NCBI RefSeq assembly: GCF_007896845.1
Contig: NZ_VOHS01000004.1
Location: 124,001 to 188,000 of the forward strand
Length of the DNA: 64,000 nucleotides
Source: Chitinophaga pinensis
GTDB taxonomy: Bacteria > Bacteroidota > Bacteroidia > Chitinophagales > Chitinophagaceae
Reading direction: 5' to 3'
Position numbers and translations under genes: made by a program. Position 1 is the first letter of the stretch. Every line of letters starts with the position of its first letter. Below are positions 1 through 64,000 of this stretch, piece after piece. The notes beneath the pieces are model-generated. The model was not told the origin of the DNA and searched no databases. It was given only the letters and a program-made list of their open reading frames with translations.

Positions 1-121
1 TTCAGGATCAGGAGGTAATACTGATTCACCAACAGGTAAGGCGGCAAGGGAGTATGTATAGCGGGCGACGAGGTTAAAGGCTTATTTATCTGTATGGTAT
101 TAATCAATAAAATATTGGCAT
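1..121. other. Left-edge stretch, possible 3' end of a plus-strand gene
   Basis: No start codon is visible because the window begins here. One forward frame runs from base 2 to a TAG at 59-61 and would give a Gly/Ser-rich tail ending AAREYV. Another runs to a TAA at 75-77. Neither can be assigned to a family. The terminator hairpin that follows at 122-166 would serve such a gene as well as the protease gene on the other strand. Confidence 0.25.
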
Positions 122-166
122 AAAACAGAGAGGGCGTTCGCTGTCAGCGAACGCCCTCTCTGTTTT
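122..166. terminator. Bidirectional hairpin terminator
   Basis: The stem pairs 122-143 with 145-166 almost perfectly (core GAGGGCGTTCGCTG against CAGCGAACGCCCTC). It is flanked by short T-runs on both strands, so it can end transcription of the minus-strand protease gene and of any gene entering from the left edge. Confidence 0.85.
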
Positions 167-217
167 GATTTAAGCAGCTATATCAGGAACAAGTTATTAT
201 CCTCAAATGCTTAATTG

Positions 218-1825
218 TTACTTCTTATTCAACACCTGTATCGCCTTCTTCATCATCTCATCATCCTTATTCAGGGATTCATAAAAACCTGCATAGCTCC
301 ACATCTGTCTGGCCAGTAATGCTTTCAGGCGTGTTTTGATCTCATTCTCATCGTGCGGCTTGATAGATTCAACCCCACGGATGCTATCTTTCACAGCGAA
401 TGCTTTGTAAGCATTATACAGTTCATTGGATACCTGAAACTGATTACTGAAATCAGTAGCATCTTTATAACGTTTGAATTCCTCTTTATGGCTGTTGAAG
501 TACTGATAAGTGAAGTTGCTGAATGTACTGCGGGTGTACATGCTGGTCAGTACATTGGAGAAACGGCTGGTGTCAAACGGAATAAAGATATCTGGTGTGA
601 TACCACCGCCACCATATACTACGCGGCCACTGGCAGTTTTGAACTGAATTGTATCCAGCTGGTGAATGCTGTCTCTGTTCACGAATTCACCATGGTTGAA
701 GCGGTTCATGATATCATCGTCGTAGGCTTCGCGGCCTTCAGCGTAAGATTTCTGGATGCTTCTGCCGGAATTGAGGTAGTAGCGTGCTACAGTCAGACGT
801 AATGCGCCGCCGTTGCTCAGGTCAAACTGTTCCTGTACCAGCCCTTTACCAAAGGTACGGCGACCGATGATAGTACCACGATCCCATTCCTGTACGGCGC
901 CCGCAAGAATTTCACTGGCACTGGCAGAACCTTCGTCTGTCAGGATGGTCAGGCCGCCTTTTTCAAACAGGCCCGGTTTTTCACAACGATAGTCTGAACG
1001 GGGGTAGCTCTTACCCTTTGTATACACGATCAGTTTATTATCATCCAGCAGTTCGTCTGCAATACGGGTAGCCGCATCCAGATAACCGCCGGGGTTCTGA
1101 CGCAGATCGATCACCAGTTTGGTCATACCTGCCTTGCTCAGTTTACGCATGGCATCCACAAATTCCTGATAGGTGGTACCGGAGAACTTATTGATCTTGA
1201 TATAACCGATTTCCGGAGAAACCATATAAGAGGCATCGATGCTGTATAATGGAATATCGCCGCGAATGATCTGAATAGGCATTATTTTCTGCTGGCGTAA
1301 CATGGTAACGGTCACTTTTGAGTTTTTCGGACCACGTAACAGTTTCCTGATCTTATCACCGGAAATGTCGTTGCCGGCTACGAGGGAGTCGTTTACCCTG
1401 AGGATTTTGTCTCCGGTTTGTACGCCGGCTGTTTCTGACGGACCGCCGGAAACGACAGATACCACGTTCACAGTATCTGCGATGATATTGAATTCCACCC
1501 CAATACCGGAGAAATGACCTTCCAGATCTTCATTCACGGTTTGCAGATTGGAGGGTGGTATGTAGATAGAGTGTGGGTCCAGGTGGCTGAGCAGTCCCTG
1601 AATGGCTTCCTCCTGAAGGTCGTCTACCTTTAAGGTATCTACGTATTTTATTTTCAGCAGATCCATGACTTCCTGCAGTGGTGCCCGGTCAGGTCGGGTA
1701 AATAGTAAGGTCTGCGCCCCTGTATTGGCACCTGGCATTTTGTGCCCCAGATACATTCCCAATGCCAGTACTATTGCAAATAAGAGAGGTAAAAAAACAT
1801 TCAGTTTCCTGTTCGACATAATCAT
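218..1825 (-). CDS. C-terminal processing protease, S41 family
   Basis: A 535-residue serine endopeptidase of the CtpA/Prc type, expected to act in the periplasm on misfolded or C-terminally tagged envelope proteins. An uncleaved signal or membrane anchor lies at residues 10-28. A PDZ domain spans roughly 105-175 and the S41 core follows. The catalytic serine is Ser302 in the GSASASE motif and the general base is Lys327 in TFGKGLVQ, 25 residues apart as in E. coli Prc. The substrate-gating LRQNPGG motif is at 241-247. A tail of about 150 residues after the protease core is typical of Bacteroidota members. It has its own promoter and terminator and stands alone. A second start codon two codons in cannot be excluded. 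The family is certain, the substrates are unknown. Confidence 0.95.
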   Translation of the reverse strand: MIMSNRKLNVFLPLLFAIVLALGMYLGHKMPGANTGAQTLLFTRPDRAPLQEVMDLLKIKYVDTLKVDDLQEEAIQGLLSHLDPHSIYIPPSNLQTVNEDLEGHFSGIGVEFNIIADTVNVVSVVSGGPSETAGVQTGDKILRVNDSLVAGNDISGDKIRKLLRGPKNSKVTVTMLRQQKIMPIQIIRGDIPLYSIDASYMVSPEIGYIKINKFSGTTYQEFVDAMRKLSKAGMTKLVIDLRQNPGGYLDAATRIADELLDDNKLIVYTKGKSYPRSDYRCEKPGLFEKGGLTILTDEGSASASEILAGAVQEWDRGTIIGRRTFGKGLVQEQFDLSNGGALRLTVARYYLNSGRSIQKSYAEGREAYDDDIMNRFNHGEFVNRDSIHQLDTIQFKTASGRVVYGGGGITPDIFIPFDTSRFSNVLTSMYTRSTFSNFTYQYFNSHKEEFKRYKDATDFSNQFQVSNELYNAYKAFAVKDSIRGVESIKPHDENEIKTRLKALLARQMWSYAGFYESLNKDDEMMKKAIQVLNKK

Positions 1826-1883
1826 GTATTGAAAACAGCGAAAAGCTAAGCTTGTATCTTGTCGCTATTTATTTAACTTGTGG

Positions 1884-1915
1884 CAAAAATAGTATATTAA
1901 AGCTCAACCTTCAAC
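1884..1915 (-). promoter_or_regulatory. Bacteroidota-type promoter of the S41 protease gene
   Basis: On the minus strand GTTG (1912-1915) is followed after 20 nt by TATTTTTG (1884-1891), a full match to the TAnnTTTG -7 box. The start codon lies about 60 nt downstream. Confidence 0.6.
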
Positions 1916-1924
1916 GGAAGTGTC

Positions 1925-2767
1925 ATGAAAGTACAGCTAATTGCAGATAGTGGATCTACCAAGGCAGAATGGTGCCTGCTGGGGGCCAGAGAGACCGGCC
2001 GTTATAAGACTACCGGTATCAGCCCGTATTTTCTGAATGCAGCGCAGATCAGGGAGCTGCTGGAGAAAGAGTTACTGCCACAGCTACCGCCTGATGTGCA
2101 GATAGATGAGGTCCATTATTATGGAACGGGCTGTCTGCAGCGTAAGAGTGTCGAGATCGTGGAAACCGCCCTGAAAGCGGTATGGCCTGTCGCTTCTATT
2201 GAAGTGAACCATGATCTGATGGGAGCTGCCAGAGGATTGTGTGGAAAAGAGCCGGGTATTGCCAGTATACTGGGTACGGGGTCTAATTCCTGTTATTTTG
2301 ACGGTACTACCGTTAAAAAGAACAATCCCGGTCTGGGTTATGTACTGGGTGATGAGGGCAGTGGTGCATATCTGGGTAAAAAGCTCCTGCAATATTACCT
2401 GTATAACTCTTTTGACGAAGAACTGAAAGCGCGTTTTGACGCCCAGTACAATACCAATCATGAGGAAATACTGGAGAATGTATACCGCCGGCCGCTGCCT
2501 AACCGCTATCTGGCCAGTTTTGCACAGTTTCTGGGCGAAAACAGGGGCCATTTCATCGTAGAAAACATTCTGGAAGACAGTTTAAACGAATTCTTCTTTA
2601 GCCATATTTATAAGTACAGCGAAAGCTGGACACATCCCCTGCACTTCACGGGAAGTATTGCGTGGCATTTTCAGGACATCCTGAAGGAACTGTGCGAACT
2701 GTATGAGTTGCAGATGGGCCGGATATTGCGCAGTCCTATGGACGGACTGATGGCGTATCATCAATAA
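1925..2767 (+). CDS. BadF/BadG/BcrA/BcrD-type amino-sugar kinase (MurK/NagK-like)
   Basis: A 280-residue ASKHA-fold kinase. The phosphate-1 motif ADSGSTKAEW is near the N-terminus. A second glycine-rich phosphate loop LGTGSNS is near residue 117, followed by the GDEGSG motif typical of N-acetylglucosamine kinases of the BadF family. It is followed after only 15 nt by murQ, an arrangement known from organisms that phosphorylate MurNAc and GlcNAc with a BadF-type kinase (MurK). By context it most likely makes MurNAc-6-phosphate for MurQ in the cytoplasm. A pure GlcNAc kinase role is the alternative. The fold and reaction class are secure, the preferred sugar is inferred. Confidence 0.85.
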   Translation: MKVQLIADSGSTKAEWCLLGARETGRYKTTGISPYFLNAAQIRELLEKELLPQLPPDVQIDEVHYYGTGCLQRKSVEIVETALKAVWPVASIEVNHDLMGAARGLCGKEPGIASILGTGSNSCYFDGTTVKKNNPGLGYVLGDEGSGAYLGKKLLQYYLYNSFDEELKARFDAQYNTNHEEILENVYRRPLPNRYLASFAQFLGENRGHFIVENILEDSLNEFFFSHIYKYSESWTHPLHFTGSIAWHFQDILKELCELYELQMGRILRSPMDGLMAYHQ

Positions 2768-2782
2768 TCAAATTAACTACCA

Positions 2783-3595
2783 ATGTCTTTTCAGAGAATA
2801 ACAGAGCAGACGTCGCACTACCGTCACCTGGAGAAAATGAGTGTGCAGGAAATCCTCAGCAATATCAATCAGGAAGATAATACCGTACCTCAGGCGATCG
2901 CAAAGGTGCAGCCCCAGATAGAAAAACTGGTAACCGTCATCGCTGATAAAATGCTGGCCGGCGGACGCCTGTTTTACCTCGGTGCAGGTACCAGCGGACG
3001 TTTAGGCATTGTGGATGCTTCTGAGTGTCCCCCTACTTTTGGTGTACCTCATGGGCTGGTGATCGGATTGATCGCCGGAGGTGATACTGCTATCCGCAGG
3101 GCGGTGGAGTTTGCCGAGGATGACCGGGAACAGGGGTGGAAAGACCTGCAGGCACATGATATCACTTCTAAAGACGTAGTGGTAGGCATTGCCGCCAGTG
3201 GTACGACCCCATATGTGATCGGAGCATTGAATAAGTGCCGGGAAAACGGTGTGATCACAGGTAGTATCTGCTGTAATCCTGAAGCGCCCTTATCGGCGGC
3301 TGCGGATTATCCGGTAGAGGTAGTGGTAGGACCGGAGTTTATTACCGGTAGTACCCGTATGAAGAGCGGTACTGCGCAGAAACTGGTGCTGAATATGATC
3401 TCAACGGCTGTGATGATCCAGCTGGGCAGGGTAGAAGATAATAAGATGGTCAATATGCAGCTGAGCAATGATAAACTGGTAGATAGAGGCGTGAAGATGC
3501 TGATGGAGAAATTATCGCTGACTGACTATGAAAAGGCAAAAGCGTTGTTGCTGAAAGCCGGTAGTGTCAGAAAGGCGATGGAGGACTATGTATAG
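2783..3595 (+). CDS. murQ: N-acetylmuramic acid 6-phosphate etherase
   Basis: MurQ cleaves the lactyl ether of MurNAc-6-phosphate to give GlcNAc-6-phosphate and D-lactate, a step in peptidoglycan recycling. The 270-residue protein carries the SIS-domain sugar-phosphate signature GAGTSGRLGIVDASE (about residues 68-82), the conserved VGIAASGTTPYVIGAL segment and the late TGSTRMKSGTAQKL motif that marks MurQ. It is slightly shorter than E. coli MurQ (298) because the C-terminal UBA-like part is abbreviated. It is cotranscribed with the upstream kinase and would use its product. The DUF1343 exo-muramidase encoded near 60-61 kb is a plausible external source of MurNAc. Confidence 0.95.
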   Translation: MSFQRITEQTSHYRHLEKMSVQEILSNINQEDNTVPQAIAKVQPQIEKLVTVIADKMLAGGRLFYLGAGTSGRLGIVDASECPPTFGVPHGLVIGLIAGGDTAIRRAVEFAEDDREQGWKDLQAHDITSKDVVVGIAASGTTPYVIGALNKCRENGVITGSICCNPEAPLSAAADYPVEVVVGPEFITGSTRMKSGTAQKLVLNMISTAVMIQLGRVEDNKMVNMQLSNDKLVDRGVKMLMEKLSLTDYEKAKALLLKAGSVRKAMEDYV

Positions 3596-3683
3596 TTACG
3601 AATTTTTCCAGAAATGCAGCGTTTCTATTTTTTGAATTTTAGGACGAAATTTGTAGAAACGAACATTTCAGCGTTAGAGTGAC

Positions 3684-4247
3684 ATGCACGATATAGAACC
3701 TTTTTATAACTGGCGGCACCTGTATACAGCCGAGGAAGATGAGTTATCTCCTTTTTACGGAAGGGAGTACAGCGAATTCACTTATAGCAATACTGTATAT
3801 AATTATTATGTACATCCTCAATGGGATGAGTTTGGTTCCCGGACCCTCTACATGAAGGTGCTGTTTGCCGACTATCAGTTCAACTATGCCATTATTGAGG
3901 TATTGGGAGAATGGAATGACGCGATAGAAAATGACATCATGACCCTCAAACGTGATGTCATAGACGTGATGATAGCGAGCAAGATCAACAAATTTATACT
4001 GATCACGGAGAATGTGATGAATTTCCATTCTTCTGACGATTGTTATTATGAAGAGTGGTGGGATGATATCCGTGATGAAGGTGGATGGATTGTCTCTCTC
4101 AATATGCCGGAGCAGACTAAACAGGAGTTTGTGAAAGCGCATCTGGACAATTACGTTCACCTGCTGGAAGTCGAAAAATGGCGTACTTACCAGCCGCAAC
4201 ATCTGTACACCCTTGTCGATAATACAATGATGCGCCGGCTTGAATAG
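3684..4247 (+). CDS. Acidic, aromatic-rich protein of unknown function
   Basis: A 187-residue soluble protein without signal peptide or membrane segment, strikingly rich in Tyr, Trp, Asp and Glu, with a YYEEWWDDIRDEGGW stretch around residue 125. The middle (about 65-110) alternates hydrophobic strands and a helix in a way that could be an STAS-like or ferredoxin-like fold, but no motif is decisive. It lies 88 nt after murQ and is followed by its own hairpin overlapping the stop codon, so it may be a separate unit. I do not recognise the family. Confidence 0.7.
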   Translation: MHDIEPFYNWRHLYTAEEDELSPFYGREYSEFTYSNTVYNYYVHPQWDEFGSRTLYMKVLFADYQFNYAIIEVLGEWNDAIENDIMTLKRDVIDVMIASKINKFILITENVMNFHSSDDCYYEEWWDDIRDEGGWIVSLNMPEQTKQEFVKAHLDNYVHLLEVEKWRTYQPQHLYTLVDNTMMRRLE

Positions 4248-4328
4248 CCGGCCCGAACAAAGGGTAGCCTTCTTTGTTTAATTTCCATGTATGAGAAACG
4301 AATGGGCGCTAACTGTCAGGTTAGCGCC
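4234..4328 (+). terminator. Two hairpins after the unknown acidic protein
   Basis: A first stem GCCGGCT/AGCCGGC (4234-4240 with 4246-4252) encloses the TAG stop codon. A second, GGCGCTAAC/GTTAGCGCC (4305-4313 with 4320-4328), has a 6-nt loop. Neither is followed by a proper T-run, so termination may be weak or the stems may protect the 3' end. Confidence 0.5.
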
Positions 4329-4414
4329 GGTAGATTGTCTGTAACTACGTGAACAAATGCCGGTAGAAACAATCAGCTGGCCCTCAATTGGAAACCAAAA
4401 ACTGAGAAATATCA

Positions 4415-4445
4415 TTTGGTTTTAATTTTTCCTGCGCTAAATTTG
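4415..4445 (+). promoter_or_regulatory. Promoter of the sdhCAB operon
   Basis: TTTG (4415-4418) and TAAATTTG (4438-4445) are separated by 19 nt, a textbook Bacteroidota primary-sigma promoter. Transcription should begin near 4450, leaving a leader of about 50 nt before sdhC. Confidence 0.8.
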
Positions 4446-4501
4446 CGCGATATATTCGAATTATTATCATATCATCTTTAAGGAAGCTTAGAATTTAACT
4501 T

Positions 4502-5191
4502 ATGAAGTGGTCACAGTTCTTTAATACCTCTATCGGTAAAAAATTATTAGTGGGTGCTACCGGCCTGTTCCTGTGTAGTTTTGTAATCGTGCACCTGGCT
4601 GGTAATCTGGCATTACTCAAAAACGATGAAGGTGAGGCTTTTAATACTTATGCCGCATTCATGAGTCACAACGGCCTGATCCAGTTCATCGCCTGGGGAT
4701 TGAAGATCGTTATTCTTATCCACGCTATTCTTGCTTTTCAACTCACATTCCGTAACAGAGCTGCACGTCCTGTAAAGTACGCTATCAATCCGGGTAACCA
4801 GACTTCGTCCTGGTTTAGCCGTCAGATGGCTATTATGGGTAGCATCCTGTTCGTGTTTTTGTGTATTCACCTGAAAGATTTCTGGTGGATGATGCACTAC
4901 GGTGAAATGATTGAGAAAACTTACCCTGGAGTAACGCATCCGGTAAGAGACCTGTATGAAGCAACGCGTGTCGCTTTCGAACAGGGCTGGCTGGTTGCGG
5001 TTTATGTGATCGGTATGGTTGGTTTGTCTTTCCACCTGATCCATGGATTCAAGAGTGCTTTCCAGACTTTCGGTCTGAATCATGTAAAATACAATGGCCT
5101 GATCAATTTCGTAGGCGTTTGGTTATTTGGGGTGCTCATTCCAGTTGGTTTTGCCATCATCCCTCTCTGCATTCATTTCAAATTAGTTTAG
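4502..5191 (+). CDS. sdhC: Succinate dehydrogenase / fumarate reductase cytochrome b subunit
   Basis: The membrane anchor of complex II, 229 residues with five predicted transmembrane helices, as in the single-subunit di-haem cytochrome b of Wolinella and Bacteroidota enzymes. Hydrophobic spans lie at about 13-33, 59-80, 108-128, 155-178 and 200-224. Histidines within or next to these helices (HLAGN, LIHAILAF, FLCIHLKDFWW, SFHLIHG) are the expected haem ligands. It links succinate oxidation to the menaquinone pool in the inner membrane. It is the first gene of the operon, just downstream of a strong promoter. Confidence 0.95.
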   Translation: MKWSQFFNTSIGKKLLVGATGLFLCSFVIVHLAGNLALLKNDEGEAFNTYAAFMSHNGLIQFIAWGLKIVILIHAILAFQLTFRNRAARPVKYAINPGNQTSSWFSRQMAIMGSILFVFLCIHLKDFWWMMHYGEMIEKTYPGVTHPVRDLYEATRVAFEQGWLVAVYVIGMVGLSFHLIHGFKSAFQTFGLNHVKYNGLINFVGVWLFGVLIPVGFAIIPLCIHFKLV

Positions 5192-5210
5192 TAAAGTAAA
5201 GTAAGGATAT

Positions 5211-7184
5211 ATGTTGAACTCAAAAATTCCTGCCGGTTCATTAGACAAGAAATGGGAAGACTATAAAGGCCATTGTAAGCTGGTAAACCCGGCTAACAAG
5301 CGCAACATGGAAGTGATCATAGTGGGTACCGGTCTGGCAGGGGCTTCTGCCGCTGCGTCTCTGGGAGAGTTAGGCTATAAAGTGAAGGCTTTCTGTTTTC
5401 AGGATAGTCCACGCCGTGCGCACAGTATTGCTGCGCAGGGTGGTATCAATGCTGCAAAGAATTACCAGAACGACGGTGACTCCGTGTTCCGTCTGTTTTA
5501 TGATACTGTAAAAGGTGGCGACTACCGTGCCCGCGAAGCAAACGTGCATCGTCTGGCAGAAGTGAGTGGCAATATCATCGACCAATGCGTGGCACAAGGT
5601 GTTCCTTTCGCCCGCGAATATGGTGGATTGCTGAGCAACCGCTCTTTCGGTGGTACACAGGTACAGCGTACCTTCTACGCTGCCGGTCAGACCGGTCAGC
5701 AGCTGCTGTTAGGCGCCTACTCCGCGCTGGAGCGTCAGGTAGCATTAGGTAACGTGACCATGTACAACCGTCATGAAATGCTGGAAGTGGTAACGATCGA
5801 TGGTAAGGCACGTGGTATCATTGCACGTGATCTGATCAGCGGTAAACTGGAACGTCACTTCGGTCATGCTGTACTGCTGTGTACAGGTGGTTATGGTAAC
5901 GTGTTCTACCTGTCCACAAATGCAATGGGATCTAACGTAACGGCTGCATGGAAAGCTACCCGTAAAGGTGCTTACTTCGGTAACCCTTGTTACACACAGA
6001 TCCACCCGACCTGTATTCCTGTTTCCGGAGATCATCAGTCCAAACTGACCCTGATGTCCGAGTCACTGCGTAACGATGGTCGTATATGGGTGCCTAAAAA
6101 ACAGAATGACAACCGTAAACCTGCTGATATTCCTGAGGAGGAAAGAGACTACTACCTGGAAAGAAGGTATCCTGCCTTCGGTAACCTTGTACCACGTGAC
6201 GTGGCATCCCGTGCTGCGAAAGAAAGATGTGATGCCGGTTATGGTGTAGGTAGCTCCAAACAGGCTGTATACCTTGACTACGCTGCTGCGATCGAGCGTT
6301 ACGGTAAGATCGAAGCTAACAAACGCCAGATGCACAATGCATCTGCCGCTGAAATAACTAAGCTGGGTAAAGAAGTAGTTGCTGAGAAATACGGTAACCT
6401 CTTCGATATGTACGCCAAGATCACCGGTGAAAACCCGTATGAAGTTCCAATGCGTATCTATCCTGCAGTACACTATACAATGGGTGGCCTCTGGGTAGAT
6501 TATGAACTGATGACTTCCATCACAGGTTTGTATGCACTGGGTGAAGCTAACTTCTCTGACCACGGTGCTAACCGTCTGGGTGCTTCTGCACTGATGCAGG
6601 GGCTGGCTGATGGTTACTTCGTTATCCCTTACACACTGGGTAACTACCTTGCAGATGATATCAGAACGAAAGCAATCCCGACTGACCACCCTGCTTTTGC
6701 TGAAGCAGAGAAGAATGTACAGGATACGATCAATCAGCTGATGAACATCAAGGGTACCAAATCCGTAGACCACTTCCACAAGAAACTGGGTAAGATCATG
6801 TGGGATAAATGCGGTATGGCGCGTAACGAGCAGGGCCTGAAAGAAGCAATCGTTGAAATTCAGCAATTGCGTGCAGAGTTCTGGAAAGATGTACGTATCC
6901 CTGGTGATGCCAACGAGTTTAACCCTGAACTGGAAAAAGCAGGCCGTGTGGCTGACTTCCTCGAACTGGGTGAACTGATGTGCGTAGATGCTTTAAACCG
7001 TCGCGAATCCTGCGGAGGTCACTTCCGTGAAGAATCTCAGACAGAAGATGGTGAAGCAAAACGTGATGACGACAACTTCGCTTACGTAGCTGCATGGGAA
7101 TACAAAGGACCTAGTCAGTTTGAGCTGCATAAAGAGCCACTTGAGTTCGTAGAATGTAAACCAACTCAACGTAGCTATAAATAA
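5211..7184 (+). CDS. sdhA: Succinate dehydrogenase flavoprotein subunit
   Basis: The 657-residue catalytic subunit of complex II, oxidising succinate to fumarate (or the reverse) with covalently bound FAD. The FAD-binding Rossmann motif [17 protein letters not shown] is at about 38-54. The flavinylation region [15 protein letters not shown], with its histidine, follows near residue 66. The substrate-binding [11 protein letters not shown] and [18 protein letters not shown] motifs are conserved. The C-terminal [19 protein letters not shown] segment is typical of the B-type (quinol:fumarate reductase-like) family. It follows sdhC after 19 nt and precedes sdhB after 28 nt. Confidence 0.97.
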
Positions 7185-7212
7185 TATTCACAACAGTAAT
7201 AGTCCAATAGAT

Positions 7213-7977
7213 ATGGAACATTATAACATGAATCTCACACTTAAAGTGTGGAGACAGAAAAATACAGACGCACAGGGACATTTTGAAAGCTACCAGGTAC
7301 CTGGTGTTTCTTCTGAAATGTCATTCCTCGAAATGTTTGATGTGCTGAATGAGCGTCTGATCAATGAAGGTAAAGAGCCTATCGCATTCGATCACGACTG
7401 TCGTGAGGGTATCTGCGGAGCCTGTTCTATGCACATCAATGGCCGTGCACACGGTCCATGGTCAGGTACTACTACCTGTCAGCTGCATATGCGCGCTTTC
7501 AAAGATGGAGATACCATCACTGTTGAGCCATGGAGAGCAGGTGCTTTCCCTGTGGTAAAAGACCTGACGGTTGACAGAGGTGCTTTTGACCGTATCATTT
7601 CAGCCGGTGGTTATGTGTCTGTAAATACAGGTAACGCACAGGATGCCAATAATATCCTCGTACCTAAAGATAAAGCGGATCAGGCGTTTGCAGCAGCAGC
7701 ATGTATTGGTTGTGGTGCCTGCGTAGCAGCTTGTAAGAACTCCTCAGCTATGCTGTTCGTTTCTGCGAAGGTATCCCAGCTGGCATTACTGCCACAGGGT
7801 CAGCCAGAAAAGAAAACCAGAGCGCTGAACATGATCGCTCAGATGGACTCAGAAGGTTTTGGTAGCTGTACCAATACCGGCGCCTGTGAAGCGGAATGTC
7901 CGAAAGAAATTTCCCTGACAAATATTGCACGTCTGAACCGCGAGTACATTACCGCTGGTTTCACATACGAAAAATAG
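7213..7977 (+). CDS. sdhB: Succinate dehydrogenase iron-sulfur subunit
   Basis: The 254-residue electron-transfer subunit of complex II. The N-terminal ferredoxin domain carries the [2Fe-2S] ligands in CREGICGAC and a downstream TTCQLH. The C-terminal domain has [11 protein letters not shown] and [12 protein letters not shown] for the [4Fe-4S] and [3Fe-4S] clusters. The first ORF methionine fits the family start. It is the last gene of the operon and is followed by a strong terminator. Confidence 0.97.
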
Positions 7978-8009
7978 TAGTTGTCAAGATTGTATTGGTG
8001 AATACCATG

Positions 8010-8043
8010 ATCCCCTTCGTTCTTAACGAGGGGGATTTTTTTT
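8010..8043 (+). terminator. Terminator of sdhCAB
   Basis: The stem ATCCCCTTCGTT (8010-8021) pairs with AACGAGGGGGAT (8025-8036) with one G-T wobble, followed by a run of eight T. Confidence 0.9.
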
Positions 8044-8088
8044 GTATATTGTTTATGTTAAAACCCTTCAGCACTCAAATTTTACGTT

Positions 8089-9471
8089 ATGACAGACAAC
8101 TCCAGGAGAAAATTCCTCCGTGACCTCGGAGGTACAGCCGCCTTGCTGGGCGCCGGTTCATTGGCCGCATTCGGGAAAGAGCAGGTACATCTGCTGAAAC
8201 CCGACACCCGTATCTCTGCCAACGACAAAATCCGTATCGGATGCATTGGTATGGGCATTATGGGCTTTGGGGATGTGGAAACTGCCCTGAAAGTACCCGG
8301 TGTGGAATTTGTAGCCGCCGCTGACCTCTATTCAGGGCATCTTGATAAGGTGAAGGAAGTTTATGGGAAAGATATTTTTACTACCCGTGACTACCGTGAA
8401 CTGCTCAACAGAAAAGATATTGACGCCGTAATAGTCGCCACACCTGACCATTGGCATGATACCATTTCCATCGATGCTATGGAAAAAGGAAAAGCTGTGT
8501 ACTGCGAGAAACCAATGGTACAGCAGATCGAAGAAGGGCATAAAGTGATTGCCACACAACAGCGCACAAAGGCCGTTTTTCAGGTAGGTAGCCAGAGGGT
8601 GAGCAGTATAGCCCTGCTGGAAGCAAAGAAGCGCTATGAGGCTGGAGAAATAGGTCAGCTGAACGTAGTGGAAGCCCGTATGGACCGTCATGATGCATTA
8701 GGCGCGTGGCAGTACTCCATTCCACCGGATGCGACCCCTGCCAACATTGACTTTGACACCTTCCTGAAAGATACCGCCAAAGTGCCTTTCGATCCCGTGC
8801 GCTTCTTCCGCTGGCGCAATTATAAGGCGTATGGCACCGGTATCCCCGGCGATCTGTTCGTACACCTTATTTCCGGTCTCCATTTCATCACCGGCTCCCT
8901 CGGCCCTGAACGTATCTATGCCAGCGGTAATCTGGTACAGTGGAAAGACGGACGTGACGTGCCGGATGTAGTGGTGGCCATCTTCGATTATCCGGAGACC
9001 AAAACCCACCCGGCCTTCCAGATGACATTACGTGTAAACTTCGCCGATGGTGGCGGGGGAGGGGAATTTACCCGCTTTATCGGTACAGAAGGGGTACTCG
9101 AACTGGGATGGGATGATTTTAAGATCAAAAAGCATAAGCTGTCGCAGGCTCCCGGCTACGGTGGATGGGATACCTGGAATACCTTTCCAAAGAGCACTCA
9201 GGACGCTTATGTGAAGCAATACAATGAGAAATACCCGGCTGACCAGCGTAAACCCGCCCAGCGCTCTGAAAATGCATATGCCGCTCCGCAGGGATATGAC
9301 TCCCGTAAAGACCATTTTATCAACTTTTTTGAGTCTATGCGGACAGGCAAAACCGTAGTGGAAGATGCTACCTTTGGCTTACGGGCAGCGGGTCCTGCAT
9401 TGGTCACCAATGAAAGCTATTTCAGTAAAAAAGTGATACACTGGGATGCACAAAAAATGAGAATTGTGTAA
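8089..9471 (+). CDS. Tat-exported Gfo/Idh/MocA family oxidoreductase
   Basis: A 460-residue NAD(P)-dependent oxidoreductase. The N-terminus has a twin-arginine signal (SRRKFLRDLGG followed by a hydrophobic Ala/Gly/Leu stretch), so the folded, probably cofactor-loaded enzyme is exported. The Rossmann motif GCIGMGIMGFGD is at about 50-61 and the family lysine motif YCEKPM near residue 141. The C-terminal alpha/beta domain contains the substrate pocket. Exported members are common in Bacteroidota and are thought to act on carbohydrate or cyclitol derivatives, but the substrate cannot be read from the sequence. The prolyl oligopeptidase gene follows within 39 nt and may share the transcript. Confidence 0.92.
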   Translation: MTDNSRRKFLRDLGGTAALLGAGSLAAFGKEQVHLLKPDTRISANDKIRIGCIGMGIMGFGDVETALKVPGVEFVAAADLYSGHLDKVKEVYGKDIFTTRDYRELLNRKDIDAVIVATPDHWHDTISIDAMEKGKAVYCEKPMVQQIEEGHKVIATQQRTKAVFQVGSQRVSSIALLEAKKRYEAGEIGQLNVVEARMDRHDALGAWQYSIPPDATPANIDFDTFLKDTAKVPFDPVRFFRWRNYKAYGTGIPGDLFVHLISGLHFITGSLGPERIYASGNLVQWKDGRDVPDVVVAIFDYPETKTHPAFQMTLRVNFADGGGGGEFTRFIGTEGVLELGWDDFKIKKHKLSQAPGYGGWDTWNTFPKSTQDAYVKQYNEKYPADQRKPAQRSENAYAAPQGYDSRKDHFINFFESMRTGKTVVEDATFGLRAAGPALVTNESYFSKKVIHWDAQKMRIV

Positions 9472-9510
9472 CAGTATATGTATTACATTCGTAGCCTCAA
9501 TTTATCACCT

Positions 9511-11643
9511 ATGAGGAAAGCCGCTGCATTTATCATGATGTTGTCAGGCATGGGCCTGTTTGCCTGTAAGGAAAATAAGAAAAGTATGTCAGCCGAAATT
9601 AAAACGATAAAACCGCCGGTAGCGGAACAGATAGATACGACAATGACCATTCACGGAGATACCAGAGTAGATAAATACTACTGGATGAATGACCGGAATG
9701 ACCCCAAAGTCATCAGTTATCTGACAGCGGAGAATGACTATCTCGATACTATTATGGAACCGCATAAAGAGCTGAGAAAGAAGTTGTATGATGAAATGCG
9801 GGGCCGTATTATGGAGACAGACGCCAGCGTGCCTTATCTGAAAAACGGTTACTACTATTACAGCCGCTACGAAACAGGCAAAGAATATCCCATCTACTGT
9901 CGTAAAAAAGGCAGTCTGGAAGCTACGGAAGAAGTCATCCTGAACGTGAATTTGCTGGCCGCAGGCCATCAGTATTATCAGGTAGGTGCTATCTCTGTCA
10001 GTCCGGATGCACTGTGGCTGGCGTATGGTGTAGACACGGTAAGCCGTCGGCAGTACACTATTTACATCAAGAACCTGCAGACGGGCGAAGTACTGGCAGA
10101 CGCTATTCCGGAAACCTCCGGGAGTGCCGCATGGGCAAGCGATAACAAGACCTTTTTCTATACCATTAAAAACCCGGTTACACTCAGGGAAGAACGCGTT
10201 ATGCGTCATGTAACGGGAACGGATGTACAGGCTGACAAAGAGATCTTCCATGAGAAAGATGAAACTTTCTATGTGGAAGTACAACGCTCCAAATCCGGCA
10301 GGTATATCATGATAGAGAGCAGCAGCACTGTATCAACGGAATACCGCATCCTCGATGCTGCCAGGCCTGACGGCGCTTTCCGTGTTTTCGAACCACGCAA
10401 ACGTGATCATCTTTATGAGATCGATCATCAGGATGATAAATTCTATATCGTTACCAACTGGGAGGCGGTTAACTTCCGCCTGATGGAATGCGGACTGGAA
10501 AAGACCGCCCGGGAGAACTGGAAAGAGGTCATCGCACATCGTGCTGACGTACTGTTACAAGGCATTGAACTGTTCCGTCATCATATGGTGCTCAGCGAAC
10601 GTAAGAATGGTCTGACGCAACTGCGGGTTATCAACTCACAGACAAAAGAAGACCATTATCTGCAGTTTGAAGAACCGGCATATGTGGCTTCCATTTCTAT
10701 CAATCCTGAATTTGATACAAAGACGCTCCGTTATTCTTATACCTCCATGCAGACGCCCGTATCTACCTACGACTATGACATGGATACAAAGAAAAACGAG
10801 CTGCGTAAAAGACAGGAAGTACTCGGTGGTTACGACCCTAAAAACTACGTGACGGAACGTTTGTATGTTACTGCGAGAGATGGGGTAAAAGTACCGGTAT
10901 CACTGGTGTATAAAAAAGGATTCGAGAAGAATGGCAAGATGCCCCTGTTGCTGTATGGATATGGTTCTTATGGTTATAGCATAGAGCCGGGTTTCAGCAG
11001 CAATCGTCTGAGTCTGCTGGACAGAGGTTTTGCCTATGCAATCGCACATATCAGAGGTGGTGAGGAAATGGGCAGGCAATGGTATGAAGACGGTAAACTG
11101 TTTAAGAAAATGAACACGTTCAACGACTTTATTGATTGTGCCGAATACCTCGTAAAAGCGCATTACACAGACAGCTCACATTTGTATGCAATGGGCGGTA
11201 GCGCCGGTGGCTTATTGATGGGTGCTATCGTGAATATGCGTCCGGGTCTCTGGAATGGCGTAATTGCTTCGGTTCCTTTTGTAGATGTGATTACGACGAT
11301 GCTGGATGAGAGTATTCCTTTGACGACAGGCGAGTTTGATGAGTGGGGTAATCCGAAGAAAAAGGATTATTACGACTATATGAAAGCTTATTCTCCTTAT
11401 GATAATGTAAAGGCACAGGCCTATCCGAATATGCTGGTAACTACAGGGCTGCATGATTCACAGGTGCAGTATTGGGAGCCTGCGAAATGGGTAGCCAAAC
11501 TGCGTGAGCTGAAAACTGACAATCACCTGCTGCTGATGCATACCAATATGGAGGCCGGTCATGGTGGTGCTTCCGGTCGTTTTAAAGCATTGGAAGATGT
11601 TGCATTGCAATATGCGTTCCTGTTGGATCTGGAAGGAAAATAA
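9511..11643 (+). CDS. Prolyl oligopeptidase / oligopeptidase B-type S9A lipoprotein
   Basis: A serine peptidase with an N-terminal beta-propeller (about 70-420) and a C-terminal alpha/beta-hydrolase domain. Counting from an alternative upstream ATG at 9478, the catalytic triad is Ser575 in GGSAGG, Asp660 in GLHDSQV and His695 in AGHGGASGR. I prefer the ATG at 9511, which yields a lipoprotein signal ending in LFAC, so the enzyme should be anchored to a membrane facing the periplasm. The RGGEEMGRQWYEDGKL segment resembles oligopeptidase B (PtrB), which cleaves after basic residues, more than prolyl endopeptidase. Specificity remains inferred. Confidence 0.92.
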   Translation: MRKAAAFIMMLSGMGLFACKENKKSMSAEIKTIKPPVAEQIDTTMTIHGDTRVDKYYWMNDRNDPKVISYLTAENDYLDTIMEPHKELRKKLYDEMRGRIMETDASVPYLKNGYYYYSRYETGKEYPIYCRKKGSLEATEEVILNVNLLAAGHQYYQVGAISVSPDALWLAYGVDTVSRRQYTIYIKNLQTGEVLADAIPETSGSAAWASDNKTFFYTIKNPVTLREERVMRHVTGTDVQADKEIFHEKDETFYVEVQRSKSGRYIMIESSSTVSTEYRILDAARPDGAFRVFEPRKRDHLYEIDHQDDKFYIVTNWEAVNFRLMECGLEKTARENWKEVIAHRADVLLQGIELFRHHMVLSERKNGLTQLRVINSQTKEDHYLQFEEPAYVASISINPEFDTKTLRYSYTSMQTPVSTYDYDMDTKKNELRKRQEVLGGYDPKNYVTERLYVTARDGVKVPVSLVYKKGFEKNGKMPLLLYGYGSYGYSIEPGFSSNRLSLLDRGFAYAIAHIRGGEEMGRQWYEDGKLFKKMNTFNDFIDCAEYLVKAHYTDSSHLYAMGGSAGGLLMGAIVNMRPGLWNGVIASVPFVDVITTMLDESIPLTTGEFDEWGNPKKKDYYDYMKAYSPYDNVKAQAYPNMLVTTGLHDSQVQYWEPAKWVAKLRELKTDNHLLLMHTNMEAGHGGASGRFKALEDVALQYAFLLDLEGK

Positions 11644-11668
11644 GGTAAGTGTAATTAAGCATTAAGCA

Positions 11669-11714
11669 TTATAAGAAAGAGCGTCTCACCAAAGGTGGAC
11701 GCTCTTTCTTATAA
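11669..11714. terminator. Bidirectional terminator between convergent S9 peptidase and murI
   Basis: A 17-bp outer stem from TTATAAGAAAGAGCGTC to its complement continues after a bulged T into an inner CACC-AAA-GGTG hairpin. A/T-rich ends serve both strands. Confidence 0.9.
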
Positions 11715-11730
11715 GGTAGTTTGCAGGGCG

Positions 11731-12549
11731 CTATGGCGCTATGTATTCTGTTTTAACCGTCTCTCCCAGAAAGATCTCCGTCTGTTTCTCAAAGATCACC
11801 GGATCATCTGTAGTGAAATATTTCCGTCCGCCGTTTTTACTGAGACGTACTTCCATTTCAGGATGACGATGCAGATAGTCTTTGAGGCCATGAGCTACGA
11901 TTTTGCCTTGTGAGAGTAAGGTAATACCACCCGGCAGAAACTGTCTGATCTTTTTTGTGAGAATAGGGTAGTGAGTGCAGGCCAGTACCAATGTATCAAT
12001 ATCTGGTGCATCGGTCAGGATCTGGTCGAGGTATTTTTTGACAAAGTAGTCAGCACCCTCATTGTCAGCTTCCCCGTTTTCTATGATGGGTACCCACATC
12101 GGACAGGCCAGCTGGTGTACTTTTACATGCGGAAAGAACTTGTTGATCTCTATCGGGTAGGACTCAGAAGCGACCGTGCCTTTTGTGGCAAGAATACCTA
12201 CTTCACCGCTTTGTGTGAGGGTACCGACCATTTCTGTGGTTGGTCTGATCACACCCAATACACGGCGATCAGGTGCTATACGCGGCAGATCCTTTTGCTG
12301 GATCGTACGCAGGGCACGTGCAGAAGCCGTATTACAGGCCAATATCACAAGTGGGCAACCCATGTCAAACAGGTGCTGTACACATTGCAGCGTATACGTA
12401 TGAATCGTATCAAAGCCACGGTTTCCGTAGGGAGCACGTGCATTGTCGCCAAAGTAGATATAGTCGTATTGCGGCAGTGTGGCCACAATCTCTTTGAGTA
12501 CGGTCAGTCCGCCGTAGCCTGAATCAAACACACCTATCGGTCCTGTCAT
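11731..12549 (-). CDS. murI: Glutamate racemase
   Basis: MurI interconverts L- and D-glutamate, supplying D-Glu for peptidoglycan. The 272-residue protein has the N-terminal FDSGYGGLTVLKE motif with the assisting Asp, the first catalytic cysteine in LACNTASA (about residue 72) and the second in LACTHYP, followed by the conserved His. Its start codon overlaps the stop of the upstream carbonic anhydrase gene by 4 nt (ATGA), so translation is likely coupled. A broken frame in that upstream gene could therefore affect murI expression. Confidence 0.96.
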   Translation of the reverse strand: MTGPIGVFDSGYGGLTVLKEIVATLPQYDYIYFGDNARAPYGNRGFDTIHTYTLQCVQHLFDMGCPLVILACNTASARALRTIQQKDLPRIAPDRRVLGVIRPTTEMVGTLTQSGEVGILATKGTVASESYPIEINKFFPHVKVHQLACPMWVPIIENGEADNEGADYFVKKYLDQILTDAPDIDTLVLACTHYPILTKKIRQFLPGGITLLSQGKIVAHGLKDYLHRHPEMEVRLSKNGGRKYFTTDDPVIFEKQTEIFLGETVKTEYIAP

Positions 12550-13210
12550 TGATCATCCTTTTTTTTCATGAGGCCCTGACCGGTCAGGTCATAGATTTCC
12601 TGAATATTATGCAGGATACCTTCGAAGTCAATTTTCAGATCGATCAGGTTACCGGTATAGAGGTCGTATACCCAGCCATGTACAACAGGATAGCCTTTAC
12701 CAACATAAGATTGTTGTACTGCAGCGGTTTTGATCACATTGATACACTGCTCCTGTACGTTCAGTTCTACCAGTCTGTTGAAGCGCGCGTTTGGTTCTTC
12801 AATAGCGTCCAGTTCCTGACGGTGGAGGCGGTATACATCACGGATGTTGCGGAGCCATGGGTTTAGAATACCCAGGTCGGCTGACTGCATCGCAGCTTTT
12901 ACGCCGCCGCAGTTGTAGTGACCACAGACAACGATGTGTTTTACACTGAGATGGCGTACCGCGTAATTGATTACGGACATCACATTGAGGTCCACGCTGT
13001 TAACGAGATTGGCAATGTTGCGGTGCACGAATACTTCTCCGGCGTCCAGCCCGAGGATCTCATTGGTAGGTACGCGGCTGTCGCTGCAACCAATGTAGAG
13101 GTAATCCGGGTTCTGTTCCTTTGCCAGCTTTTCAAAAAAGCCTTGTCTCCGGCAGTCTTATTGGCTACCCAGAGACGGTTATTCTCGAAGATTTCATCGT
13201 AACTGGTCAT
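12546..13210 (-). pseudogene. can: Beta-class carbonic anhydrase with a one-base frame break
   Basis: Two overlapping frames together encode a normal beta-carbonic anhydrase, which hydrates CO2 to bicarbonate. The ATG at 13210 opens a frame that reads correctly for about 24 residues, then diverges at a run of six T (13134-13139 on this strand) and stops at 12980. Re-reading one base there restores a 221-residue protein with Cys42, Asp44, His98 and Cys101. These are the zinc and catalytic residues at the same numbers as in E. coli Can. The defect is therefore a missing T in GCTTTTTTG or a -1 shift at U UUU UUG. A sequencing error is the simplest reading. A real pseudogene or programmed frameshifting are alternatives. 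The gene lies directly upstream of and overlaps murI. Confidence 0.85.
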
Positions 13211-13286
13211 GACGTATGTAGTTTAAGTTAAGGTTATCCGATTCGTATAATATTCCCTGATAGGAAGGTAAAGATAAGTAAAGCGG

Positions 13287-14009
13287 TCATAACTGTTTCA
13301 ACAGTCGTAGCCTGTAGGCATTCATAGCGCTCTGACCCAGTTTGTCAGTCAGCCGGTGATTCACATAAGCGCCCACTGCTGCGCCGATTACCGGCATGAG
13401 TTGCAGTAATTTGGCTATATCCAGATAGTCCCGGTATTGCTGCTGGAAGTTGCGCCAGTCAAAGGCATTAATATCTTCCGGCAGGTCCCGGCTGTAATTG
13501 TCCCAGTCAGCAATGACGGGATAGAGTTTATTACGGAAATCCTGTGTGGAAAAGGTGATGAAAAAGATGTGGAGGATGAAAAGCCGCTCTTTATAGTCGT
13601 CGGTGTTGTAGCCATAGAGGGCGGCAAGATCAAACAGCATTTTCATTTTGATAGTCAGAAAAAGGGGAAAATCGGCCAGTCCGAGTAGAATACCGCCAGC
13701 TCCGGTCAGGGCTCCTTCGGTGGCGGCGGTTGTTTTGTAAAATTCGATTCTGGATCGGATCCGGCTCTCCCGGACGGCCAGGTCATGCTCGTAGACCGGC
13801 GCAGGACTGGTAAAGCCGGCGCCCGAGATCACTCCTCTGGTCATCTGTTTGATGGCAGTGGTCATGGCCCGGTGCACTTTCTCAGGAATGACCTTGTTGA
13901 TCTTTTTCTGAACCCCGCGGGTGAGCCTGCCAGGCAGGCTGATGCCGCGCTGCATGGCCTTCTGCCATGTTCTCAGGTCCTTATTGACCTGTTGCATATA
14001 AACGTCCAT
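13287..14009 (-). CDS. EcsC family protein
   Basis: A protein of about 240 residues resembling the EcsC family. These are soluble or membrane-associated proteins found beside ABC transporters in Firmicutes and as stand-alone genes elsewhere, with no settled biochemical role. The central segment (about 105-135), with GALTGAGGILLGLADFP and a run of hydrophobic helix, and the C-terminal MPVIGAAVGAYVNHRLTDKLG are the most family-like parts. I take the ATG at 14009 rather than one ten codons upstream, since the upstream residues are unlike the family. It lies 76 nt before the carbonic anhydrase gene in the same orientation. Confidence 0.75.
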   Translation of the reverse strand: MDVYMQQVNKDLRTWQKAMQRGISLPGRLTRGVQKKINKVIPEKVHRAMTTAIKQMTRGVISGAGFTSPAPVYEHDLAVRESRIRSRIEFYKTTAATEGALTGAGGILLGLADFPLFLTIKMKMLFDLAALYGYNTDDYKERLFILHIFFITFSTQDFRNKLYPVIADWDNYSRDLPEDINAFDWRNFQQQYRDYLDIAKLLQLMPVIGAAVGAYVNHRLTDKLGQSAMNAYRLRLLKQL

Positions 14010-14063
14010 AGAGAGATTATTACAAAGAATAAACCACAAAACAGGAAAACCCGGAACATTTAG

Positions 14064-14071
14064 TAACTTTG
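14064..14071 (+). promoter_or_regulatory. -7 box of the ABC-F gene
   Basis: TAACTTTG matches TAnnTTTG and lies 23 nt before the start codon. No good TTTG element is found at the -33 position, so the call rests on one element. Confidence 0.45.
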
Positions 14072-14079
14072 CGCCTTAA

Positions 14080-15741
<1,662 letters not shown>

Positions 15742-15776
15742 TCAACGATTCAGAAAGCATACAAGTTATAAATCAG

Positions 15777-15813
15777 ACGGGTTACAAAGGATGGATAGTC
15801 TTTTGTAACCCGT
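15777..15813. terminator. First hairpin between ABC-F gene and response regulator
   Basis: ACGGGTTACAAA (15777-15788) pairs with TTTGTAACCCGT (15802-15813) over a 13-nt loop. There is no strong T-run. Confidence 0.65.
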
Positions 15814-15844
15814 TGTGTTTCAGGAAATATTATAAGTTATCCAC

Positions 15845-15891
15845 AAAAAAACGGTTACAGCGGAATCATTCCATTGTAACCGTTTTTTTTT
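15845..15891. terminator. Second, stronger bidirectional hairpin
   Basis: An A7 tract plus CGGTTACA pairs with TGTAACCG plus a T-run, with an inner GGAA-TCA-TTCC stem. The A and T tracts make it a terminator on both strands. Its GGTTACA/TGTAACC core is shared with the hairpin just upstream. Confidence 0.88.
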
Positions 15892-15922
15892 CGGAAGAGG
15901 GCTCCCGGTGTATATCAAGTAG

Positions 15923-16321
15923 TTAAGACAAATAATCTTTTATCTGCTGCATCTTCACTGAATCGAGGGGCTTCGTAATGTATGCCTTCAGTTCGGGGGT
16001 ACGTTTTACCTTTTGCATATCGCGCATATCGATAGAAGAAGAACACATGATGATCGGAATCTGTTGACTCAGACTGGATTTGATATCGCGGTAGGCTTCG
16101 ATGAAGTCCCAGCCGTTCATGCGTTGCATGTTCATATCCAGTATGATCAGTGATGGCAGGCGTTGGTTGTCAGGTTGTTGTAAACGCGCCAGTGCATCTT
16201 CCGCACAAAGGAAGGATGTCACCTTGAGTTGATCGTCCTGTTGTTCGAACAGCTTTTTTAGAATGAAATGGAATATTTCATCGTCGTCAACAACATACAC
16301 CTGTTTAGTGTTTTCCGCCAT
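15923..16321 (-). CDS. Stand-alone response regulator receiver protein
   Basis: A 132-residue CheY-like protein consisting only of a receiver domain. The acidic pocket is VVDDDE (residues 10-15), the phosphoacceptor is Asp62 in IILDMNM, the switch Ser is at 94-95 and the conserved lysine is Lys117 in ITKPL. There is no output domain and no histidine kinase gene nearby, so it must pair with a kinase encoded elsewhere and work by protein-protein contact. The roughly 300-nt region upstream up to the next gene shows small GTTAG/CTAAC dyads at 16341-16373 in the leader but no convincing promoter. Confidence 0.93.
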   Translation of the reverse strand: MAENTKQVYVVDDDEIFHFILKKLFEQQDDQLKVTSFLCAEDALARLQQPDNQRLPSLIILDMNMQRMNGWDFIEAYRDIKSSLSQQIPIIMCSSSIDMRDMQKVKRTPELKAYITKPLDSVKMQQIKDYLS

Positions 16322-16553
16322 AAATACCTGATTTTGCGCAGTTAGTATTCTAACAATCTTCTAATAACGTTAGGGGCAACATTGTATGCAAGCTGATGTA
16401 ATCCCCGGTTTTCACATGATACAATCGGATGCAAATAAACAATAATTAATTATGATTTTATATATGAATGTGGGGCAATAACTAATTGTTAACAAATTTG
16501 GAAAAGTAGGGGCGTTAAGGTTGTGTTTGCTAAGGAGTCCTCATGAACAGGTA

Positions 16554-16601
16554 AAAAAAATCCCGGATGTCTGTTTCCATATAGGAAAATGACATCCGGG
16601 A
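16554..16601 (-). terminator. Terminator of the coiled-coil membrane protein gene
   Basis: TCCCGGATGTC (16561-16571) pairs with GACATCCGGGA (16591-16601), with an inner GTTTCC/AGGAAA stem. The A-run at 16554-16560 is the T-run on the minus strand. Confidence 0.88.
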
Positions 16602-16622
16602 CGTATATATGAGCAATGACTA

Positions 16623-17585
16623 TTAGAAAAGTCCGCCTTTCTTCAGCGTTACTTTACCGGAACCAATTTTATAACCATCATGATAGATTTCAACAGCGTA
16701 ATCGCCCGGTTTGAAATCTGAATTCTGTTTCCAGTCCATAGATACCGCTTGTTTCTGACCGGTAGCATAGTTTACTGTTTTCTTGGCAGTGTATAATTTT
16801 TCAGTGCCATCTTCCAGTGTAAATCTGCCGGAACCCAGTGCTTCAACAGCCAGTGGGGAACCATCAGGTGAAGTGATGGAAACGTACAGTTCTTTATCGC
16901 CGGTTGGAGCGATTCTGTTTTCGTCCAGATCAAAAGTTACGCGCATCATATCAGCACGTTTAGCCTTGGTCGTTTCAACTTCTTTACCGTTCTTTTTCAG
17001 ATTGATCGGCAGCAGGTGAATGTTAGATGCATGTAATACGGAACCGAGGTTAACCTTTTTGTCAAGGCTGTCTCTCTGTGTAGTTACTACGTCTCTTTCT
17101 TTACGGGCGTTGTCACGTTCGCCGGTCAGTACGATTTTCTCGCCTTCCAGACGTTCGATTGTTTCCGTATAGCCTTCGATGTTTCCTTTCAGAGTTTCGA
17201 TCAGGCGACGCGCTTCAGCCAGTTCTTTTGCAGTAGCGTTTTTGTTGGACAGAATACCCTGAATCCTGGATTTCATGTCCGCAATTTCCTTATCTTTTGT
17301 TTTTACAAGGCTATCCATGCGGCTGTTCTGGGAGATCAGATCATCCAGACGTGCATTTGCAGCATTATATTCCTGTTGTAAGGCATCTCTTGATGTAGAG
17401 ATGGAATCTATCTGTGTTGCCTGTTGAGCAATTTGATCGGTAGTTTTATTTTTGTCATACAACATATAGATCCAGGTACCGGCCAATGCTGCAATCAAAA
17501 TACCATATATCAGACCATTACGGCTTCTAGGTTTTTCAGGTCCAGGGGATCCTGCCGCAGGCTTGTTAAAAGTGTTCTCAGTCAT
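16623..17585 (-). CDS. Single-pass membrane protein with long coiled coil, unknown function
   Basis: A 320-residue protein with a short cytoplasmic N-terminus (Pro/Lys-rich, 1-23) and one transmembrane helix (about 24-43). A heptad-rich coiled coil follows at about 45-165, then a beta-rich C-terminal domain (about 180-320) with NLKKNGKEVETTKAKRADMMRVTFDLDEN and DYAVEIYHDGYKIGSGKVTLK. The C-terminal part resembles secreted or periplasmic beta-sandwiches found widely in Bacteroidota but I cannot name it. It is monocistronic, with its own strong terminator. A role in envelope organisation would be guesswork. Confidence 0.8.
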   Translation of the reverse strand: MTENTFNKPAAGSPGPEKPRSRNGLIYGILIAALAGTWIYMLYDKNKTTDQIAQQATQIDSISTSRDALQQEYNAANARLDDLISQNSRMDSLVKTKDKEIADMKSRIQGILSNKNATAKELAEARRLIETLKGNIEGYTETIERLEGEKIVLTGERDNARKERDVVTTQRDSLDKKVNLGSVLHASNIHLLPINLKKNGKEVETTKAKRADMMRVTFDLDENRIAPTGDKELYVSITSPDGSPLAVEALGSGRFTLEDGTEKLYTAKKTVNYATGQKQAVSMDWKQNSDFKPGDYAVEIYHDGYKIGSGKVTLKKGGLF

Positions 17586-17691
17586 AGTCGTTTTTGTGTT
17601 TTATAGTTAATTGTTATATGGTTAAATCTTGTTATGCAAATGTAATTGTTAAAAATACTTTATTACAAAAAAATATAAACCGTACAAAATA

Positions 17692-18417
17692 GTGTTACCG
17701 AATATATCTTTAGATCAGTTATTGTTACTTGATATTGAGACAACTCCAGCTGTAGCGACTTTCAATAATTTACCTGACAATATGCAATCGCTCTGGACGG
17801 ACAAAATTGCAAAAACTTTGCCAGAATCAGGGGACGCAACAGAAGCATACGCAGAACGGGCCGGGATCTATGCCGAATTCGGCAAAATTGTTTGTATTTC
17901 AGCAGGTTTCTTTTATGTGGAAAACGGTCGTTATCAGCTACGTATCAAATCATTCTATGGTGACGATGAAAAAGTTTTATTAAACAGTTTTTTAGAATTG
18001 GTAAATAAATTTCATACGAAGTTTCCACGATTCCAATTTGCAGGTCACAACATCAAAGAATTTGATATTCCTTTTATTTGCAGGCGATCTGTTATTCATC
18101 AGCTATCTTTGCCGCTGCCTTTGCAGATACACGGCTTCAAACCATGGGAGCTACCCATGCTGGATACCATGCAGTTATGGCGTTTCGGAGATTTTAAGAA
18201 CTATACTTCCCTGAAACTATTGACGGCAATAATGGGTATTCCGACGCCAAAAGATGATATTGATGGTAGCATGGTAGGCAAGGTATACTGGCAGGATCAT
18301 GATCTGGAAAGAATAGCCAGTTATTGCCAGAAAGACGTGGTAGCGGTAGGGCAGCTGCTGATGCGCTTCAAGGGGGTGCCCCTGCTGGAAGCAGATGATG
18401 TGGTATATTCAAAATAA
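17692..18417 (+). CDS. DEDDy-type 3'-5' exonuclease (PolB-like)
   Basis: A 241-residue ribonuclease H-fold exonuclease, resembling the predicted PolB-like 3'-5' exonuclease family. Exo I is LLLDIETTP (about 12-20), Exo II is AGHNIKEFDIPF and Exo III is YCQKDVV, giving the Y-x3-D form of the DEDD superfamily. The start is a GTG. It ends 6 nt before holA, so it is cotranscribed with the clamp-loader subunit, which suggests a role in DNA replication or repair. The nucleic-acid substrate is not established. Confidence 0.88.
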   Translation: MLPNISLDQLLLLDIETTPAVATFNNLPDNMQSLWTDKIAKTLPESGDATEAYAERAGIYAEFGKIVCISAGFFYVENGRYQLRIKSFYGDDEKVLLNSFLELVNKFHTKFPRFQFAGHNIKEFDIPFICRRSVIHQLSLPLPLQIHGFKPWELPMLDTMQLWRFGDFKNYTSLKLLTAIMGIPTPKDDIDGSMVGKVYWQDHDLERIASYCQKDVVAVGQLLMRFKGVPLLEADDVVYSK

Positions 18418-18423
18418 CAAAGC

Positions 18424-19419
18424 ATGGAATATCAGGATATTATAAAAGACTGGAAGCAAAAGAAGTTCCGCCCCCTGTACTGGCTGGAAGGTGAAGAAGA
18501 TTTCTTCATCGATCAGGTTAGCAACTATGCCGAACATCACCTGCTGGACGAAGCGGAAAGAGGGTTTAACCTGACGGTGCTTTATGGTAAAGACACGGAC
18601 TGGAGCACGGTGATCAACGCCTGCCGCCGTTATCCGATGTTTGCCGAAAGACAGGTCGTGGTATTGAAAGAGGCCCAGTCTATGAAAGATATCCTGAAAC
18701 TGGAGGCGTATATCGATAATCCGCTGGCTTCTACTGTTTTCGTAGTGGCTCATAAGCAGGGTAAGATCGATGGTCGCAGCAAGATGGCTAAACTGATCAA
18801 GGAAAAAGGCGTTTTGCTGAGTACCAAGAAGATGTATGACAATCAGTTGCCTGCATGGGTAGACGCTTTTGTCAGCAGTCTGGGAAGGGCTATTTCACAG
18901 AAAGCAGGCATCCTGCTGGTAGATCATATCGGCAATGACCTGTCAAGAATGGCCAATGAAATTGAGAAACTGCTGGTCAACCTGCCTCCGGATAAGAAAA
19001 TAGATGAGAATGATATCGAGAAATATGTCGGTATCAGTAAAGAATACAATGTGTTCGAGTTGCAGAATGCCCTCGGACAGAAAGACATCTCCAAAGTAAT
19101 GCGCATCATCGGTTACTTTGCAGCTAATCCCAAAGCGGGTCCGATCCAGATGGTACTGCCGGCCCTCTATAACTTCTTTAGTAAAATGAGTATGGTGTTT
19201 GGCGTAAAAGGGGGAGAAAAGGAGATTGCAGCCGCCATAGGTGTACATCCTTTCTTTGTCAAGGACTATGTCAGCGCGGCCCGTCAATACGGTCTGGAAG
19301 GTACAGAAAAGGCCATTCTGCTGCTGCATACCTATAACCTCCGCAGCATTGGTATCAATGACAGCGGGGTAGAAGACGGTGAACTGATGAAGGAATTAGT
19401 ATATAAACTGATGTATTGA
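18424..19419 (+). CDS. holA: DNA polymerase III subunit delta
   Basis: The 331-residue delta subunit of the clamp loader, which opens the sliding clamp. The N-terminal AAA+-like domain begins with the family-typical pattern of a short helix and YWLEGEEDFFIDQ, where a P-loop has been lost as in all HolA proteins. The central lid and C-terminal collar domain (about 210-331) contain NVFELQNALGQKD and the NLRSIGI segment seen in Bacteroidota homologues. It is the second gene of a two-gene unit. Its stop codon directly abuts the stop codon of the convergent ribF. Confidence 0.92.
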   Translation: MEYQDIIKDWKQKKFRPLYWLEGEEDFFIDQVSNYAEHHLLDEAERGFNLTVLYGKDTDWSTVINACRRYPMFAERQVVVLKEAQSMKDILKLEAYIDNPLASTVFVVAHKQGKIDGRSKMAKLIKEKGVLLSTKKMYDNQLPAWVDAFVSSLGRAISQKAGILLVDHIGNDLSRMANEIEKLLVNLPPDKKIDENDIEKYVGISKEYNVFELQNALGQKDISKVMRIIGYFAANPKAGPIQMVLPALYNFFSKMSMVFGVKGGEKEIAAAIGVHPFFVKDYVSAARQYGLEGTEKAILLLHTYNLRSIGINDSGVEDGELMKELVYKLMY

Positions 19420-19450
19420 TCAGGATGCCAGCACTGTTCTGGCTTCCTGA
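19420..19450. terminator. Hairpin inside the 3' end of ribF at the holA-ribF junction
   Basis: TCAGGATGCCAG (19420-19431) pairs with CTGGCTTCCTGA (19439-19450) with one T-T mismatch. The stem is encoded by the last codons of ribF and starts at the base after the holA stop. There is no T-run. Confidence 0.5.
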
Positions 19451-20355
19451 CTATCCTTATGCATCTGGGCGACCAGTGCATCAATATTGTCAAATTTCTG
19501 GTTAGCCCTGATATAGCTGATCAGCTCTACTCTCAATACCTTGTCGTAAATCTCCTTACTAAAATCAAAGATATGTGCCTCTACCCGAAGGTCTGATCCG
19601 TTAAAGGTTGGACGGGTGCCTATGCTCATTACCCCGTTCAAAGGGGTACTTTGTCTGTCCAGATACACCCTGATGGCATAAATACCTTCTACCGGTATGA
19701 GTTTTCGGGGATCTGACACGGCTATATTGGCTGTAGGAAATCCCAGCTGACGGCCCATCTTATCGCCATGGATCACTTTTCCTTCTACAAAGTAAGGATA
19801 ACCTAAGAGCTCATTGGCCAGCTGAATATTGCCTTCCTGCAGACTTTTACGGATTTTGGTAGAGCTCACGGAGAGATCGTGTACGACCTGCTGTGGGATT
19901 TCCACCAGCTGAAACCCATATCTGTTCTGTTCCGCTTCCAGTAGTTCGAGTCCGCCTTCCCGGTTATGTCCGAAACGATGGTCGTAACCAATGATGATGG
20001 TATGTGGGTTGAACTTTTCGATCAGGAATTCCTCCAGATAAGCCTGAGCGGAGAGTTCGGAGAATGCGCGGGTAAAAGGAACAATCACCAGATGGTCAAT
20101 CCCTTCTTTGGTGAGCAATTCGATCTTTTCATCCAGTGTGGTCAGCAGTTTTACCGGCGGCCCACCGGGTTGCAGTACTTCCCGTGGATGCGGATCGAAA
20201 GTGATAATCACAGTCTCCCCGTCACAGGCCGCTGCTGTTTCCTGTAATTGCTGTATAATATAACGATGGCCGCTGTGTACGCCGTCGAAAGTTCCGATAG
20301 TAATAACCGCCTGCCTCAAAGCTGGCAAATGGGTGAGGTCCCTGTGTATCCGCAT
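19420..20355 (-). CDS. ribF: Bifunctional riboflavin kinase / FAD synthetase
   Basis: RibF converts riboflavin to FMN and FMN to FAD. The N-terminal adenylyltransferase domain has TIGTFDGVHSGHRYII and, further on, VSSTKIRKSL. The C-terminal kinase domain has KVIHGDKMGRQLGFPTANI with the GFPTAN signature and the Glu-containing RVEAHIFDF segment. I take the ATG at 20355 because the family begins just before LTHLP. An upstream ATG would add 11 unrelated residues. It is convergent with holA with no intergenic base between the stops. Confidence 0.95.
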   Translation of the reverse strand: MRIHRDLTHLPALRQAVITIGTFDGVHSGHRYIIQQLQETAAACDGETVIITFDPHPREVLQPGGPPVKLLTTLDEKIELLTKEGIDHLVIVPFTRAFSELSAQAYLEEFLIEKFNPHTIIIGYDHRFGHNREGGLELLEAEQNRYGFQLVEIPQQVVHDLSVSSTKIRKSLQEGNIQLANELLGYPYFVEGKVIHGDKMGRQLGFPTANIAVSDPRKLIPVEGIYAIRVYLDRQSTPLNGVMSIGTRPTFNGSDLRVEAHIFDFSKEIYDKVLRVELISYIRANQKFDNIDALVAQMHKDSQEARTVLAS

Positions 20356-20426
20356 AAAATGCCTGTAAACGATCAAAATCCTATGCAAATTACAACATTT
20401 AGATATCAGATAAGTGGCTAATCAGT

Positions 20427-20434
20427 TACTTTTG
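20427..20434 (+). promoter_or_regulatory. -7 box before purM
   Basis: TACTTTTG matches TAnnTTTG and lies 30 nt upstream of the GTG start of purM. The -33 position is poorly conserved. Confidence 0.45.
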
Positions 20435-20464
20435 CAGCAGATTGTTCATTAATAAAATTATCTG

Positions 20465-21643
20465 GTGGATCAGAATATCTACGCGCAGCGCGGCGTTTCA
20501 GCCGGAAAAGAGGATGTGCACAATGCTATTAAGCATATTGACAAGGGACTGTTTCCGAAGGCTTTCTGTAAAATAGTGCCCGATATACTGGGCGGACAGG
20601 AGGACTATTGCAATATCATGCATGCTGACGGAGCCGGCACCAAATCCTCTCTGGCTTATACTTACTGGAAAGAAACAGGTAATCTGGACGTATGGAGAGG
20701 CATTGCCCAGGATGCTATTATCATGAATATTGATGACCTGCTTTGTGTGGGCGCTACCGAAAATATCCTGCTCTCTTCCACTATCGGCCGTAACAAACAG
20801 CTGATCCCGGGTGAAGTGATCGCGGCGATCATCAATGGTACAGAGGAGATCCTCGAAGAACTGCGTAATCATGGTATCAGCATTCATTCTACCGGTGGTG
20901 AAACCGCTGATGTGGGTGATCTGGTTCGTACTATTATCGTGGATTCAACCGTTACCTGCCGTATGAAAAGATCCGAAGTGATCTCCAATCATACGATTCA
21001 GGCGGGCGATGTGATCGTCGGATTGTCTTCTTACGGACAAGCCTCTTACGAGAAATTTTATAATGGCGGCATGGGCAGCAACGGGCTGACCTCAGCACGT
21101 CATGACGTATTCAATAAAGATGTAGCCGGGAAATATCCGGAAAGCTTTGACCCGGGTATTCCTGCTGATCTGGTATTCAGCGGTAAAAAATCCCTGACAG
21201 ATAAGATTGACATTCCGGGTTTTGGTCAGATCGATGCGGGACGGCTGGTATTGTCACCAACACGTACTTATGCACCGGTGATCAAACAGATACTGGAAGC
21301 CTATCGTTCCCGTATACACGGAATGGTGCATTGCAGTGGTGGTGCGCAGACTAAAGTAATGCATTTCATCGACAACCTGCATGTGATCAAGGATAATCTG
21401 TTCCCGATCCCGCCACTGTTCCAGCTGATCCAGGAGCAGTCAGGCACCGGATGGAAAGAGATGTATCAGGTATTTAACATGGGGCATCGTATGGAGCTCT
21501 ATGTACCTGAGGAAATCGCAGCAGATATCATTAAGATCAGCCAAAGCTTTAATATTGAAGCGCAGATCGTTGGTCGTGTAGAGCCTTCCGCTGTAAAACA
21601 GGTAACTGTACGCAGTGAAAAAGGTGAGTTTATCTATAACTAA
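20465..21643 (+). CDS. purM: Phosphoribosylformylglycinamidine cyclo-ligase (AIR synthetase), Bacteroidota long form
   Basis: A 392-residue PurM-type enzyme closing the imidazole ring in purine synthesis (FGAM to AIR, ATP-dependent). The conserved HADGAGTKSSLAY segment (about 53-65), the MNIDDLLCVGA metal/nucleotide region and GGETADVGDLVRT are present, with the later GMVHCSGGAQTKV. It is longer than E. coli PurM (345) because of insertions typical of Bacteroidota. The first possible start is a GTG. It is monocistronic with a clear terminator. Confidence 0.92.
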   Translation: MDQNIYAQRGVSAGKEDVHNAIKHIDKGLFPKAFCKIVPDILGGQEDYCNIMHADGAGTKSSLAYTYWKETGNLDVWRGIAQDAIIMNIDDLLCVGATENILLSSTIGRNKQLIPGEVIAAIINGTEEILEELRNHGISIHSTGGETADVGDLVRTIIVDSTVTCRMKRSEVISNHTIQAGDVIVGLSSYGQASYEKFYNGGMGSNGLTSARHDVFNKDVAGKYPESFDPGIPADLVFSGKKSLTDKIDIPGFGQIDAGRLVLSPTRTYAPVIKQILEAYRSRIHGMVHCSGGAQTKVMHFIDNLHVIKDNLFPIPPLFQLIQEQSGTGWKEMYQVFNMGHRMELYVPEEIAADIIKISQSFNIEAQIVGRVEPSAVKQVTVRSEKGEFIYN

Positions 21644-21668
21644 TAGTAACTCCTGTTATAAAAAGAAG

Positions 21669-21700
21669 CGGCCCGTCCGGAAGGACAGGCCGTTTTTTTT
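21669..21700 (+). terminator. Terminator of purM
   Basis: CGGCCCGTCC pairs with GGACAGGCCG (one C-A mismatch) over a GGAA tetraloop, followed by eight T. Confidence 0.92.
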
Positions 21701-21718
21701 AGTTGTATTTAGTGAAAT

Positions 21719-22960
21719 TTAGTCCACAAGAACAAATTTGATAGGCAGATTGAAAGCAACATACACTGCTTTACCATCCTGCTTACCGGGATTCCATTTT
21801 GGCATGGCGGATACCACGCGGATGGATTCCTCTTCAAGGCCACCGCCCTTTAAAGCGCCTACCGTTTTTACTTTTGTGACATTTCCTTCCGGATCTACCA
21901 CGAAGTTGACGAAGATGGTGCCTGTTGTACGATTATCCTGTGCTGTTTTTGGATATCTGATCGAGCTGCCCAGATATTTTGACAGTGCTGCTTCTCCTCC
22001 GGGATAAGTAGGCGGATCACTGACGAAGGTATACACTGTGTTATCAGTGCCGGCGATAGCTGCTGTTTTTGTCGCATCGACAATATTGTTTGTATTCAGC
22101 TCAAGATCCCGCTGACAACCGATCACAAAGCCCAGTCCCAATACAAGCGGAATAACAATGATTCTTTTCATGAGCGAATAATTTGAACGTTGGGTAAACA
22201 ACATGAGTATACGACGTTTGACAGGCGCCTGTCCGAAAGTGTTGATCATGAGTGGTAGCCTTGTTTGTAGTGTTGCCTGCAGCAGCGTACGGGCATAATC
22301 TTCTGCCTCACTATCTTCCGTAGCGGCTTTGTCAGCAAGGAATTCATGCACCATGGCCAGTTCTTTTTTCAGCAGATAGAAGAATGGATTGAACCAGCAT
22401 ATGGCACCTACCAGCTGCATGAACAGCTTTTCTCCCGTATGGCCTCCACGTACGTGTTCCAGTTCATGTTTTAGTATCTGACGGCCTTCCGGACTTTCCT
22501 TTGTCAGCTCCTCTGCCCAGAATATGTTTCCGAAGAAGGAAAAAGTAGATTTCACCTGTGGATGATGAATTAGCTGGTAGCCATTAAACTGTGTTTTTTC
22601 TCCTTTACGTATCAGTCTTTTGACCATGAGCCAGTTACGGGCAATATTGATCAATAACAGAAGGGTAATAAGCAGATAAATGCCTGCCGGTAGCCAGGAA
22701 GTGAAATCCAGTCCGGCTTTTTGCATATTGTCAGCCACATATCCACAAACAACGATCATATCTAACTGCTGAGATGGTGCAGGCGTTGTGTTCATGGAGA
22801 ACTGAAGGGTGGGTATCAGCAGGGAAGCAATGACAGCCAGCAGAATAAAGGCCCTGTTCCAGCGGTGGAAGGAATTGTTTTTCAAAACGAAGGCATAATA
22901 GCCATACAGAATGCCCGAGCAAAGGAGCATTTTTATAACGTAAGGAAGAAATGCATTCAT
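21719..22960 (-). CDS. BlaR1-like M56 membrane metalloprotease with TonB-type C-terminus
   Basis: A 413-residue sensor/protease of the BlaR1/MecR1 class. Four hydrophobic segments lie in the first 290 residues (about 8-24, 37-54, 87-109 and 270-286). The zinc site is LKHELEHVRGGH (about 164-175) with a downstream Glu in MVHEFLADKAA. Where staphylococcal BlaR1 has a penicillin-binding sensor, this protein ends in a TonB C-terminal-like domain (about 315-413: YPGGEAALSKYL, YPKTAQDNRTTGTIFVNFVVDPEG). It would thus sense something other than a beta-lactam directly. It overlaps blaI by 4 nt (ATGA) and presumably inactivates it by proteolysis. The signal is unknown. Confidence 0.92.
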   Translation of the reverse strand: MNAFLPYVIKMLLCSGILYGYYAFVLKNNSFHRWNRAFILLAVIASLLIPTLQFSMNTTPAPSQQLDMIVVCGYVADNMQKAGLDFTSWLPAGIYLLITLLLLINIARNWLMVKRLIRKGEKTQFNGYQLIHHPQVKSTFSFFGNIFWAEELTKESPEGRQILKHELEHVRGGHTGEKLFMQLVGAICWFNPFFYLLKKELAMVHEFLADKAATEDSEAEDYARTLLQATLQTRLPLMINTFGQAPVKRRILMLFTQRSNYSLMKRIIVIPLVLGLGFVIGCQRDLELNTNNIVDATKTAAIAGTDNTVYTFVSDPPTYPGGEAALSKYLGSSIRYPKTAQDNRTTGTIFVNFVVDPEGNVTKVKTVGALKGGGLEEESIRVVSAMPKWNPGKQDGKAVYVAFNLPIKFVLVD

Positions 22961-23337
22961 GGTTGTTCTTTTTTAGCGTTTTTGATTTGTTGGAGCAGTT
23001 GCTCCAGTTCGTTAACACTGAGATCTTTCTCTTTTACGAAGAAGGAGACCATGTCTCTGAAAGAGCCGGAGAAGTACCCTTTTACGAAATGCTGCATAGT
23101 ATTACGGCTATATTCGTCTTTACTGATCAGGGCAAAGTACTGGTAGGATTTGCCGAAGGCTTTATAGTCTACAAAACCTTTGTCCTGCAAAATTTTGATC
23201 AACGTGGATACCGTATTATAATGCGGTTTGGGTTCCGGCATAAGGTCTATCAGGTCTTTTACAAAGGCCGGCCCTGCTTTCCAGAGTGCCTGCATTACCT
23301 GTTCCTCCGCCTTGGTGAGTGTTTTTACAGCTGTCAT
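22957..23337 (-). CDS. BlaI/MecI/CopY family repressor
   Basis: A 126-residue winged-helix repressor. LTKAEEQVMQALWKAGPAFVKDLIDLM (8-34) and YNTVSTLIKILQDKGFVDYK (about 40-59) form the DNA-binding domain with the family-typical recognition helix. The C-terminal half (about 80-120) is a dimerisation helix pair with the protease-sensitive linker between. It is the first gene of a two-gene unit with the M56 protease. Two tandem operators lie in its own promoter, so autorepression is expected. Confidence 0.95.
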   Translation of the reverse strand: MTAVKTLTKAEEQVMQALWKAGPAFVKDLIDLMPEPKPHYNTVSTLIKILQDKGFVDYKAFGKSYQYFALISKDEYSRNTMQHFVKGYFSGSFRDMVSFFVKEKDLSVNELEQLLQQIKNAKKEQP

Positions 23338-23360
23338 ATCGGTAGCATTAATTACTGCTT

Positions 23361-23391
23361 CTAAGGTATAACTACTTTTTTAGTTTACAAA
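23361..23391 (-). promoter_or_regulatory. Promoter of the blaI-blaR-like operon
   Basis: On the minus strand TTTG (23388-23391) and TACCTTAG (23361-23368, one mismatch to TAnnTTTG) are 19 nt apart. Both overlap or flank the repressor dyads. Confidence 0.65.
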
Positions 23392-23405
23392 CTATTTTTT
23401 TAGTT
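23370..23405. promoter_or_regulatory. Two tandem 16-bp operators AACTA-N6-TAGTT
   Basis: The dyads at 23370-23385 and 23390-23405 are both AACTA-N6-TAGTT and their centres are 20 bp apart, about two helical turns. The first fills the spacer between the -33 and -7 boxes and the second overlaps the -33 box. This is the layout expected for cooperative repression by a BlaI-type dimer. Confidence 0.75.
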
Positions 23406-23451
23406 GAACAGAGAAAGTGATATTTGCAGGGTATATGTATGGTCAGATATT

Positions 23452-23527
23452 GCTTAGATAGTACTTATCCTACGTTCATCCTACGTTCATGAACGTAGGA
23501 TGAACGTAGGATAAGTATTATCTAAGC
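23452..23527. repeat. 76-bp near-perfect palindrome with internal 11-bp direct repeat
   Basis: The two 38-bp arms meet without a loop at 23489/23490 and differ at one position only (23461 G against 23518 T, a wobble pair in RNA). Each arm contains the 11-mer CCTACGTTCAT or its complement twice in tandem. There is no T-run. It lies between the blaI operators and the IS element. Confidence 0.9.
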
Positions 23528-23576
23528 GGCATCTGTATGATCCTGAAATAGGTTTACACCTTAAAAAGTGTAAAAC

Positions 23577-23984
23577 ATGCAAAATTCAAACAATGAGGGA
23601 CGTAAGGGTCGTCTAGGAATGCAATTTCAATATGAGCAGTCATTCATGAATAAAGTTGTAGCCGAATATATGGCTGGGGACCAAAGCATGAGCCAGGTGG
23701 CTGCTCGTTATAAGATTACAAAATCACAAGTAGCTTATTGGTACTCCCTTTTTTCTTCCGAACTTAGGCAAACTACTTTGGAAAAACCTATAAAAGGTAG
23801 CGCTATGACAGAACAGGAAAAAAAAGAATTTGAGGCCTTAAAAAAGCAAAATGAAGAGCTGCGTAGAAAGCTGGATCATGCCAATATGAAGGCATTTGCT
23901 TTTCAGACAATGATTGAAGTGGCTGAAGATCAATTTAATATTGAGATCCAAAAAAAGCCTGGTACCAAACCGTCTGCAGAGTAA
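23577..23984 (+). CDS. IS3-family transposase OrfA
   Basis: A 135-residue DNA-binding protein with a helix-turn-helix (MSQVAARYKITKSQVAYWY, about residues 38-56) and a leucine-zipper-like helix (about 85-110). It binds the IS ends and on its own moderates transposition. The heptamer A AAA AAG at 23951-23957, in frame as xxA AAA AAG, is the canonical -1 slippage site of this family and lies nine codons before the stop. Slippage yields the OrfAB transposase. Confidence 0.93.
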   Translation: MQNSNNEGRKGRLGMQFQYEQSFMNKVVAEYMAGDQSMSQVAARYKITKSQVAYWYSLFSSELRQTTLEKPIKGSAMTEQEKKEFEALKKQNEELRRKLDHANMKAFAFQTMIEVAEDQFNIEIQKKPGTKPSAE

Positions 23985-24919
23985 AGGAACATTATCCTGA
24001 TAAACATTTGGGTAATATTTGCGGACTGTTTGGTAAAAGCAGACAAGCTTTTTATAAGCAAAAAAATATTAATCATCAATCTGCTCTTGAAATGGCTATC
24101 GTTCTTGAAAAAGCGGTACAAATCAGAGCTTCACAAAAACAATTGGGTACTAAAAAACTGCATCGAATATTATCACAAACTCTTCAACATCATAAAATCA
24201 AATTAGGTAGGGATCGTTTTTTTAATCTGTTGGCTGAAAATGGAATGCTCCTCCGTAAAAGAAAACGAAAAAAAGTACAGACTACTGATTCTAATCATCC
24301 CTTCAAAAAGTACCCAAATCTGATTAAAGAGTTGAATCTGGACCGGGCCAACCAGGTATGGGTCAGTGATATCACGTATCTACGTTTGGTGGGTTCCAAG
24401 TTCTGTTATTTGAGCCTTATAACGGATGCTTATTCAAGAAAAATAGTTGGTCATTGCCTGCATTTATCACTGGCTGCCGAAGGGCCTGCTGAAGCTTTGA
24501 AAATGGCTTTGGCGTCCATAAACACGCCTGGAAATCATAGCCTGATTCATCACTCTGACAGGGGTTCTCAGTATTGTAGTAATGGCTATATTAAGCTACT
24601 TCATGATAGTAAAATAAAAGTTAGTATGGCCGAAAAAGGTAATCCTTATGAAAATGCTATTGCTGAGCGTGTAAATGGTATATTAAAGACAGAATTTGCC
24701 CTGGACAGGTTATTTAAAAACTATGAGACTGTGGTAGCTGTGGTAGCAGAGTCTATCCATATCTACAATGACCAGAGGCCTCATACCAGTTGTGATTACC
24801 TGACTCCAAATCAGGCACATGCAAAACAAGGAGAATTAGTGAGAAGATGGCGAAATAAAAAGAAAAAGAGTCCCGAATCAGGATTAACAGTTGATACTGT
24901 AAACCAGATCCAGGACTAA
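23957..24919 (+). CDS. IS3-family transposase OrfB part (expressed as OrfAB by -1 frameshift)
   Basis: The catalytic half of the transposase, an RNase H-fold integrase. After slippage at 23951-23957 the frame reads on as AWYQTVCRVKEHYPDKH with no stop, joining smoothly to the orfB body. No ATG of its own is well placed (the earliest start-like codon is a TTG at 24008), so the fusion is the likely product. An HTH_21-type region lies early in orfB. The DDE residues are in WVSDITYL, HHSDRGSQY and NPYENAIAERVNG. The frame is intact to its stop. Confidence 0.92.
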   Translation, partial: AWYQTVCRVKEHYPDKHLGNICGLFGKSRQAFYKQKNINHQSALEMAIVLEKAVQIRASQKQLGTKKLHRILSQTLQHHKIKLGRDRFFNLLAENGMLLRKRKRKKVQTTDSNHPFKKYPNLIKELNLDRANQVWVSDITYLRLVGSKFCYLSLITDAYSRKIVGHCLHLSLAAEGPAEALKMALASINTPGNHSLIHHSDRGSQYCSNGYIKLLHDSKIKVSMAEKGNPYENAIAERVNGILKTEFALDRLFKNYETVVAVVAESIHIYNDQRPHTSCDYLTPNQAHAKQGELVRRWRNKKKKSPESGLTVDTVNQIQD

Positions 24920-25089
24920 AATCAGCAAAAAAAACTTTTCCAGGATTATATTTTAATATTGTAAAATTCAAACGGATTATCTCACCCAAACCGTAAACCT
25001 ATATCAGGACAAGACATCAGTACAATAACAAATAGGGGTGCAGTAAGAAAGAACCTTGTATACACACCGGATTATATGTTATAAATAGC

Positions 25090-25097
25090 TATTTTTG
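25090..25097 (+). promoter_or_regulatory. -7 box before ftsE
   Basis: TATTTTTG matches TAnnTTTG and lies 25 nt before the start codon. No convincing -33 element is seen. The IS ends about 75 nt upstream. Confidence 0.4.
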
Positions 25098-25122
25098 TTT
25101 TGACTAAACCCATACGGCAGAA

Positions 25123-25815
25123 ATGACAGAACAACCGATTATACAATTATCCAATGTGAATATCTATCAGGGAACTTCCCTGATCCTTGCAGACGTGAAT
25201 ATTACGGTGAACAAAGGAGAATTTGTATACCTGATAGGCCGTACCGGGACCGGTAAATCCAGTTTACTGAAAACACTTTATGGAGATCTGTCGTTGAAAG
25301 AGGGTGCCGGACAGGTAGTGGGTTTTGATCTAAAAAAGATGGACTGGAAGAAAGTGCCTTATCTGCGTCGTAATCTGGGGGTAGTGTTTCAGGATTTTCA
25401 GTTACTGACAGACAGGACAGTGCAGGACAACCTGAAGTTTGCTTTGAAAGCCACAGGCTGGACTGATAATAAGAAAATGGAAGAGAAGATCAATGACGTG
25501 CTGGATAAAGTGGGCCTGAATACGAAAGGTTTTAAGATGCCTTATGAGCTGAGTGGTGGTGAGCAGCAGCGTGTGGATATCGCCCGTGCGATGCTCAATT
25601 CTCCTAAATTGATTCTTGCGGATGAGCCAACCGGTAATCTTGACCCTGAAACCTCTGATGGCATTATGCAGTTGCTGTTCAGGATCAGCAGGGAAGAAGG
25701 AGCTGCTGTGGTAATGGCTACACATGATTATATATTATTACAGAAATTCCCATCAAGGGTATTACGTACCGAAAATGGCAAGGTAACTGACCACGCAAGT
25801 GTTACCTTTGTATAA
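25123..25815 (+). CDS. ftsE: FtsE-like ABC transporter ATP-binding protein
   Basis: A 230-residue ABC ATPase. Walker A is GRTGTGKSS (about 38-46), the Q-loop is GVVFQDFQLL, the signature is ELSGGEQQRVDIARA, Walker B is LILADEPTGNLD and the H-loop is MATHDY. The sequence and short length fit FtsE, the ATPase that with FtsX links cell division to peptidoglycan hydrolase activation. No ftsX lies beside it here, so it either pairs with a distant ftsX or belongs to another MacB/LolD-like system. It begins about 110 nt after the IS element. Confidence 0.82.
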   Translation: MTEQPIIQLSNVNIYQGTSLILADVNITVNKGEFVYLIGRTGTGKSSLLKTLYGDLSLKEGAGQVVGFDLKKMDWKKVPYLRRNLGVVFQDFQLLTDRTVQDNLKFALKATGWTDNKKMEEKINDVLDKVGLNTKGFKMPYELSGGEQQRVDIARAMLNSPKLILADEPTGNLDPETSDGIMQLLFRISREEGAAVVMATHDYILLQKFPSRVLRTENGKVTDHASVTFV

Positions 25816-25963
25816 CGACCACGGCTTTTTTCTAATTTGATATATGAAGGGGTAAAGATGAGGTTTATCAGTTTGATTACCAATCTGCTGTGGCTTTGAG
25901 AAGCAGGAGCTGCAGGGTAAGATAAACGGGATGACCTGTCTTTTAAGGTAAAATTTTTATGAA

Positions 25964-25995
25964 ATTGTTAATTCACAATATTTGATTTACCTTTG
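25964..25995 (+). promoter_or_regulatory. Promoter of rpsO
   Basis: ATTG (25964-25967) and TACCTTTG (25988-25995) are 20 nt apart, followed by a leader of about 50 nt. The rest of the ftsE-rpsO gap of about 230 nt shows nothing else I can identify. Confidence 0.65.
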
Positions 25996-26048
25996 CCCCG
26001 GAAAAATAGCGACTAAATAAACCTTTATCATTTTATTATTTATTAAAG

Positions 26049-26321
26049 ATGTCTTACTTAACTGTTGAAAAGAAAGCCAATATTTTTAAAGAATTTGGTG
26101 GAAGCGAGAAAAATACCGGCTCTGTAGAAGCGCAAATCGCCCTGCTGACTGAGCGTATCAACAGCATTTCCAGTCACCTGAAAGAAAACAAAAAGGACTT
26201 TTCTACACACCGCGGTTTGATGAAAATGGTAGGCCAGAGAAAGCGTTTGCTTTCCTACCTTTCTAAAACTAACCTCACAGGCTACCGTGCACTGCTTGAG
26301 AAATTAGGTCTCAGAAAATAG
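26049..26321 (+). CDS. rpsO: 30S ribosomal protein S15
   Basis: A 90-residue primary 16S rRNA-binding protein of the small subunit platform. The four-helix pattern and conserved GSVEAQIALLTERI, HRGLMKMVGQRKRLLSYL and YRALLEKLGLR segments are present, at the normal length. It precedes pnp, the order also seen in proteobacteria. Confidence 0.98.
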   Translation: MSYLTVEKKANIFKEFGGSEKNTGSVEAQIALLTERINSISSHLKENKKDFSTHRGLMKMVGQRKRLLSYLSKTNLTGYRALLEKLGLRK

Positions 26322-26340
26322 TAGTAACTTTTTTATAGCG

Positions 26341-26378
26341 CTATTCCCAACTTATAAGGTTGGGAATAGTTTTTTTTT
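26341..26378 (+). terminator. Terminator / attenuator between rpsO and pnp
   Basis: CTATTCCCAAC (26341-26351) pairs with GTTGGGAATAG (26359-26369) over a 7-nt loop, followed by nine T. As pnp begins 28 nt later with no clear promoter in between, partial read-through probably sets pnp expression. Confidence 0.88.
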
Positions 26379-26406
26379 AGGTATACCATTTTAATCTTCT
26401 CTTTTT

Positions 26407-28791
26407 ATGAATCTGACACCTATCTCAGTTAATTTCGATATAGGAGATGGCCGGATCGTGACCATTGAAACTGGTAAGTTAGCCCGCCAGGCAGATGGTG
26501 CTGTTACGGTTCGTCTGGGCAATTGTATCCTGTTGGCTACGGTTGTTGCAGCGAAAACTCCAAAACCCGGACAATCTTTCTTCCCCCTTACTGTTGATTA
26601 CCAGGAAAAATTTGCTTCTGCAGGACGTATCCCAGGTTCATTCTTTAAACGCGAGGGTAAACTGTCCGATTATGAAGTGCTGATTTCACGTTTGATCGAC
26701 CGCGCTCTGCGCCCACTGTTCCCTGATGACTATTTCTGCGAAGTACAGGTACTGGTTAGCCTCATCTCTTCCGATCCGGAAGTGATGCCGGATGCACTGG
26801 CTTGTCTTGCTGCTTCTGCTGCACTGGCTGTTTCTGACGTGCCTATTCAGGAAATTATTTCCGAAGTAAGAGTGTCCCGCATCGACGGACAATTAGTTAT
26901 AAATCCGAACCGTACTCCGCTGGAAAAAGCAGACATGGACTTCATCATTGGTGCTACTGACAAGAACATCATGATGGTGGAAGGTGAAAGTAAGGAGTGC
27001 AGTGAGGAAGATATCATCAAAGCTATCGAAGTTGCTCACGCAGCTATCCGCGTACAGGTTAAAGCACAGGAAGAACTCCGTGCAAAAGCTGGCGTAACCG
27101 GCAAACGTGATTTCGAAAAGCCATATGCAAATGAGGAACTGAAAGCAAAAATTGCTGCATTCGCTCAGGAGCGTATCCTCGCCGTAGCAAAATCTGCTTC
27201 TGCAAAACATGATCGTGCAGATGCTTTCGATAAAATCAGCGAAGAGCTGGTAGAACACCTCGGTGAGCTGCCTGAAGAAGACGCTCCACTGGTAGGTAAA
27301 TATTTCCATAGCCTTGAAAAGGAAGTGATTCGTAACATGATCCTGGATCAGTCCGTTCGTCTGGACGGTCGTAGCCTGGACCAGGTTCGTCCACTGAACA
27401 TGGAAACAGATATCCTGCCTTCTCCACACGGTTCTGCACTGTTCACACGTGGTGAAACCCAGTCCCTGACCACAGTGACTCTGGGTACTCCGGATGATGA
27501 ACTGCTGACCGAAAGCGCAGCGACTTCAAAATATACTAAGTTCATACTCCATTATAACTTCCCTCCGTTCTCTACAGGTGAAGTAAAACCAATGCGCGGT
27601 CCCGGCCGTCGTGAGGTAGGTCATGGTAACCTGGCAATGCGTTCCCTGAAGCAGATGATGCCAGGAAGCGAATATGCTTATACCGTGCGTGTAGTATCTG
27701 ATATCCTCGAGTCTAACGGTTCCTCTTCTATGGCAACCGTATGTGCCGGTTCACTGGCACTGATGGACGCAGGTGTTCCTTTGCCTAAACACGTTTCCGG
27801 TGTGGCAATGGGTCTGATCTCCCGTTCCAGCGATGGTAAATGGGCGGTACTGACCGATATCCTCGGTGATGAAGATCACCTCGGTGATATGGACTTCAAA
27901 GTAACCGGTACCCGTGACGGTATCTGCGGTATCCAGATGGATATCAAGGTAGATGGTCTGAGCATGGATGTAATGCGTAAAGCTCTGGAGCAGGCACGTA
28001 GTGGTCGTCTTCACATCATTGACGCAATGTACACCGCTATGCCGGCTGCACGTCCGGAACCAAAACCACATGCTCCACGTATGGAGAAACTGATCATCGA
28101 CCGCGAATTTATCGGCGCTGTGATCGGACCAGGTGGTAAAGTAATTCAGGAAATTCAGCGTGAAACCGGTACTAACATCAACATCGAAGAAGTTGGTGAA
28201 ACCGGTGAAGTAAGCATCTTCTCCGCACAGAAAGAAGGGCTGATGAAAGCGCTCGAGTGGATCAAAGGTATCGTAGCCGTACCTGAGATCGGTGAAACTT
28301 ACGAATCAACTGTTAAGTCAGTAATGCCTTACGGTGCATTTGTTGAGTTCCTGCCTGGTAAGCAAGGTTTGCTGCACATCTCCGAAGTTTCCTGGAAGCG
28401 TCTGGAAACAATGGAAGGTGTACTGACTGAAGGTGAAAAAGTGAAAGTGAAACTGGTGGGTACTGATCCTAAGACTGGTAAGTTCAAACTGAGCCGTCGT
28501 GTACTGATGCCAAAACCAGAAGGTTATGTAGAAAGACCTGAAGGTGACCGTGGCGACAGAGGTGATCGCGGTGACAGAGGAGATAGAGGCGATCGTGGTG
28601 ATCGTGGTGGCCGTCCTCCTTTCCGTGGTGATCGTAATGATCGTGGCGGAGATCGCGGTGGTGACCGTGGCGACCGTCGTGGTCCACGTGATGGTGGCGA
28701 CAGAGGTGACAGAGGCGGAGACCGTGGTCAACGTTTCACTCCTCCGGCAGAACCAGAAACTCCACAGGAACCAATGTTCGACGAAGAATAG
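26407..28791 (+). CDS. pnp: Polynucleotide phosphorylase with RGD/RGG-rich tail
   Basis: A 794-residue phosphorolytic 3'-5' exoribonuclease and RNA-degradation core enzyme. Two RNase PH domains (about 10-230 and 310-540) flank a helical domain. A KH domain with VIGPGGKVIQEIQRETGTNI is near 575 and an S1 domain with YGAFVEFLPGKQGLLHISEVSW near 640-705. The catalytic domain has MRGPGRREVGHGNLAMRSL and the Asp-rich DEDHLGDMDFKV. Beyond S1 is an extension of about 65 residues (711-775) made of near-tandem GDR/RGG units, and then an acidic end (MFDEE). The tail probably binds RNA or partner proteins. This kind of tail is not present in E. coli PNPase. Confidence 0.96.
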   Translation: MNLTPISVNFDIGDGRIVTIETGKLARQADGAVTVRLGNCILLATVVAAKTPKPGQSFFPLTVDYQEKFASAGRIPGSFFKREGKLSDYEVLISRLIDRALRPLFPDDYFCEVQVLVSLISSDPEVMPDALACLAASAALAVSDVPIQEIISEVRVSRIDGQLVINPNRTPLEKADMDFIIGATDKNIMMVEGESKECSEEDIIKAIEVAHAAIRVQVKAQEELRAKAGVTGKRDFEKPYANEELKAKIAAFAQERILAVAKSASAKHDRADAFDKISEELVEHLGELPEEDAPLVGKYFHSLEKEVIRNMILDQSVRLDGRSLDQVRPLNMETDILPSPHGSALFTRGETQSLTTVTLGTPDDELLTESAATSKYTKFILHYNFPPFSTGEVKPMRGPGRREVGHGNLAMRSLKQMMPGSEYAYTVRVVSDILESNGSSSMATVCAGSLALMDAGVPLPKHVSGVAMGLISRSSDGKWAVLTDILGDEDHLGDMDFKVTGTRDGICGIQMDIKVDGLSMDVMRKALEQARSGRLHIIDAMYTAMPAARPEPKPHAPRMEKLIIDREFIGAVIGPGGKVIQEIQRETGTNINIEEVGETGEVSIFSAQKEGLMKALEWIKGIVAVPEIGETYESTVKSVMPYGAFVEFLPGKQGLLHISEVSWKRLETMEGVLTEGEKVKVKLVGTDPKTGKFKLSRRVLMPKPEGYVERPEGDRGDRGDRGDRGDRGDRGDRGGRPPFRGDRNDRGGDRGGDRGDRRGPRDGGDRGDRGGDRGQRFTPPAEPETPQEPMFDEE
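28540..28735 (+). repeat. Degenerate 9-bp coding repeat (Gly-Asp-Arg) in pnp
   Basis: Codons for Gly-Asp-Arg recur about a dozen times with varied third positions (GGT GAC CGT, GGC GAC AGA, GGT GAT CGC), interrupted by GGRPPF and RGPRDGG. The varied codons suggest selection on the peptide rather than a recent slippage expansion. Confidence 0.75.
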
Positions 28792-28818
28792 TCTTTCAGA
28801 CAGACTAAAACATATAGC

Positions 28819-28856
28819 AGCCGCTCTGTATAAAAAACAGGGCGGTTGTTTTTTTA
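28819..28856 (+). terminator. Terminator of pnp
   Basis: AGCCGCTCTGT pairs with ACAGGGCGGTT (wobbles allowed) over a 7-nt A-rich loop, followed by a G and eight T. Confidence 0.8.
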
Positions 28857-28965
28857 TGGCTATTTTATTTATGAGCAATGATAGCCTTCGCATCCGGTGT
28901 TGATAAGTCGTATATTACCACCGTATTTGTACATAATTTTTCAGGTCACTAAAACTTCCACACAG

Positions 28966-29778
28966 GTGAAAACAACACGTACATCGTTGAATGCCTTTCA
29001 TGCCATGGCTTTCGGTCTGCTGCTTTTATTGCTGCCTTCTTTGTTAAAGGCTGCACATCCTGCACCTCCGAAAAAAGAATATTACAGCATACTTATTTAT
29101 CATCTGAAAGACGCTGCACAGGAAGCGCGTATGGATGCTTATCTGAAAGATGCACTGATGCCCGCTTTACATAAGGCAGGGGCAGCGCATGTAGGCGTAT
29201 TTAAACCAGTAGGAAACGATACAGCGGCTGATCGCAGGATCTATGTATTCTTCCCGGGCAATTCGGCTGAAACCTTGTTACATATGCCGGCAACTCTATT
29301 ACAGAACAGTGCATATGTAGCTGCCGGAAAAGATTTCATTGATGCAGCATGGGATCAACCGACATTCGTACGTCAGGAAACCCTGATCCTGCAAGCATTC
29401 CCGGGAATGCCGAGGATGGCATTACCTGCATTGACAGGCAACAAAAGTGAACGTATATACGAATTACGCAGTTATGAAAGTCCGTCGGATAAATTGTACC
29501 GTAATAAAGTAGATATGTTTAACAAAGGAGATGAAGTAGGTATCTTCAAAAGACTGGGTTTTAACGCCGTATTCTATGCAGAAGTACTAAGCGGTAGTCG
29601 TATGCCTAATCTGATGTACCTGACAACCTTTGAGAACAAAGCCTCAAGAGAAGAGCACTGGAAAGCTTTCAGCAGCGATGCACAATGGAAAGCCTTGCTG
29701 GCAAAGCAGGAATATGCACATAATATGAACAGGTCGGAGATCATTTTTCTGTACCCTGCAGCATACTCTGATATCTGA
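28966..29778 (+). CDS. Exported NIPSNAP family protein
   Basis: A protein of about 270 residues with a signal peptide (hydrophobic FGLLLLLLPSLLKAAH) and two dimeric alpha-beta-barrel modules. The second, at about 165-265, has IYELRSYESPSDKLYRNKVDMF and TTFENKASREEHWKAF, typical of NIPSNAP. Such proteins are often annotated in Bacteroidota but have no agreed role. I prefer the GTG at 28966, which gives the basic N-terminus KTTRTS before the hydrophobic stretch. A GTG at 28897 would place an unrelated segment ahead of it. Confidence 0.82.
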   Translation: MKTTRTSLNAFHAMAFGLLLLLLPSLLKAAHPAPPKKEYYSILIYHLKDAAQEARMDAYLKDALMPALHKAGAAHVGVFKPVGNDTAADRRIYVFFPGNSAETLLHMPATLLQNSAYVAAGKDFIDAAWDQPTFVRQETLILQAFPGMPRMALPALTGNKSERIYELRSYESPSDKLYRNKVDMFNKGDEVGIFKRLGFNAVFYAEVLSGSRMPNLMYLTTFENKASREEHWKAFSSDAQWKALLAKQEYAHNMNRSEIIFLYPAAYSDI

Positions 29779-29801
29779 TAAAGATAAGATATGCTTAAAC
29801 G

Positions 29802-29840
29802 CATAAAAGGCCGGAACTGCTGTAGTTCCGGCCTTTTATG
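29802..29840. terminator. Bidirectional terminator between NIPSNAP gene and the unknown secreted protein
   Basis: A perfect 17-bp stem, CATAAAAGGCCGGAACT (29802-29818) with its complement at 29824-29840, has a 5-nt loop and A/T tracts on both sides. Confidence 0.92.
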
Positions 29841-29871
29841 TTGACTATCGGTTATTGTATCTGGTAATGAA

Positions 29872-30459
29872 TTATCTGCCAGCGCCGGTTCCGGCATACT
29901 GTTCTATATAATGATTACTTTCTTTGAAAATGATCTTACCAGTAGGTAATTTATAGATTTTGAAGCCTTTTCCTGCTACATCTTCCCAGAAGATAGTGTA
30001 CTGAGGAACAGATTTCTGTGTGCTTTTGTCGATTACTTTAATACGACCATCCTGTAACAGGTTGGATAACATGTCCTCGATGTAAGGCAGGAGAATGTTC
30101 TCATCTTCTGTCCAGAACTGCACAAACTTATCGGTATTATATTCCAGATTAGTGTGGTTGGAATCAGCCAGGAAAGCCTGTGCGGCGGTGAAATGTGATT
30201 CCAGTTCCTGTGCCGTCAGGTGACTGAACTGTATATTACGGAACATGCTGTTATCGCTGTAACATTGTTTCTGTAATAAAGTGTCCATGCCTTTCATGTA
30301 ATTGATAAGATCTACACGATTGATAACAAGGATACTGGTTTTGTTCTGATAGATGATGGAATCCTTCATGGTATCATCCGGATATAGCTTGATGATTTCC
30401 TGAGCCTGGCTGGCGAGGGCTGCAACCAGCATTGTCACTGTTAAAAACAAGGTTTTCAT
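29872..30459 (-). CDS. Secreted protein of unknown function
   Basis: A 195-residue protein with a clear signal peptide (MKTLFLTVTMLVAALASQAQ). The mature part is mixed alpha/beta. It begins EIIKLYPDDTMKDSIIYQNKTSILVINR, contains an internal helix-rich segment and ends in beta-strands with VAGKGFKIYKLPTGKIIFKES. I do not recognise a family. It has its own terminator and no evident operon partner. Confidence 0.75.
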   Translation of the reverse strand: MKTLFLTVTMLVAALASQAQEIIKLYPDDTMKDSIIYQNKTSILVINRVDLINYMKGMDTLLQKQCYSDNSMFRNIQFSHLTAQELESHFTAAQAFLADSNHTNLEYNTDKFVQFWTEDENILLPYIEDMLSNLLQDGRIKVIDKSTQKSVPQYTIFWEDVAGKGFKIYKLPTGKIIFKESNHYIEQYAGTGAGR

Positions 30460-30607
30460 ATGAGTATGGTTTCATTAAGTATTTCACAAATATAATAAAC
30501 TTACTTTATGTATCTATATCCCTGAAAATGGCCAAATTAACATTACCATAACAGGTACGGGCGCTGGTTTGACGGCAGTGTATTATGTATCATGCAGTTA
30601 GTTTCCA

Positions 30608-30615
30608 TATCTTTG
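30608..30615 (+). promoter_or_regulatory. -7-like box directly before prmA
   Basis: TATCTTTG fits TAnnTTTG and ends 5 nt before the preferred ATG. If used, the transcript would be leaderless or nearly so. No -33 element is seen at the right distance, so this is tentative. Confidence 0.3.
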
Positions 30616-30620
30616 TTGCT

Positions 30621-31442
30621 ATGGCACATATCGCAATCACCCTGACCTGTACCGATGAATTGAAAGACATACTGGTAGCAGTGTTAGCAGAAAAGGGTTT
30701 TGAAGGTTTTGAAGAACAGCAGGGCAATGTCCTTGTCGCTTATATACCTGAAGAAGATTTTAACGAAGCAGATACAAACGAGCTTACGGCAGGTTTCGGC
30801 TTAACGTATACGAAAGAACGCATAGAACAGACTAACTGGAATGCTGTATGGGAAAGTAATTTTCAACCCGTACAGGTAGATGATTTTTGTGGTATCAGGG
30901 CGGCTTTTCATGCGCCATTTGATCCGCAGCCACAGCATGAGATAGTGATCACACCGAAGATGTCATTCGGAACAGGTCATCATGCAACGACTTATTCTGT
31001 AATTAAGCTGATGCAGGGGATCGATTTCAGAGGAAAGCAGGTATTCGACTTTGGCACGGGTACTGGTATTCTGGCTATTCTGGCCTGTAAGATGGGGGCA
31101 TCTGTGATCGATGCGATTGATATAGACGAATGGTCTGTGGAAAACACGAAAGAAAATATCGTCAGCAATAACGCATTACCAGTGAAGGTCTGGCAGGCAG
31201 ACAGTCTGAAGAATATCAGGAACAGTTATAATGTGGTGCTCGCCAACATCAACCGTAATATTTTACTGGAATTTATGGCTGATATGCGTCGGCTGCTGGT
31301 AAGAGATGGGATTTTATTACTCAGTGGTATACTGAAAGAAGACGAGACTGCTATCCTGGAAGCGGCGAGGCAGCATGCACTGGTGCTGGAAACACAGCTT
31401 GAAAAGGACAATTGGCTGGCAATGAAATTATTAGCACGATAG
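30621..31442 (+). CDS. prmA: Ribosomal protein L11 methyltransferase
   Basis: PrmA trimethylates lysines of ribosomal protein L11 with S-adenosylmethionine. From the ATG at 30621 the protein has 273 residues. Its N-terminal substrate-recognition domain is followed by a class I methyltransferase domain with FGTGHHATTYSVIKLM (about 110-125) and motif I VFDFGTGTGILAILACKMGA (about 135-154). The motif VLANINRNILLEFM carries the NxxxN(I/L) element typical of PrmA. An ATG 12 codons upstream would add a non-homologous stretch. Confidence 0.93.
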   Translation: MAHIAITLTCTDELKDILVAVLAEKGFEGFEEQQGNVLVAYIPEEDFNEADTNELTAGFGLTYTKERIEQTNWNAVWESNFQPVQVDDFCGIRAAFHAPFDPQPQHEIVITPKMSFGTGHHATTYSVIKLMQGIDFRGKQVFDFGTGTGILAILACKMGASVIDAIDIDEWSVENTKENIVSNNALPVKVWQADSLKNIRNSYNVVLANINRNILLEFMADMRRLLVRDGILLLSGILKEDETAILEAARQHALVLETQLEKDNWLAMKLLAR

Positions 31443-31574
31443 TTGGGGCGCCTTCCAGATAAATTAATTAATATTATTCTGAAAACTATACAATTTTCGT
31501 GTTAATAAAATTCTTAATGTTTTCTTAATTTTAACGAACGAATTTTACTATCTTAGCAAAACCTAACTTGTTGT

Positions 31575-32228
31575 ATGACAGAATTATTGTTACTATTTTG
31601 TGCTTATCTGATCGGTTCCGTACCCACCGCGGTATGGGTGAGTAAAGGCGTTTTTGGTATGGACATACGGGAGTATGGCAGCGGTAATGCCGGTGCTACC
31701 AATACCTTCCGTGTACTGGGACCAAAAGCGGGTTCTTTTGTGATGCTGGTAGATATGCTCAAAGGAGTAATGGCCGTGCGTCTGGCTTATCTCGTTGGCT
31801 ACTATCAGAATCCTGAGCACCTGACAGAGGTAACCACGCAGCTGGTGAACTTTCAGATCGGCCTCGGACTGGCGGCAGTACTGGGACACATTTTTCCTAT
31901 CTGGGCTAACTTCCGTGGCGGTAAAGGTATCGCTACCCTGTTTGGTCTGGTACTGGCTATTCAGCCGCTGGTGGCACTCTGCTGCGTAGGCGTGTTTCTG
32001 CTGAGCCTTTCCCTGACAAGATATGTATCCCTGAGCTCTATTTCCGCCAGTGTTGCGTTCCCGATCCTGATCCTGTACATCTTTAACGAGCCAGAAGTAT
32101 TCTACCGCATTTTTGCCATCGCTGTCGCACTGATGGTAGTACTGACACACCAGAAAAACATTTTCCGTCTTATCAACGGTAATGAGAGCAAAGTTCCCTT
32201 ATTCCGGAACAGGAGAGACAAAAAATAA
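31575..32228 (+). CDS. plsY: Glycerol-3-phosphate acyltransferase PlsY
   Basis: PlsY transfers the acyl group from acyl-phosphate to glycerol-3-phosphate, the first step of phospholipid synthesis, in the inner membrane. The 217-residue protein has about five to seven hydrophobic helices and the three conserved loops: YLIGSVPTAVW, IREYGSGNAGATNTFRVLG (about 33-51) and FPIWANFRGGKGIATLFG (about 107-124). The C-terminus is slightly longer than usual and basic. It appears monocistronic. Confidence 0.96.
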   Translation: MTELLLLFCAYLIGSVPTAVWVSKGVFGMDIREYGSGNAGATNTFRVLGPKAGSFVMLVDMLKGVMAVRLAYLVGYYQNPEHLTEVTTQLVNFQIGLGLAAVLGHIFPIWANFRGGKGIATLFGLVLAIQPLVALCCVGVFLLSLSLTRYVSLSSISASVAFPILILYIFNEPEVFYRIFAIAVALMVVLTHQKNIFRLINGNESKVPLFRNRRDKK

Positions 32229-32306
32229 GCTCCGCTACACACACGGTATGCCGCATCCCTTTCTGGCATATCTATTGCACTGAATGAGATTAATAATTAA
32301 CTTTCC

Positions 32307-32369
32307 GCAGTTTTTGATTGTTACATTATAGGGTATTTACATGCTGTATAAGTGATAATCAAAAACTGC
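32307..32369. repeat. 13-bp inverted repeat with 37-bp spacer upstream of the M48 gene
   Basis: GCAGTTTTTGATT (32307-32319) is complemented exactly by AATCAAAAACTGC (32357-32369). The spacer contains a weaker continuation of the dyad. It lies 62 nt before the M48 start codon and could be an operator pair or a leader structure. It lacks the G/C-rich stem and T-run of a terminator. Confidence 0.55.
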
Positions 32370-32430
32370 TTTAATAGCTGTTAGTAGCACACTTTGGACG
32401 GTACATTACTGTCAAAAACAAACATTTCAG

Positions 32431-33234
32431 ATGCAAAAGAAATTCCTTCTTCTCGGTACGGGCCTGGCGCTGATCACAGCATGCGCCAAAGTACCTATTA
32501 CTGGCCGCAGCCAGTTAAACCTGATCCCTGAAAGCACCATGCAATCTATGGCCCTCCAGGAATATCAGAGTTTTCTTTCCCAGAATAAAACAGTAGCAGC
32601 AACCACCAGTAAGGATGCTGAAATGGTGAAAAGAGTAGGGCAGCGTATCGCGAATGCCGTTACCAAATACATGAATGATAATGGTGCCGGTTCCCAGATT
32701 GCTAACTACAAATGGGAATTCAACCTCGTTGATAGTAAGGAAGTGAATGCCTGGTGTATGCCGGGTGGTAAAGTAGTAGTGTATACAGGTCTGTTGCCTG
32801 TTACACAGAATGAAACGGCGCTTGCCTGCGTAATGGGACACGAAATTGCGCATGCTATTGCACGTCATGGTAACGAACGTATGAGCCAGCAGGTGGTGGC
32901 ACAGGGTATCCAGGTAGCTGGTTCCGTAGCCCTGAACCGTAACCCTGCTGCACAGAATATCTTCCTGCAGTCTTTTGGTGTAGGGGGTAATCTGGGTATG
33001 CTTGCGTATTCCCGTAAAAATGAGCTGGAAGCTGACCACCTTGGTGTGATCTTCATGGCAATGGCAGGTTATAACCCACAGGAAGCTATTCCTTTCTGGC
33101 AACGTATGGCGGCACAGGGTGGCAGCAACAAACCACCTGAAATCACCAGCACGCACCCGAGCGACGAACGTCGTGTGGCTGAATTACAGCGCCTTATGCC
33201 TGAAGCAATGAAGTACTATACGCCGATCAAGTAA
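32431..33234 (+). CDS. M48 family metalloprotease, lipoprotein
   Basis: A 267-residue zinc protease of the LoiP/YcaL/BepA-like peptidase class, which handles outer-membrane protein quality control in other bacteria. The lipobox ITAC with Cys18 follows a hydrophobic signal. The zinc motif HEIAH is at 137-141 and the third ligand Glu lies in SRKNELEADHLG. The C-terminal STHPSDERRVAELQRLMPEA is typical of the family. It would act from the outer or inner membrane, facing the periplasm. It is monocistronic. Confidence 0.94.
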   Translation: MQKKFLLLGTGLALITACAKVPITGRSQLNLIPESTMQSMALQEYQSFLSQNKTVAATTSKDAEMVKRVGQRIANAVTKYMNDNGAGSQIANYKWEFNLVDSKEVNAWCMPGGKVVVYTGLLPVTQNETALACVMGHEIAHAIARHGNERMSQQVVAQGIQVAGSVALNRNPAAQNIFLQSFGVGGNLGMLAYSRKNELEADHLGVIFMAMAGYNPQEAIPFWQRMAAQGGSNKPPEITSTHPSDERRVAELQRLMPEAMKYYTPIK

Positions 33235-33255
33235 GAACGGTTCAACATACTAAAA

Positions 33256-33294
33256 GAAAAAAGCATCCACCATAGGCGGATGCTTTTTCTTTTT
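33256..33294. terminator. Bidirectional terminator between M48 gene and oxyR
   Basis: An A-rich tract plus GCATCC pairs with GGATGC plus T-tracts (33263-33268 with 33278-33283), with both flanks suited to termination. Confidence 0.82.
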
Positions 33295-33307
33295 ATCTCT
33301 TTGCTGT

Positions 33308-34255
33308 TTATTTCTCCAGTGCAATGTCCACTACCTGTTTGTTTTTCTGAATCTTCATCTTGTCCGGTACATGTGCCAGTATTTCCTTCTTAAAGGCGGC
33401 TATCAGCGCCTGTTTAATGAAGAAACGGTGTGTTACTATACTGATCTCTCTCACGGGCTCAGGCGCCTTAAAATAACGCACCATATTCATCTGGCGGGCT
33501 GACATATCCTGCAGGGATAGTTCCGGCAAAATGGTATATCCTGCGTTAAGGTCTACCATTCTTTTCAAAGTCTCTACACTACCGGTATTATATTCCAGAT
33601 TCTTATATTCTCCCATGGTGAATTTATCCCGGCAGATGTTCAATACCTGATTGCGCATACAGTGCCCTTCATTCAATAGCCATACTTCCCTTACATCTAT
33701 ATCTTCCGGTTTGATATACTTCCGTTCAAACAGGCTGTTGTTTTTAGCGGCATATACGACGAATGACTCATAGAATAAAGGCTGTTCTTCCAGATTCGGA
33801 TTATGCAGAGGTGTAGCCAGCAGACCGCAATCCAGCTGTTCCTGTTTGAGCTGCTGGATGATCTGTTCTGTCGGATATTCCCATATCTCCAGTTTTACCT
33901 TCGGATACTTCTTCATGAAGCCTGTCAGGATACGTGGCAGCAGATAGGGTGCGAGGGTAGGGATGATGCCTACACGCAGAATACCCTGTACTTCCTTTTT
34001 ATGCTCTCCGATGATCTCTTTGATCTTTCCATTTTCTTTCAGGATGATACGCGCCTGGTTGACGATTTCCACGCCTATCTCAGTAGGGATAACGGGCAGT
34101 TTACTTCTGTCGAAGATCTTGACCCCCAGCTCGTCTTCCAGTTTCTGGATCTGCATACTGAGTGTGGGTTGTGTAACGAAGCACTTTTCGGCTGCGAGTA
34201 CAAAGCTTCGATAGGTATCAACCGCAACGATATATTCTAGTTGAACTGTGGTCAT
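33308..34255 (-). CDS. oxyR: OxyR, LysR-type peroxide sensor
   Basis: A 315-residue LysR-family activator. The winged helix-turn-helix (residues 1-60, FVLAAEKCFVTQPTLSMQIQKLE) is standard. The regulatory domain carries the redox pair Cys199 and Cys208 in GHCMRNQVLNIC, at the same residue numbers as the peroxide-sensing disulfide of E. coli OxyR. That makes hydrogen peroxide sensing the likely role. No catalase or peroxiredoxin gene is adjacent, so its targets lie elsewhere. The haem gene cluster a few kb away is a conceivable target but shows no site I can point to. Confidence 0.94.
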   Translation of the reverse strand: MTTVQLEYIVAVDTYRSFVLAAEKCFVTQPTLSMQIQKLEDELGVKIFDRSKLPVIPTEIGVEIVNQARIILKENGKIKEIIGEHKKEVQGILRVGIIPTLAPYLLPRILTGFMKKYPKVKLEIWEYPTEQIIQQLKQEQLDCGLLATPLHNPNLEEQPLFYESFVVYAAKNNSLFERKYIKPEDIDVREVWLLNEGHCMRNQVLNICRDKFTMGEYKNLEYNTGSVETLKRMVDLNAGYTILPELSLQDMSARQMNMVRYFKAPEPVREISIVTHRFFIKQALIAAFKKEILAHVPDKMKIQKNKQVVDIALEK

Positions 34256-34344
34256 GCGGTAAAATTACGAATTATCAATTACGATTTATGACGATCGGTG
34301 GTCTGTAGCAGGAATCATCTTCTGCAAGATTACGCCCGTCTGCA

Positions 34345-34406
34345 TAAAAAAATGACGGATTACAAATAGTATCAGGGCTGATCCTGATCATTCGTAATCC
34401 GTCATT
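34345..34406 (-). terminator. Terminator of the coiled-coil secreted protein gene
   Basis: AATGACGGATTAC (34351-34363) pairs with GTAATCCGTCATT (34394-34406), with a nested ATCAGG/CCTGAT hairpin. The A-run at its left is the T-run for the minus strand. Confidence 0.85.
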
Positions 34407-34428
34407 CGTAAGTGTTAAGTGGTCTTAA

Positions 34429-35670
34429 CTAGAATATTCTGTATCTGTATTTGATCTTGTCGGTGTTGTTATACAGTTCCTTGATGTTGATGGAAGCCTG
34501 TATTTCTTTTACTGCTTCATCTTTCAGGTTACGGAATTCTGCCTGTTTGGTATCGATAGTGTTTTTATCAGCCAGACCGTTATCCTGTGCAATTTTCAGG
34601 GAGCTGTTTACTTTACCATAGTAAGAATCCAGCAGGGTGAAATACTCATTGTACAGGTTCTCAAAACGTTTGGTCTGCAGAACGAGGTCTTCCAGCTGGT
34701 TGTTTACTTCTTTCAAATTTGGATTCTCACGCAGTAATGCTTCGTAATCGATCTTTCTGCCCTTGGTATACTTTGTTTCGAGGTCATTGAAGTAGGTAAC
34801 TACTTTGTCTCTTTTGAAGTCGAAGAAGAAATCGTTCAGTGTTTCTCCGATAGACTTGTTACCACGCTGTGGCAGCTGGAATTTCAGTGCACTGGCAGTG
34901 AACATAATATGATCGTACAGATTATCCTGCAATAAGTTCAGCTGATCTTTATTGAAGTTCAGACCATACTCAAATTTCTGGTTTGCATCGTTCAATGCGG
35001 TGTAATACACTACATATTTGTTCAGTTCTTTTTCGAACTCTTTCAATGTGTTCTGATTGATCTCCTTGTTGTTTACGCTGATGCTGTGCAGAAAGTTCAT
35101 CACAGAGTTAGCGATCGCAAGGGGAGGAGTCAGGGAAGTAAAGCTCTGGAAGATAGGGCTGGCGATAATGGATTTTGTAGACTCCACGATCTTGCCATTT
35201 TTTTCGTTTTTATCCGCTTTACCTTTCAGTACCACTTTTTCAACCAGTTCAACGATACGGTCACTCAGTGAGAACCCCAGTTCTTTACTTTCAGGGTTGT
35301 TCAGGGAAGTGATGAATACGTCGAGGTTGTTGGTAGTAGTACGTGATTTCAGGTCAATGATCTTTTTATTCAGCAGGTAATATGTTTCGCTGGCGAATAC
35401 GATGTTATTCCTGATCAGTTCATACTTGGTAATGTTGTCAATTTCACGGCCCTGCAGCAATCCCTGAATAGCATTGGAATTCTGTTTGTCGCTGTCGTTA
35501 ATACGTTGCAACTCCTCCATTATCCGGCGGATGGTCGTGTCTTGTGTCCTTACCTGAGGCATCACCACATTCTTAAGCTCAGCGTCTGTGGTTGTAGGTT
35601 GTTTCGGTTCCTGTGCCTGCGCATAATGGAAACTTGAAATTAAAATCAGTAGTAGTGTCAGATATCTCAT
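34429..35670 (-). CDS. Secreted helical protein of unknown function
   Basis: About 413 residues from the ATG at 35670, which gives a clean signal peptide (MRYLTLLLILISSFHYAQAQ). An upstream ATG would precede it with unrelated residues. The mature protein is almost wholly helical, with long amphipathic segments and many Asn, Lys and Asp residues. Examples are QQLEDLVLQTKRFENLYNEY-like heptads near the C-terminus and a helix with TPPLAIANSVMNFLHS near residue 185. No cysteine pattern, catalytic motif or named domain is seen. It is probably periplasmic, and may be a structural or scaffold protein. I do not recognise the family. Confidence 0.75.
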   Translation of the reverse strand: MRYLTLLLILISSFHYAQAQEPKQPTTTDAELKNVVMPQVRTQDTTIRRIMEELQRINDSDKQNSNAIQGLLQGREIDNITKYELIRNNIVFASETYYLLNKKIIDLKSRTTTNNLDVFITSLNNPESKELGFSLSDRIVELVEKVVLKGKADKNEKNGKIVESTKSIIASPIFQSFTSLTPPLAIANSVMNFLHSISVNNKEINQNTLKEFEKELNKYVVYYTALNDANQKFEYGLNFNKDQLNLLQDNLYDHIMFTASALKFQLPQRGNKSIGETLNDFFFDFKRDKVVTYFNDLETKYTKGRKIDYEALLRENPNLKEVNNQLEDLVLQTKRFENLYNEYFTLLDSYYGKVNSSLKIAQDNGLADKNTIDTKQAEFRNLKDEAVKEIQASINIKELYNNTDKIKYRYRIF

Positions 35671-35913
35671 AGAATTAAAATGCGTGATCTTTAGACTGAT
35701 TTGACAAAAACATAACATTCACACCAGGATACACATTGTCCACAAAGCCGACGAAAGAATGTCCGCTTTTAGTTGCGACCTGTAGTTGTTTATGCATGCT
35801 ATGTTTATTAGCGTTTCTTTAACAGTCCATGAAAATATGGTGCCAAAAAACGAGTTTACACAAAGATAACAATTTATGATAAGTTGAAACCCTCAGTCTT
35901 TCAACTACTTTGT

Positions 35914-35921
35914 TAACTTTG
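35914..35921 (+). promoter_or_regulatory. -7 box before the GT2-methyltransferase pair
   Basis: TAACTTTG matches TAnnTTTG and is 20 nt before the start codon. The -33 region is poorly conserved. Confidence 0.45.
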
Positions 35922-35941
35922 GCAGCAAATTACCCACTTTC

Positions 35942-36682
35942 ATGTTAAATAATAAAAAGATAGTGGTCGTATTACCTGCCTACAACGCCGCTTTGACACT
36001 AGAGAAAACCTACAATGAAATTCCTTTTGACATTGTTGATGAAGTCGTATTAGTTGATGATGCCAGTAAGGATGAAACAGTTGCCGTAGGAAAGCAGCTG
36101 GGTATCAGGCACATTGTGCGCCACGACAACAACAAAGGTTATGGAGGAAACCAGAAATCCTGTTATAACAAGGCCCGGGAACTGGGAGCAGACATTGTTA
36201 TTATGTTACATCCGGATTATCAGTACACACCTAAATTAATTATTGCAATGAGTAGTATCATTGCCAATGATGTGTATCCGGTCGTGCTTGGTTCACGCAT
36301 TCTGGGCAATGGAGCGCTCAGAGGAGGGATGCCAGTCTATAAATATGTGGCCAACCGCTTTCTCACATTAGCCCAGAATTTACTGATCGGACAAAAACTC
36401 AGTGAATATCACACCGGATACCGTGCATTCTCCGGAGAAGTGCTGAAAAACATCGATTATATGGCCAATGACGATGATTTCATCTTTGATAATGAGATGT
36501 TATCTCAGATTTTTATGAAAGGTTATGAAATAGGTGAAGTAACTTGCCCCACCAAATACTTTGAGGACGCCTCGAGTATTAATTTCAAACGCAGCAGTAT
36601 CTACGGATTCGGGGTGTTAAGAGTCAGCATGCAGCATTGCCTGCATCAGTGGGGGTGGATCAAAGCGAAAATATATAACTGA
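35942..36682 (+). CDS. Family 2 glycosyltransferase (polyprenol-phosphate mannosyltransferase-like)
   Basis: A 246-residue GT-A fold enzyme. The N-terminus VVLPAYNAALTLEKTYNEIP and the nucleotide-sugar Asp in VDDASKDET (about 38-46) are typical. The metal site is in MLHPDYQY rather than a classical DxD. The acceptor region GSRILGNGALRGGMP and HTGYRAFS resemble dolichol/polyprenol-phosphate hexose synthases. There are no membrane helices, so it is a soluble or peripheral enzyme. It would make a lipid-linked sugar or decorate a glycan. It is followed after 14 nt by a methyltransferase gene. Confidence 0.9.
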   Translation: MLNNKKIVVVLPAYNAALTLEKTYNEIPFDIVDEVVLVDDASKDETVAVGKQLGIRHIVRHDNNKGYGGNQKSCYNKARELGADIVIMLHPDYQYTPKLIIAMSSIIANDVYPVVLGSRILGNGALRGGMPVYKYVANRFLTLAQNLLIGQKLSEYHTGYRAFSGEVLKNIDYMANDDDFIFDNEMLSQIFMKGYEIGEVTCPTKYFEDASSINFKRSSIYGFGVLRVSMQHCLHQWGWIKAKIYN

Positions 36683-36696
36683 TTAAACTGTTTATT

Positions 36697-37488
36697 TTGG
36701 GCCTCCAGTGGGAATTAGCTAAAAAGTACCTGCATTATTACTTTACCGCAGGCAACCGTCATGATGTACATTCTCCATTTGTATTTGACCTTGTAGAAAA
36801 GGTATTACGTGACAGGAAGAAACCGCCTGTATTCCGTGAAATAGAACAAATGAGAAAATCCCTGCTGGCCAGCACGGAAACATTACAGGTGACTGACCTT
36901 GGAGCAGGTTCACTCACCAATGCCGGACGTGAGCGTAAAGTAAGCGATATTACCCGCCATGCAGCCAAACCGGCTAAATTTGGGCAGCTGTTCTATCGTC
37001 TGATACAGTACTTTCAGCCGGAATACCTGCTTGAATTAGGTACCTCTATGGGGATGTCTACCTCCTATATGGCCAAAGCTGTACCTGATGCCACTGTGCA
37101 TACCATTGAAGGTTGTCCGAATATAGCCGCCCGCGCTGCTAAAAATTTCGCCTCCTTACAGATCAATAATATTAAACAGCATACCGGCAATTTCGATACC
37201 GTATTGCCATCTCTGCTGAAGGAACTGCCTCGTCTGGACTATGTCTATATAGATGGAAATCATCGTTCTGCACCGACCCTGGCATACTTCGAACAATGTC
37301 TGGAGAAAGTACATGACGATTCCCTGTTTATCTTCGATGATATTCACTGGACGCCGGATATGGAGAGTGCATGGCACACCATTCAGCAACATCCGAGGGT
37401 GACTTTTACGATTGACCTGTTCTTCATCGGACTGGTATTTTTCAAACCAGAGATGAAGATTAAGCAGCACTTTATATTAAAGTATTAG
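36697..37488 (+). CDS. Class I SAM-dependent methyltransferase (O-methyltransferase-like)
   Basis: A 263-residue methyltransferase. The N-terminal segment KYLHYYFTAGNRHDVHSPFVFDLVEKVL is a Bacteroidota hallmark. The SAM-binding motif YLLELGTSMGMSTSYMAKAVP is at about 108-128 and the acidic motif II is HTIEGCP. The metal-binding-like VYIDGNHRSAPTLAYFE and FDDIHWTPDMESAW are typical of catechol/sugar O-methyltransferase-like enzymes. The start is a TTG. Position after the GT2 gene suggests joint action on a glycan or lipid-linked product, but the substrate is unknown. Confidence 0.85.
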   Translation: MGLQWELAKKYLHYYFTAGNRHDVHSPFVFDLVEKVLRDRKKPPVFREIEQMRKSLLASTETLQVTDLGAGSLTNAGRERKVSDITRHAAKPAKFGQLFYRLIQYFQPEYLLELGTSMGMSTSYMAKAVPDATVHTIEGCPNIAARAAKNFASLQINNIKQHTGNFDTVLPSLLKELPRLDYVYIDGNHRSAPTLAYFEQCLEKVHDDSLFIFDDIHWTPDMESAWHTIQQHPRVTFTIDLFFIGLVFFKPEMKIKQHFILKY

Positions 37489-37590
37489 CCAATTAGTAAT
37501 CAACTGTCAGACGTTAAGGATGCAGCATCAGGAAATGTTTTTCCCTTGTTAATTACGAGGATCCTTCCCGAAGTGACATAAGAAAATTTT

Positions 37591-37640
37591 AAAGCGGGAG
37601 CAGGCTTCTTAACAGATAGCCGCTCCCGCTTTCTTTTACC
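37591..37640 (+). terminator. Terminator downstream of the methyltransferase gene
   Basis: AAAGCGGGAGC (37591-37601) pairs with GCTCCCGCTTT (37622-37632), with an inner GGCT/AGCC stem, followed by a T-rich tail. The remaining roughly 80 nt up to the esterase gene is A/T-rich with TTAATT repeats and no clear promoter. Confidence 0.8.
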
Positions 37641-37719
37641 ATTCACACCAATCTCCACTGCATTTCCAATCTTAATTCTTAATTTTTAATGCTTAATTTA
37701 ATTCCAAATACTTCCATTT

Positions 37720-38514
37720 ATGAAAACATTCCGTGCCCTTGCGCTCTTATTGTTCACCTATTTCTCTGCTATGGCTCAGACTACCCCCGATTACAGTGCA
37801 TTTAGTTATGAAACTTTTGTGCATAACGGGGACACATTGCGCTATCGCATGCTGAAACCCTTGAATTATGAATCACAGAAAGCGTATCCGCTTGTGATGT
37901 TTCTGCATGGCTCCGGAGAGAGGGGAACTGATAATGCCGCACAACTCCTGCATGGTGGCAGCCTTTTCCTGAAAGATTCCTTACGTCAGCAGTTTCCTGC
38001 CTTTGTGATTTTCCCGCAATGTCCACCTGATTCTATGTGGGCAAATATGAAGGTAAAACGGGACGAAAACGGTAAAGCAATTGACCGGTCCTTTTCTGAC
38101 GGCACAGATGCACAGGCTACCCCCGGATTGCTGGTGAAATTGCTGACTGACAGTCTGGTGAAAGCCGGAAAGGTAGACAGCCGGAGGCTGTATCTGGGGG
38201 GATTATCACTTGGAGGAATCGGAACATACGATATAGTGGCCCGTTATCCCGGTATGTGGGCGGCAGCTTTCCCGATCTGTGGTATCGGCAATGTGGATAA
38301 CGCGGTGAAATTCAAAAAAGTGCCTATGTGGATCTTCCACGGAGCAGATGATGGGGTAGTACCTCCGTTCGGATCAAGGAATTACTATGAGGCGCTGAAG
38401 AAACTGAAGGCGGATGTGAAGTATACAGAGTATCCCGGTGTGGGACATAATAGCTGGGATAATGCTTTTGCAGAACCCAATCTGCTGCCATGGTTATTTT
38501 CTCATAAGAAGTAA
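37720..38514 (+). CDS. Secreted alpha/beta-hydrolase (prolyl oligopeptidase-like esterase)
   Basis: A 264-residue exported hydrolase. A signal peptide (MKTFRALALLLFTYFSAMAQ) is followed by an alpha/beta-hydrolase fold. The oxyanion region is MFLHGSGERGTDN (about 67-79). The nucleophile Ser is in GGLSLGGIGTYD (about 165), the Asp in FHGADDGVVP and the His in GVGHNSWDNAF. It resembles the predicted peptidases/feruloyl-esterase-like enzymes common in Bacteroidota polysaccharide utilisation. The ester or peptide substrate is unknown. It is convergent with the hemL end of the haem operon. Confidence 0.9.
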   Translation: MKTFRALALLLFTYFSAMAQTTPDYSAFSYETFVHNGDTLRYRMLKPLNYESQKAYPLVMFLHGSGERGTDNAAQLLHGGSLFLKDSLRQQFPAFVIFPQCPPDSMWANMKVKRDENGKAIDRSFSDGTDAQATPGLLVKLLTDSLVKAGKVDSRRLYLGGLSLGGIGTYDIVARYPGMWAAAFPICGIGNVDNAVKFKKVPMWIFHGADDGVVPPFGSRNYYEALKKLKADVKYTEYPGVGHNSWDNAFAEPNLLPWLFSHKK

Positions 38515-38528
38515 GATATAGACAAAAT

Positions 38529-38560
38529 AAAACGCCCCGACACATGATCGGGGCGTTTTT
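38529..38560. terminator. Bidirectional terminator between esterase gene and hemL
   Basis: AAAACGCCCCGA (38529-38540) pairs perfectly with TCGGGGCGTTTT (38548-38559), flanked by T-runs for both strands. It closes the long haem operon. Confidence 0.93.
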
Positions 38561-38584
38561 CCACTCTGCACAGGATTTGAATTG

Positions 38585-39874
38585 TTAACTATGTATAGAC
38601 TGTATAGCTGAACGGGCAGCATCTACGGTCGCGTCTAAGTCTTCTGTTGTCAGGGCTGAGCTGAGGAACCAGCTTTCAAATGCGGATGGCGGAAGGTATA
38701 TACCGCGTTCCAGCATAGCATGAAAGAAGTGTTTGAACAACTCATTGTTGGCGCCTGAAGCAGCTTCAAAATTGATAATAGGATACTCTGCAAAATGAAC
38801 ACTCATCATAGATCCGAGATTGTTGACCTGGTTTACAATCCCTGCTGCACTTAGTACAGATTGTAATCCCCCGGCCAAATAAGCGGCTTTTTCTGCCAGC
38901 TGCCGGTAAATATCCGGATTCTCGTTTAACGTCTGCAACAATGTATAGCCTGCAATCATGGCAATTGGATTACCACTTAATGTTCCTGCCTGATAAATTT
39001 TTCCTGCAGGGGCTATATGTTCCATAATCTCTTTACTTCCTGCGAAGGCGCCTACCGGCATACCCGCGCCAATTATCTTGCCAAAGGTAACCAAATCTGC
39101 CTTAATACCGAACAGTTCCTGTGCACCGCCGCGCGCTAATCTGAAACCCGTCATCACTTCATCAAAGATCAAAAGGATATTATGCGCGTCACAAAGATTG
39201 CGTAAACCTTGCAGGAAGCCTTCCTGTGGCAGGATGCAACCCATATTACCAGCAACAGGCTCGACGATAATAGCTGCTATCTGGTCAGGATTTTCTGCTA
39301 TCAGCTTTTCCACAGCCGGTAAATTATTGTAAGGAGCGGTAAGCGTATCATTGGCTACGGTCTGCGTAACGCCCGGTACAGATTGTATGTCCAGTGTCGC
39401 TACGCCACTACCTGCGCTTACTAAAAATGGGTCAGCATGACCATGATAGTTACCTTCGAACTTGATAAATTTATTGCGGCCGGTATACCCTCTGGCCAGT
39501 CTCAGGGCTGACATACAGGCTTCCGTACCTGAGTTCACCATTCTCACCTGTTCTATATTAGGCACCATACTGATGATCAGTTCTGCGATCTTAATCTCCA
39601 GTTCTGTAGGTGCACCAAAAGAGGTGGAATAGGTAGCATATTCCTGAATCGCCTTCACTACCGGTTCATAGGCATGTCCCATGATCATCGGCCCCCAGGA
39701 ATTGATATAGTCAATGTAACGGTTCCCGTCCACATCATACATATAAGCACCTTTAGCGCTTTTCATGAAGATAGGAGAGCCGCCTACACCTTTGAAGGCG
39801 CGGACAGGGGAGTTCACTCCACCGGGAATAACCTGTTTTGCTTTTTCGAATAATGCTTTGCTTTGCGTGTACAT
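38585..39874 (-). CDS. hemL: Glutamate-1-semialdehyde 2,1-aminomutase
   Basis: HemL moves the amino group of glutamate-1-semialdehyde to give 5-aminolevulinate, the second step of the C5 haem pathway, with pyridoxal phosphate. The 429-residue protein has the PLP lysine Lys266 in [11 protein letters not shown], the preceding FDEVMTGFR Asp, and [17 protein letters not shown]. The typical C-terminal [22 protein letters not shown] is intact. It is the last gene of the minus-strand hem run, although its product acts early in the pathway. Confidence 0.97.
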
Positions 39875-39916
39875 GGTAGTGATAAATATTTTTAACTGAA
39901 AAGCATGTGTACCGGA

Positions 39917-40882
39917 TTACAATAATCGCACCGCGTCTTTTGCGAAATAAGTGGCGATCAGATCTGCGCCTGCACGTTTGATGCTGGTCAGGGCCTCAAT
40001 AATAGCTTTTTCTTCATTCAGCCAGCCCATTTTTGCGGCTGCTTTGATCATAGCGTATTCTCCGCTTACATGGTAAGCGCTCACCGGTACATTTACCTCG
40101 TCTTTGATCTTTTTAATCACATCCAGATAATACAGTGCTGGTTTTACCATCACAATATCAGCGCCTTCCTGTACATCCATCAGGGTTTCTTTCAGGGCCT
40201 GTGTAGAATTGGCATAATCCAGCTGGTAAGTCTTTTTATCGCCAAAGCCCGGAGCTGAATCCAGTGCATCGCGGAAAGGGCCATACAGACAGGAAGCATA
40301 TTTTGCGCTGTATGCCATGATACCCACTTTATGGAAGCTATGCTGCTCCAGCATGCTACGGATAGACAGGATACGGCCGTCCATTTTGTCGCTTGGGGCA
40401 ACAAAATCAGCACCTGCTTCCGCGTGACTGAGACTCATGCGGGACAGCACCTCTACAGTAGCGTCATTCACGATCTCTCCGTTCTCTACGATACCGTCGT
40501 GACCGAAGGAAGAGTAAGGGTCCAGCGCTACGTCTGTCATCACCACTATCTCAGGAACGGCATCCTTGATTGCTCTGATAGCACGTTGCATCAGACCTTG
40601 CGGATTAACCGCCTCGGTGCCTTTATTATCTTTCAGTTCATCTGCGCATTTGATGAAGAGCAGTACACTTTTGATACCCATGCTCCAGAGCTCTTTCACT
40701 TCTTTCACGGTCAGGTCCAGTGAATAGCGGAAATAGCCGGGCATAGAAGAAATTTCTTCTTTCACATTTTCTCCTTCCACAATGAACAACGGTGCAATAA
40801 AATCGCTGGGCGTCAGTATCGTTTCCGCAACCATCGCACGGATGGCGGGAGAAGTTCTCAATATCCTGTTTCTGCGTATCAT
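39917..40882 (-). CDS. hemB: Porphobilinogen synthase (ALA dehydratase), Mg/Zn-independent type
   Basis: HemB condenses two 5-aminolevulinate molecules to porphobilinogen. The 321-residue protein has both Schiff-base lysines, Lys194 in YSAKYASCLYGP and Lys247 in MVKPALYYLD. The metal-switch region reads DVALDPYSSFGHDG (117-130), with Asp where the zinc enzymes have three Cys. It therefore belongs to the aspartate-rich form that does not use catalytic zinc and is stimulated by Mg, as in Pseudomonas. It sits between hemF and hemL. Confidence 0.97.
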   Translation of the reverse strand: MIRRNRILRTSPAIRAMVAETILTPSDFIAPLFIVEGENVKEEISSMPGYFRYSLDLTVKEVKELWSMGIKSVLLFIKCADELKDNKGTEAVNPQGLMQRAIRAIKDAVPEIVVMTDVALDPYSSFGHDGIVENGEIVNDATVEVLSRMSLSHAEAGADFVAPSDKMDGRILSIRSMLEQHSFHKVGIMAYSAKYASCLYGPFRDALDSAPGFGDKKTYQLDYANSTQALKETLMDVQEGADIVMVKPALYYLDVIKKIKDEVNVPVSAYHVSGEYAMIKAAAKMGWLNEEKAIIEALTSIKRAGADLIATYFAKDAVRLL

Positions 40883-40903
40883 AAAAATGTGTTTTTGTTG
40901 TGT

Positions 40904-41815
40904 TTAAACGGCCCACTCTCTGGGTTTCAGGAATTCCACCAGCTGTGCTTCCGGACTACCGGCAACAGGGTGATAATCATATTCCCAGCGTGCTCTTGGC
41001 GGAAGACTCATGAGTATGGACTCCGTACGACCGTTGGTTTTCAGACCAAACAAAGTACCTCTGTCATGTATCAGGTTGAACTCTACATAGCGTCCGCGCC
41101 TGTATTCCTGCCAGTCTTTATGTGCGTCTGTATATGGAATGTCTTTGGTCTTTTCCACTATAGGCAGATAGGCCTGTATAAATGCTTCACCATTGGCTTT
41201 GGCAAAATTGAACAATTGCTCTGCATTCATCTTTTCACCGGGACGCTGATAGTCGTAAAAGATACCACCGATACCACGGGCTTCATTGTTACGGTGTTTG
41301 TTGATAAAGTATTCGTCACAGTGCTTTTTAAATTGTGGATACAGCTCTGTACCGAAAGGATCGCAGGCATTTTTGAATGTCTGGTGGAAATGGATCCCAT
41401 CCTGTTCATCCAGATAGTAAGGCGTCAGATCAGCTCCACCACCAAACCATGAGTCTTTCAGTGTACCGTTGTCGTCATACAGCTCAAAATAGCGGAAATT
41501 GGCGTGTACGGTTGGTACGAAAGGATTGACAGGGTGAATAACGAGGGAAATACCGCAAGCCATGAACTGTGCCTGCCCTACGCCAAATTGTTTAGCCATC
41601 AGTTCAGGCAGTTCTCCATGTACAACAGAGGTATTCACGCCCCCTTTTTCGAATACATTGCCATCAGCAATCACGCGCGACTTACCACCACCGCCACCGG
41701 GACGTTCCCAGCGGTCTTCGCGGAAACTGGCTTTGCCATCTATATTTTCCAGCGCTGTGCAGATTTCGTCCTGCAGGCGATGGATGAGGGAAATAAAATT
41801 GTCTTTAATGTTCAT
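40904..41815 (-). CDS. hemF: Oxygen-dependent coproporphyrinogen III oxidase
   Basis: HemF uses O2 to decarboxylate coproporphyrinogen III to protoporphyrinogen IX. The 303-residue protein carries REDRWERPGGGGGKSRVI (about 31-48), the central WFGGGADLTPYYLDEQD motif, and the C-terminal YVEFNLIHDRGTLFGLKTNGRTESILMSLPP. Its presence here, in place of the anaerobic radical-SAM HemN, implies an aerobic lifestyle. It is 12 nt from hemE. Confidence 0.97.
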   Translation of the reverse strand: MNIKDNFISLIHRLQDEICTALENIDGKASFREDRWERPGGGGGKSRVIADGNVFEKGGVNTSVVHGELPELMAKQFGVGQAQFMACGISLVIHPVNPFVPTVHANFRYFELYDDNGTLKDSWFGGGADLTPYYLDEQDGIHFHQTFKNACDPFGTELYPQFKKHCDEYFINKHRNNEARGIGGIFYDYQRPGEKMNAEQLFNFAKANGEAFIQAYLPIVEKTKDIPYTDAHKDWQEYRRGRYVEFNLIHDRGTLFGLKTNGRTESILMSLPPRARWEYDYHPVAGSPEAQLVEFLKPREWAV

Positions 41816-41827
41816 AACTGGTCTCCT

Positions 41828-42853
41828 TTAGAATTCCTTGACAGTATCGATAAATGCTCTTGCGTGGTCAACCGGCACATTCGGCAGGATACCGTGGCCC
41901 AGGTTCGCAATGTAGCGATGTTTACCAAAGCCGGTCAGCATTTCTTTTACTGATTTTTTGATCTCAGGAATAGGAGCCAGTAATTTGGCAGGATCGAAGT
42001 TACCCTGCAGGGTAACGTTATTACCAGCGAACTGTCTTGCACGGGCAGGCTGGATAGCCCAGTCAACACCCAGACAGTTAGCGCCGGTAGCTGCCATTTC
42101 TTCCAGTGCAAACCATGCACCTTTGGCAAATACGGTAACCGGACAAACATCTTTCAGTGCTGCCACGATCTGACGCATATATTGAAGAGAGAAGTTTTCA
42201 AAGTCCTGAGGGCTGAGCAGACCACCCCATGAATCGAACAGCTGTAAGCAATCTGCACCTGCTTTTACCTGTTCTTTCAGGTAGGCGATAGTGGTATCTG
42301 TGATCATTTGCAGCAGCTGATGTGCTACTTCCGGCTGCTGGTAGCAAAATGCTTTGGCAGCATCGAAGGTTTTGGAACCTTTACCTTGCACCATATAGCA
42401 GAGCAGTGTCCATGGTGCACCGGCAAAACCGATCAATGGCACAGCACCATCCAGTGTTTTCTTTGTTAAAGCCAGCGCTTCAAATACGTAATTGAGGGTG
42501 TCCTTTACATCAGGAACGCAGAGTTTCTGAAGGTCAGCTGCACCTTTTACCGGATCTGGCAATACAGGACCGATCTTTTCGATCAGTTGTACTTCCATAC
42601 CCATTGCCTGTGGCACTACGAGGATATCAGAGAAGATGATAGCAGCATCTACACCTACCTGATGTACGGGCATCACAGTGATTTCCGTAGCCAGTTCAGG
42701 GTTCATGCAGCGTTCAAAGAAGGAGTATTTCTCCCGCAGTTTGATGTAGTCAGGCAGGTAACGGCCGGCCTGGCGCATCATCCACACAGGAACACGTTCT
42801 GTTGTTTCTCCGCGTAAAGCTCTCAGTAAAAGGTCATTCTTTAAGGCGCTCAT
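41828..42853 (-). CDS. hemE: Uroporphyrinogen decarboxylase
   Basis: HemE removes four carboxyl groups from uroporphyrinogen III to give coproporphyrinogen III. The 341-residue TIM-barrel protein has the N-terminal [15 protein letters not shown] motif (about 22-36), the [14 protein letters not shown] Asp and the [20 protein letters not shown] region. It lies 5 nt after hemD. Confidence 0.97.
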
Positions 42854-42858
42854 TCGTA

Positions 42859-43605
42859 TCAGTTGATGTTGTTAAAATAGATTATTGCTGTCTGCACCAT
42901 GTCAGCCATACGCTGGCCGGTGCTGATAATAATTTTGTTGTTGGTATATTGTTCCAATGCCGCTGCTGTGGTCGGGCCTATTGAAAAACATACGGTGTGC
43001 TGCTGCAGGTGATTGATGGAGAAAAAGCTTTGTACTGCGCTTGGACTGAGAAAGAAGATACCGTCATATGTTTCTCCGGTGACGGCCGGTGTTTCCGTGG
43101 TCTCGTATACAATCACTTCATTCAGTCCGATGTTCCGTTGCCATAATATATCGGGTAGTTCGTCTCTTCGTCTGTCTCCACAGAAGAAGACCAGCGGACC
43201 TTTTTCTTCATTCCTGACAATAATCTGTGCCAGCATGGCTGCATTGGCTGCTGTGCCGGCAATATGGTAAGGAATGGCAGTACGGGAAAGGGCTTCTTTT
43301 GTAGCGCCTTCGAGGCAATATACGTTCCATCCGGGTATATTGGCCTGTGTGGTGGCTGTATCTGCCGGGAAGATCCGGATATACAGGTTGTGTATGGCGT
43401 TGACCGCATTCACACTGGTGAAAACGACAGTTGCCTTTTCCCTTAGCAGTTGTTGTACCTGTTGCAGCAGACTGTCAGTAGCCAGTGGTCTGGTGCTGAT
43501 GAAAGCCTGCGGTATGATATCGACAGATTGTTCCGCAGCGCTGCTGACCAGTTCCGGGTCTACAGCTCTCGTGCTTAATATGCGATATCTTTTATTTGAT
43601 AGCAT
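42859..43605 (-). CDS. hemD: Uroporphyrinogen-III synthase
   Basis: HemD closes the hydroxymethylbilane ring with inversion of ring D. The 248-residue protein is poorly conserved in sequence, as the family is. The two-domain pattern, the segment [11 protein letters not shown] (about 59-69) and the late [12 protein letters not shown] and [11 protein letters not shown] segments fit. It overlaps hemC by 14 nt, and its position between hemC and hemE supports the call strongly. Confidence 0.9.
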
Positions 43606-44515
43606 GCTTTATCTCCGCAACGATTTTATCTCCACCTTGTGCAAGGATCTTTTCTGCTGCGCTTCTGCCTATCACACCTGCGTCCTGTAAAGGGAGTTGT
43701 TCAGTGATAGTAAAGAGCTGCTGTCCGTCCAGACTGCACAGTTCTCCGCTGAAGTGAACGGTTTCATTGCTGATCGTCGCATATGCACTGATCGGCGTGG
43801 TACAGCCACCCATCAGTGTACGGAGGAAGTCACGTTCCACGCGGGTACAGAGGGCGGTAGCGAGGTCATTGAAAGGAGCACATGCCTGTCTGCAGAAATC
43901 ATCATCTTCACGGCATACAGCAACCACAGCGCCCTGAGCGGGAGCAGGCAGCATCCAGTCCAGTTCCACAGAGGTAGCGGGACGTACACCTATTCTTTCC
44001 AGTCCCGCAGCAGCGAAGATAGCGCCATCCCAGTTTTCCGCTGCAAGCTTCTGCAGGCGTGTATTCACGTTTCCACGCAGGTTATGCAGCTGGTGCTTCG
44101 GATATTTACGCAGCCACTGTGCTTTGCGTCGTACACTGCTGGTAGCAATGTTGGCGATATATTCAGGTTGGTCGAGGAATGTGGTATCCTGACGGTAGAC
44201 CAGCAGGTCTTTTACAGGACCTCTTTCCAGCACGGCGGCCTGAATAATATTTTTAGGCAGTTGCGTCGGAACGTCTTTGAGAGAGTGAACGGCAATATCA
44301 ATACGGCCGTTGAGGAGAGCGATATCCAGGCTCTTGGTGAAGATACCCTGTACGCCTATTTCGTAAAGTGGAGTAACGAGGTCGATATCTCCCTCGCTTT
44401 TGATAGGTACCAGTACCGCATTGTAACCCTGCGCTTCCAGCAGGCCTTTTACTTTATTTGCCTGCCACAGTGCGAGCTGGCTGTCCCTTGTACCTATCCT
44501 TATTTCTTTGTTCAT
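43592..44515 (-). CDS. hemC: Hydroxymethylbilane synthase (porphobilinogen deaminase)
   Basis: HemC joins four porphobilinogens to hydroxymethylbilane. The 307-residue protein starts IRIGTRDSQLALWQA and has the catalytic Asp in VHSLKDVPT (about 77-85). Cys238 in LMGGCTTPISAYA holds the dipyrromethane cofactor. SVRRKAQW and LRGNVNTRLQKL are conserved Arg motifs. The gene begins 3 nt after hemA ends. Confidence 0.97.
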   Translation of the reverse strand: MNKEIRIGTRDSQLALWQANKVKGLLEAQGYNAVLVPIKSEGDIDLVTPLYEIGVQGIFTKSLDIALLNGRIDIAVHSLKDVPTQLPKNIIQAAVLERGPVKDLLVYRQDTTFLDQPEYIANIATSSVRRKAQWLRKYPKHQLHNLRGNVNTRLQKLAAENWDGAIFAAAGLERIGVRPATSVELDWMLPAPAQGAVVAVCREDDDFCRQACAPFNDLATALCTRVERDFLRTLMGGCTTPISAYATISNETVHFSGELCSLDGQQLFTITEQLPLQDAGVIGRSAAEKILAQGGDKIVAEIKHAIK

Positions 44516-44518
44516 GAA

Positions 44519-45772
44519 TTATTCCTGATTAACGCCGGTCTCAAAGATATCATTGATCATGGCGATATATTGGTCACTTTTATCTGTTTCGCGGCGTACT
44601 TTACCCGCCATCAGGTTGATCATCTTCTGGATGATGCGGGAAGATACTGCTTCAATATCTTCCAGATTGTACTGACTGCCATTCTTCTGCTGTTGTATTT
44701 CCTTTGTATGGATTTCCGTCAGCTTATCCTTTACGGCTTTCAGTACTACCGCGTGTTTACGCATTTTATACCAGTAGAGGAACTCATTCATGTGCTCCTC
44801 GATGATTGACAGTGCTTTTGGTACTTCCTGCAGGCGCATCTGCAATGTCTCATCCTGTATTTTAGACAGTTCATCCACGTTCACGAGTTCAATATGCGCC
44901 AGGTCTTTTACTTCCGGAGCTACGTTGAATGGGATGGACAGGTCAATAATGAGTTTGCGGGAGGATGGCGGGAAATGTTCCGCCAGTACATTTGGTTCCG
45001 GTGCATTAGAGGCTACGAGTATGATATCTGCTGCCTGTAATTCTTCTGCAAGATTCTCATATGGCGCATAGCGCAGACCATGTTGATTGGCAAATTCCTG
45101 TGCTACAGCAGTAGTACGGTTCACCAATGTTACGTTGGTTACGCCCAGATAGTCCATCATGTTCTTGCAGGTATTACGGCCGATCTTACCCACGCCTACC
45201 AGCAATATCTTTTTCTGATGAATATCAGGTACTTTATGTTCCAGCAGACGTACGGCGGCAAAAGCCACAGAAACGGTGCCGGAGCTGAGACCTGTCTCAT
45301 TCTTGATAAGCTTGGATACCTGTAAAACACTGTTCACCAGTCTTTCCTGGAATCCACCGAAACAACCATTTGCTTTGGAAAATTTCGTTGCATTACGTAT
45401 CTGACCGATGATCTCATAATCCCCGAGGATTTGTGAGTCCAGTCCTGTGCCTACCTGATAAAGGTGTTTAATGGCTTCTTCTCCCGTTTTCACATAAGAG
45501 AGCTGGCTGAATAGATTGCAATCACCATCGGTTTCATTGCATACCAGTTCCACCAGTTCTTGTGGATCATTGGCAAAACCATAGATCTCAGTTCTGTTGC
45601 ATGTCGAGAGTACAAAAATATCATCCAGGTCTAGGGACTTTGCACTTTCGAGTAAGTGCTGATATTGTACCTGGTTAATAGCAAACGATCCTCTTATAGC
45701 AGCATCTGTTTTCTTATAGTTGATACCAACGATATGAAAATGGGCTATATCTTTTGAATGACTACCCTGCAT
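44519..45772 (-). CDS. hemA: Glutamyl-tRNA reductase
   Basis: HemA reduces glutamyl-tRNA to glutamate-1-semialdehyde with NADPH, the committed step of the C5 pathway. From the ATG at 45772 it has 417 residues, the usual length. An upstream ATG at 45841 would add 23 atypical residues. The nucleophilic cysteine is in VLSTCNRTEIY, the NADPH fold in LLVGVGKIGRNTCKNM, and the C-terminal dimerisation helices follow. As first gene of the minus-strand hem operon it is the natural control point. Confidence 0.96.
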   Translation of the reverse strand: MQGSHSKDIAHFHIVGINYKKTDAAIRGSFAINQVQYQHLLESAKSLDLDDIFVLSTCNRTEIYGFANDPQELVELVCNETDGDCNLFSQLSYVKTGEEAIKHLYQVGTGLDSQILGDYEIIGQIRNATKFSKANGCFGGFQERLVNSVLQVSKLIKNETGLSSGTVSVAFAAVRLLEHKVPDIHQKKILLVGVGKIGRNTCKNMMDYLGVTNVTLVNRTTAVAQEFANQHGLRYAPYENLAEELQAADIILVASNAPEPNVLAEHFPPSSRKLIIDLSIPFNVAPEVKDLAHIELVNVDELSKIQDETLQMRLQEVPKALSIIEEHMNEFLYWYKMRKHAVVLKAVKDKLTEIHTKEIQQQKNGSQYNLEDIEAVSSRIIQKMINLMAGKVRRETDKSDQYIAMINDIFETGVNQE

Positions 45773-45967
45773 TTTGTTCTTATAAGCTTCCGGGTGCAAA
45801 AATACTCGCATAGACTGCAAGAAAGGGCAGCAGGCTGTCATTAGTGTGTCATTTCTACTGCTGGTATAATGACATGCATAAAAATGACTTTTGTCAGTTT
45901 ACATACTGATATACGTTATCTATTACATTATAGTTAATAATTAAATTATTTCAACAATTGTATGACA

Positions 45968-45996
45968 TTTGCAGGCCGGATAAGCCATTACATTTG
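45968..45996 (+). promoter_or_regulatory. Promoter of hemH-hemG
   Basis: TTTG (45968-45971) and TACATTTG (45989-45996) are 17 nt apart, with the hemH ATG 20 nt beyond. The divergent hemA promoter must lie in the same 240 nt but I could not fix it. Confidence 0.65.
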
Positions 45997-46016
45997 CAAC
46001 AATTTTAAGTATAAGG

Positions 46017-47045
46017 ATGGAAGCTAAATCTGATAAAGGAATTATTCTGATGAACCTGGGTTCGCCGGATTCTACGGCAGTGCCGGATGTCAAGCGTTAT
46101 CTTAATGAGTTTTTAATGGATAAACGGGTTATTGATTATCCGTATCTGTTCCGTTTAATGCTGATCAAAGGTATTATAGTGCCAAGGCGTGCGCCTAAGT
46201 CAGCAGAGGCTTATAAATCCATCTGGTGGGAGGAAGGATCTCCGTTGATAGCGCTGACAAAGCAATTGCAGAACGCTGTACAACATGATCTGCAGATGCC
46301 TGTGGAGATCTCTATGCGTTACGGAAATCCTTCACAGGAAGACGCATATGACAAACTGCTTCAGCAGAATCCCAATCTGAAAGAAGTGATCCTGCTGCCT
46401 TTATATCCGCACTACGCCATGTCTTCTTATGAGACGGCTGTAGAGCACGCAAAGGCCGTACACAAGAAAAAGAAATATCCGTTCACACTGAATATCGTAC
46501 CTCCCTACTATAGCGAACCTGATTATATCAACGCGCTGGCAGAGAGTATGCGTCCATATGTGTCGCAGGAATTTGATCACCTGCTCTTCAGCTATCATGG
46601 TGTACCTGAAAGGCACATACGAAAAGGAGATATTACCGGCAAACATTGTCTGCAGGTAGAAGATTGCTGTCATGTAGGTTCTCCTGCACATGAATTCTGT
46701 TACCGTCATCAGGTGTTTATTACCTCTGAACTGGTAGCTGAAAAATTGAAAATACCGAGAGAGAAATGGAGCGTTACCTTCCAGTCCCGTCTGGGAAGAG
46801 AAGAGTGGCTGAAACCTTACACAGCCGCTACACTGGAAGAATTGCCAAAGAAAGGAGTGAAGCGTTTGCTGGTGGCTTGTCCTGCGTTTGTGTCGGACTG
46901 TCTTGAAACGCTGGAGGAAATTGCAGTGGAAGGTAAGCATACCTTTATCAATAGTGGCGGTGACAGCTTTACCATGATACCTTGTCTGAATGTACACCCA
47001 TTATGGGTAGGGGCAGTGGTAAAATGGATGACAGCAATGTCCTGA
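46017..47045 (+). CDS. hemH: Ferrochelatase
   Basis: HemH inserts ferrous iron into protoporphyrin IX to make protohaem. The 342-residue protein begins GIILMNLGSPDS, has the metal-binding histidine motif FSYHGVPERHIRKGD (about 193-207) and the acidic TFQSRLGREEWLKPYT segment, and ends with the conserved Glu in CLETLEEIAVEG. Cysteines in CLQVEDCCHVGSPAHEFC are present but not in the C-terminal [2Fe-2S] arrangement of some family members. It is divergent from hemA and cotranscribed with hemG. Confidence 0.96.
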   Translation: MEAKSDKGIILMNLGSPDSTAVPDVKRYLNEFLMDKRVIDYPYLFRLMLIKGIIVPRRAPKSAEAYKSIWWEEGSPLIALTKQLQNAVQHDLQMPVEISMRYGNPSQEDAYDKLLQQNPNLKEVILLPLYPHYAMSSYETAVEHAKAVHKKKKYPFTLNIVPPYYSEPDYINALAESMRPYVSQEFDHLLFSYHGVPERHIRKGDITGKHCLQVEDCCHVGSPAHEFCYRHQVFITSELVAEKLKIPREKWSVTFQSRLGREEWLKPYTAATLEELPKKGVKRLLVACPAFVSDCLETLEEIAVEGKHTFINSGGDSFTMIPCLNVHPLWVGAVVKWMTAMS

Positions 47046-47070
47046 CCCGTTATGACCAATATCCGCAATC

Positions 47071-48399
47071 ATGCAAACACAACCCGTTATCATTGCCGGC
47101 GCCGGTATTGCCGGACTAAGTATTGCCTACGAATTACAGCAGAAAGGCATTCCCTATGAAATTATGGAGGCCTCTTCCTATGCGGGAGGCGTTGTAAAAT
47201 CATTACATATTGACGGCTATGAACTGGATGCCGGCCCGAATTCTCTGGCCGCTTCCACCGAGTTCATGGCTTATATCGATCAGCTGGGTTTACAGGATGA
47301 AGTGCTGGAAGCCGCTGCTGCCAGTAAAAACCGCTTTCTGGTCAGAAATAATAAATTACATGCAGTATCCCCACATCCTTTTAAGATACTGCAATCAGAC
47401 TATATCAGTGGCGGCGCCAAATGGCGCCTGTTCACGGAAAGATTTCGCAAAGCAGCTGCTCCGGAAGGAGAAGAAACGGTATCTTCCTTTGTAACCCGCC
47501 GCTTTGGAAAAGAGATCAATGAATACCTGTTTGAACCGGTACTCTCCGGCATCTATGCGGGTAATCCCGATCTGATGTCAGTAGGGGAAGTACTCCCCAT
47601 GCTGCCACAGTGGGAGAAAAAATACGGTAGCGTTACACAGGGATTGATGAAGAACAAGGGCGCTATGGGAGGTCGTAAGATCATTGCCTTCAAAGGCGGT
47701 AATGCGACACTGACCAACAAATTACAATCTCTCCTCACCGGTAAAATAAGATTCAATTGCGCCATAACGGGTGTTACCCGTGGGGCAGCTGATTATATTG
47801 TACAATACACGGAGAGTGGTAATACTGCTATGCTGAATGCCTCCCGTGTCATCTTCACTACACCTGCTTATAGTACAGCTGTTGCGATACAAGGACTGGA
47901 CGCGTCTCTGGCTGCGCATCTCAGCGAAGTGCCTTATCCCCGGATGGGCGTGCTGCATCTTGGATTCGGACAGGAAGCGCAGCAAAAAGCACCTGCAGGT
48001 TTTGGATTTCTGGTGCCACATGCAGCAGGAAAACATTTCCTCGGCGCTATCTGTAACAGTGCCATATTCCCTTCACGGGTACCGACAGGTAAAATATTGT
48101 TTACTGTATTTGTCGGTGGTGCAAGACAGGAACAGCTGTTTGATCAGCTGGGACCAGAAAAGCTGCAACAGACTGTAGTAACAGAATTGATGGAACTGCT
48201 GGGGCTGACAACGCCTCCTGAAATGCAGCGTTTCAGTGAATGGAACAGAGCAATTCCGCAATTGAATGTAGGTTACGCGCAGACCAGACAACAGATCCGC
48301 TTTTTTGAACAACGTTATCCCGGCATCAGATTGGCAGGTAACTATGTGACAGGAGTAGCGGTGCCCGCTATCATCCAGGCGGCGAAAGGATACTGTTGA
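47071..48399 (+). CDS. hemG: Protoporphyrinogen oxidase, HemY/HemG FAD type
   Basis: An oxygen-dependent flavoenzyme oxidising protoporphyrinogen IX to protoporphyrin IX. The 442-residue protein starts with the FAD Rossmann motif IAGAGIAGLSIAYELQQKG and the amine-oxidase-like YELDAGPNSLAAS segment (about 50-62). It ends with the FAD-binding IRLAGNYVTGVAVPAIIQAAKG. The family is named HemY in Bacillus and HemG in some schemes. As the pathway ends in HemH here and no coproporphyrin-dependent HemQ is present, the protoporphyrin route is used. It follows hemH after 25 nt. Confidence 0.94.
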   Translation: MQTQPVIIAGAGIAGLSIAYELQQKGIPYEIMEASSYAGGVVKSLHIDGYELDAGPNSLAASTEFMAYIDQLGLQDEVLEAAAASKNRFLVRNNKLHAVSPHPFKILQSDYISGGAKWRLFTERFRKAAAPEGEETVSSFVTRRFGKEINEYLFEPVLSGIYAGNPDLMSVGEVLPMLPQWEKKYGSVTQGLMKNKGAMGGRKIIAFKGGNATLTNKLQSLLTGKIRFNCAITGVTRGAADYIVQYTESGNTAMLNASRVIFTTPAYSTAVAIQGLDASLAAHLSEVPYPRMGVLHLGFGQEAQQKAPAGFGFLVPHAAGKHFLGAICNSAIFPSRVPTGKILFTVFVGGARQEQLFDQLGPEKLQQTVVTELMELLGLTTPPEMQRFSEWNRAIPQLNVGYAQTRQQIRFFEQRYPGIRLAGNYVTGVAVPAIIQAAKGYC

Positions 48400-48435
48400 G
48401 TATACTTATCTTGGCATAGTTTTCTGTTGCATATT

Positions 48436-49179
48436 ATGATGGCAACGGGCAAAATACATATCGGAACATCCGGATGGAGTTATAAACACTGGCGGGAGAT
48501 CTTCTACCCGCCAGACCTGAAACCCACAGAGTACCTTTCTTTTTATGCCGGTCATTTCCAGACGGCCGAGATCAACACCAGCTTTTATCATCTCCCAAAA
48601 CCTGCCACCGTTGAAAAATGGACAGATACGGTGAATACAAGGTTCCATTTCTGCCCCAAGATCAGCCGTTTTATTACACATATTAAAAAGCTGAATGACC
48701 CTGAAGATACATTGCCCCGGTTCTTCGATGTTTTTGATCCCGTGCATAAGCATCTGGGACCTGTGCTGATACAATTACCTGCAACATTGGGATTTCATGA
48801 AGATAAAGTAAGTCACTTCTTTGGAGTACTCAAGGAATACAAAGGGTATAGCTTCGCCATTGAACCCAGGCATGAAAGCTGGCTACAGGATAATGCTATC
48901 GCCTTGCTTGAAAAGTACAGGATTGCCTTTGTGATAGCTGAATCCGGTAAACGCTGGCCATATGGAGAGTTTGTGACTGCCCGGCACATCTATATTCGTT
49001 TTCATGGTCCCGATGGCTCATATGCGACATCTTACAGTCATAAGACGCTCGAAAAGTATGCGGAAAAAATGCGTAACTGGAAAGAAGAAGGGCATACAGT
49101 TTGGGTGTTTTTCAATAACGATGTCCATGGATATGCCATTGAGAATGCAAATACATTGATTGATATGACTAAAGCATGA
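48436..49179 (+). CDS. DUF72 (YecE-like) family protein
   Basis: About 247 residues with a TIM-barrel-like DUF72 domain. IHIGTSGWSYKHWREIFYP (about 5-23) is the family hallmark, followed by FQTAEINTSFYHLPKP, FCPKISRFITH and LIQLPATLGF, and ending VWVFFNNDVHGYAIENA. The biochemical role of the family is not established. It forms a tight trio with the next two genes (3 nt and 9 nt gaps), one of which is a DNA glycosylase, so a DNA-repair link is suggested by context only. Tandem ATGs lie at 48436 and 48439. Confidence 0.9.
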   Translation: MMATGKIHIGTSGWSYKHWREIFYPPDLKPTEYLSFYAGHFQTAEINTSFYHLPKPATVEKWTDTVNTRFHFCPKISRFITHIKKLNDPEDTLPRFFDVFDPVHKHLGPVLIQLPATLGFHEDKVSHFFGVLKEYKGYSFAIEPRHESWLQDNAIALLEKYRIAFVIAESGKRWPYGEFVTARHIYIRFHGPDGSYATSYSHKTLEKYAEKMRNWKEEGHTVWVFFNNDVHGYAIENANTLIDMTKA

Positions 49180-49182
49180 TGT

Positions 49183-49896
49183 ATGAAAACAGCAACGAGG
49201 AAAACAGCAGCAAAAAAGAAAACAGCCGTTACAACATCGCCACGTAAGAAAGCTGTTAAGAAAGATTTGTCGAAGACGTACAATGAATTCAAGGAATTTG
49301 AAGGACAACAATACACCGGCATGAAGATAGGCAGAAGCCATAAATGGAATTATGATGCAGGTGTCTGGAAAGAAACGAAGATCACACCCGATCTGTGGGA
49401 GTTATCATATGCTGTGACCAAACGTAGGGCAGGGCATGCGCCCGAAGGTTCAGGTGTACCGGTAGGGACAGCATATCATTGGTATATTCTGGCGCACCAA
49501 AACGTACGAAAACTGAATGCCAATGATTACACCACTTCCATGGCAGGATTGAAACTGAAGCTGGCGCACAAACGTGCCGATAAAGAAAAATGGAGTCTTT
49601 CAGGAAAAACGCAGCGGAAGCATCTGATTGAATTTCTCCGGGAGATTATTGCACAGCTGGAAAAAGAGCCTGCGCCGCTTGATCTTATATACAATGAAAA
49701 GCAGTACCTTGGAGAAGCTATTCCTATCGGACAAACCTGTCATGATGGCCTTTGTGAAGAGTATGATGTTATCCTCAATGATGCCAGTATGGGTATTATC
49801 AGGCGTATGAAGAAAGGCTGGAAAATCGATGGGATGGAAGATAAAAAGTTTGTCAACGCGATAGGAGAGGCAATAGTGCAATCATCCGCCAAATAA
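49183..49896 (+). CDS. Protein with histone-H1-like lysine-rich N-terminus, unknown function
   Basis: A 237-residue protein. The first 35 residues are Lys/Ala/Thr-rich (TAAKKKTAVTTSPRKKAVKK), as in DNA-compacting tails. The folded rest contains YTGMKIGRSHKWNYDAGVWKETKITPDLW, a Trp-rich YHWYILAHQNVRKL segment and a C-terminal helix GIIRRMKKGWKIDGMEDKKF. No cysteine cluster or nuclease motif is seen. Its position, 9 nt ahead of a DNA glycosylase and 3 nt after the DUF72 gene, suggests a DNA-binding partner of these proteins. I do not recognise the folded domain. Confidence 0.8.
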   Translation: MKTATRKTAAKKKTAVTTSPRKKAVKKDLSKTYNEFKEFEGQQYTGMKIGRSHKWNYDAGVWKETKITPDLWELSYAVTKRRAGHAPEGSGVPVGTAYHWYILAHQNVRKLNANDYTTSMAGLKLKLAHKRADKEKWSLSGKTQRKHLIEFLREIIAQLEKEPAPLDLIYNEKQYLGEAIPIGQTCHDGLCEEYDVILNDASMGIIRRMKKGWKIDGMEDKKFVNAIGEAIVQSSAK

Positions 49897-49905
49897 ATCA
49901 GACAT

Positions 49906-50685
49906 ATGCCCGAACTACCAGATCTGCAGGTATTCAGCCACAACCTCGATAAAGTACTATCAGGTAAGAAATTAAAAGCCGTTAAACTGGAAAATACCAA
50001 AAAAGCAAAAGATAGTCCGGCTGCTTTCAGGAAAGCACTGGAAGGAGAAAAGCTGGAAAAGGTGTACAGAGAAGGGAAGGAGCTGCGTTTTCGGTTTGAA
50101 AATGATGCTATATTAGGAATGCATCTGATGCTGCACGGAAAATTGTATTACTTCGAAGAACAGAATACAAATAAACATACGATCATTGAGCTGCTGTTTG
50201 AAGATGGAAAGGGCCTTGCGTTGACGGATTTTCAAGGGGCTGCAGTGCCTTCACTGAATCCGGAAGTAGCGGAAGCGCCTGATGCGTTGTCAAAGGAGTT
50301 CACATTGGAATTTCTGAAAGAGCAGCTGGCAAAGAAAAAGACAGCTATCAAGAAAATACTGCTTGACCAGCATGTCATCAGGGGGATTGGTAACGCCTAC
50401 GCAGATGAGATCTTATGGGAAGCAGGTATTTCGCCTTTCTCTATCGCCAATAAGATCCCTGCTGCTAAGGTCAAAGCTTTGCATCATTCGATTCATGAGG
50501 TGCTGACAACAGCAGAAAAACAGATCCGTAAAGAACACCCGGATATCATTGCAGGTGAGATACGAGATTTTATGAAAATACATCAGCCTAAAAAGACGCA
50601 TAGTCCATCGGGAGGTGCTATTGAGCAGAAGGAACTGAATGGCCGGAAAACGTATTATACAGACGAACAGGAACTATTTGAATAG
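49906..50685 (+). CDS. Fpg/Nei-family DNA glycosylase without zinc finger
   Basis: A 259-residue formamidopyrimidine/endonuclease VIII-type glycosylase removing oxidised bases. The N-terminal MPELPDLQ supplies the catalytic Pro2 and Glu3. LHGKLYYF is the lysine loop and QHVIRGIGNAYADEILWEAGISP the helix-two-turn-helix (about 151-173). The C-terminal finger keeps the shape and DNA-contacting arginine (GRKTYYTDEQ) but has none of the four cysteines, so it is a zincless finger as in NEIL1 and plant or Mimivirus relatives. Whether it prefers 8-oxoG, hydantoins or pyrimidine lesions cannot be read. It is the last gene of the trio and is followed by a terminator. Confidence 0.92.
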   Translation: MPELPDLQVFSHNLDKVLSGKKLKAVKLENTKKAKDSPAAFRKALEGEKLEKVYREGKELRFRFENDAILGMHLMLHGKLYYFEEQNTNKHTIIELLFEDGKGLALTDFQGAAVPSLNPEVAEAPDALSKEFTLEFLKEQLAKKKTAIKKILLDQHVIRGIGNAYADEILWEAGISPFSIANKIPAAKVKALHHSIHEVLTTAEKQIRKEHPDIIAGEIRDFMKIHQPKKTHSPSGGAIEQKELNGRKTYYTDEQELFE

Positions 50686-50692
50686 TCGATAT

Positions 50693-50723
50693 ATTGGGAT
50701 GCTTACAGGCATCCCAATTTTTT
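50693..50723 (+). terminator. Terminator of the DUF72/Lys-rich/Fpg trio
   Basis: ATTGGGATGC (50693-50702) pairs with GCATCCCAAT (50709-50718), followed by six T. Confidence 0.9.
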
Positions 50724-50736
50724 ATTATCCCTCTTT

Positions 50737-50765
50737 TTTGTTAACTTGTAGTGTGAATAAATTTG
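50737..50765 (+). promoter_or_regulatory. Promoter of the multi-pass membrane protein gene
   Basis: TTTG (50737-50740) and TAAATTTG (50758-50765) are 17 nt apart. The start codon is about 120 nt downstream, so there is a long leader. Confidence 0.6.
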
Positions 50766-50886
50766 ACCCCAAAACCCCGTTACCCCATTTGTCGTGTTGA
50801 TATCCATATACAAAATGAGCACATAAAGACATAATGCCACAAAGCCTTCTCCGGCACTATTTCACAACTATTTTAATGCATCTTTT

Positions 50887-51945
50887 ATGACTGAAATGCA
50901 GCATGCTGCCCCACAATCTCCCCTTCCTCCTTATAGGGATGATGATGGTAATGAAATCACGGCCGGCGGGAAATGGCTCGCTGGTTTACTGATCATTTTC
51001 TTTACATTATTCAGCGCGATCTGCCTGATTGCGCACTGGCCGGACAGAATACCGGGTCCGAAAGAAAATACCACCTCGCTCTATGTGAATAAATGGTTCC
51101 ATGTAAGGCTGGTTGATTCAATTATTGATATTGCTCATCTGCAAAAACAGATGGTCAATACACCCCTTGATACCGCAAAGAAAGATACTACCGGAAAGGA
51201 TACAATGGTCGTACAAATGGCGGCTGATGCTGCATTTACTGTGATACAGGGGCGGACTATTTATTACAAAGGAAACGAAAGTGGGCTGATACACATCAAT
51301 ACCCTATTCCTGTTATTGGTAGGCATAGCAGGATTTCTCGGTAACATGATCCACATAGCGACCTCATTTACCACCTTTATTGGAGCAGGTAAATTCCGCA
51401 AGAGCTGGATACTTTGGTATGTTGTCAAACCATTTACTGCAGCAGCACTGGCTATTGCGATTTACTTTGTTTTCAGGGGAGGGTTCCTGAATATGAGTGA
51501 CGACAGTTCAAATATCAATATCTACGGATTGATGACAATATCGCTTCTGTCAGGACTATTCACAGACAGAGCAACATTAAAACTGAAGGAGATCTTTGAC
51601 GTGGTGTTTCGTACAAATCCGAAGGAAGAAAGACCGGACAAACTGACAAACGGAGTGCCTAAAATAACCGGTGTAAGTGCTGATCCGCTGGAAGCAGGTA
51701 AACCTGTATTGATTACATTGACAGGAGAAAAACTCAACGAAGGCAATATCAATATAACGATCGAAAATATACCTGTGGATAATCCGGAAAGAAAGTCTGA
51801 TAGTATCAGTTTCAATTATACATTGCCGGAGGCATTGAAACAAAAAGAGCATGTAACATTATCAGCGAAGCCAGATAAAGCAACCACGGCCACTACTTTT
51901 CAACTGAAGATTCAACAGGAAGTACTGCCTGAAACCGGCGAATAA
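50887..51945 (+). CDS. Multi-pass membrane protein with C-terminal Ig/IPT-like domain, unknown function
   Basis: A 352-residue protein. Hydrophobic helices are at about 29-50, 138-162, 175-200 and 210-225, with a periplasmic loop (about 55-135) between the first two. The C-terminal 95 residues (KITGVSADPLEAGKPVLITLTGEKLNEGNINI and following) look like an IPT/TIG-type beta-sandwich. There is no enzymatic motif. It has its own promoter and is convergent with the baeRF gene across a bidirectional terminator. I do not recognise the family. Confidence 0.75.
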   Translation: MTEMQHAAPQSPLPPYRDDDGNEITAGGKWLAGLLIIFFTLFSAICLIAHWPDRIPGPKENTTSLYVNKWFHVRLVDSIIDIAHLQKQMVNTPLDTAKKDTTGKDTMVVQMAADAAFTVIQGRTIYYKGNESGLIHINTLFLLLVGIAGFLGNMIHIATSFTTFIGAGKFRKSWILWYVVKPFTAAALAIAIYFVFRGGFLNMSDDSSNINIYGLMTISLLSGLFTDRATLKLKEIFDVVFRTNPKEERPDKLTNGVPKITGVSADPLEAGKPVLITLTGEKLNEGNINITIENIPVDNPERKSDSISFNYTLPEALKQKEHVTLSAKPDKATTATTFQLKIQQEVLPETGE

Positions 51946-51952
51946 ACATATA

Positions 51953-51983
51953 AAGACTGACCGGGAATGTCCCGGCCAGTCTT
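51953..51983. terminator. Bidirectional terminator between the membrane protein and baeRF genes
   Basis: AAGACTG and CCGGG pair with CCCGG and CAGTCTT around an AATGT loop (51953-51959, 51961-51965 with 51971-51975, 51977-51983), one A-C mismatch. Confidence 0.85.
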
Positions 51984-51988
51984 CTATT

Positions 51989-53446
51989 TTATGCATAGCG
52001 CAATGAAGCAGCTATACTGCTCTCAGCTGGCATTTTGTCTTTCTCCAGAATGAACACATCGCCATTGTGGAGAATGGTCTGGGTGATGGCGTTATTCAGC
52101 AGGCATTCGTCCTGGGGTTCTTGTACTTCGTGTATAATCACTCTGTTTTCCTTCTCATCGAAGGTACCCCATAGTTGTGCATTCTTTTCAACAAATAAGC
52201 AATCTACCTGACCATAATAGGTCGCAGGTATGACATCATCCGGAATGGATGCTGTCAATGCCCCGGTTGATCCGTTATTATATTTATCTAAAGCCTGCTC
52301 TTTCCGCTTGTCAAAAAATGGCTGCATTTTCTCTCTGGCCTGCCTGTAAATTTTTGTCGCTTTCTCATGTTCAAAATTTCCAGTAAGCGCTTCATCAGCT
52401 ACATGCTGATAGCGGGTCACCTTTCTGAAAATAGGCTGGAGATAATCGACTGCAGCCATGATTAATGGAATGTGCTTGTTATGCAGCACTTCTTTCCATA
52501 TGGTTTTATCCACTTCCTCAAGATAATTTGCGATATCAGTTTTATGATCCGGGTTCGAATTCATGCCATGATAATTCGCACCATGGCCACCGCCAGAGCT
52601 TCCTGTGCGGAACAGCTGCTGGTCGCCTTTTTCTTCAAAGTGTATAACATCGTCCATACCATCTGGCATTCCTTCCACAGGTATTTCTTTCATTCCGAAT
52701 GCATCTGCGAGGAACAGTTTTGCCTTGTGCTTACTAAATGTAAGGACATAGAACTGTTCTGTACTGCTTAATATTGGCAACAGCGGCGTCAGCATAAAGC
52801 TATGATTGCAATAGATCTGCTGTTGCATCGGCATCGGCAGGCGCAGATAACGGAATGAATTTTCTGTGATGAAGCAGGCCAGTCCTTCCTGTTGATTTTT
52901 CCAGAATAGTTCGTCTTTCAGCAGCTCATATCCGGGTTGTAAAAATTGTCTTATCTGCAGCTGCGATATCGATTTTTCTTCCAGTCTTTTTTGCGTTTGT
53001 TGCAGCATGTTTTTAAAGCAGATCAGATCCTGTTGCTCATTTACCTCCTGTCCTGATGCATGTGTCGGCATATAAAGTGTAACACAGATATTTCCCTTTT
53101 CTGCTGCCAGTTCTGCAAAAGTGTTTTTATCAGGTCTGCCTGCTATTTCAATTGCAGTAATGTTATGCTGGGGCTGATCAAACGTCTCTTCTACGGTTTT
53201 GTCAGCTGGAGCTTCCCTGAGATTTTGTTGTTGCTGTGTCGCTTTTTTAGCAGTATCTCTGTTTGGATGGCGCATATGTACACCCGGTTGCAGCTCATCT
53301 GGTCCCATGGTATATTTATCCGTCATTTCAAGGTCTGCTTCCAGCTCATCAGGGGAAATGGACCTTCTTAAACCTAATCCCTCCTTTCCATTACCGGAAG
53401 GCTTTCCTTTAATCGGCGTAAATTTTCCGTTTTGATCTTTTGGCAT
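51989..53446 (-). CDS. baeRF-type (bacterial eRF1-like) protein, family 3-like
   Basis: A 485-residue protein. The first about 95 residues are polar and probably disordered (GLRRSISPDELEADLEMTDKYTMGPDEL). From about residue 100 it resembles the bacterial archaeo-eukaryotic release factor families: an N-terminal unit with TLYMPTHASGQEVNEQQDLICFKNML, a central FYVLTFSKHKAKLFLADAFGMKEI unit and a C-terminal VDCLFVEKNAQLWGTF unit. A loop with SSGGGHGANYHG (283-294) lies where eRF1 carries GGQ. Such proteins are thought to act on stalled ribosomes or as tRNA/RNA hydrolases but are little studied. The assignment rests on this pattern, not on a search. Confidence 0.8.
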   Translation of the reverse strand: MPKDQNGKFTPIKGKPSGNGKEGLGLRRSISPDELEADLEMTDKYTMGPDELQPGVHMRHPNRDTAKKATQQQQNLREAPADKTVEETFDQPQHNITAIEIAGRPDKNTFAELAAEKGNICVTLYMPTHASGQEVNEQQDLICFKNMLQQTQKRLEEKSISQLQIRQFLQPGYELLKDELFWKNQQEGLACFITENSFRYLRLPMPMQQQIYCNHSFMLTPLLPILSSTEQFYVLTFSKHKAKLFLADAFGMKEIPVEGMPDGMDDVIHFEEKGDQQLFRTGSSGGGHGANYHGMNSNPDHKTDIANYLEEVDKTIWKEVLHNKHIPLIMAAVDYLQPIFRKVTRYQHVADEALTGNFEHEKATKIYRQAREKMQPFFDKRKEQALDKYNNGSTGALTASIPDDVIPATYYGQVDCLFVEKNAQLWGTFDEKENRVIIHEVQEPQDECLLNNAITQTILHNGDVFILEKDKMPAESSIAASLRYA

Positions 53447-53556
53447 AAAATGTAAGTTTAGATGAACAAAAACAAGCTCAGCCTGATTCTGGACTGTCTT
53501 CTGATGATATGCACACTAATATCCTGCCAAGCCTTTCCTGCTGAGGCGGAGAGTTT

Positions 53557-53588
53557 TTTGTTCAACTTGTTGTGATGCCTTATATTTA
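53557..53588 (+). promoter_or_regulatory. Promoter of the transhydrogenase operon
   Basis: TTTG (53557-53560) and TATATTTA (53581-53588, one mismatch to TAnnTTTG) are 20 nt apart, 38 nt before the pntAA start. Confidence 0.6.
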
Positions 53589-53626
53589 GAAAAACTACCG
53601 TAAATTCAGATCATAAATTCCACTAG

Positions 53627-54757
53627 ATGATTGCAGGCGTCCTTAAAGAACAGCCAGGAGAAAACAGGGTTTCTTTAGTGCCGGAGATTGTTAAGCAGTT
53701 AGAAAAGCAAGGAGTAACGGTTTGGATCGAACCGGATGCCGGAACCCGGGCATATTACCCAGATGAATCCTACATACAGGCAGGTGCCCAGATCAAACCT
53801 GCCGGAGAGATCCTGCAACAGGCAGATATTATCCTCAGCATACAGATACCTGAAGAATCTTCCTGGAAGATGATCCCGGCAGGGAAAGTATTGGCGGGCA
53901 TTTATCAGCCTTTGTACAACACGGCGCTGATGCAGCAATGGGCGGAGAAACAGCTCACCGCTTTTAGTCTCGACAGCGTACCCCGTACGACCAGAGCCCA
54001 GAGTATGGATGTACTGAGTTCTCAGGCCAATATTGCCGGTTATAAGGCCGTATTAGTCGCAGCCACCAGCTACAGCCGCTACTTCCCTATGTTTATGACT
54101 GCAGCGGGTAGTATTGCACCCGCAAAAGTGCTGATACTCGGGGCTGGCGTGGCCGGCTTACAGGCCATTGCAACGGCCAGAAGACTGGGCGCTGTTGTAG
54201 AAGTGTTTGATACACGTCCTGCTGTAAAAGAAGAAGTGATGAGTCTCGGTGCACGCTTTATAGAAGTGGAAGGCGCTGCTGATGCATCTGCCGCCGGTGG
54301 ATATGCAGTAGAACAGAGTGCAGACTATAAGCAAAGACAGCAGGAAAAGATCGCAGAAAGCATCGCGAAGGCAGATATCGTGATCACGACTGCACAGATC
54401 CCCGGTCGTAAAGCCCCCTTATTGATCCCTACAGCTATGTTGGAGAGAATGAAGCAAGGTTCAGTGATCATAGACCTGGCTGCGGCCACCGGTGGTAATA
54501 CGTCCCTTACCGAAAATAACCGGACGGTCACTCATCAGGGTGTTACGATTATTGGTGATTCTAACCTGCCCTCTTCTATGCCATCAGACGCAAGTAAACT
54601 ATACGCAAAAAATATGTACAATTTTTTGCAGCTACTGATAAAGAACGGAGACCTCGTGCTGAACTTTTCAGATGACATTGTACAAGGTGCCTGTATTACC
54701 CATAGCGGCGCTATTACCAATGAACGGCTGAAGCAGACCGAAGGTGTCAAGCTGTAA
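53627..54757 (+). CDS. pntAA: NAD(P) transhydrogenase alpha subunit, part 1
   Basis: The NAD(H)-binding domain I of the proton-translocating transhydrogenase. The 376-residue protein has the alanine-dehydrogenase-like fold with VLILGAGVAGLQAIATARRLGAVVEVFDTRP (about 169-199) and the RQD-loop region. It is the catalytic entry for NADH, transferring hydride to NADP via domain III in PntB, driven by the proton gradient. In this organism the alpha subunit is split into two genes, as in Rhodospirillum. Confidence 0.96.
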   Translation: MIAGVLKEQPGENRVSLVPEIVKQLEKQGVTVWIEPDAGTRAYYPDESYIQAGAQIKPAGEILQQADIILSIQIPEESSWKMIPAGKVLAGIYQPLYNTALMQQWAEKQLTAFSLDSVPRTTRAQSMDVLSSQANIAGYKAVLVAATSYSRYFPMFMTAAGSIAPAKVLILGAGVAGLQAIATARRLGAVVEVFDTRPAVKEEVMSLGARFIEVEGAADASAAGGYAVEQSADYKQRQQEKIAESIAKADIVITTAQIPGRKAPLLIPTAMLERMKQGSVIIDLAAATGGNTSLTENNRTVTHQGVTIIGDSNLPSSMPSDASKLYAKNMYNFLQLLIKNGDLVLNFSDDIVQGACITHSGAITNERLKQTEGVKL

Positions 54758-54792
54758 GTATCCGTTATTTCCTGACATCAATATTCCCCATC

Positions 54793-55107
54793 ATGGAAGC
54801 TGTTTTTTCTTTTTTAGAACAACATCTTGAACTGACCTACATTGTTATTCTTTCCATCTTCCTTGGCGTGGAAGTCATCTCCCGTGTACCATCCGTATTA
54901 CACACCCCATTGATGAGCGGCGCTAATGCTATCCACGGTGTTGTGATCATCGGTGCTATTATCGTGATGGGACAGGCGAGTGATGAGAATTACCTCGCGC
55001 TGATACTTGGGTTTCTCGCAGTGATACTGGGAACGATAAATGTGGTGGGTGGCTTTGTGGTGACCGACAGGATGCTCGAAATGTTTAAATCGAAAAAGAC
55101 CAAATAG
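54793..55107 (+). CDS. pntAB: NAD(P) transhydrogenase alpha subunit, part 2
   Basis: A 104-residue membrane protein forming part of domain II. Three to four hydrophobic helices (about 12-28, 42-58, 64-86) include VEVISRVPSVLHTPLMSGANAIHG, the segment conserved in this subunit. It lies 35 nt after pntAA and 20 nt before pntB and works only in that complex. Confidence 0.96.
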   Translation: MEAVFSFLEQHLELTYIVILSIFLGVEVISRVPSVLHTPLMSGANAIHGVVIIGAIIVMGQASDENYLALILGFLAVILGTINVVGGFVVTDRMLEMFKSKKTK

Positions 55108-55127
55108 TTGTATCTAATCATTGCTCT

Positions 55128-56522
55128 ATGTTATCGTTGATCTACCTGATAGGCTCTGTCACATTTATTGTCGGATTAAAGATGTTGAGTAATCCCGCTA
55201 CAGCCAGAAAAGGCAACGCAATTGCTGCGGGAGGGATGGCACTTGCTATACTCGGAACCATTTTCCTTTACAGACATAACGGACAAGGATTACACAATTA
55301 CGGCTGGATTATTACCGGTCTGGTAGTCGGTGGTGTAATCGGTCTTATTTCTGCCAGAAGAGTGAAAATGACTGCCATGCCTGAAATGGTCAGTCTGTTC
55401 AATGGAATGGGTGGTGCCTGTGCCGCATTGATTTCTGTTGTAGAGTTTGAACATATGGCGGGTACATTGGCCGATATTCCCGATGTACGGGGGCAACTGG
55501 GGATCATATTTGCCGGAATGATCATAGGAGCAGTATCATTTGCAGGATCTGTTATAGCATGGGGGAAGCTGAACGGACGTATCAGGGATATTTCTTTTCA
55601 GGGTCAACATATCCTGAATCTGTCAGTGCTGGCAGTGATTGTATTGCTGACCATATTCGTGACAGTTACATTGCCCTCCGCCACAGTAGCATTGTTTGCA
55701 TCAGTACTGGTACTGTCGCTGATCTATGGCGTGTTTTTCGTATTGCCCATCGGTGGAGCAGATATGCCGGTTGTGATTTCGCTGCTGAATTCATTTACAG
55801 GGGTCGCGGCTGCCTGTGGTGGTTTTCTGTATAATAACCCGGTTATGTTGACCGGAGGTATACTGGTAGGTTCTGCAGGTACCATCCTGACCATCCTGAT
55901 GTGTAAGGCCATGAACCGTTCTCTGAAGAATGTGCTGATCGGCGCTTTTGGTGGTGCAAAGGCAGGAGGTGTCGCGAAGGAACAGGGTGCCTATAAAGAG
56001 ATAAGCCTGTCAGATACGGCGGTAGTAATGGCATATGCGCATAAAGTGATGATTGTACCCGGGTATGGACTGGCAGTCGCGCAGGCACAACATGCCTGTC
56101 ATGAACTGGAAACGCTGCTGGAAGGAAGGGGGGTGGAAGTGAGATATGCGATCCATCCGGTAGCAGGACGTATGCCGGGCCATATGAACGTATTGTTGGC
56201 CGAAGCAGACGTACCGTATGATAAACTGCTGGAGATGGAACAGGCTAACGGACAGTTTAATACGACGGATGTGGTACTGATATTAGGCGCAAATGATGTG
56301 GTAAATCCGGCCGCAAAAAGTGATCCTTCCAGCCCGATCTATGGCATGCCAATACTGGAAGTAGAAAACGCCAGAAGCGTGATTGTCAATAAACGCAGTA
56401 TGAAACCGGGGTATGCCGGTATTGAGAATGACCTCTTTTTCCAACCCAAAACTTCGATGTTGTTTGGCGATGCCAAACAGGTACTACAGCAGCTGGTAGC
56501 AGAGATAGTGAATAGTCTATAA
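55128..56522 (+). CDS. pntB: NAD(P) transhydrogenase beta subunit
   Basis: A 464-residue protein with about nine N-terminal membrane helices forming the proton channel of domain II and a C-terminal NADP-binding domain III. The latter shows IVPGYGLAVAQAQHACHEL, the HPVAGRMPGHMNVLLAEADVPYD loop and NTTDVVLILGANDVVNP. The complex makes NADPH at the expense of proton motive force. Third gene of the operon. Confidence 0.97.
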   Translation: MLSLIYLIGSVTFIVGLKMLSNPATARKGNAIAAGGMALAILGTIFLYRHNGQGLHNYGWIITGLVVGGVIGLISARRVKMTAMPEMVSLFNGMGGACAALISVVEFEHMAGTLADIPDVRGQLGIIFAGMIIGAVSFAGSVIAWGKLNGRIRDISFQGQHILNLSVLAVIVLLTIFVTVTLPSATVALFASVLVLSLIYGVFFVLPIGGADMPVVISLLNSFTGVAAACGGFLYNNPVMLTGGILVGSAGTILTILMCKAMNRSLKNVLIGAFGGAKAGGVAKEQGAYKEISLSDTAVVMAYAHKVMIVPGYGLAVAQAQHACHELETLLEGRGVEVRYAIHPVAGRMPGHMNVLLAEADVPYDKLLEMEQANGQFNTTDVVLILGANDVVNPAAKSDPSSPIYGMPILEVENARSVIVNKRSMKPGYAGIENDLFFQPKTSMLFGDAKQVLQQLVAEIVNSL

Positions 56523-56579
56523 AAGCCCATCTGACTGCTATGCCCCGTTTTTTCAGTATTTTGCTGCAAAAATAAGGGG

Positions 56580-57974
56580 TTGGATTTCTTACCGAAAAAA
56601 TTTACAGACACACTATCAGGACTGCCAGGTATGGATTTGGCAGCCTTTTTGCGTATACATGAGGCAGGCGAAAAAATCACTTCTCTCAGGATAAATCCGA
56701 ACAAATTACAGGATGAGCAAGTAGTACAAAAGGTACTGCAATCACTGACAGAAACAAGCGTCAGCCGGGTTCCATGGTCACAGTATGGTTACTACCTGCC
56801 GGTGAGACCGTCTTTTACCTTTGATCCTTTTTTCCATGCAGGTGCTTATTACGTACAGGAAGCTTCTTCTATGTTCGTAGAACAGGTGATGCGGCATGTA
56901 TGTAATCTGGAAAGCCCATTGAAAGTATTGGATCTTTGTGCTGCTCCGGGTGGTAAATCTACCCTGCTTCAATCGCTGATCAGCGCTGACAGTGTGCTGG
57001 TATCAAATGAAGTGATCAAAAGCAGAGCGGCTCTTTTAGGCGATAATATCAGCAAATGGGGTGCTGCAAATGTGATCGTTACAAACAATGATCCACGTGA
57101 TTTTGGCAGACTGCCCGGATACTTTGATGTGATGGTGGTAGATGCTCCCTGCTCAGGTTCAGGACTTTTCAGACGTGAACCGGAAGCAGTAGAAGAGTGG
57201 TCGCCTGAAAATGTGATGTTGTGTAGTCAGCGTCAGCAGCGCATACTTGCAGACGTATGGAATACGTTAAAAGAGAACGGGATACTGATCTATGCTACCT
57301 GCTCTTATTCCCGTCAGGAAGACGAAGAGATCATGGAATGGATACAGGATAACTTTTCAGTAGAAAATATCGCGATACCTGTCAGTGAAGACTGGCACAT
57401 TGTGAAGACCACAGCAGGACCACAACAGGCAGAAGGATATCGTTTTTACCCTGACAAAGTAAAAGGAGAAGGCTTCTTTATCACCTGTTTCCGTAAGACT
57501 TCCGTTGATGAATATTCCGCTAAGAAACAGAGGGACAGCATCACAGCGGTTGCAAAGAAAGATCAGGAGAAGGTCGCACATTGGTTGAAAAATACGGACA
57601 ATCTCTTTATGATGGATCATCAGGGAGAGGTATTAATATTTCCGGAAAATATGGCGCCAGTTGTTTCTTTATTACAACAGCACTTATATTTGCGGAAAGC
57701 TGGCGTTAAAGCGGGCCAGCTGGCAGCGAAAGAACTGATTCCTGATCATCAGCTGGCAATGAGCACTATGATCAGGGATGAAATCCCACAAGTGACGTTG
57801 ACCCGTGAGCAGTCTTTACGCTATCTGAGAAAAGAAGACCCTGAGGTAACTACAGATGTGAAAGGCTGGGCGCTGATGAAGTATGAAGGGATGGCGCTCG
57901 GATGGGCGAAGATATTACCTAACCGTATCAACAATTACTATCCTAAAGAACTCCGTATTCTGAAAGAAGTGTAG
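56580..57974 (+). CDS. RNA m5C methyltransferase (NOL1/NOP2/Sun, RsmF-like)
   Basis: A 464-residue methyltransferase. An N-terminal recognition segment (about 1-75) is followed by the Rossmann methyltransferase domain with VLDLCAAPGGKSTLLQSL (about 117-134). The two catalytic cysteines lie in VVDAPCSGSGLFRREPEAVEEW and YATCSYSRQEDEEI. A C-terminal PUA-like extension (about 330-464) with GWALMKYEGMALGWAK is as in RsmF/YebU. It most likely methylates a cytosine in 16S rRNA. The start is a TTG, 57 nt after pntB, so it may be cotranscribed or separate. Confidence 0.9.
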   Translation: MDFLPKKFTDTLSGLPGMDLAAFLRIHEAGEKITSLRINPNKLQDEQVVQKVLQSLTETSVSRVPWSQYGYYLPVRPSFTFDPFFHAGAYYVQEASSMFVEQVMRHVCNLESPLKVLDLCAAPGGKSTLLQSLISADSVLVSNEVIKSRAALLGDNISKWGAANVIVTNNDPRDFGRLPGYFDVMVVDAPCSGSGLFRREPEAVEEWSPENVMLCSQRQQRILADVWNTLKENGILIYATCSYSRQEDEEIMEWIQDNFSVENIAIPVSEDWHIVKTTAGPQQAEGYRFYPDKVKGEGFFITCFRKTSVDEYSAKKQRDSITAVAKKDQEKVAHWLKNTDNLFMMDHQGEVLIFPENMAPVVSLLQQHLYLRKAGVKAGQLAAKELIPDHQLAMSTMIRDEIPQVTLTREQSLRYLRKEDPEVTTDVKGWALMKYEGMALGWAKILPNRINNYYPKELRILKEV

Positions 57975-58021
57975 GCAAAAATTTTTAATTTAGTTACCTG
58001 AAAGGTATAAACAGCGTAGTA

Positions 58022-59062
58022 ATGGTAAAAACGTTCATGACAATTGCGGGACTTGTATTATGTGTTGCCGGTGGAGTACAGGCACAGGACAGGGTCCAGG
58101 TACAGGGTGCCTCTCCCGATCTGTATGTACTGCACACTGTAAAGAAAGGAGAAACCCTTTACAGTCTGGGCAGGTCCTACAGTTTGTCTCCGAAAGAGAT
58201 TGCAAGTGAGAACAATATCTCAGCTGAACAAGGTTTGCAGCTGGGACAGTCTGTAAAGATTCCCCTAAACGGCACCAATTTTTCACAAAAAACAGATGCA
58301 GGTGGAACGCCTGTATATCATAAGGTTGAAGAAAAAGAAACACTGTATCGTCTTAGTGTAAACCATAATAAAGTATCACTGGATAACATCCGTCGCTGGA
58401 ACAATATGACCGGTGATGGTCTGCAGAAGGATGGTTTCGTGATCGTCGGTTATCTGAAAGGAACAGGTATTCCTGCTTCCGCACCGGTAGCCAGCAATCC
58501 GCCTGCTACACCTCCTCCTGCCACTCATCCGGTAAGCACACCGCCAGCTACGACGACGGCGCCAACGCCGTCAACACCAGCGCCTACAACGCCGGTAGTA
58601 ACTACCCCGGCAGCAGGCACAACGCCCGCTCCTCCGGTAACAAAACCAGATCAGCAGGCGCCACCGGAACCAGCTACTACCACGCCAACACCAGCTCCGG
58701 CTACCAATACCGGTAGTACAAAACCAGCACCGGCAGCCAGCGCAGGTTCTTCTTTCGAGCAACTGTATAACCAGCAGACGAGCAACGGTAAGAGCGTGAC
58801 CGCTGAAAAAGGTCCGGGTGGATGGTTCAAAAGCAACGCCAGCGCCGGTAAATATTACGCATTACACAATACAGCGCCAAGAGGCACCATCATCAAAGTG
58901 ACCAATCCGCTGAATGGTAAGTTTATCTACGCCAAAGTGCTGGAAGCCATTCCGCAGATTAAACAGAACGAAGGCCTGATCATTAAACTGAGCGATTCCG
59001 CACTGGAAGCACTGGGTACAAATGAAGCGAAATTCTACTGTCAGCTGAACTATGAAGAATAG
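58022..59062 (+). CDS. LysM / RlpA-like cell-wall protein with Pro/Thr-rich linker
   Basis: A 346-residue exported protein. A signal peptide (about 1-21) is followed by two LysM repeats, LHTVKKGETLYSLGRSYSLSPKEIASEN (about 37-64) and YHKVEEKETLYRLSVNHNKVSLDNIRRWN (about 98-126). Then come about 80 residues of Pro/Thr/Ala repeats and a C-terminal 80-residue domain like the RlpA double-psi beta-barrel (AGKYYALHNTAPRGTIIKVTNPLNGKFIYAKV). It should bind peptidoglycan. The C-terminal domain may be a glycan-binding or lytic relative, but the catalytic Asp/His pair of RlpA is not evident. Confidence 0.9.
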   Translation: MVKTFMTIAGLVLCVAGGVQAQDRVQVQGASPDLYVLHTVKKGETLYSLGRSYSLSPKEIASENNISAEQGLQLGQSVKIPLNGTNFSQKTDAGGTPVYHKVEEKETLYRLSVNHNKVSLDNIRRWNNMTGDGLQKDGFVIVGYLKGTGIPASAPVASNPPATPPPATHPVSTPPATTTAPTPSTPAPTTPVVTTPAAGTTPAPPVTKPDQQAPPEPATTTPTPAPATNTGSTKPAPAASAGSSFEQLYNQQTSNGKSVTAEKGPGGWFKSNASAGKYYALHNTAPRGTIIKVTNPLNGKFIYAKVLEAIPQIKQNEGLIIKLSDSALEALGTNEAKFYCQLNYEE

Positions 59063-59104
59063 TTAATCAGGAATTGATAGACAAGTCTGACTATTCTCTA
59101 AGTA

Positions 59105-59153
59105 TATAAAAGATAAAGGCGTCCGGTCATCCCGGACGCCTTTATCTTTTATA
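59105..59153. terminator. Bidirectional terminator between the LysM gene and fmt
   Basis: A perfect stem of about 22 bp around a 5-nt loop (core GGCGTCCGG and CCGGACGCC) with A/T arms on both sides. Confidence 0.94.
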
Positions 59154-59219
59154 ATAGCTGATCTGATTATTCAATCTCTATTGCTTATCCGCGCTCACTC
59201 TTCGCTGCATTCCTGATTC

Positions 59220-60167
59220 CTAATTGACTTTATAACCTCTTAAGAAAGCCTCTACATCCATCCGCTTTTTCCCTTCCATCTGTATTTCCTGTAGTGAGAG
59301 ATAGCCATCTGTTGCAGCTATTTTCAGATAGGTTTTGTTATCACTGATCGCTTCTCCCGGTGCAACAGTCGGTTGTGTATGTTCTCTGGTAGCCTTGAAT
59401 ATCTTCACACTCTTTCCGGCAAGCATTGTCCATGCAGTAGGATAGGGGCTCATACCGCGTACCAGATTGTAGATCTGTTCAACCGGCTGTTCCCATTTTA
59501 TCTGACAATCTTCTTTAAAGATCTTAGGGGCATGTTTGATCTCCTCTGCTTTGATATGCGCCTGTGGCGTACCAGTAGCTGTACCGGAAGCCAGTGCCTG
59601 TACTGTTTTTAACAGCAGACCAGCGCCCGTTGCCATCAGGTCGTCATGGAGTTCTCCCGCAGTTTCATCATCTCTGATTACGACGGACTGACTAAACAGG
59701 ATATCACCGGTATCGATTTCATGCTGGAGCTTGAAGGTGGTCACACCTGATTCTTTCTCTCCATTAATGATCGCCCAGTTGATAGGTGCAGCCCCTCTGT
59801 AGTTCGGCAACAGCGAAGCATGTACGTTGATAGTGCCCAAAGGTGGCATATCCCATACTACTTCCGGCAACATACGGAAGGCTACTACTACCTGCAGATC
59901 AGCTTTTAAGTCCCTTAATGCTGCCAGGAAGTCCGGATTCTTCAGTTTCTCCGGTTGTAATACCGGAATGTTTTTGGATACTGCATATTGTTTGACAGCA
60001 CTTTGCTGTAATTGTAAGCCTCTTCCGGCAGGTTTATCGGGTGCTGTGATGACAGTCACTACATTATAACCATTTTGGACAAGGATGTCGAGTGAAGCCA
60101 CTGCGAAATCAGGGGTGCCCATAAAAATGATCCTTATATTTTGTTGGTCCTTTAACTCACTCTGCAT
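59220..60167 (-). CDS. fmt: Methionyl-tRNA formyltransferase
   Basis: Fmt formylates initiator Met-tRNA. The 315-residue protein has IIFMGTPDFAVASLDIL, the catalytic-region HASLLPNYRGAAPINWAIINGE (about 115-136) with Asn, His and a later Asp in the DTGDIL motif, and the C-terminal tRNA-binding fold. The gene starts inside the last codons of the DUF1343 gene (11-nt overlap), so the two are cotranscribed though their functions are unrelated. Confidence 0.96.
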   Translation of the reverse strand: MQSELKDQQNIRIIFMGTPDFAVASLDILVQNGYNVVTVITAPDKPAGRGLQLQQSAVKQYAVSKNIPVLQPEKLKNPDFLAALRDLKADLQVVVAFRMLPEVVWDMPPLGTINVHASLLPNYRGAAPINWAIINGEKESGVTTFKLQHEIDTGDILFSQSVVIRDDETAGELHDDLMATGAGLLLKTVQALASGTATGTPQAHIKAEEIKHAPKIFKEDCQIKWEQPVEQIYNLVRGMSPYPTAWTMLAGKSVKIFKATREHTQPTVAPGEAISDNKTYLKIAATDGYLSLQEIQMEGKKRMDVEAFLRGYKVN

Positions 60168-61350
60168 ATAATAAGTATTTCTTCCTGATGGTTTTAAATT
60201 GTGTCAATGCAGGTTCCCATGTTTCGCGTATGTCCGCTTCACTGAGTCCCTGTTTTATCTGCCGTTGCAAGGTAGTGTTGCCGGCAAGTTTATTGAAAAA
60301 TGGTGTAAAGAAATTTTCCTTCTCCGGATACAGATCATATGCCTGTAATAACCATTTCAGCTGAAGTTTGTTGTCCATCTCAGCCCTTACTGCTTCCGGT
60401 GTGCCTGTGAGATTATACCCATAGCAGGTCACATTTTTCAGCGGAGGCTCTTTAGCGCCTGATGTACTACGGGGGGTGAATTTGTACAGATCCTTTGGAA
60501 AGGACGGATGGCCGAATACCTGAAAGGGAAGATCTGTGCCCCGTCCCAGACTAAGCACTGTGCCTTCAAACAGACAGGTGGAAGGGTAGAGGTAGATCGC
60601 TGCCATATTGGGCAGGTTAGGCGACGGTTTTACAGGTAACTGATAGAAGGTATGATCATCGTAGCCCTTGCATGGAATGACGGTCAGTTTGCATTCCACG
60701 CCGTTTTTGAGCCATTTTTCTCCATTGAGCATATATGCATATTCTCCTACGGTCATACCGTGTACAATGGGAATGGGTTGCATGCCTACAAAAGAGCGCA
60801 GGCTGGTATCTTCCAGTATGGGCCCGTCTACATAATGTCCATTAGGGTTGGGCCTGTCCAGTACAATGAGCGGTTTATTATTCTCAGCAGCAGATTCCAT
60901 GAATTCCTGCAGTGAGGAGATATAGGTATAAAAGCGCGTACCTACATCCTGGATGTCGAAAAGCAGTATGTCAACATCCTGAAGGTCGGCGGCATCTGCC
61001 TTACGGTGTTTGCCATATAAAGATACGATGGTCAGTCCGGTGCTGGCGTCTGTACTATTACCCACTTTTTCGCCCGCATCTGCATTACCTCTGAATCCAT
61101 GTTCCGGACTGAATATCTTCTGTATATGCACATGCAATTTCAGCAATGAATCAACGAGGTGCGTATGGCCTATCATAGCAGTCTGATTCACCAGTAATGC
61201 AACTCTTTTGCCGCTTAACAGAGGCAGGTATCCTTCTGTTCTGTCAGCGCCGGTAAGGACCTGCCCCTGACTGGCTGCTGTAAATATCAGGCAATAAAAA
61301 AGCGTAATGAAGACCTTATACATGCCGTAAAAATAGTTTAAATCACGCAA
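60157..61350 (-). CDS. DUF1343 protein, NamZ-like exo-beta-N-acetylmuramidase
   Basis: A 397-residue exported protein of the DUF1343 family, for which Bacillus NamZ was shown to release MurNAc from the ends of muropeptide chains. A signal peptide is present (FITLFYCLIFTAASQGQ). Diagnostic segments are LLVNQTAMIGHTHLVDSLLK, IFSPEHGFRGNADAGEKVG, LLFDIQDVGTRFYTYISSLQEFM and LDRPNPNGHYVDGP. It would free MurNAc in the periplasm for import and processing by the kinase/MurQ pair near the left end of the window. It is the first gene of the fmt transcript. Confidence 0.92.
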   Translation of the reverse strand: MRDLNYFYGMYKVFITLFYCLIFTAASQGQVLTGADRTEGYLPLLSGKRVALLVNQTAMIGHTHLVDSLLKLHVHIQKIFSPEHGFRGNADAGEKVGNSTDASTGLTIVSLYGKHRKADAADLQDVDILLFDIQDVGTRFYTYISSLQEFMESAAENNKPLIVLDRPNPNGHYVDGPILEDTSLRSFVGMQPIPIVHGMTVGEYAYMLNGEKWLKNGVECKLTVIPCKGYDDHTFYQLPVKPSPNLPNMAAIYLYPSTCLFEGTVLSLGRGTDLPFQVFGHPSFPKDLYKFTPRSTSGAKEPPLKNVTCYGYNLTGTPEAVRAEMDNKLQLKWLLQAYDLYPEKENFFTPFFNKLAGNTTLQRQIKQGLSEADIRETWEPALTQFKTIRKKYLLYAE

Positions 61351-61456
61351 GATATTAAGGATTGGTAGTTTAGTGGAATAATGTTAAATTGAATATCTAA
61401 TTACTAATTTCTTTACCTTGCGGTAATTATCCAATAACACTTTTAATTAAATTATT

Positions 61457-61885
61457 ATGCAAGCAGTTAAAAACGGAGATACGGTGCGTGTGCATTATCA
61501 TGGCCGCCTGACCAACGGAACAACTTTTGACTCTTCCGAAGGCAGAGACCCGCTTGAATTTAAGGTTGGCGCCGGTATGGTTATTAAAGGCTTTGACAAT
61601 GGTGTTGTTGACATGACTATTGGTGAAAAAAGAACCCTGAATATTCCTGTTGAAGAAGCATACGGTCCTAAAAATGAGGAGCTGATCATGGAGTTTCCAA
61701 AGGAAAACATTCCATCTGATCTGAACCCACAGGTAGGTATGGATCTGCAGATGAGTAATCCACAGGGTCAGGTATTCCCTGTAAAGGTTGCTGCTATCGG
61801 CGATAGTTCCATTACACTGGATGCTAACCATCCTCTGGCTGGTGAAGCTCTGATCTTCGACATCGAACTGGTTGAGATCAAGTAG
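61457..61885 (+). CDS. SlyD-like FKBP-type peptidyl-prolyl isomerase
   Basis: A 142-residue FKBP-fold prolyl isomerase and chaperone. The FKBP halves (VHYHGRLTNGTTFDSSEGRDPLEFKVGAGMVIKGFDNGV and a C-terminal ANHPLAGEALIFDIELVEI) flank the insert-in-flap domain (about 68-122: FPKENIPSDLNPQVGM, ITLD) that marks SlyD. The histidine-rich metal-binding tail of E. coli SlyD is missing, so nickel delivery is unlikely. It is cytoplasmic and monocistronic. Confidence 0.94.
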   Translation: MQAVKNGDTVRVHYHGRLTNGTTFDSSEGRDPLEFKVGAGMVIKGFDNGVVDMTIGEKRTLNIPVEEAYGPKNEELIMEFPKENIPSDLNPQVGMDLQMSNPQGQVFPVKVAAIGDSSITLDANHPLAGEALIFDIELVEIK

Positions 61886-61913
61886 TCATTCAGATAAGGG
61901 AAGTTAAATTATT

Positions 61914-61958
61914 AAAGAAGAACGCTGATTATCTATTGGATAATCAGCGTTCTTCTTT
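61914..61958. terminator. Bidirectional terminator between the FKBP and thioesterase genes
   Basis: A perfect 20-bp stem, AAAGAAGAACGCTGATTATC and its complement, around a TATTG loop. Confidence 0.94.
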
Positions 61959-61981
61959 TAAAGTCATGCTGTAATACCACA

Positions 61982-62377
61982 TTATTCATGTGTCAGTACT
62001 ATACGGGTTGGACGCTTCTGGTCATCAATTGCCACGAAAGTAAAAGAGCCTGAAATAGCCTTTTCCCTGTGTGTATTATACATCTGTTCCACAAAGATAT
62101 CCACCTCCACTTTCAAGCTGGTCGTGCCTACATGTACAACTGTTCCCACCAGTTCTATGATCGTACCATGAGGGATCGCCATCTTAAAATCTATTTTATC
62201 GCTTGACACTGTGACCATACGCATACGGCTGAAACGGGTAGCTGTAATAAATGCTGCTTCATCCATCAGCTGCATCGCTGTTCCGCCAAATAAAGTATCA
62301 TAATGGTTCACTGTGTTGGGAAATACCGCTTTGAATATCCGTGTAACGGATTCGGCTATCTGTTTTTCGTATGCCAT
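61982..62377 (-). CDS. Hotdog-fold acyl-CoA thioesterase
   Basis: A 131-residue YciA/BACH-type thioesterase. The catalytic segment HYDTLFGGTAMQLMDEAAFITATR (about 23-46) has the Asp/Asn-rich hotdog helix, and the later HVGTTSLKVEVDIFVEQM is the conserved strand. It hydrolyses acyl-CoA to free fatty acid and CoA, probably with broad specificity. It follows the small cysteine-rich gene by 17 nt on the minus strand. Confidence 0.92.
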   Translation of the reverse strand: MAYEKQIAESVTRIFKAVFPNTVNHYDTLFGGTAMQLMDEAAFITATRFSRMRMVTVSSDKIDFKMAIPHGTIIELVGTVVHVGTTSLKVEVDIFVEQMYNTHREKAISGSFTFVAIDDQKRPTRIVLTHE

Positions 62378-62394
62378 ATCGTTGTTCTACTAAT

Positions 62395-62637
62395 TTATCT
62401 TTTAAACCGCAGGGAGAATAATTGCAGCAGGCGATCTTTAAAGCGGGTTTGCCTGTAACTCTTTTTCATGTCATTCAAACATCCGGCACAAAGACATCCG
62501 GAATAAGCCTCGCCTATAAAGGCACGCTCTTCTTCAGTCAGCGTTACCTGCTGGCACTGGCAGCGAAGGATAGAACCGACGCGGCATTCAAAAGCTGCAT
62601 GGCAGCGTGGGCAGGTAATGGTTTCATGACAAGCCAT
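62395..62637 (-). CDS. Cysteine-rich CWC-like mini-protein
   Basis: An 80-residue protein with seven or eight cysteines in CxxC-type pairs: TCPRCHAAFECRVGSILRCQCQQ at the N-terminus and YSGCLCAGCLNDMKK later. The pattern fits the small cysteine-rich CWC family, probably a zinc-binding protein of unknown function. It is upstream of the thioesterase gene in one transcript. Confidence 0.8.
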   Translation of the reverse strand: MACHETITCPRCHAAFECRVGSILRCQCQQVTLTEEERAFIGEAYSGCLCAGCLNDMKKSYRQTRFKDRLLQLFSLRFKR

Positions 62638-62718
62638 GCAATAAAGTTACGAATCATAATCTAGTAAACAGGAATAGTTTCCTAAAGTGCTGGCTACCTG
62701 TATCTTGCAGATAGTATA

Positions 62719-62748
62719 AAAGTGCAGCAGGATATCCTGCCGCACTTT
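62719..62748 (-). terminator. Terminator of metE
   Basis: AAAGTGC and GCAGG pair with CCTGC and GCACTTT around an ATAT loop with one A-C mismatch. The left flank gives a short T-tract on the minus strand. Confidence 0.75.
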
Positions 62749-62787
62749 ATCGGTTTGAATGACGGATATGTGGTTATCAGGGAATAC

Positions 62788-64000
62788 TTATGCCGTTGCC
62801 TGAGCCGCTACACGCATATTACGGGCTGCAGCCACCATGTTGCGCAATGCCTGTTCTGTTTCCGGCCATTTGCGGGTTTTAAGTCCGCAGTCAGGATTTA
62901 CCCAGATATTTCGCGCCGGCAGTAACTGTATCGCTTTTTCCAGCAGCTCAGTCATTTCCGCGACCGTAGGTACGCGTGGGGAGTGAATGTCATATACACC
63001 CGGTCCTATCTCATATGGATAATGGAAAGTGGAAAATACTTCGAGTAATTCCATCTGCGAACGGGAGGTTTCTATAGTGATCACATCTGCATCCATTGCC
63101 GCGATATTGCTGATAATATCATTGAATTCAGAGTAACACATGTGTGTATGGATCTGCGTGGCATCTTCTACGCCTGAAACCGATACGCGGAAGGCTTTTA
63201 CAGCCCAGTCCAGATAAGACTGCCAGTCTGCCTGACGTAACGGGAGCCCTTCCCTGATAGCTGGTTCGTCTACCTGTATCACACGGATGCCTGCCTGTTC
63301 AAGATCTACCACTTCATCCCGGATCGCCAGTGCTATCTGTAATGTGGTTTCAGAACGGGGCTGATCATCGCGTACAAATGACCATTGCAGAATAGTAACC
63401 GGACCGGTCAGCATGCCTTTCATAGGTTTGTCTGTCAATGATTGTGCATAACTGCTCCATTCAACTGTCATCGGTGTACTACGCTGTACGTCGCCATATA
63501 TCACTGGTGGTTTTACACATCTGGAGCCATAGCTTTGTACCCAGCCGTTTTTGGTGAACACAAATCCTTCCAGTTGTTCACCGAAATATTCTACCATGTC
63601 ATTCCGCTCAAACTCACCATGTACCAATACATCAATACGCAGACTTTCCTGCAGCTGTACAGAATCCTGTATGGCCTTGCGAATAGCAGTGTCATAGCCT
63701 TCTTTTGTGATATCTCCTTTTTTGAGATCGGCGCGTAGTTTTCTGATATCTTCTGTTTGTGGAAAAGAACCGATGGTCGTTGTCGGAAACAGCGGTAATT
63801 GCAATACTTTTTCCTGTGCTTTCTGACGGGTGATGAATGGACTCTTACGTTCAGCATCAGCAGCAGTCAGGGCGGCCAGACGTGCTTTTACAGCTGGTTT
63901 GTGGATAATGGCGGCCGTTGCTCTTTCCTGCATAGTGAGCTGATTCGCCTGTAACAGTTCGTGATGGCCGTTCAGAATATCTTTCAGAGCAACCACTTCA
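62788..64000 (-). CDS. metE: Cobalamin-independent methionine synthase, C-terminal part (cut by window edge)
   Basis: At least 402 residues of the roughly 770-residue MetE, which methylates homocysteine using 5-methyltetrahydropteroyl-triglutamate. The reading frame continues to the right edge, so the start lies outside the window. The Met encoded near 63996 is internal. The zinc site is intact: His and Cys in [10 protein letters not shown], Glu in [10 protein letters not shown] and Cys in [11 protein letters not shown]. The [17 protein letters not shown] segment opens the C-terminal barrel. Confidence 0.95.

Follow-up and report, generated by a model that had tools for sequence, protein, structure and literature searches.

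Dispersed 11-bp-phased palindromes in Chitinophaga, a REP-like class that probably serves as landing pad for an IS3-family element

Background

The locus examined here, in a 64,000-nucleotide stretch of Chitinophaga pinensis DNA (the window), has a long and nearly perfect palindrome directly against an insertion sequence (IS) of the IS3 family, and the question is whether the palindrome travels with the IS, or was there first and drew the IS to its edge. The palindrome turns out to be one copy of a dispersed repeat family that is built of 11-bp units and has arms that match each other within each copy, and the IS targets these palindromes in a preferred register and with one polarity. On this evidence the palindromes very probably form a REP-like class of 11-bp-phased repeats, older than the IS and serving as its landing pad. 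The interpretation given in an earlier note, made from the sequence of the window alone, is partly supported.

Structure of the palindrome

The palindrome and the genes on either side of it are as follows.

22957..23337, minus strand: gene of a BlaI-type repressor (Penicillinase_R, 1.6e-33)
23370..23405, no strand: two 16-bp repeats found by repeat search, probable operators of the repressor gene
23444..23535, no strand: full extent of the palindrome, 92 bp, 46-nt arms, 91% complementary, no spacer
23446..23489, no strand: left arm, four 11-mers, from the outside in GATATTGCTTA, GATAGTACTTA, TCCTACGTTCA, TCCTACGTTCA
23452..23527, no strand: palindrome core, 76 bp, 38-nt arms, a single wobble pair
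23490..23533, no strand: right arm, four 11-mers, TGAACGTAGGA, TGAACGTAGGA, TAAGTATTATC, TAAGCGGCATC, with the IS directly after
25123..25815, plus strand: gene of an ABC-type ATPase, FtsE-like as judged from its motifs

The repressor gene is adjoined by a gene at 21719-22960 for a BlaR1-type M56 peptidase with a TonB C-terminal domain.

The two arms of the core (23452-23489 and 23490-23527) touch without a spacer, and their lone mismatch is a G/T wobble, as seen in the sequence, in the repeat search and in the dyad scan. This is the palindrome that the earlier note had described, and its symmetry extends further, to 92 bp. Of the 11-mer CCTACGTTCAT, reported there as a tandem pair in each arm, the left arm has two tandem copies, and the right arm has two copies of its complement. 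What had been overlooked is that the entire arm consists of 11-mers, and that the IS begins precisely where the fourth of them ends on its outer side, 44 bp from the dyad; the distance of 6 bp between core and IS, and the lack of a T-run after the palindrome (past 23527 as well as past 23535), had been read correctly. Tandem Repeats Finder and a lag test likewise give a period of 11 in the arms, and the inner pair of 11-mers is their conserved part.

The symmetry is indeed far beyond chance: its score is 35, against best scores of 9-13 in 20 surrogate sequences of 64 kb, each drawn from a first-order Markov model. The palindrome folds with -39.4 kcal/mol as DNA (z -15.4) and with -67 kcal/mol as RNA (z -16.4). 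No other hairpin of the window comes close to it in strength, its arms being about twice as long as those of the other strong ones (nine listed, arms of 15-22 nt). No Rfam family matched the window above its gathering score.

A dispersed repeat family

A 101-base query gave 47 BLAST matches in its own genome (G000), which merge into 27 places; this number is a lower bound, as a sampled stretch contained one more relative (L214) that the query did not catch. The same query found matches in four of the 30 genomes searched, its own included. The 21-mer at the core, with at most one mismatch, is present in 17 of 79 genomes of the genus (reversed-pattern control, 0/79) and in eight of 396 genomes drawn from the order, six of these eight belonging to the same genus; the reversed control gave one match each in two of the 396. 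One relative assembled as a single contig, G056, has 35 core matches in 25 merged places. The search for further copies and for the palindrome in relatives, on which the earlier note had staked the existence of a family beforehand, thus leaves the family standing; the notion that the copies are remnants has to be given up, as the dyad scan finds many perfect palindromes among them.

The 11-bp build recurs among the copies. Among distinct hairpins with a score of at least 24, the best internal period was 11 in 23 of 27 in G000, 24 of 24 in G010, 16 of 18 in G013, 28 of 28 in G056, 3 of 3 in G007 and 6 of 6 in other genomes, a share that is biased by the choice of most of these loci for similarity to the palindrome. 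Six 20-kb stretches per genome were sampled irrespective of similarity (for G000, four stretches and the window). Hairpins with arms of at least 24 numbered two in 144 kb of G000, one being the window palindrome, and two in 120 kb of G010, and these four share the period of 11; G013 had two, and G007 and G001 one each, all with other periods, and the stretches from G008 and G014 had none.

The arms of one copy resemble each other more than they resemble the arms of other copies. This was measured on 19 of the 27 copies in G000, all loop-free, leaving aside eight (L034-L041) in which a small loop is present or the dyad is not clean. Arms of the same element are 98.6% identical over their inner two units, against 90.7% across elements; in the second unit the difference widens to 90.4% against 66.0%, and in the outermost unit there is little effect (53.6% and 49.4%). 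In 10000 random re-pairings the agreement seen between arms was never attained; hence the complementarity of the arms is maintained or renewed, while the sequence drifts among copies. Selection for a hairpin could account for this, and so could template-switch correction of near-palindromes.

Several draft contigs of G010 begin or end at a palindrome (L043, L044, L047, L049, L050, L051, L078, L079, L081 and L082, among others), and paired contig ends carry identical palindrome sequence. Perfect palindromes seem to break assemblies, and the family is therefore probably under-counted in draft genomes. In G013, eleven palindromes (L061-L064, L066, L070-L073, L075, L076) each occupy the middle of a longer dispersed repeat, of some 220 bp as judged by eye and with ragged outer ends, which is conserved for about 60-70 bp or more on either side of the palindrome.

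Genomic contexts and orthologous gaps

The surroundings of 65 copies are mixed: 39 lie between tandem genes, 12 between convergent and 12 between divergent genes, and two could not be assigned. These counts are rough, as the greedy rule for open reading frames (at least 90 aa) misassigns some genes; the window locus itself was scored as tandem because of an antisense frame across the repressor gene. One copy overlaps a 91-aa open reading frame. All-against-all BLASTP of the frames near the 65 copies gave no recurring partner gene, only the IS and small mixed clusters, the largest two having seven members.

The gap between the repressor gene and the ABC-type ATPase gene was examined at 12 loci in congeners, ten of which had an anchor. 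G007, which is 87% identical to G000 across the ABC gene and the gene that follows it, has a gap of 251 bp with neither palindrome nor IS, and in G042 and G014 the gap is 101 bp long and the palindrome is absent. The gap of G016 has only a short AT-rich hairpin of operator type, that of G037 a palindrome from another subfamily, and those of G010, G013 and G046 have arrays of 11-mers. The gaps of G007, G042 and G014 are candidates for the empty site that the earlier note had proposed to look for; common descent of the site and repeated arrival of palindromes would each fit this pattern.

The comparison of G000 with G007 was extended to other copies by way of 17 coding anchors, 15 of which were matched; the 15 loci were compared by BLAST and 11 aligned. 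At three (L018, L040, L032) the palindrome is absent from G007 together with a net 0.23-0.39 kb. By eye, G007 has a diverged palindrome at the same place in one case (L025), a different hairpin in the gap in three (L024, L027, L030) and hairpins of other kinds in two (L034, L038). No exact junction or target duplication of a palindrome was found in this comparison, and the differences among species, both in the repressor-ABC gap and in some of the gaps shared with G007, would fit local turnover as well as insertion of palindromes.

The IS3-family element and its target

The features of the element in the window are these.

23531..23533, no strand: ATC left of the IS; the right side has TCA at 25017-25019
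23534..25016, plus strand: IS3-family insertion sequence, 1483 bp, left end toward the palindrome, one of three copies in the genome
23534..23557, plus strand: left inverted repeat, 83% complementary to the right one
23577..23984, plus strand: OrfA, 135 aa, a protein with helix-turn-helix (HTH_28 and IS3 matched weakly, under the curated cut-offs)
24008..24919, plus strand: OrfB, 303 aa, DDE-type integrase core of the IS3 family (rve, 1.4e-20; NF033516, 241.4 bits, cut-off 160)
24993..25016, minus strand: right inverted repeat

The element has the terminal inverted repeats and short target duplication of the IS3 family; the window copy is one base short of a perfect duplication, and the other two copies in the genome have ATC on both sides. 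In IS3-family elements the frames of OrfA and OrfB overlap and are joined by a frameshift. Here OrfA ends at 23984, and the 324-aa open frame around OrfB starts upstream of that point. The other two copies in the genome (L056, L057) have stops in OrfB, which is open in the window copy.

All three IS copies in G000 abut a palindrome, and so do all nine copies of a version found in G056, the OrfB of which is 82% identical. In each of these 12 close copies the left end of the IS is proximal to the palindrome. The distance from the dyad to the insertion is 44.0 bp in nine, 55.0 bp in one and 42.5 bp in two; the last two lie in a subfamily with a 5-nt loop, and their distance is no whole number of units. 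A 3-bp target duplication is found in all nine G056 copies (ATC in seven, TAT in two) and in two of the three copies in G000. At several copies the next 11-mer of the array continues past the far end of the IS, which means that the IS has split an array that already existed. In five of the seven G056 arms of the ATC type, the hexamer GGTAT[CT] is present also at 33 bp from the dyad and was left unused; the local hexamer alone is thus insufficient to set the insertion site. That the palindrome attracted the IS, one of the possibilities in the earlier note, is strongly supported by these 12 of 12 contacts with a single polarity and a near-constant register, with the qualification that IS copies inside one genome are not independent events in the evolution of specificity. 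Palindromes without the IS are the majority, at 24 of the 27 places in G000 and 16 of the 25 merged places in G056.

The course of events would then be as follows. The window palindrome belongs to a REP-like family that is dispersed between the genes of the genus and made of 11-bp tandem units mirrored at the dyad; it would have been present first, and the IS3-family element would have been inserted later, at its edge. The transposition machinery of the IS appears to select 11-bp-phased arrays and, at palindromes, to place the element a set number of base pairs from the dyad (44, or four units, in most cases) with its left end toward the palindrome. What attracts the IS may be a cruciform, a bound protein or plain sequence, and the palindrome may or may not be the protein-binding array that the earlier note also considered. 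Recognition may be by the transposase, by a protein bound to the array or by an extruded hairpin, and the IS would gain a landing site free of genes.

In G056 a second IS, 51% identical, also adjoins a palindrome (L289, contig positions about 3866800-3868350), and 66 bp separate its right end from the dyad. The end motif of this second IS is found next to the palindromes of L290, L295 and L298 as well.

Arrays of 11-bp units elsewhere in the genus

More distant relatives of the IS within the genus gave 24 matches at E <= 1e-60, of which 21 were examined (OrfB 40-55% identical, ten genomes); the remainder are the G056 element just mentioned, handled separately, and two G082 copies without a locus. 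An array of period 11 (or 22 or 33) stands in the flank zones at 15 of these 21 loci. The 15 belong to seven genomes out of the ten and do not count as independent (G082 contributes 5 of 5, G075 4 of 4); arrays of another period stand there at five of the 21. Out of 35 period-11 arrays in the 21 loci, 30 fall in flank zones. Of the six loci with no period-11 array in the flank zones, three are copies of the same G073 element and the others come one each from G051, G074 and G087; at the G074 locus (L256), a period-11 array appears only on scanning the other strand. Next to those IS relatives of the genus that lie outside G000 and G056, tandem arrays were found and long 11-bp palindromes were not. 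Among 52 loci of relatives from other genera, one had a period-11 array and 14 an array of another period; hairpins with a score of at least 16 occurred near 11, and none was of the palindrome type by eye.

In G082, all five IS copies examined have 3-bp duplications; three copies split an array of CTGCCCTTCGT at identical phase, and the other two are no more than about 20 bp away from such an array. Arrays are common in this genome also without the IS: in 400 kb sampled, which contain none of the seven IS places, period 11 accounts for 26 of the 38 tandem arrays between genes (16 merged regions) and for 2 of the 32 inside coding DNA. An intergenic array in G014 (L231, 17708-17890) repeats the 11-mer TCGAAGAAGCA about 16.6 times; the palindrome core is absent from this genome.

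The sequences of the arrays differ widely among species and their period is constant; what is odd about the pattern is that sequences so unlike keep strictly to 11 bp. A bolder reading, which we put forward tentatively and would sooner doubt than accept, is that the intergenic DNA of the genus contains an unrecognised class of arrays, direct or mirrored, in which the exact period is kept while the sequence changes fast and is homogenised in each copy. The arrays would be maintained by a trans-acting factor that reads the 11-bp register, conceivably a chromosomal protein that binds arrays or an enzyme that copies 11-nt units, and a subfamily of IS3 elements would have co-evolved to dock there, measuring its insertion from the dyad.

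Origin of the palindromes

Other accounts of the palindrome and its neighbour were weighed against the landing-pad reading. The one that survives best, though we consider it unlikely, takes arrays and palindromes for neutral products of slippage and template switching, beside which the IS lands out of a preference for gene-free, AT-rich or hairpin-rich DNA. In its favour, array sequence varies widely by species while the period stays, and arms are homogenised inside copies. However, a general preference cannot yield a distance of 44.0 bp from the dyad in nine of 12 insertions with a single polarity, or the passing over of GGTAT[CT] at 33 bp in five of seven arms; slippage alone does not account for one dominant period either, even if this dominance, plain in the intergenic arrays of G082, is much weaker in G056 (6 of 20).

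A distinctly poorer candidate is a two-way transcription terminator or RNA-stabilising hairpin, selected at the RNA level, near which the IS happened to fall. Such a role would agree with the very stable RNA fold and with the preservation of pairing inside copies. The window palindrome, however, is upstream of both adjoining genes (on the minus strand that of the repressor and on the plus strand, past the IS, that of the ABC-type ATPase), a position that speaks against a terminator; the T-run is absent, the 65 copies have mixed contexts, and the fixed register of the IS is left unexplained. The view of the earlier note that this is not an ordinary terminator would fit both the site and the mixed contexts, and as far as sequence can tell an ordinary terminator is unlikely.

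The palindromes might also be REP sequences mobilised by a RAYT, a tyrosine (Y1) transposase, as in Proteobacteria, with the IS as a secondary guest. They are dispersed and intergenic, a Y1_Tnp gene is present in seven of the 17 palindrome genomes (above the curated cut-off in six), and Y1 subclasses with atypical flanking structures are known in Bacteroidetes (PMC6006769). Against this, Y1_Tnp was not found in the other ten, G000 among them; the core 10-mer does not occur within about 1.5 kb of any of the seven Y1 loci (one of them partly masked), other repeats flanking the gene instead; and the palindromes exceed 80 bp, as compared to REPs of 20-40 bp (PMC3733652). We thus give this origin very little credit. 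The search for a RAYT covered G000, a set of seven genomes and the full set of 17 palindrome genomes. RAYT was rejected as mobiliser on the absence of the gene in ten of the 17 and of an adjoining core in the rest, and no mobilising enzyme for the palindromes was found in these searches.

It is scarcely credible that the palindrome is a part of the IS, moved along as an end or sub-terminal structure. The left end of every close copy does have one, but the 3-bp duplication surrounds the IS alone in all nine G056 copies, the palindromes beside different IS copies vary in sequence and subfamily, and 24 of the 27 places in G000 have no IS. Moreover, G010 and G013 are rich in palindromes and have no match to the OrfB of the IS at E <= 1e-60, so this IS does not move them. 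An assembly artefact, in the form of an inverted chimera, can practically be dismissed: perfect palindromes do disturb assemblies, as the G010 contigs that start or end at one illustrate, but there are many copies with differing sequence and flanks, also in single-contig genomes such as G056.

Comparison with known systems

Insertion sequences that insert only into REP palindromes are known from five families, IS3 included, and comprise IS1397, ISKpn1 and ISPsy8 (IS3 family), IS621 (IS110 family), ISRm22 and others (PMC1525189). The window element, like IS1397, belongs to the IS3 family, and all 12 close copies conform to the 'type 1 association' of that paper, in which the IS occupies the same position of a dispersed palindromic repeat, a gene-free target, except that the constancy of position is near and not absolute. 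It differs from the elements described there in its phylum, in its palindromes, and in its insertion at an outer edge between 11-mers, measured from the dyad; the insertion sites of ISPsy8 and ISRm22 are at a symmetry axis, those of ISPa11 and ISPpu9/10 close to an end of a short REP (PMC1525189). The palindrome is real, structured and present in many copies, its IS is specific to the target, and the pair works like the known REP-targeting systems.

The palindromes resemble REPs and BIMEs in being dispersed and intergenic, in having species-specific subfamilies, and in being targets of IS elements (PMC2817692, PMC3116915, PMC3733652). REPs of the RAYT system are palindromes of 20-40 bp with a GTAG or CGTC tag (PMC3733652); the repeats described here are two to four times longer, above 80 bp, often loop-free and built of 11-mers. 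They also differ from RAYT-linked REPs in that no RAYT is linked to them and no Y1 gene flanked by cognate copies was seen in the 17 palindrome genomes, and in lacking a dedicated transposase they are like the CGTC REPs (PMC3733652). With MITEs they share the nature of dispersed inverted repeats without genes, unlike which neither a target duplication (in the G007 comparison) nor a matching autonomous element (among the genes near the 65 copies) was established. With the intrinsic terminators of G000 the window palindrome shares the form of a long intergenic hairpin, and it is set apart by the lack of a T-run, by the length of its arms and by its many copies with a common sequence.

Within the available text of open-licence literature on palindromic, 11-bp or IS repeats of Chitinophaga and Bacteroidetes, no description of these repeats was found, which is weak evidence of absence. 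The IS and its palindrome fall outside the REP systems that the available part of PMC1525189 describes, and point to a genus-wide class of 11-bp repeats. They offer a natural and testable example of a mobile element locating targets that are palindromic or phased at 11 bp, and integrating there by measure from the dyad.

Repeats of another kind accompany Y1 genes in four genomes. In G056, G046, G059 and G086 (L300, L301, L303, L304), which have one Y1 gene each, that gene is flanked by a CTCC..GGAG hairpin repeat near GTTTGTAGCCCGGGG. L152 and L153 are also among the loci with repeats of this kind, and similar ones are found in the gap between repressor and ABC genes in G010 and G037, two genomes where Y1_Tnp was not found.
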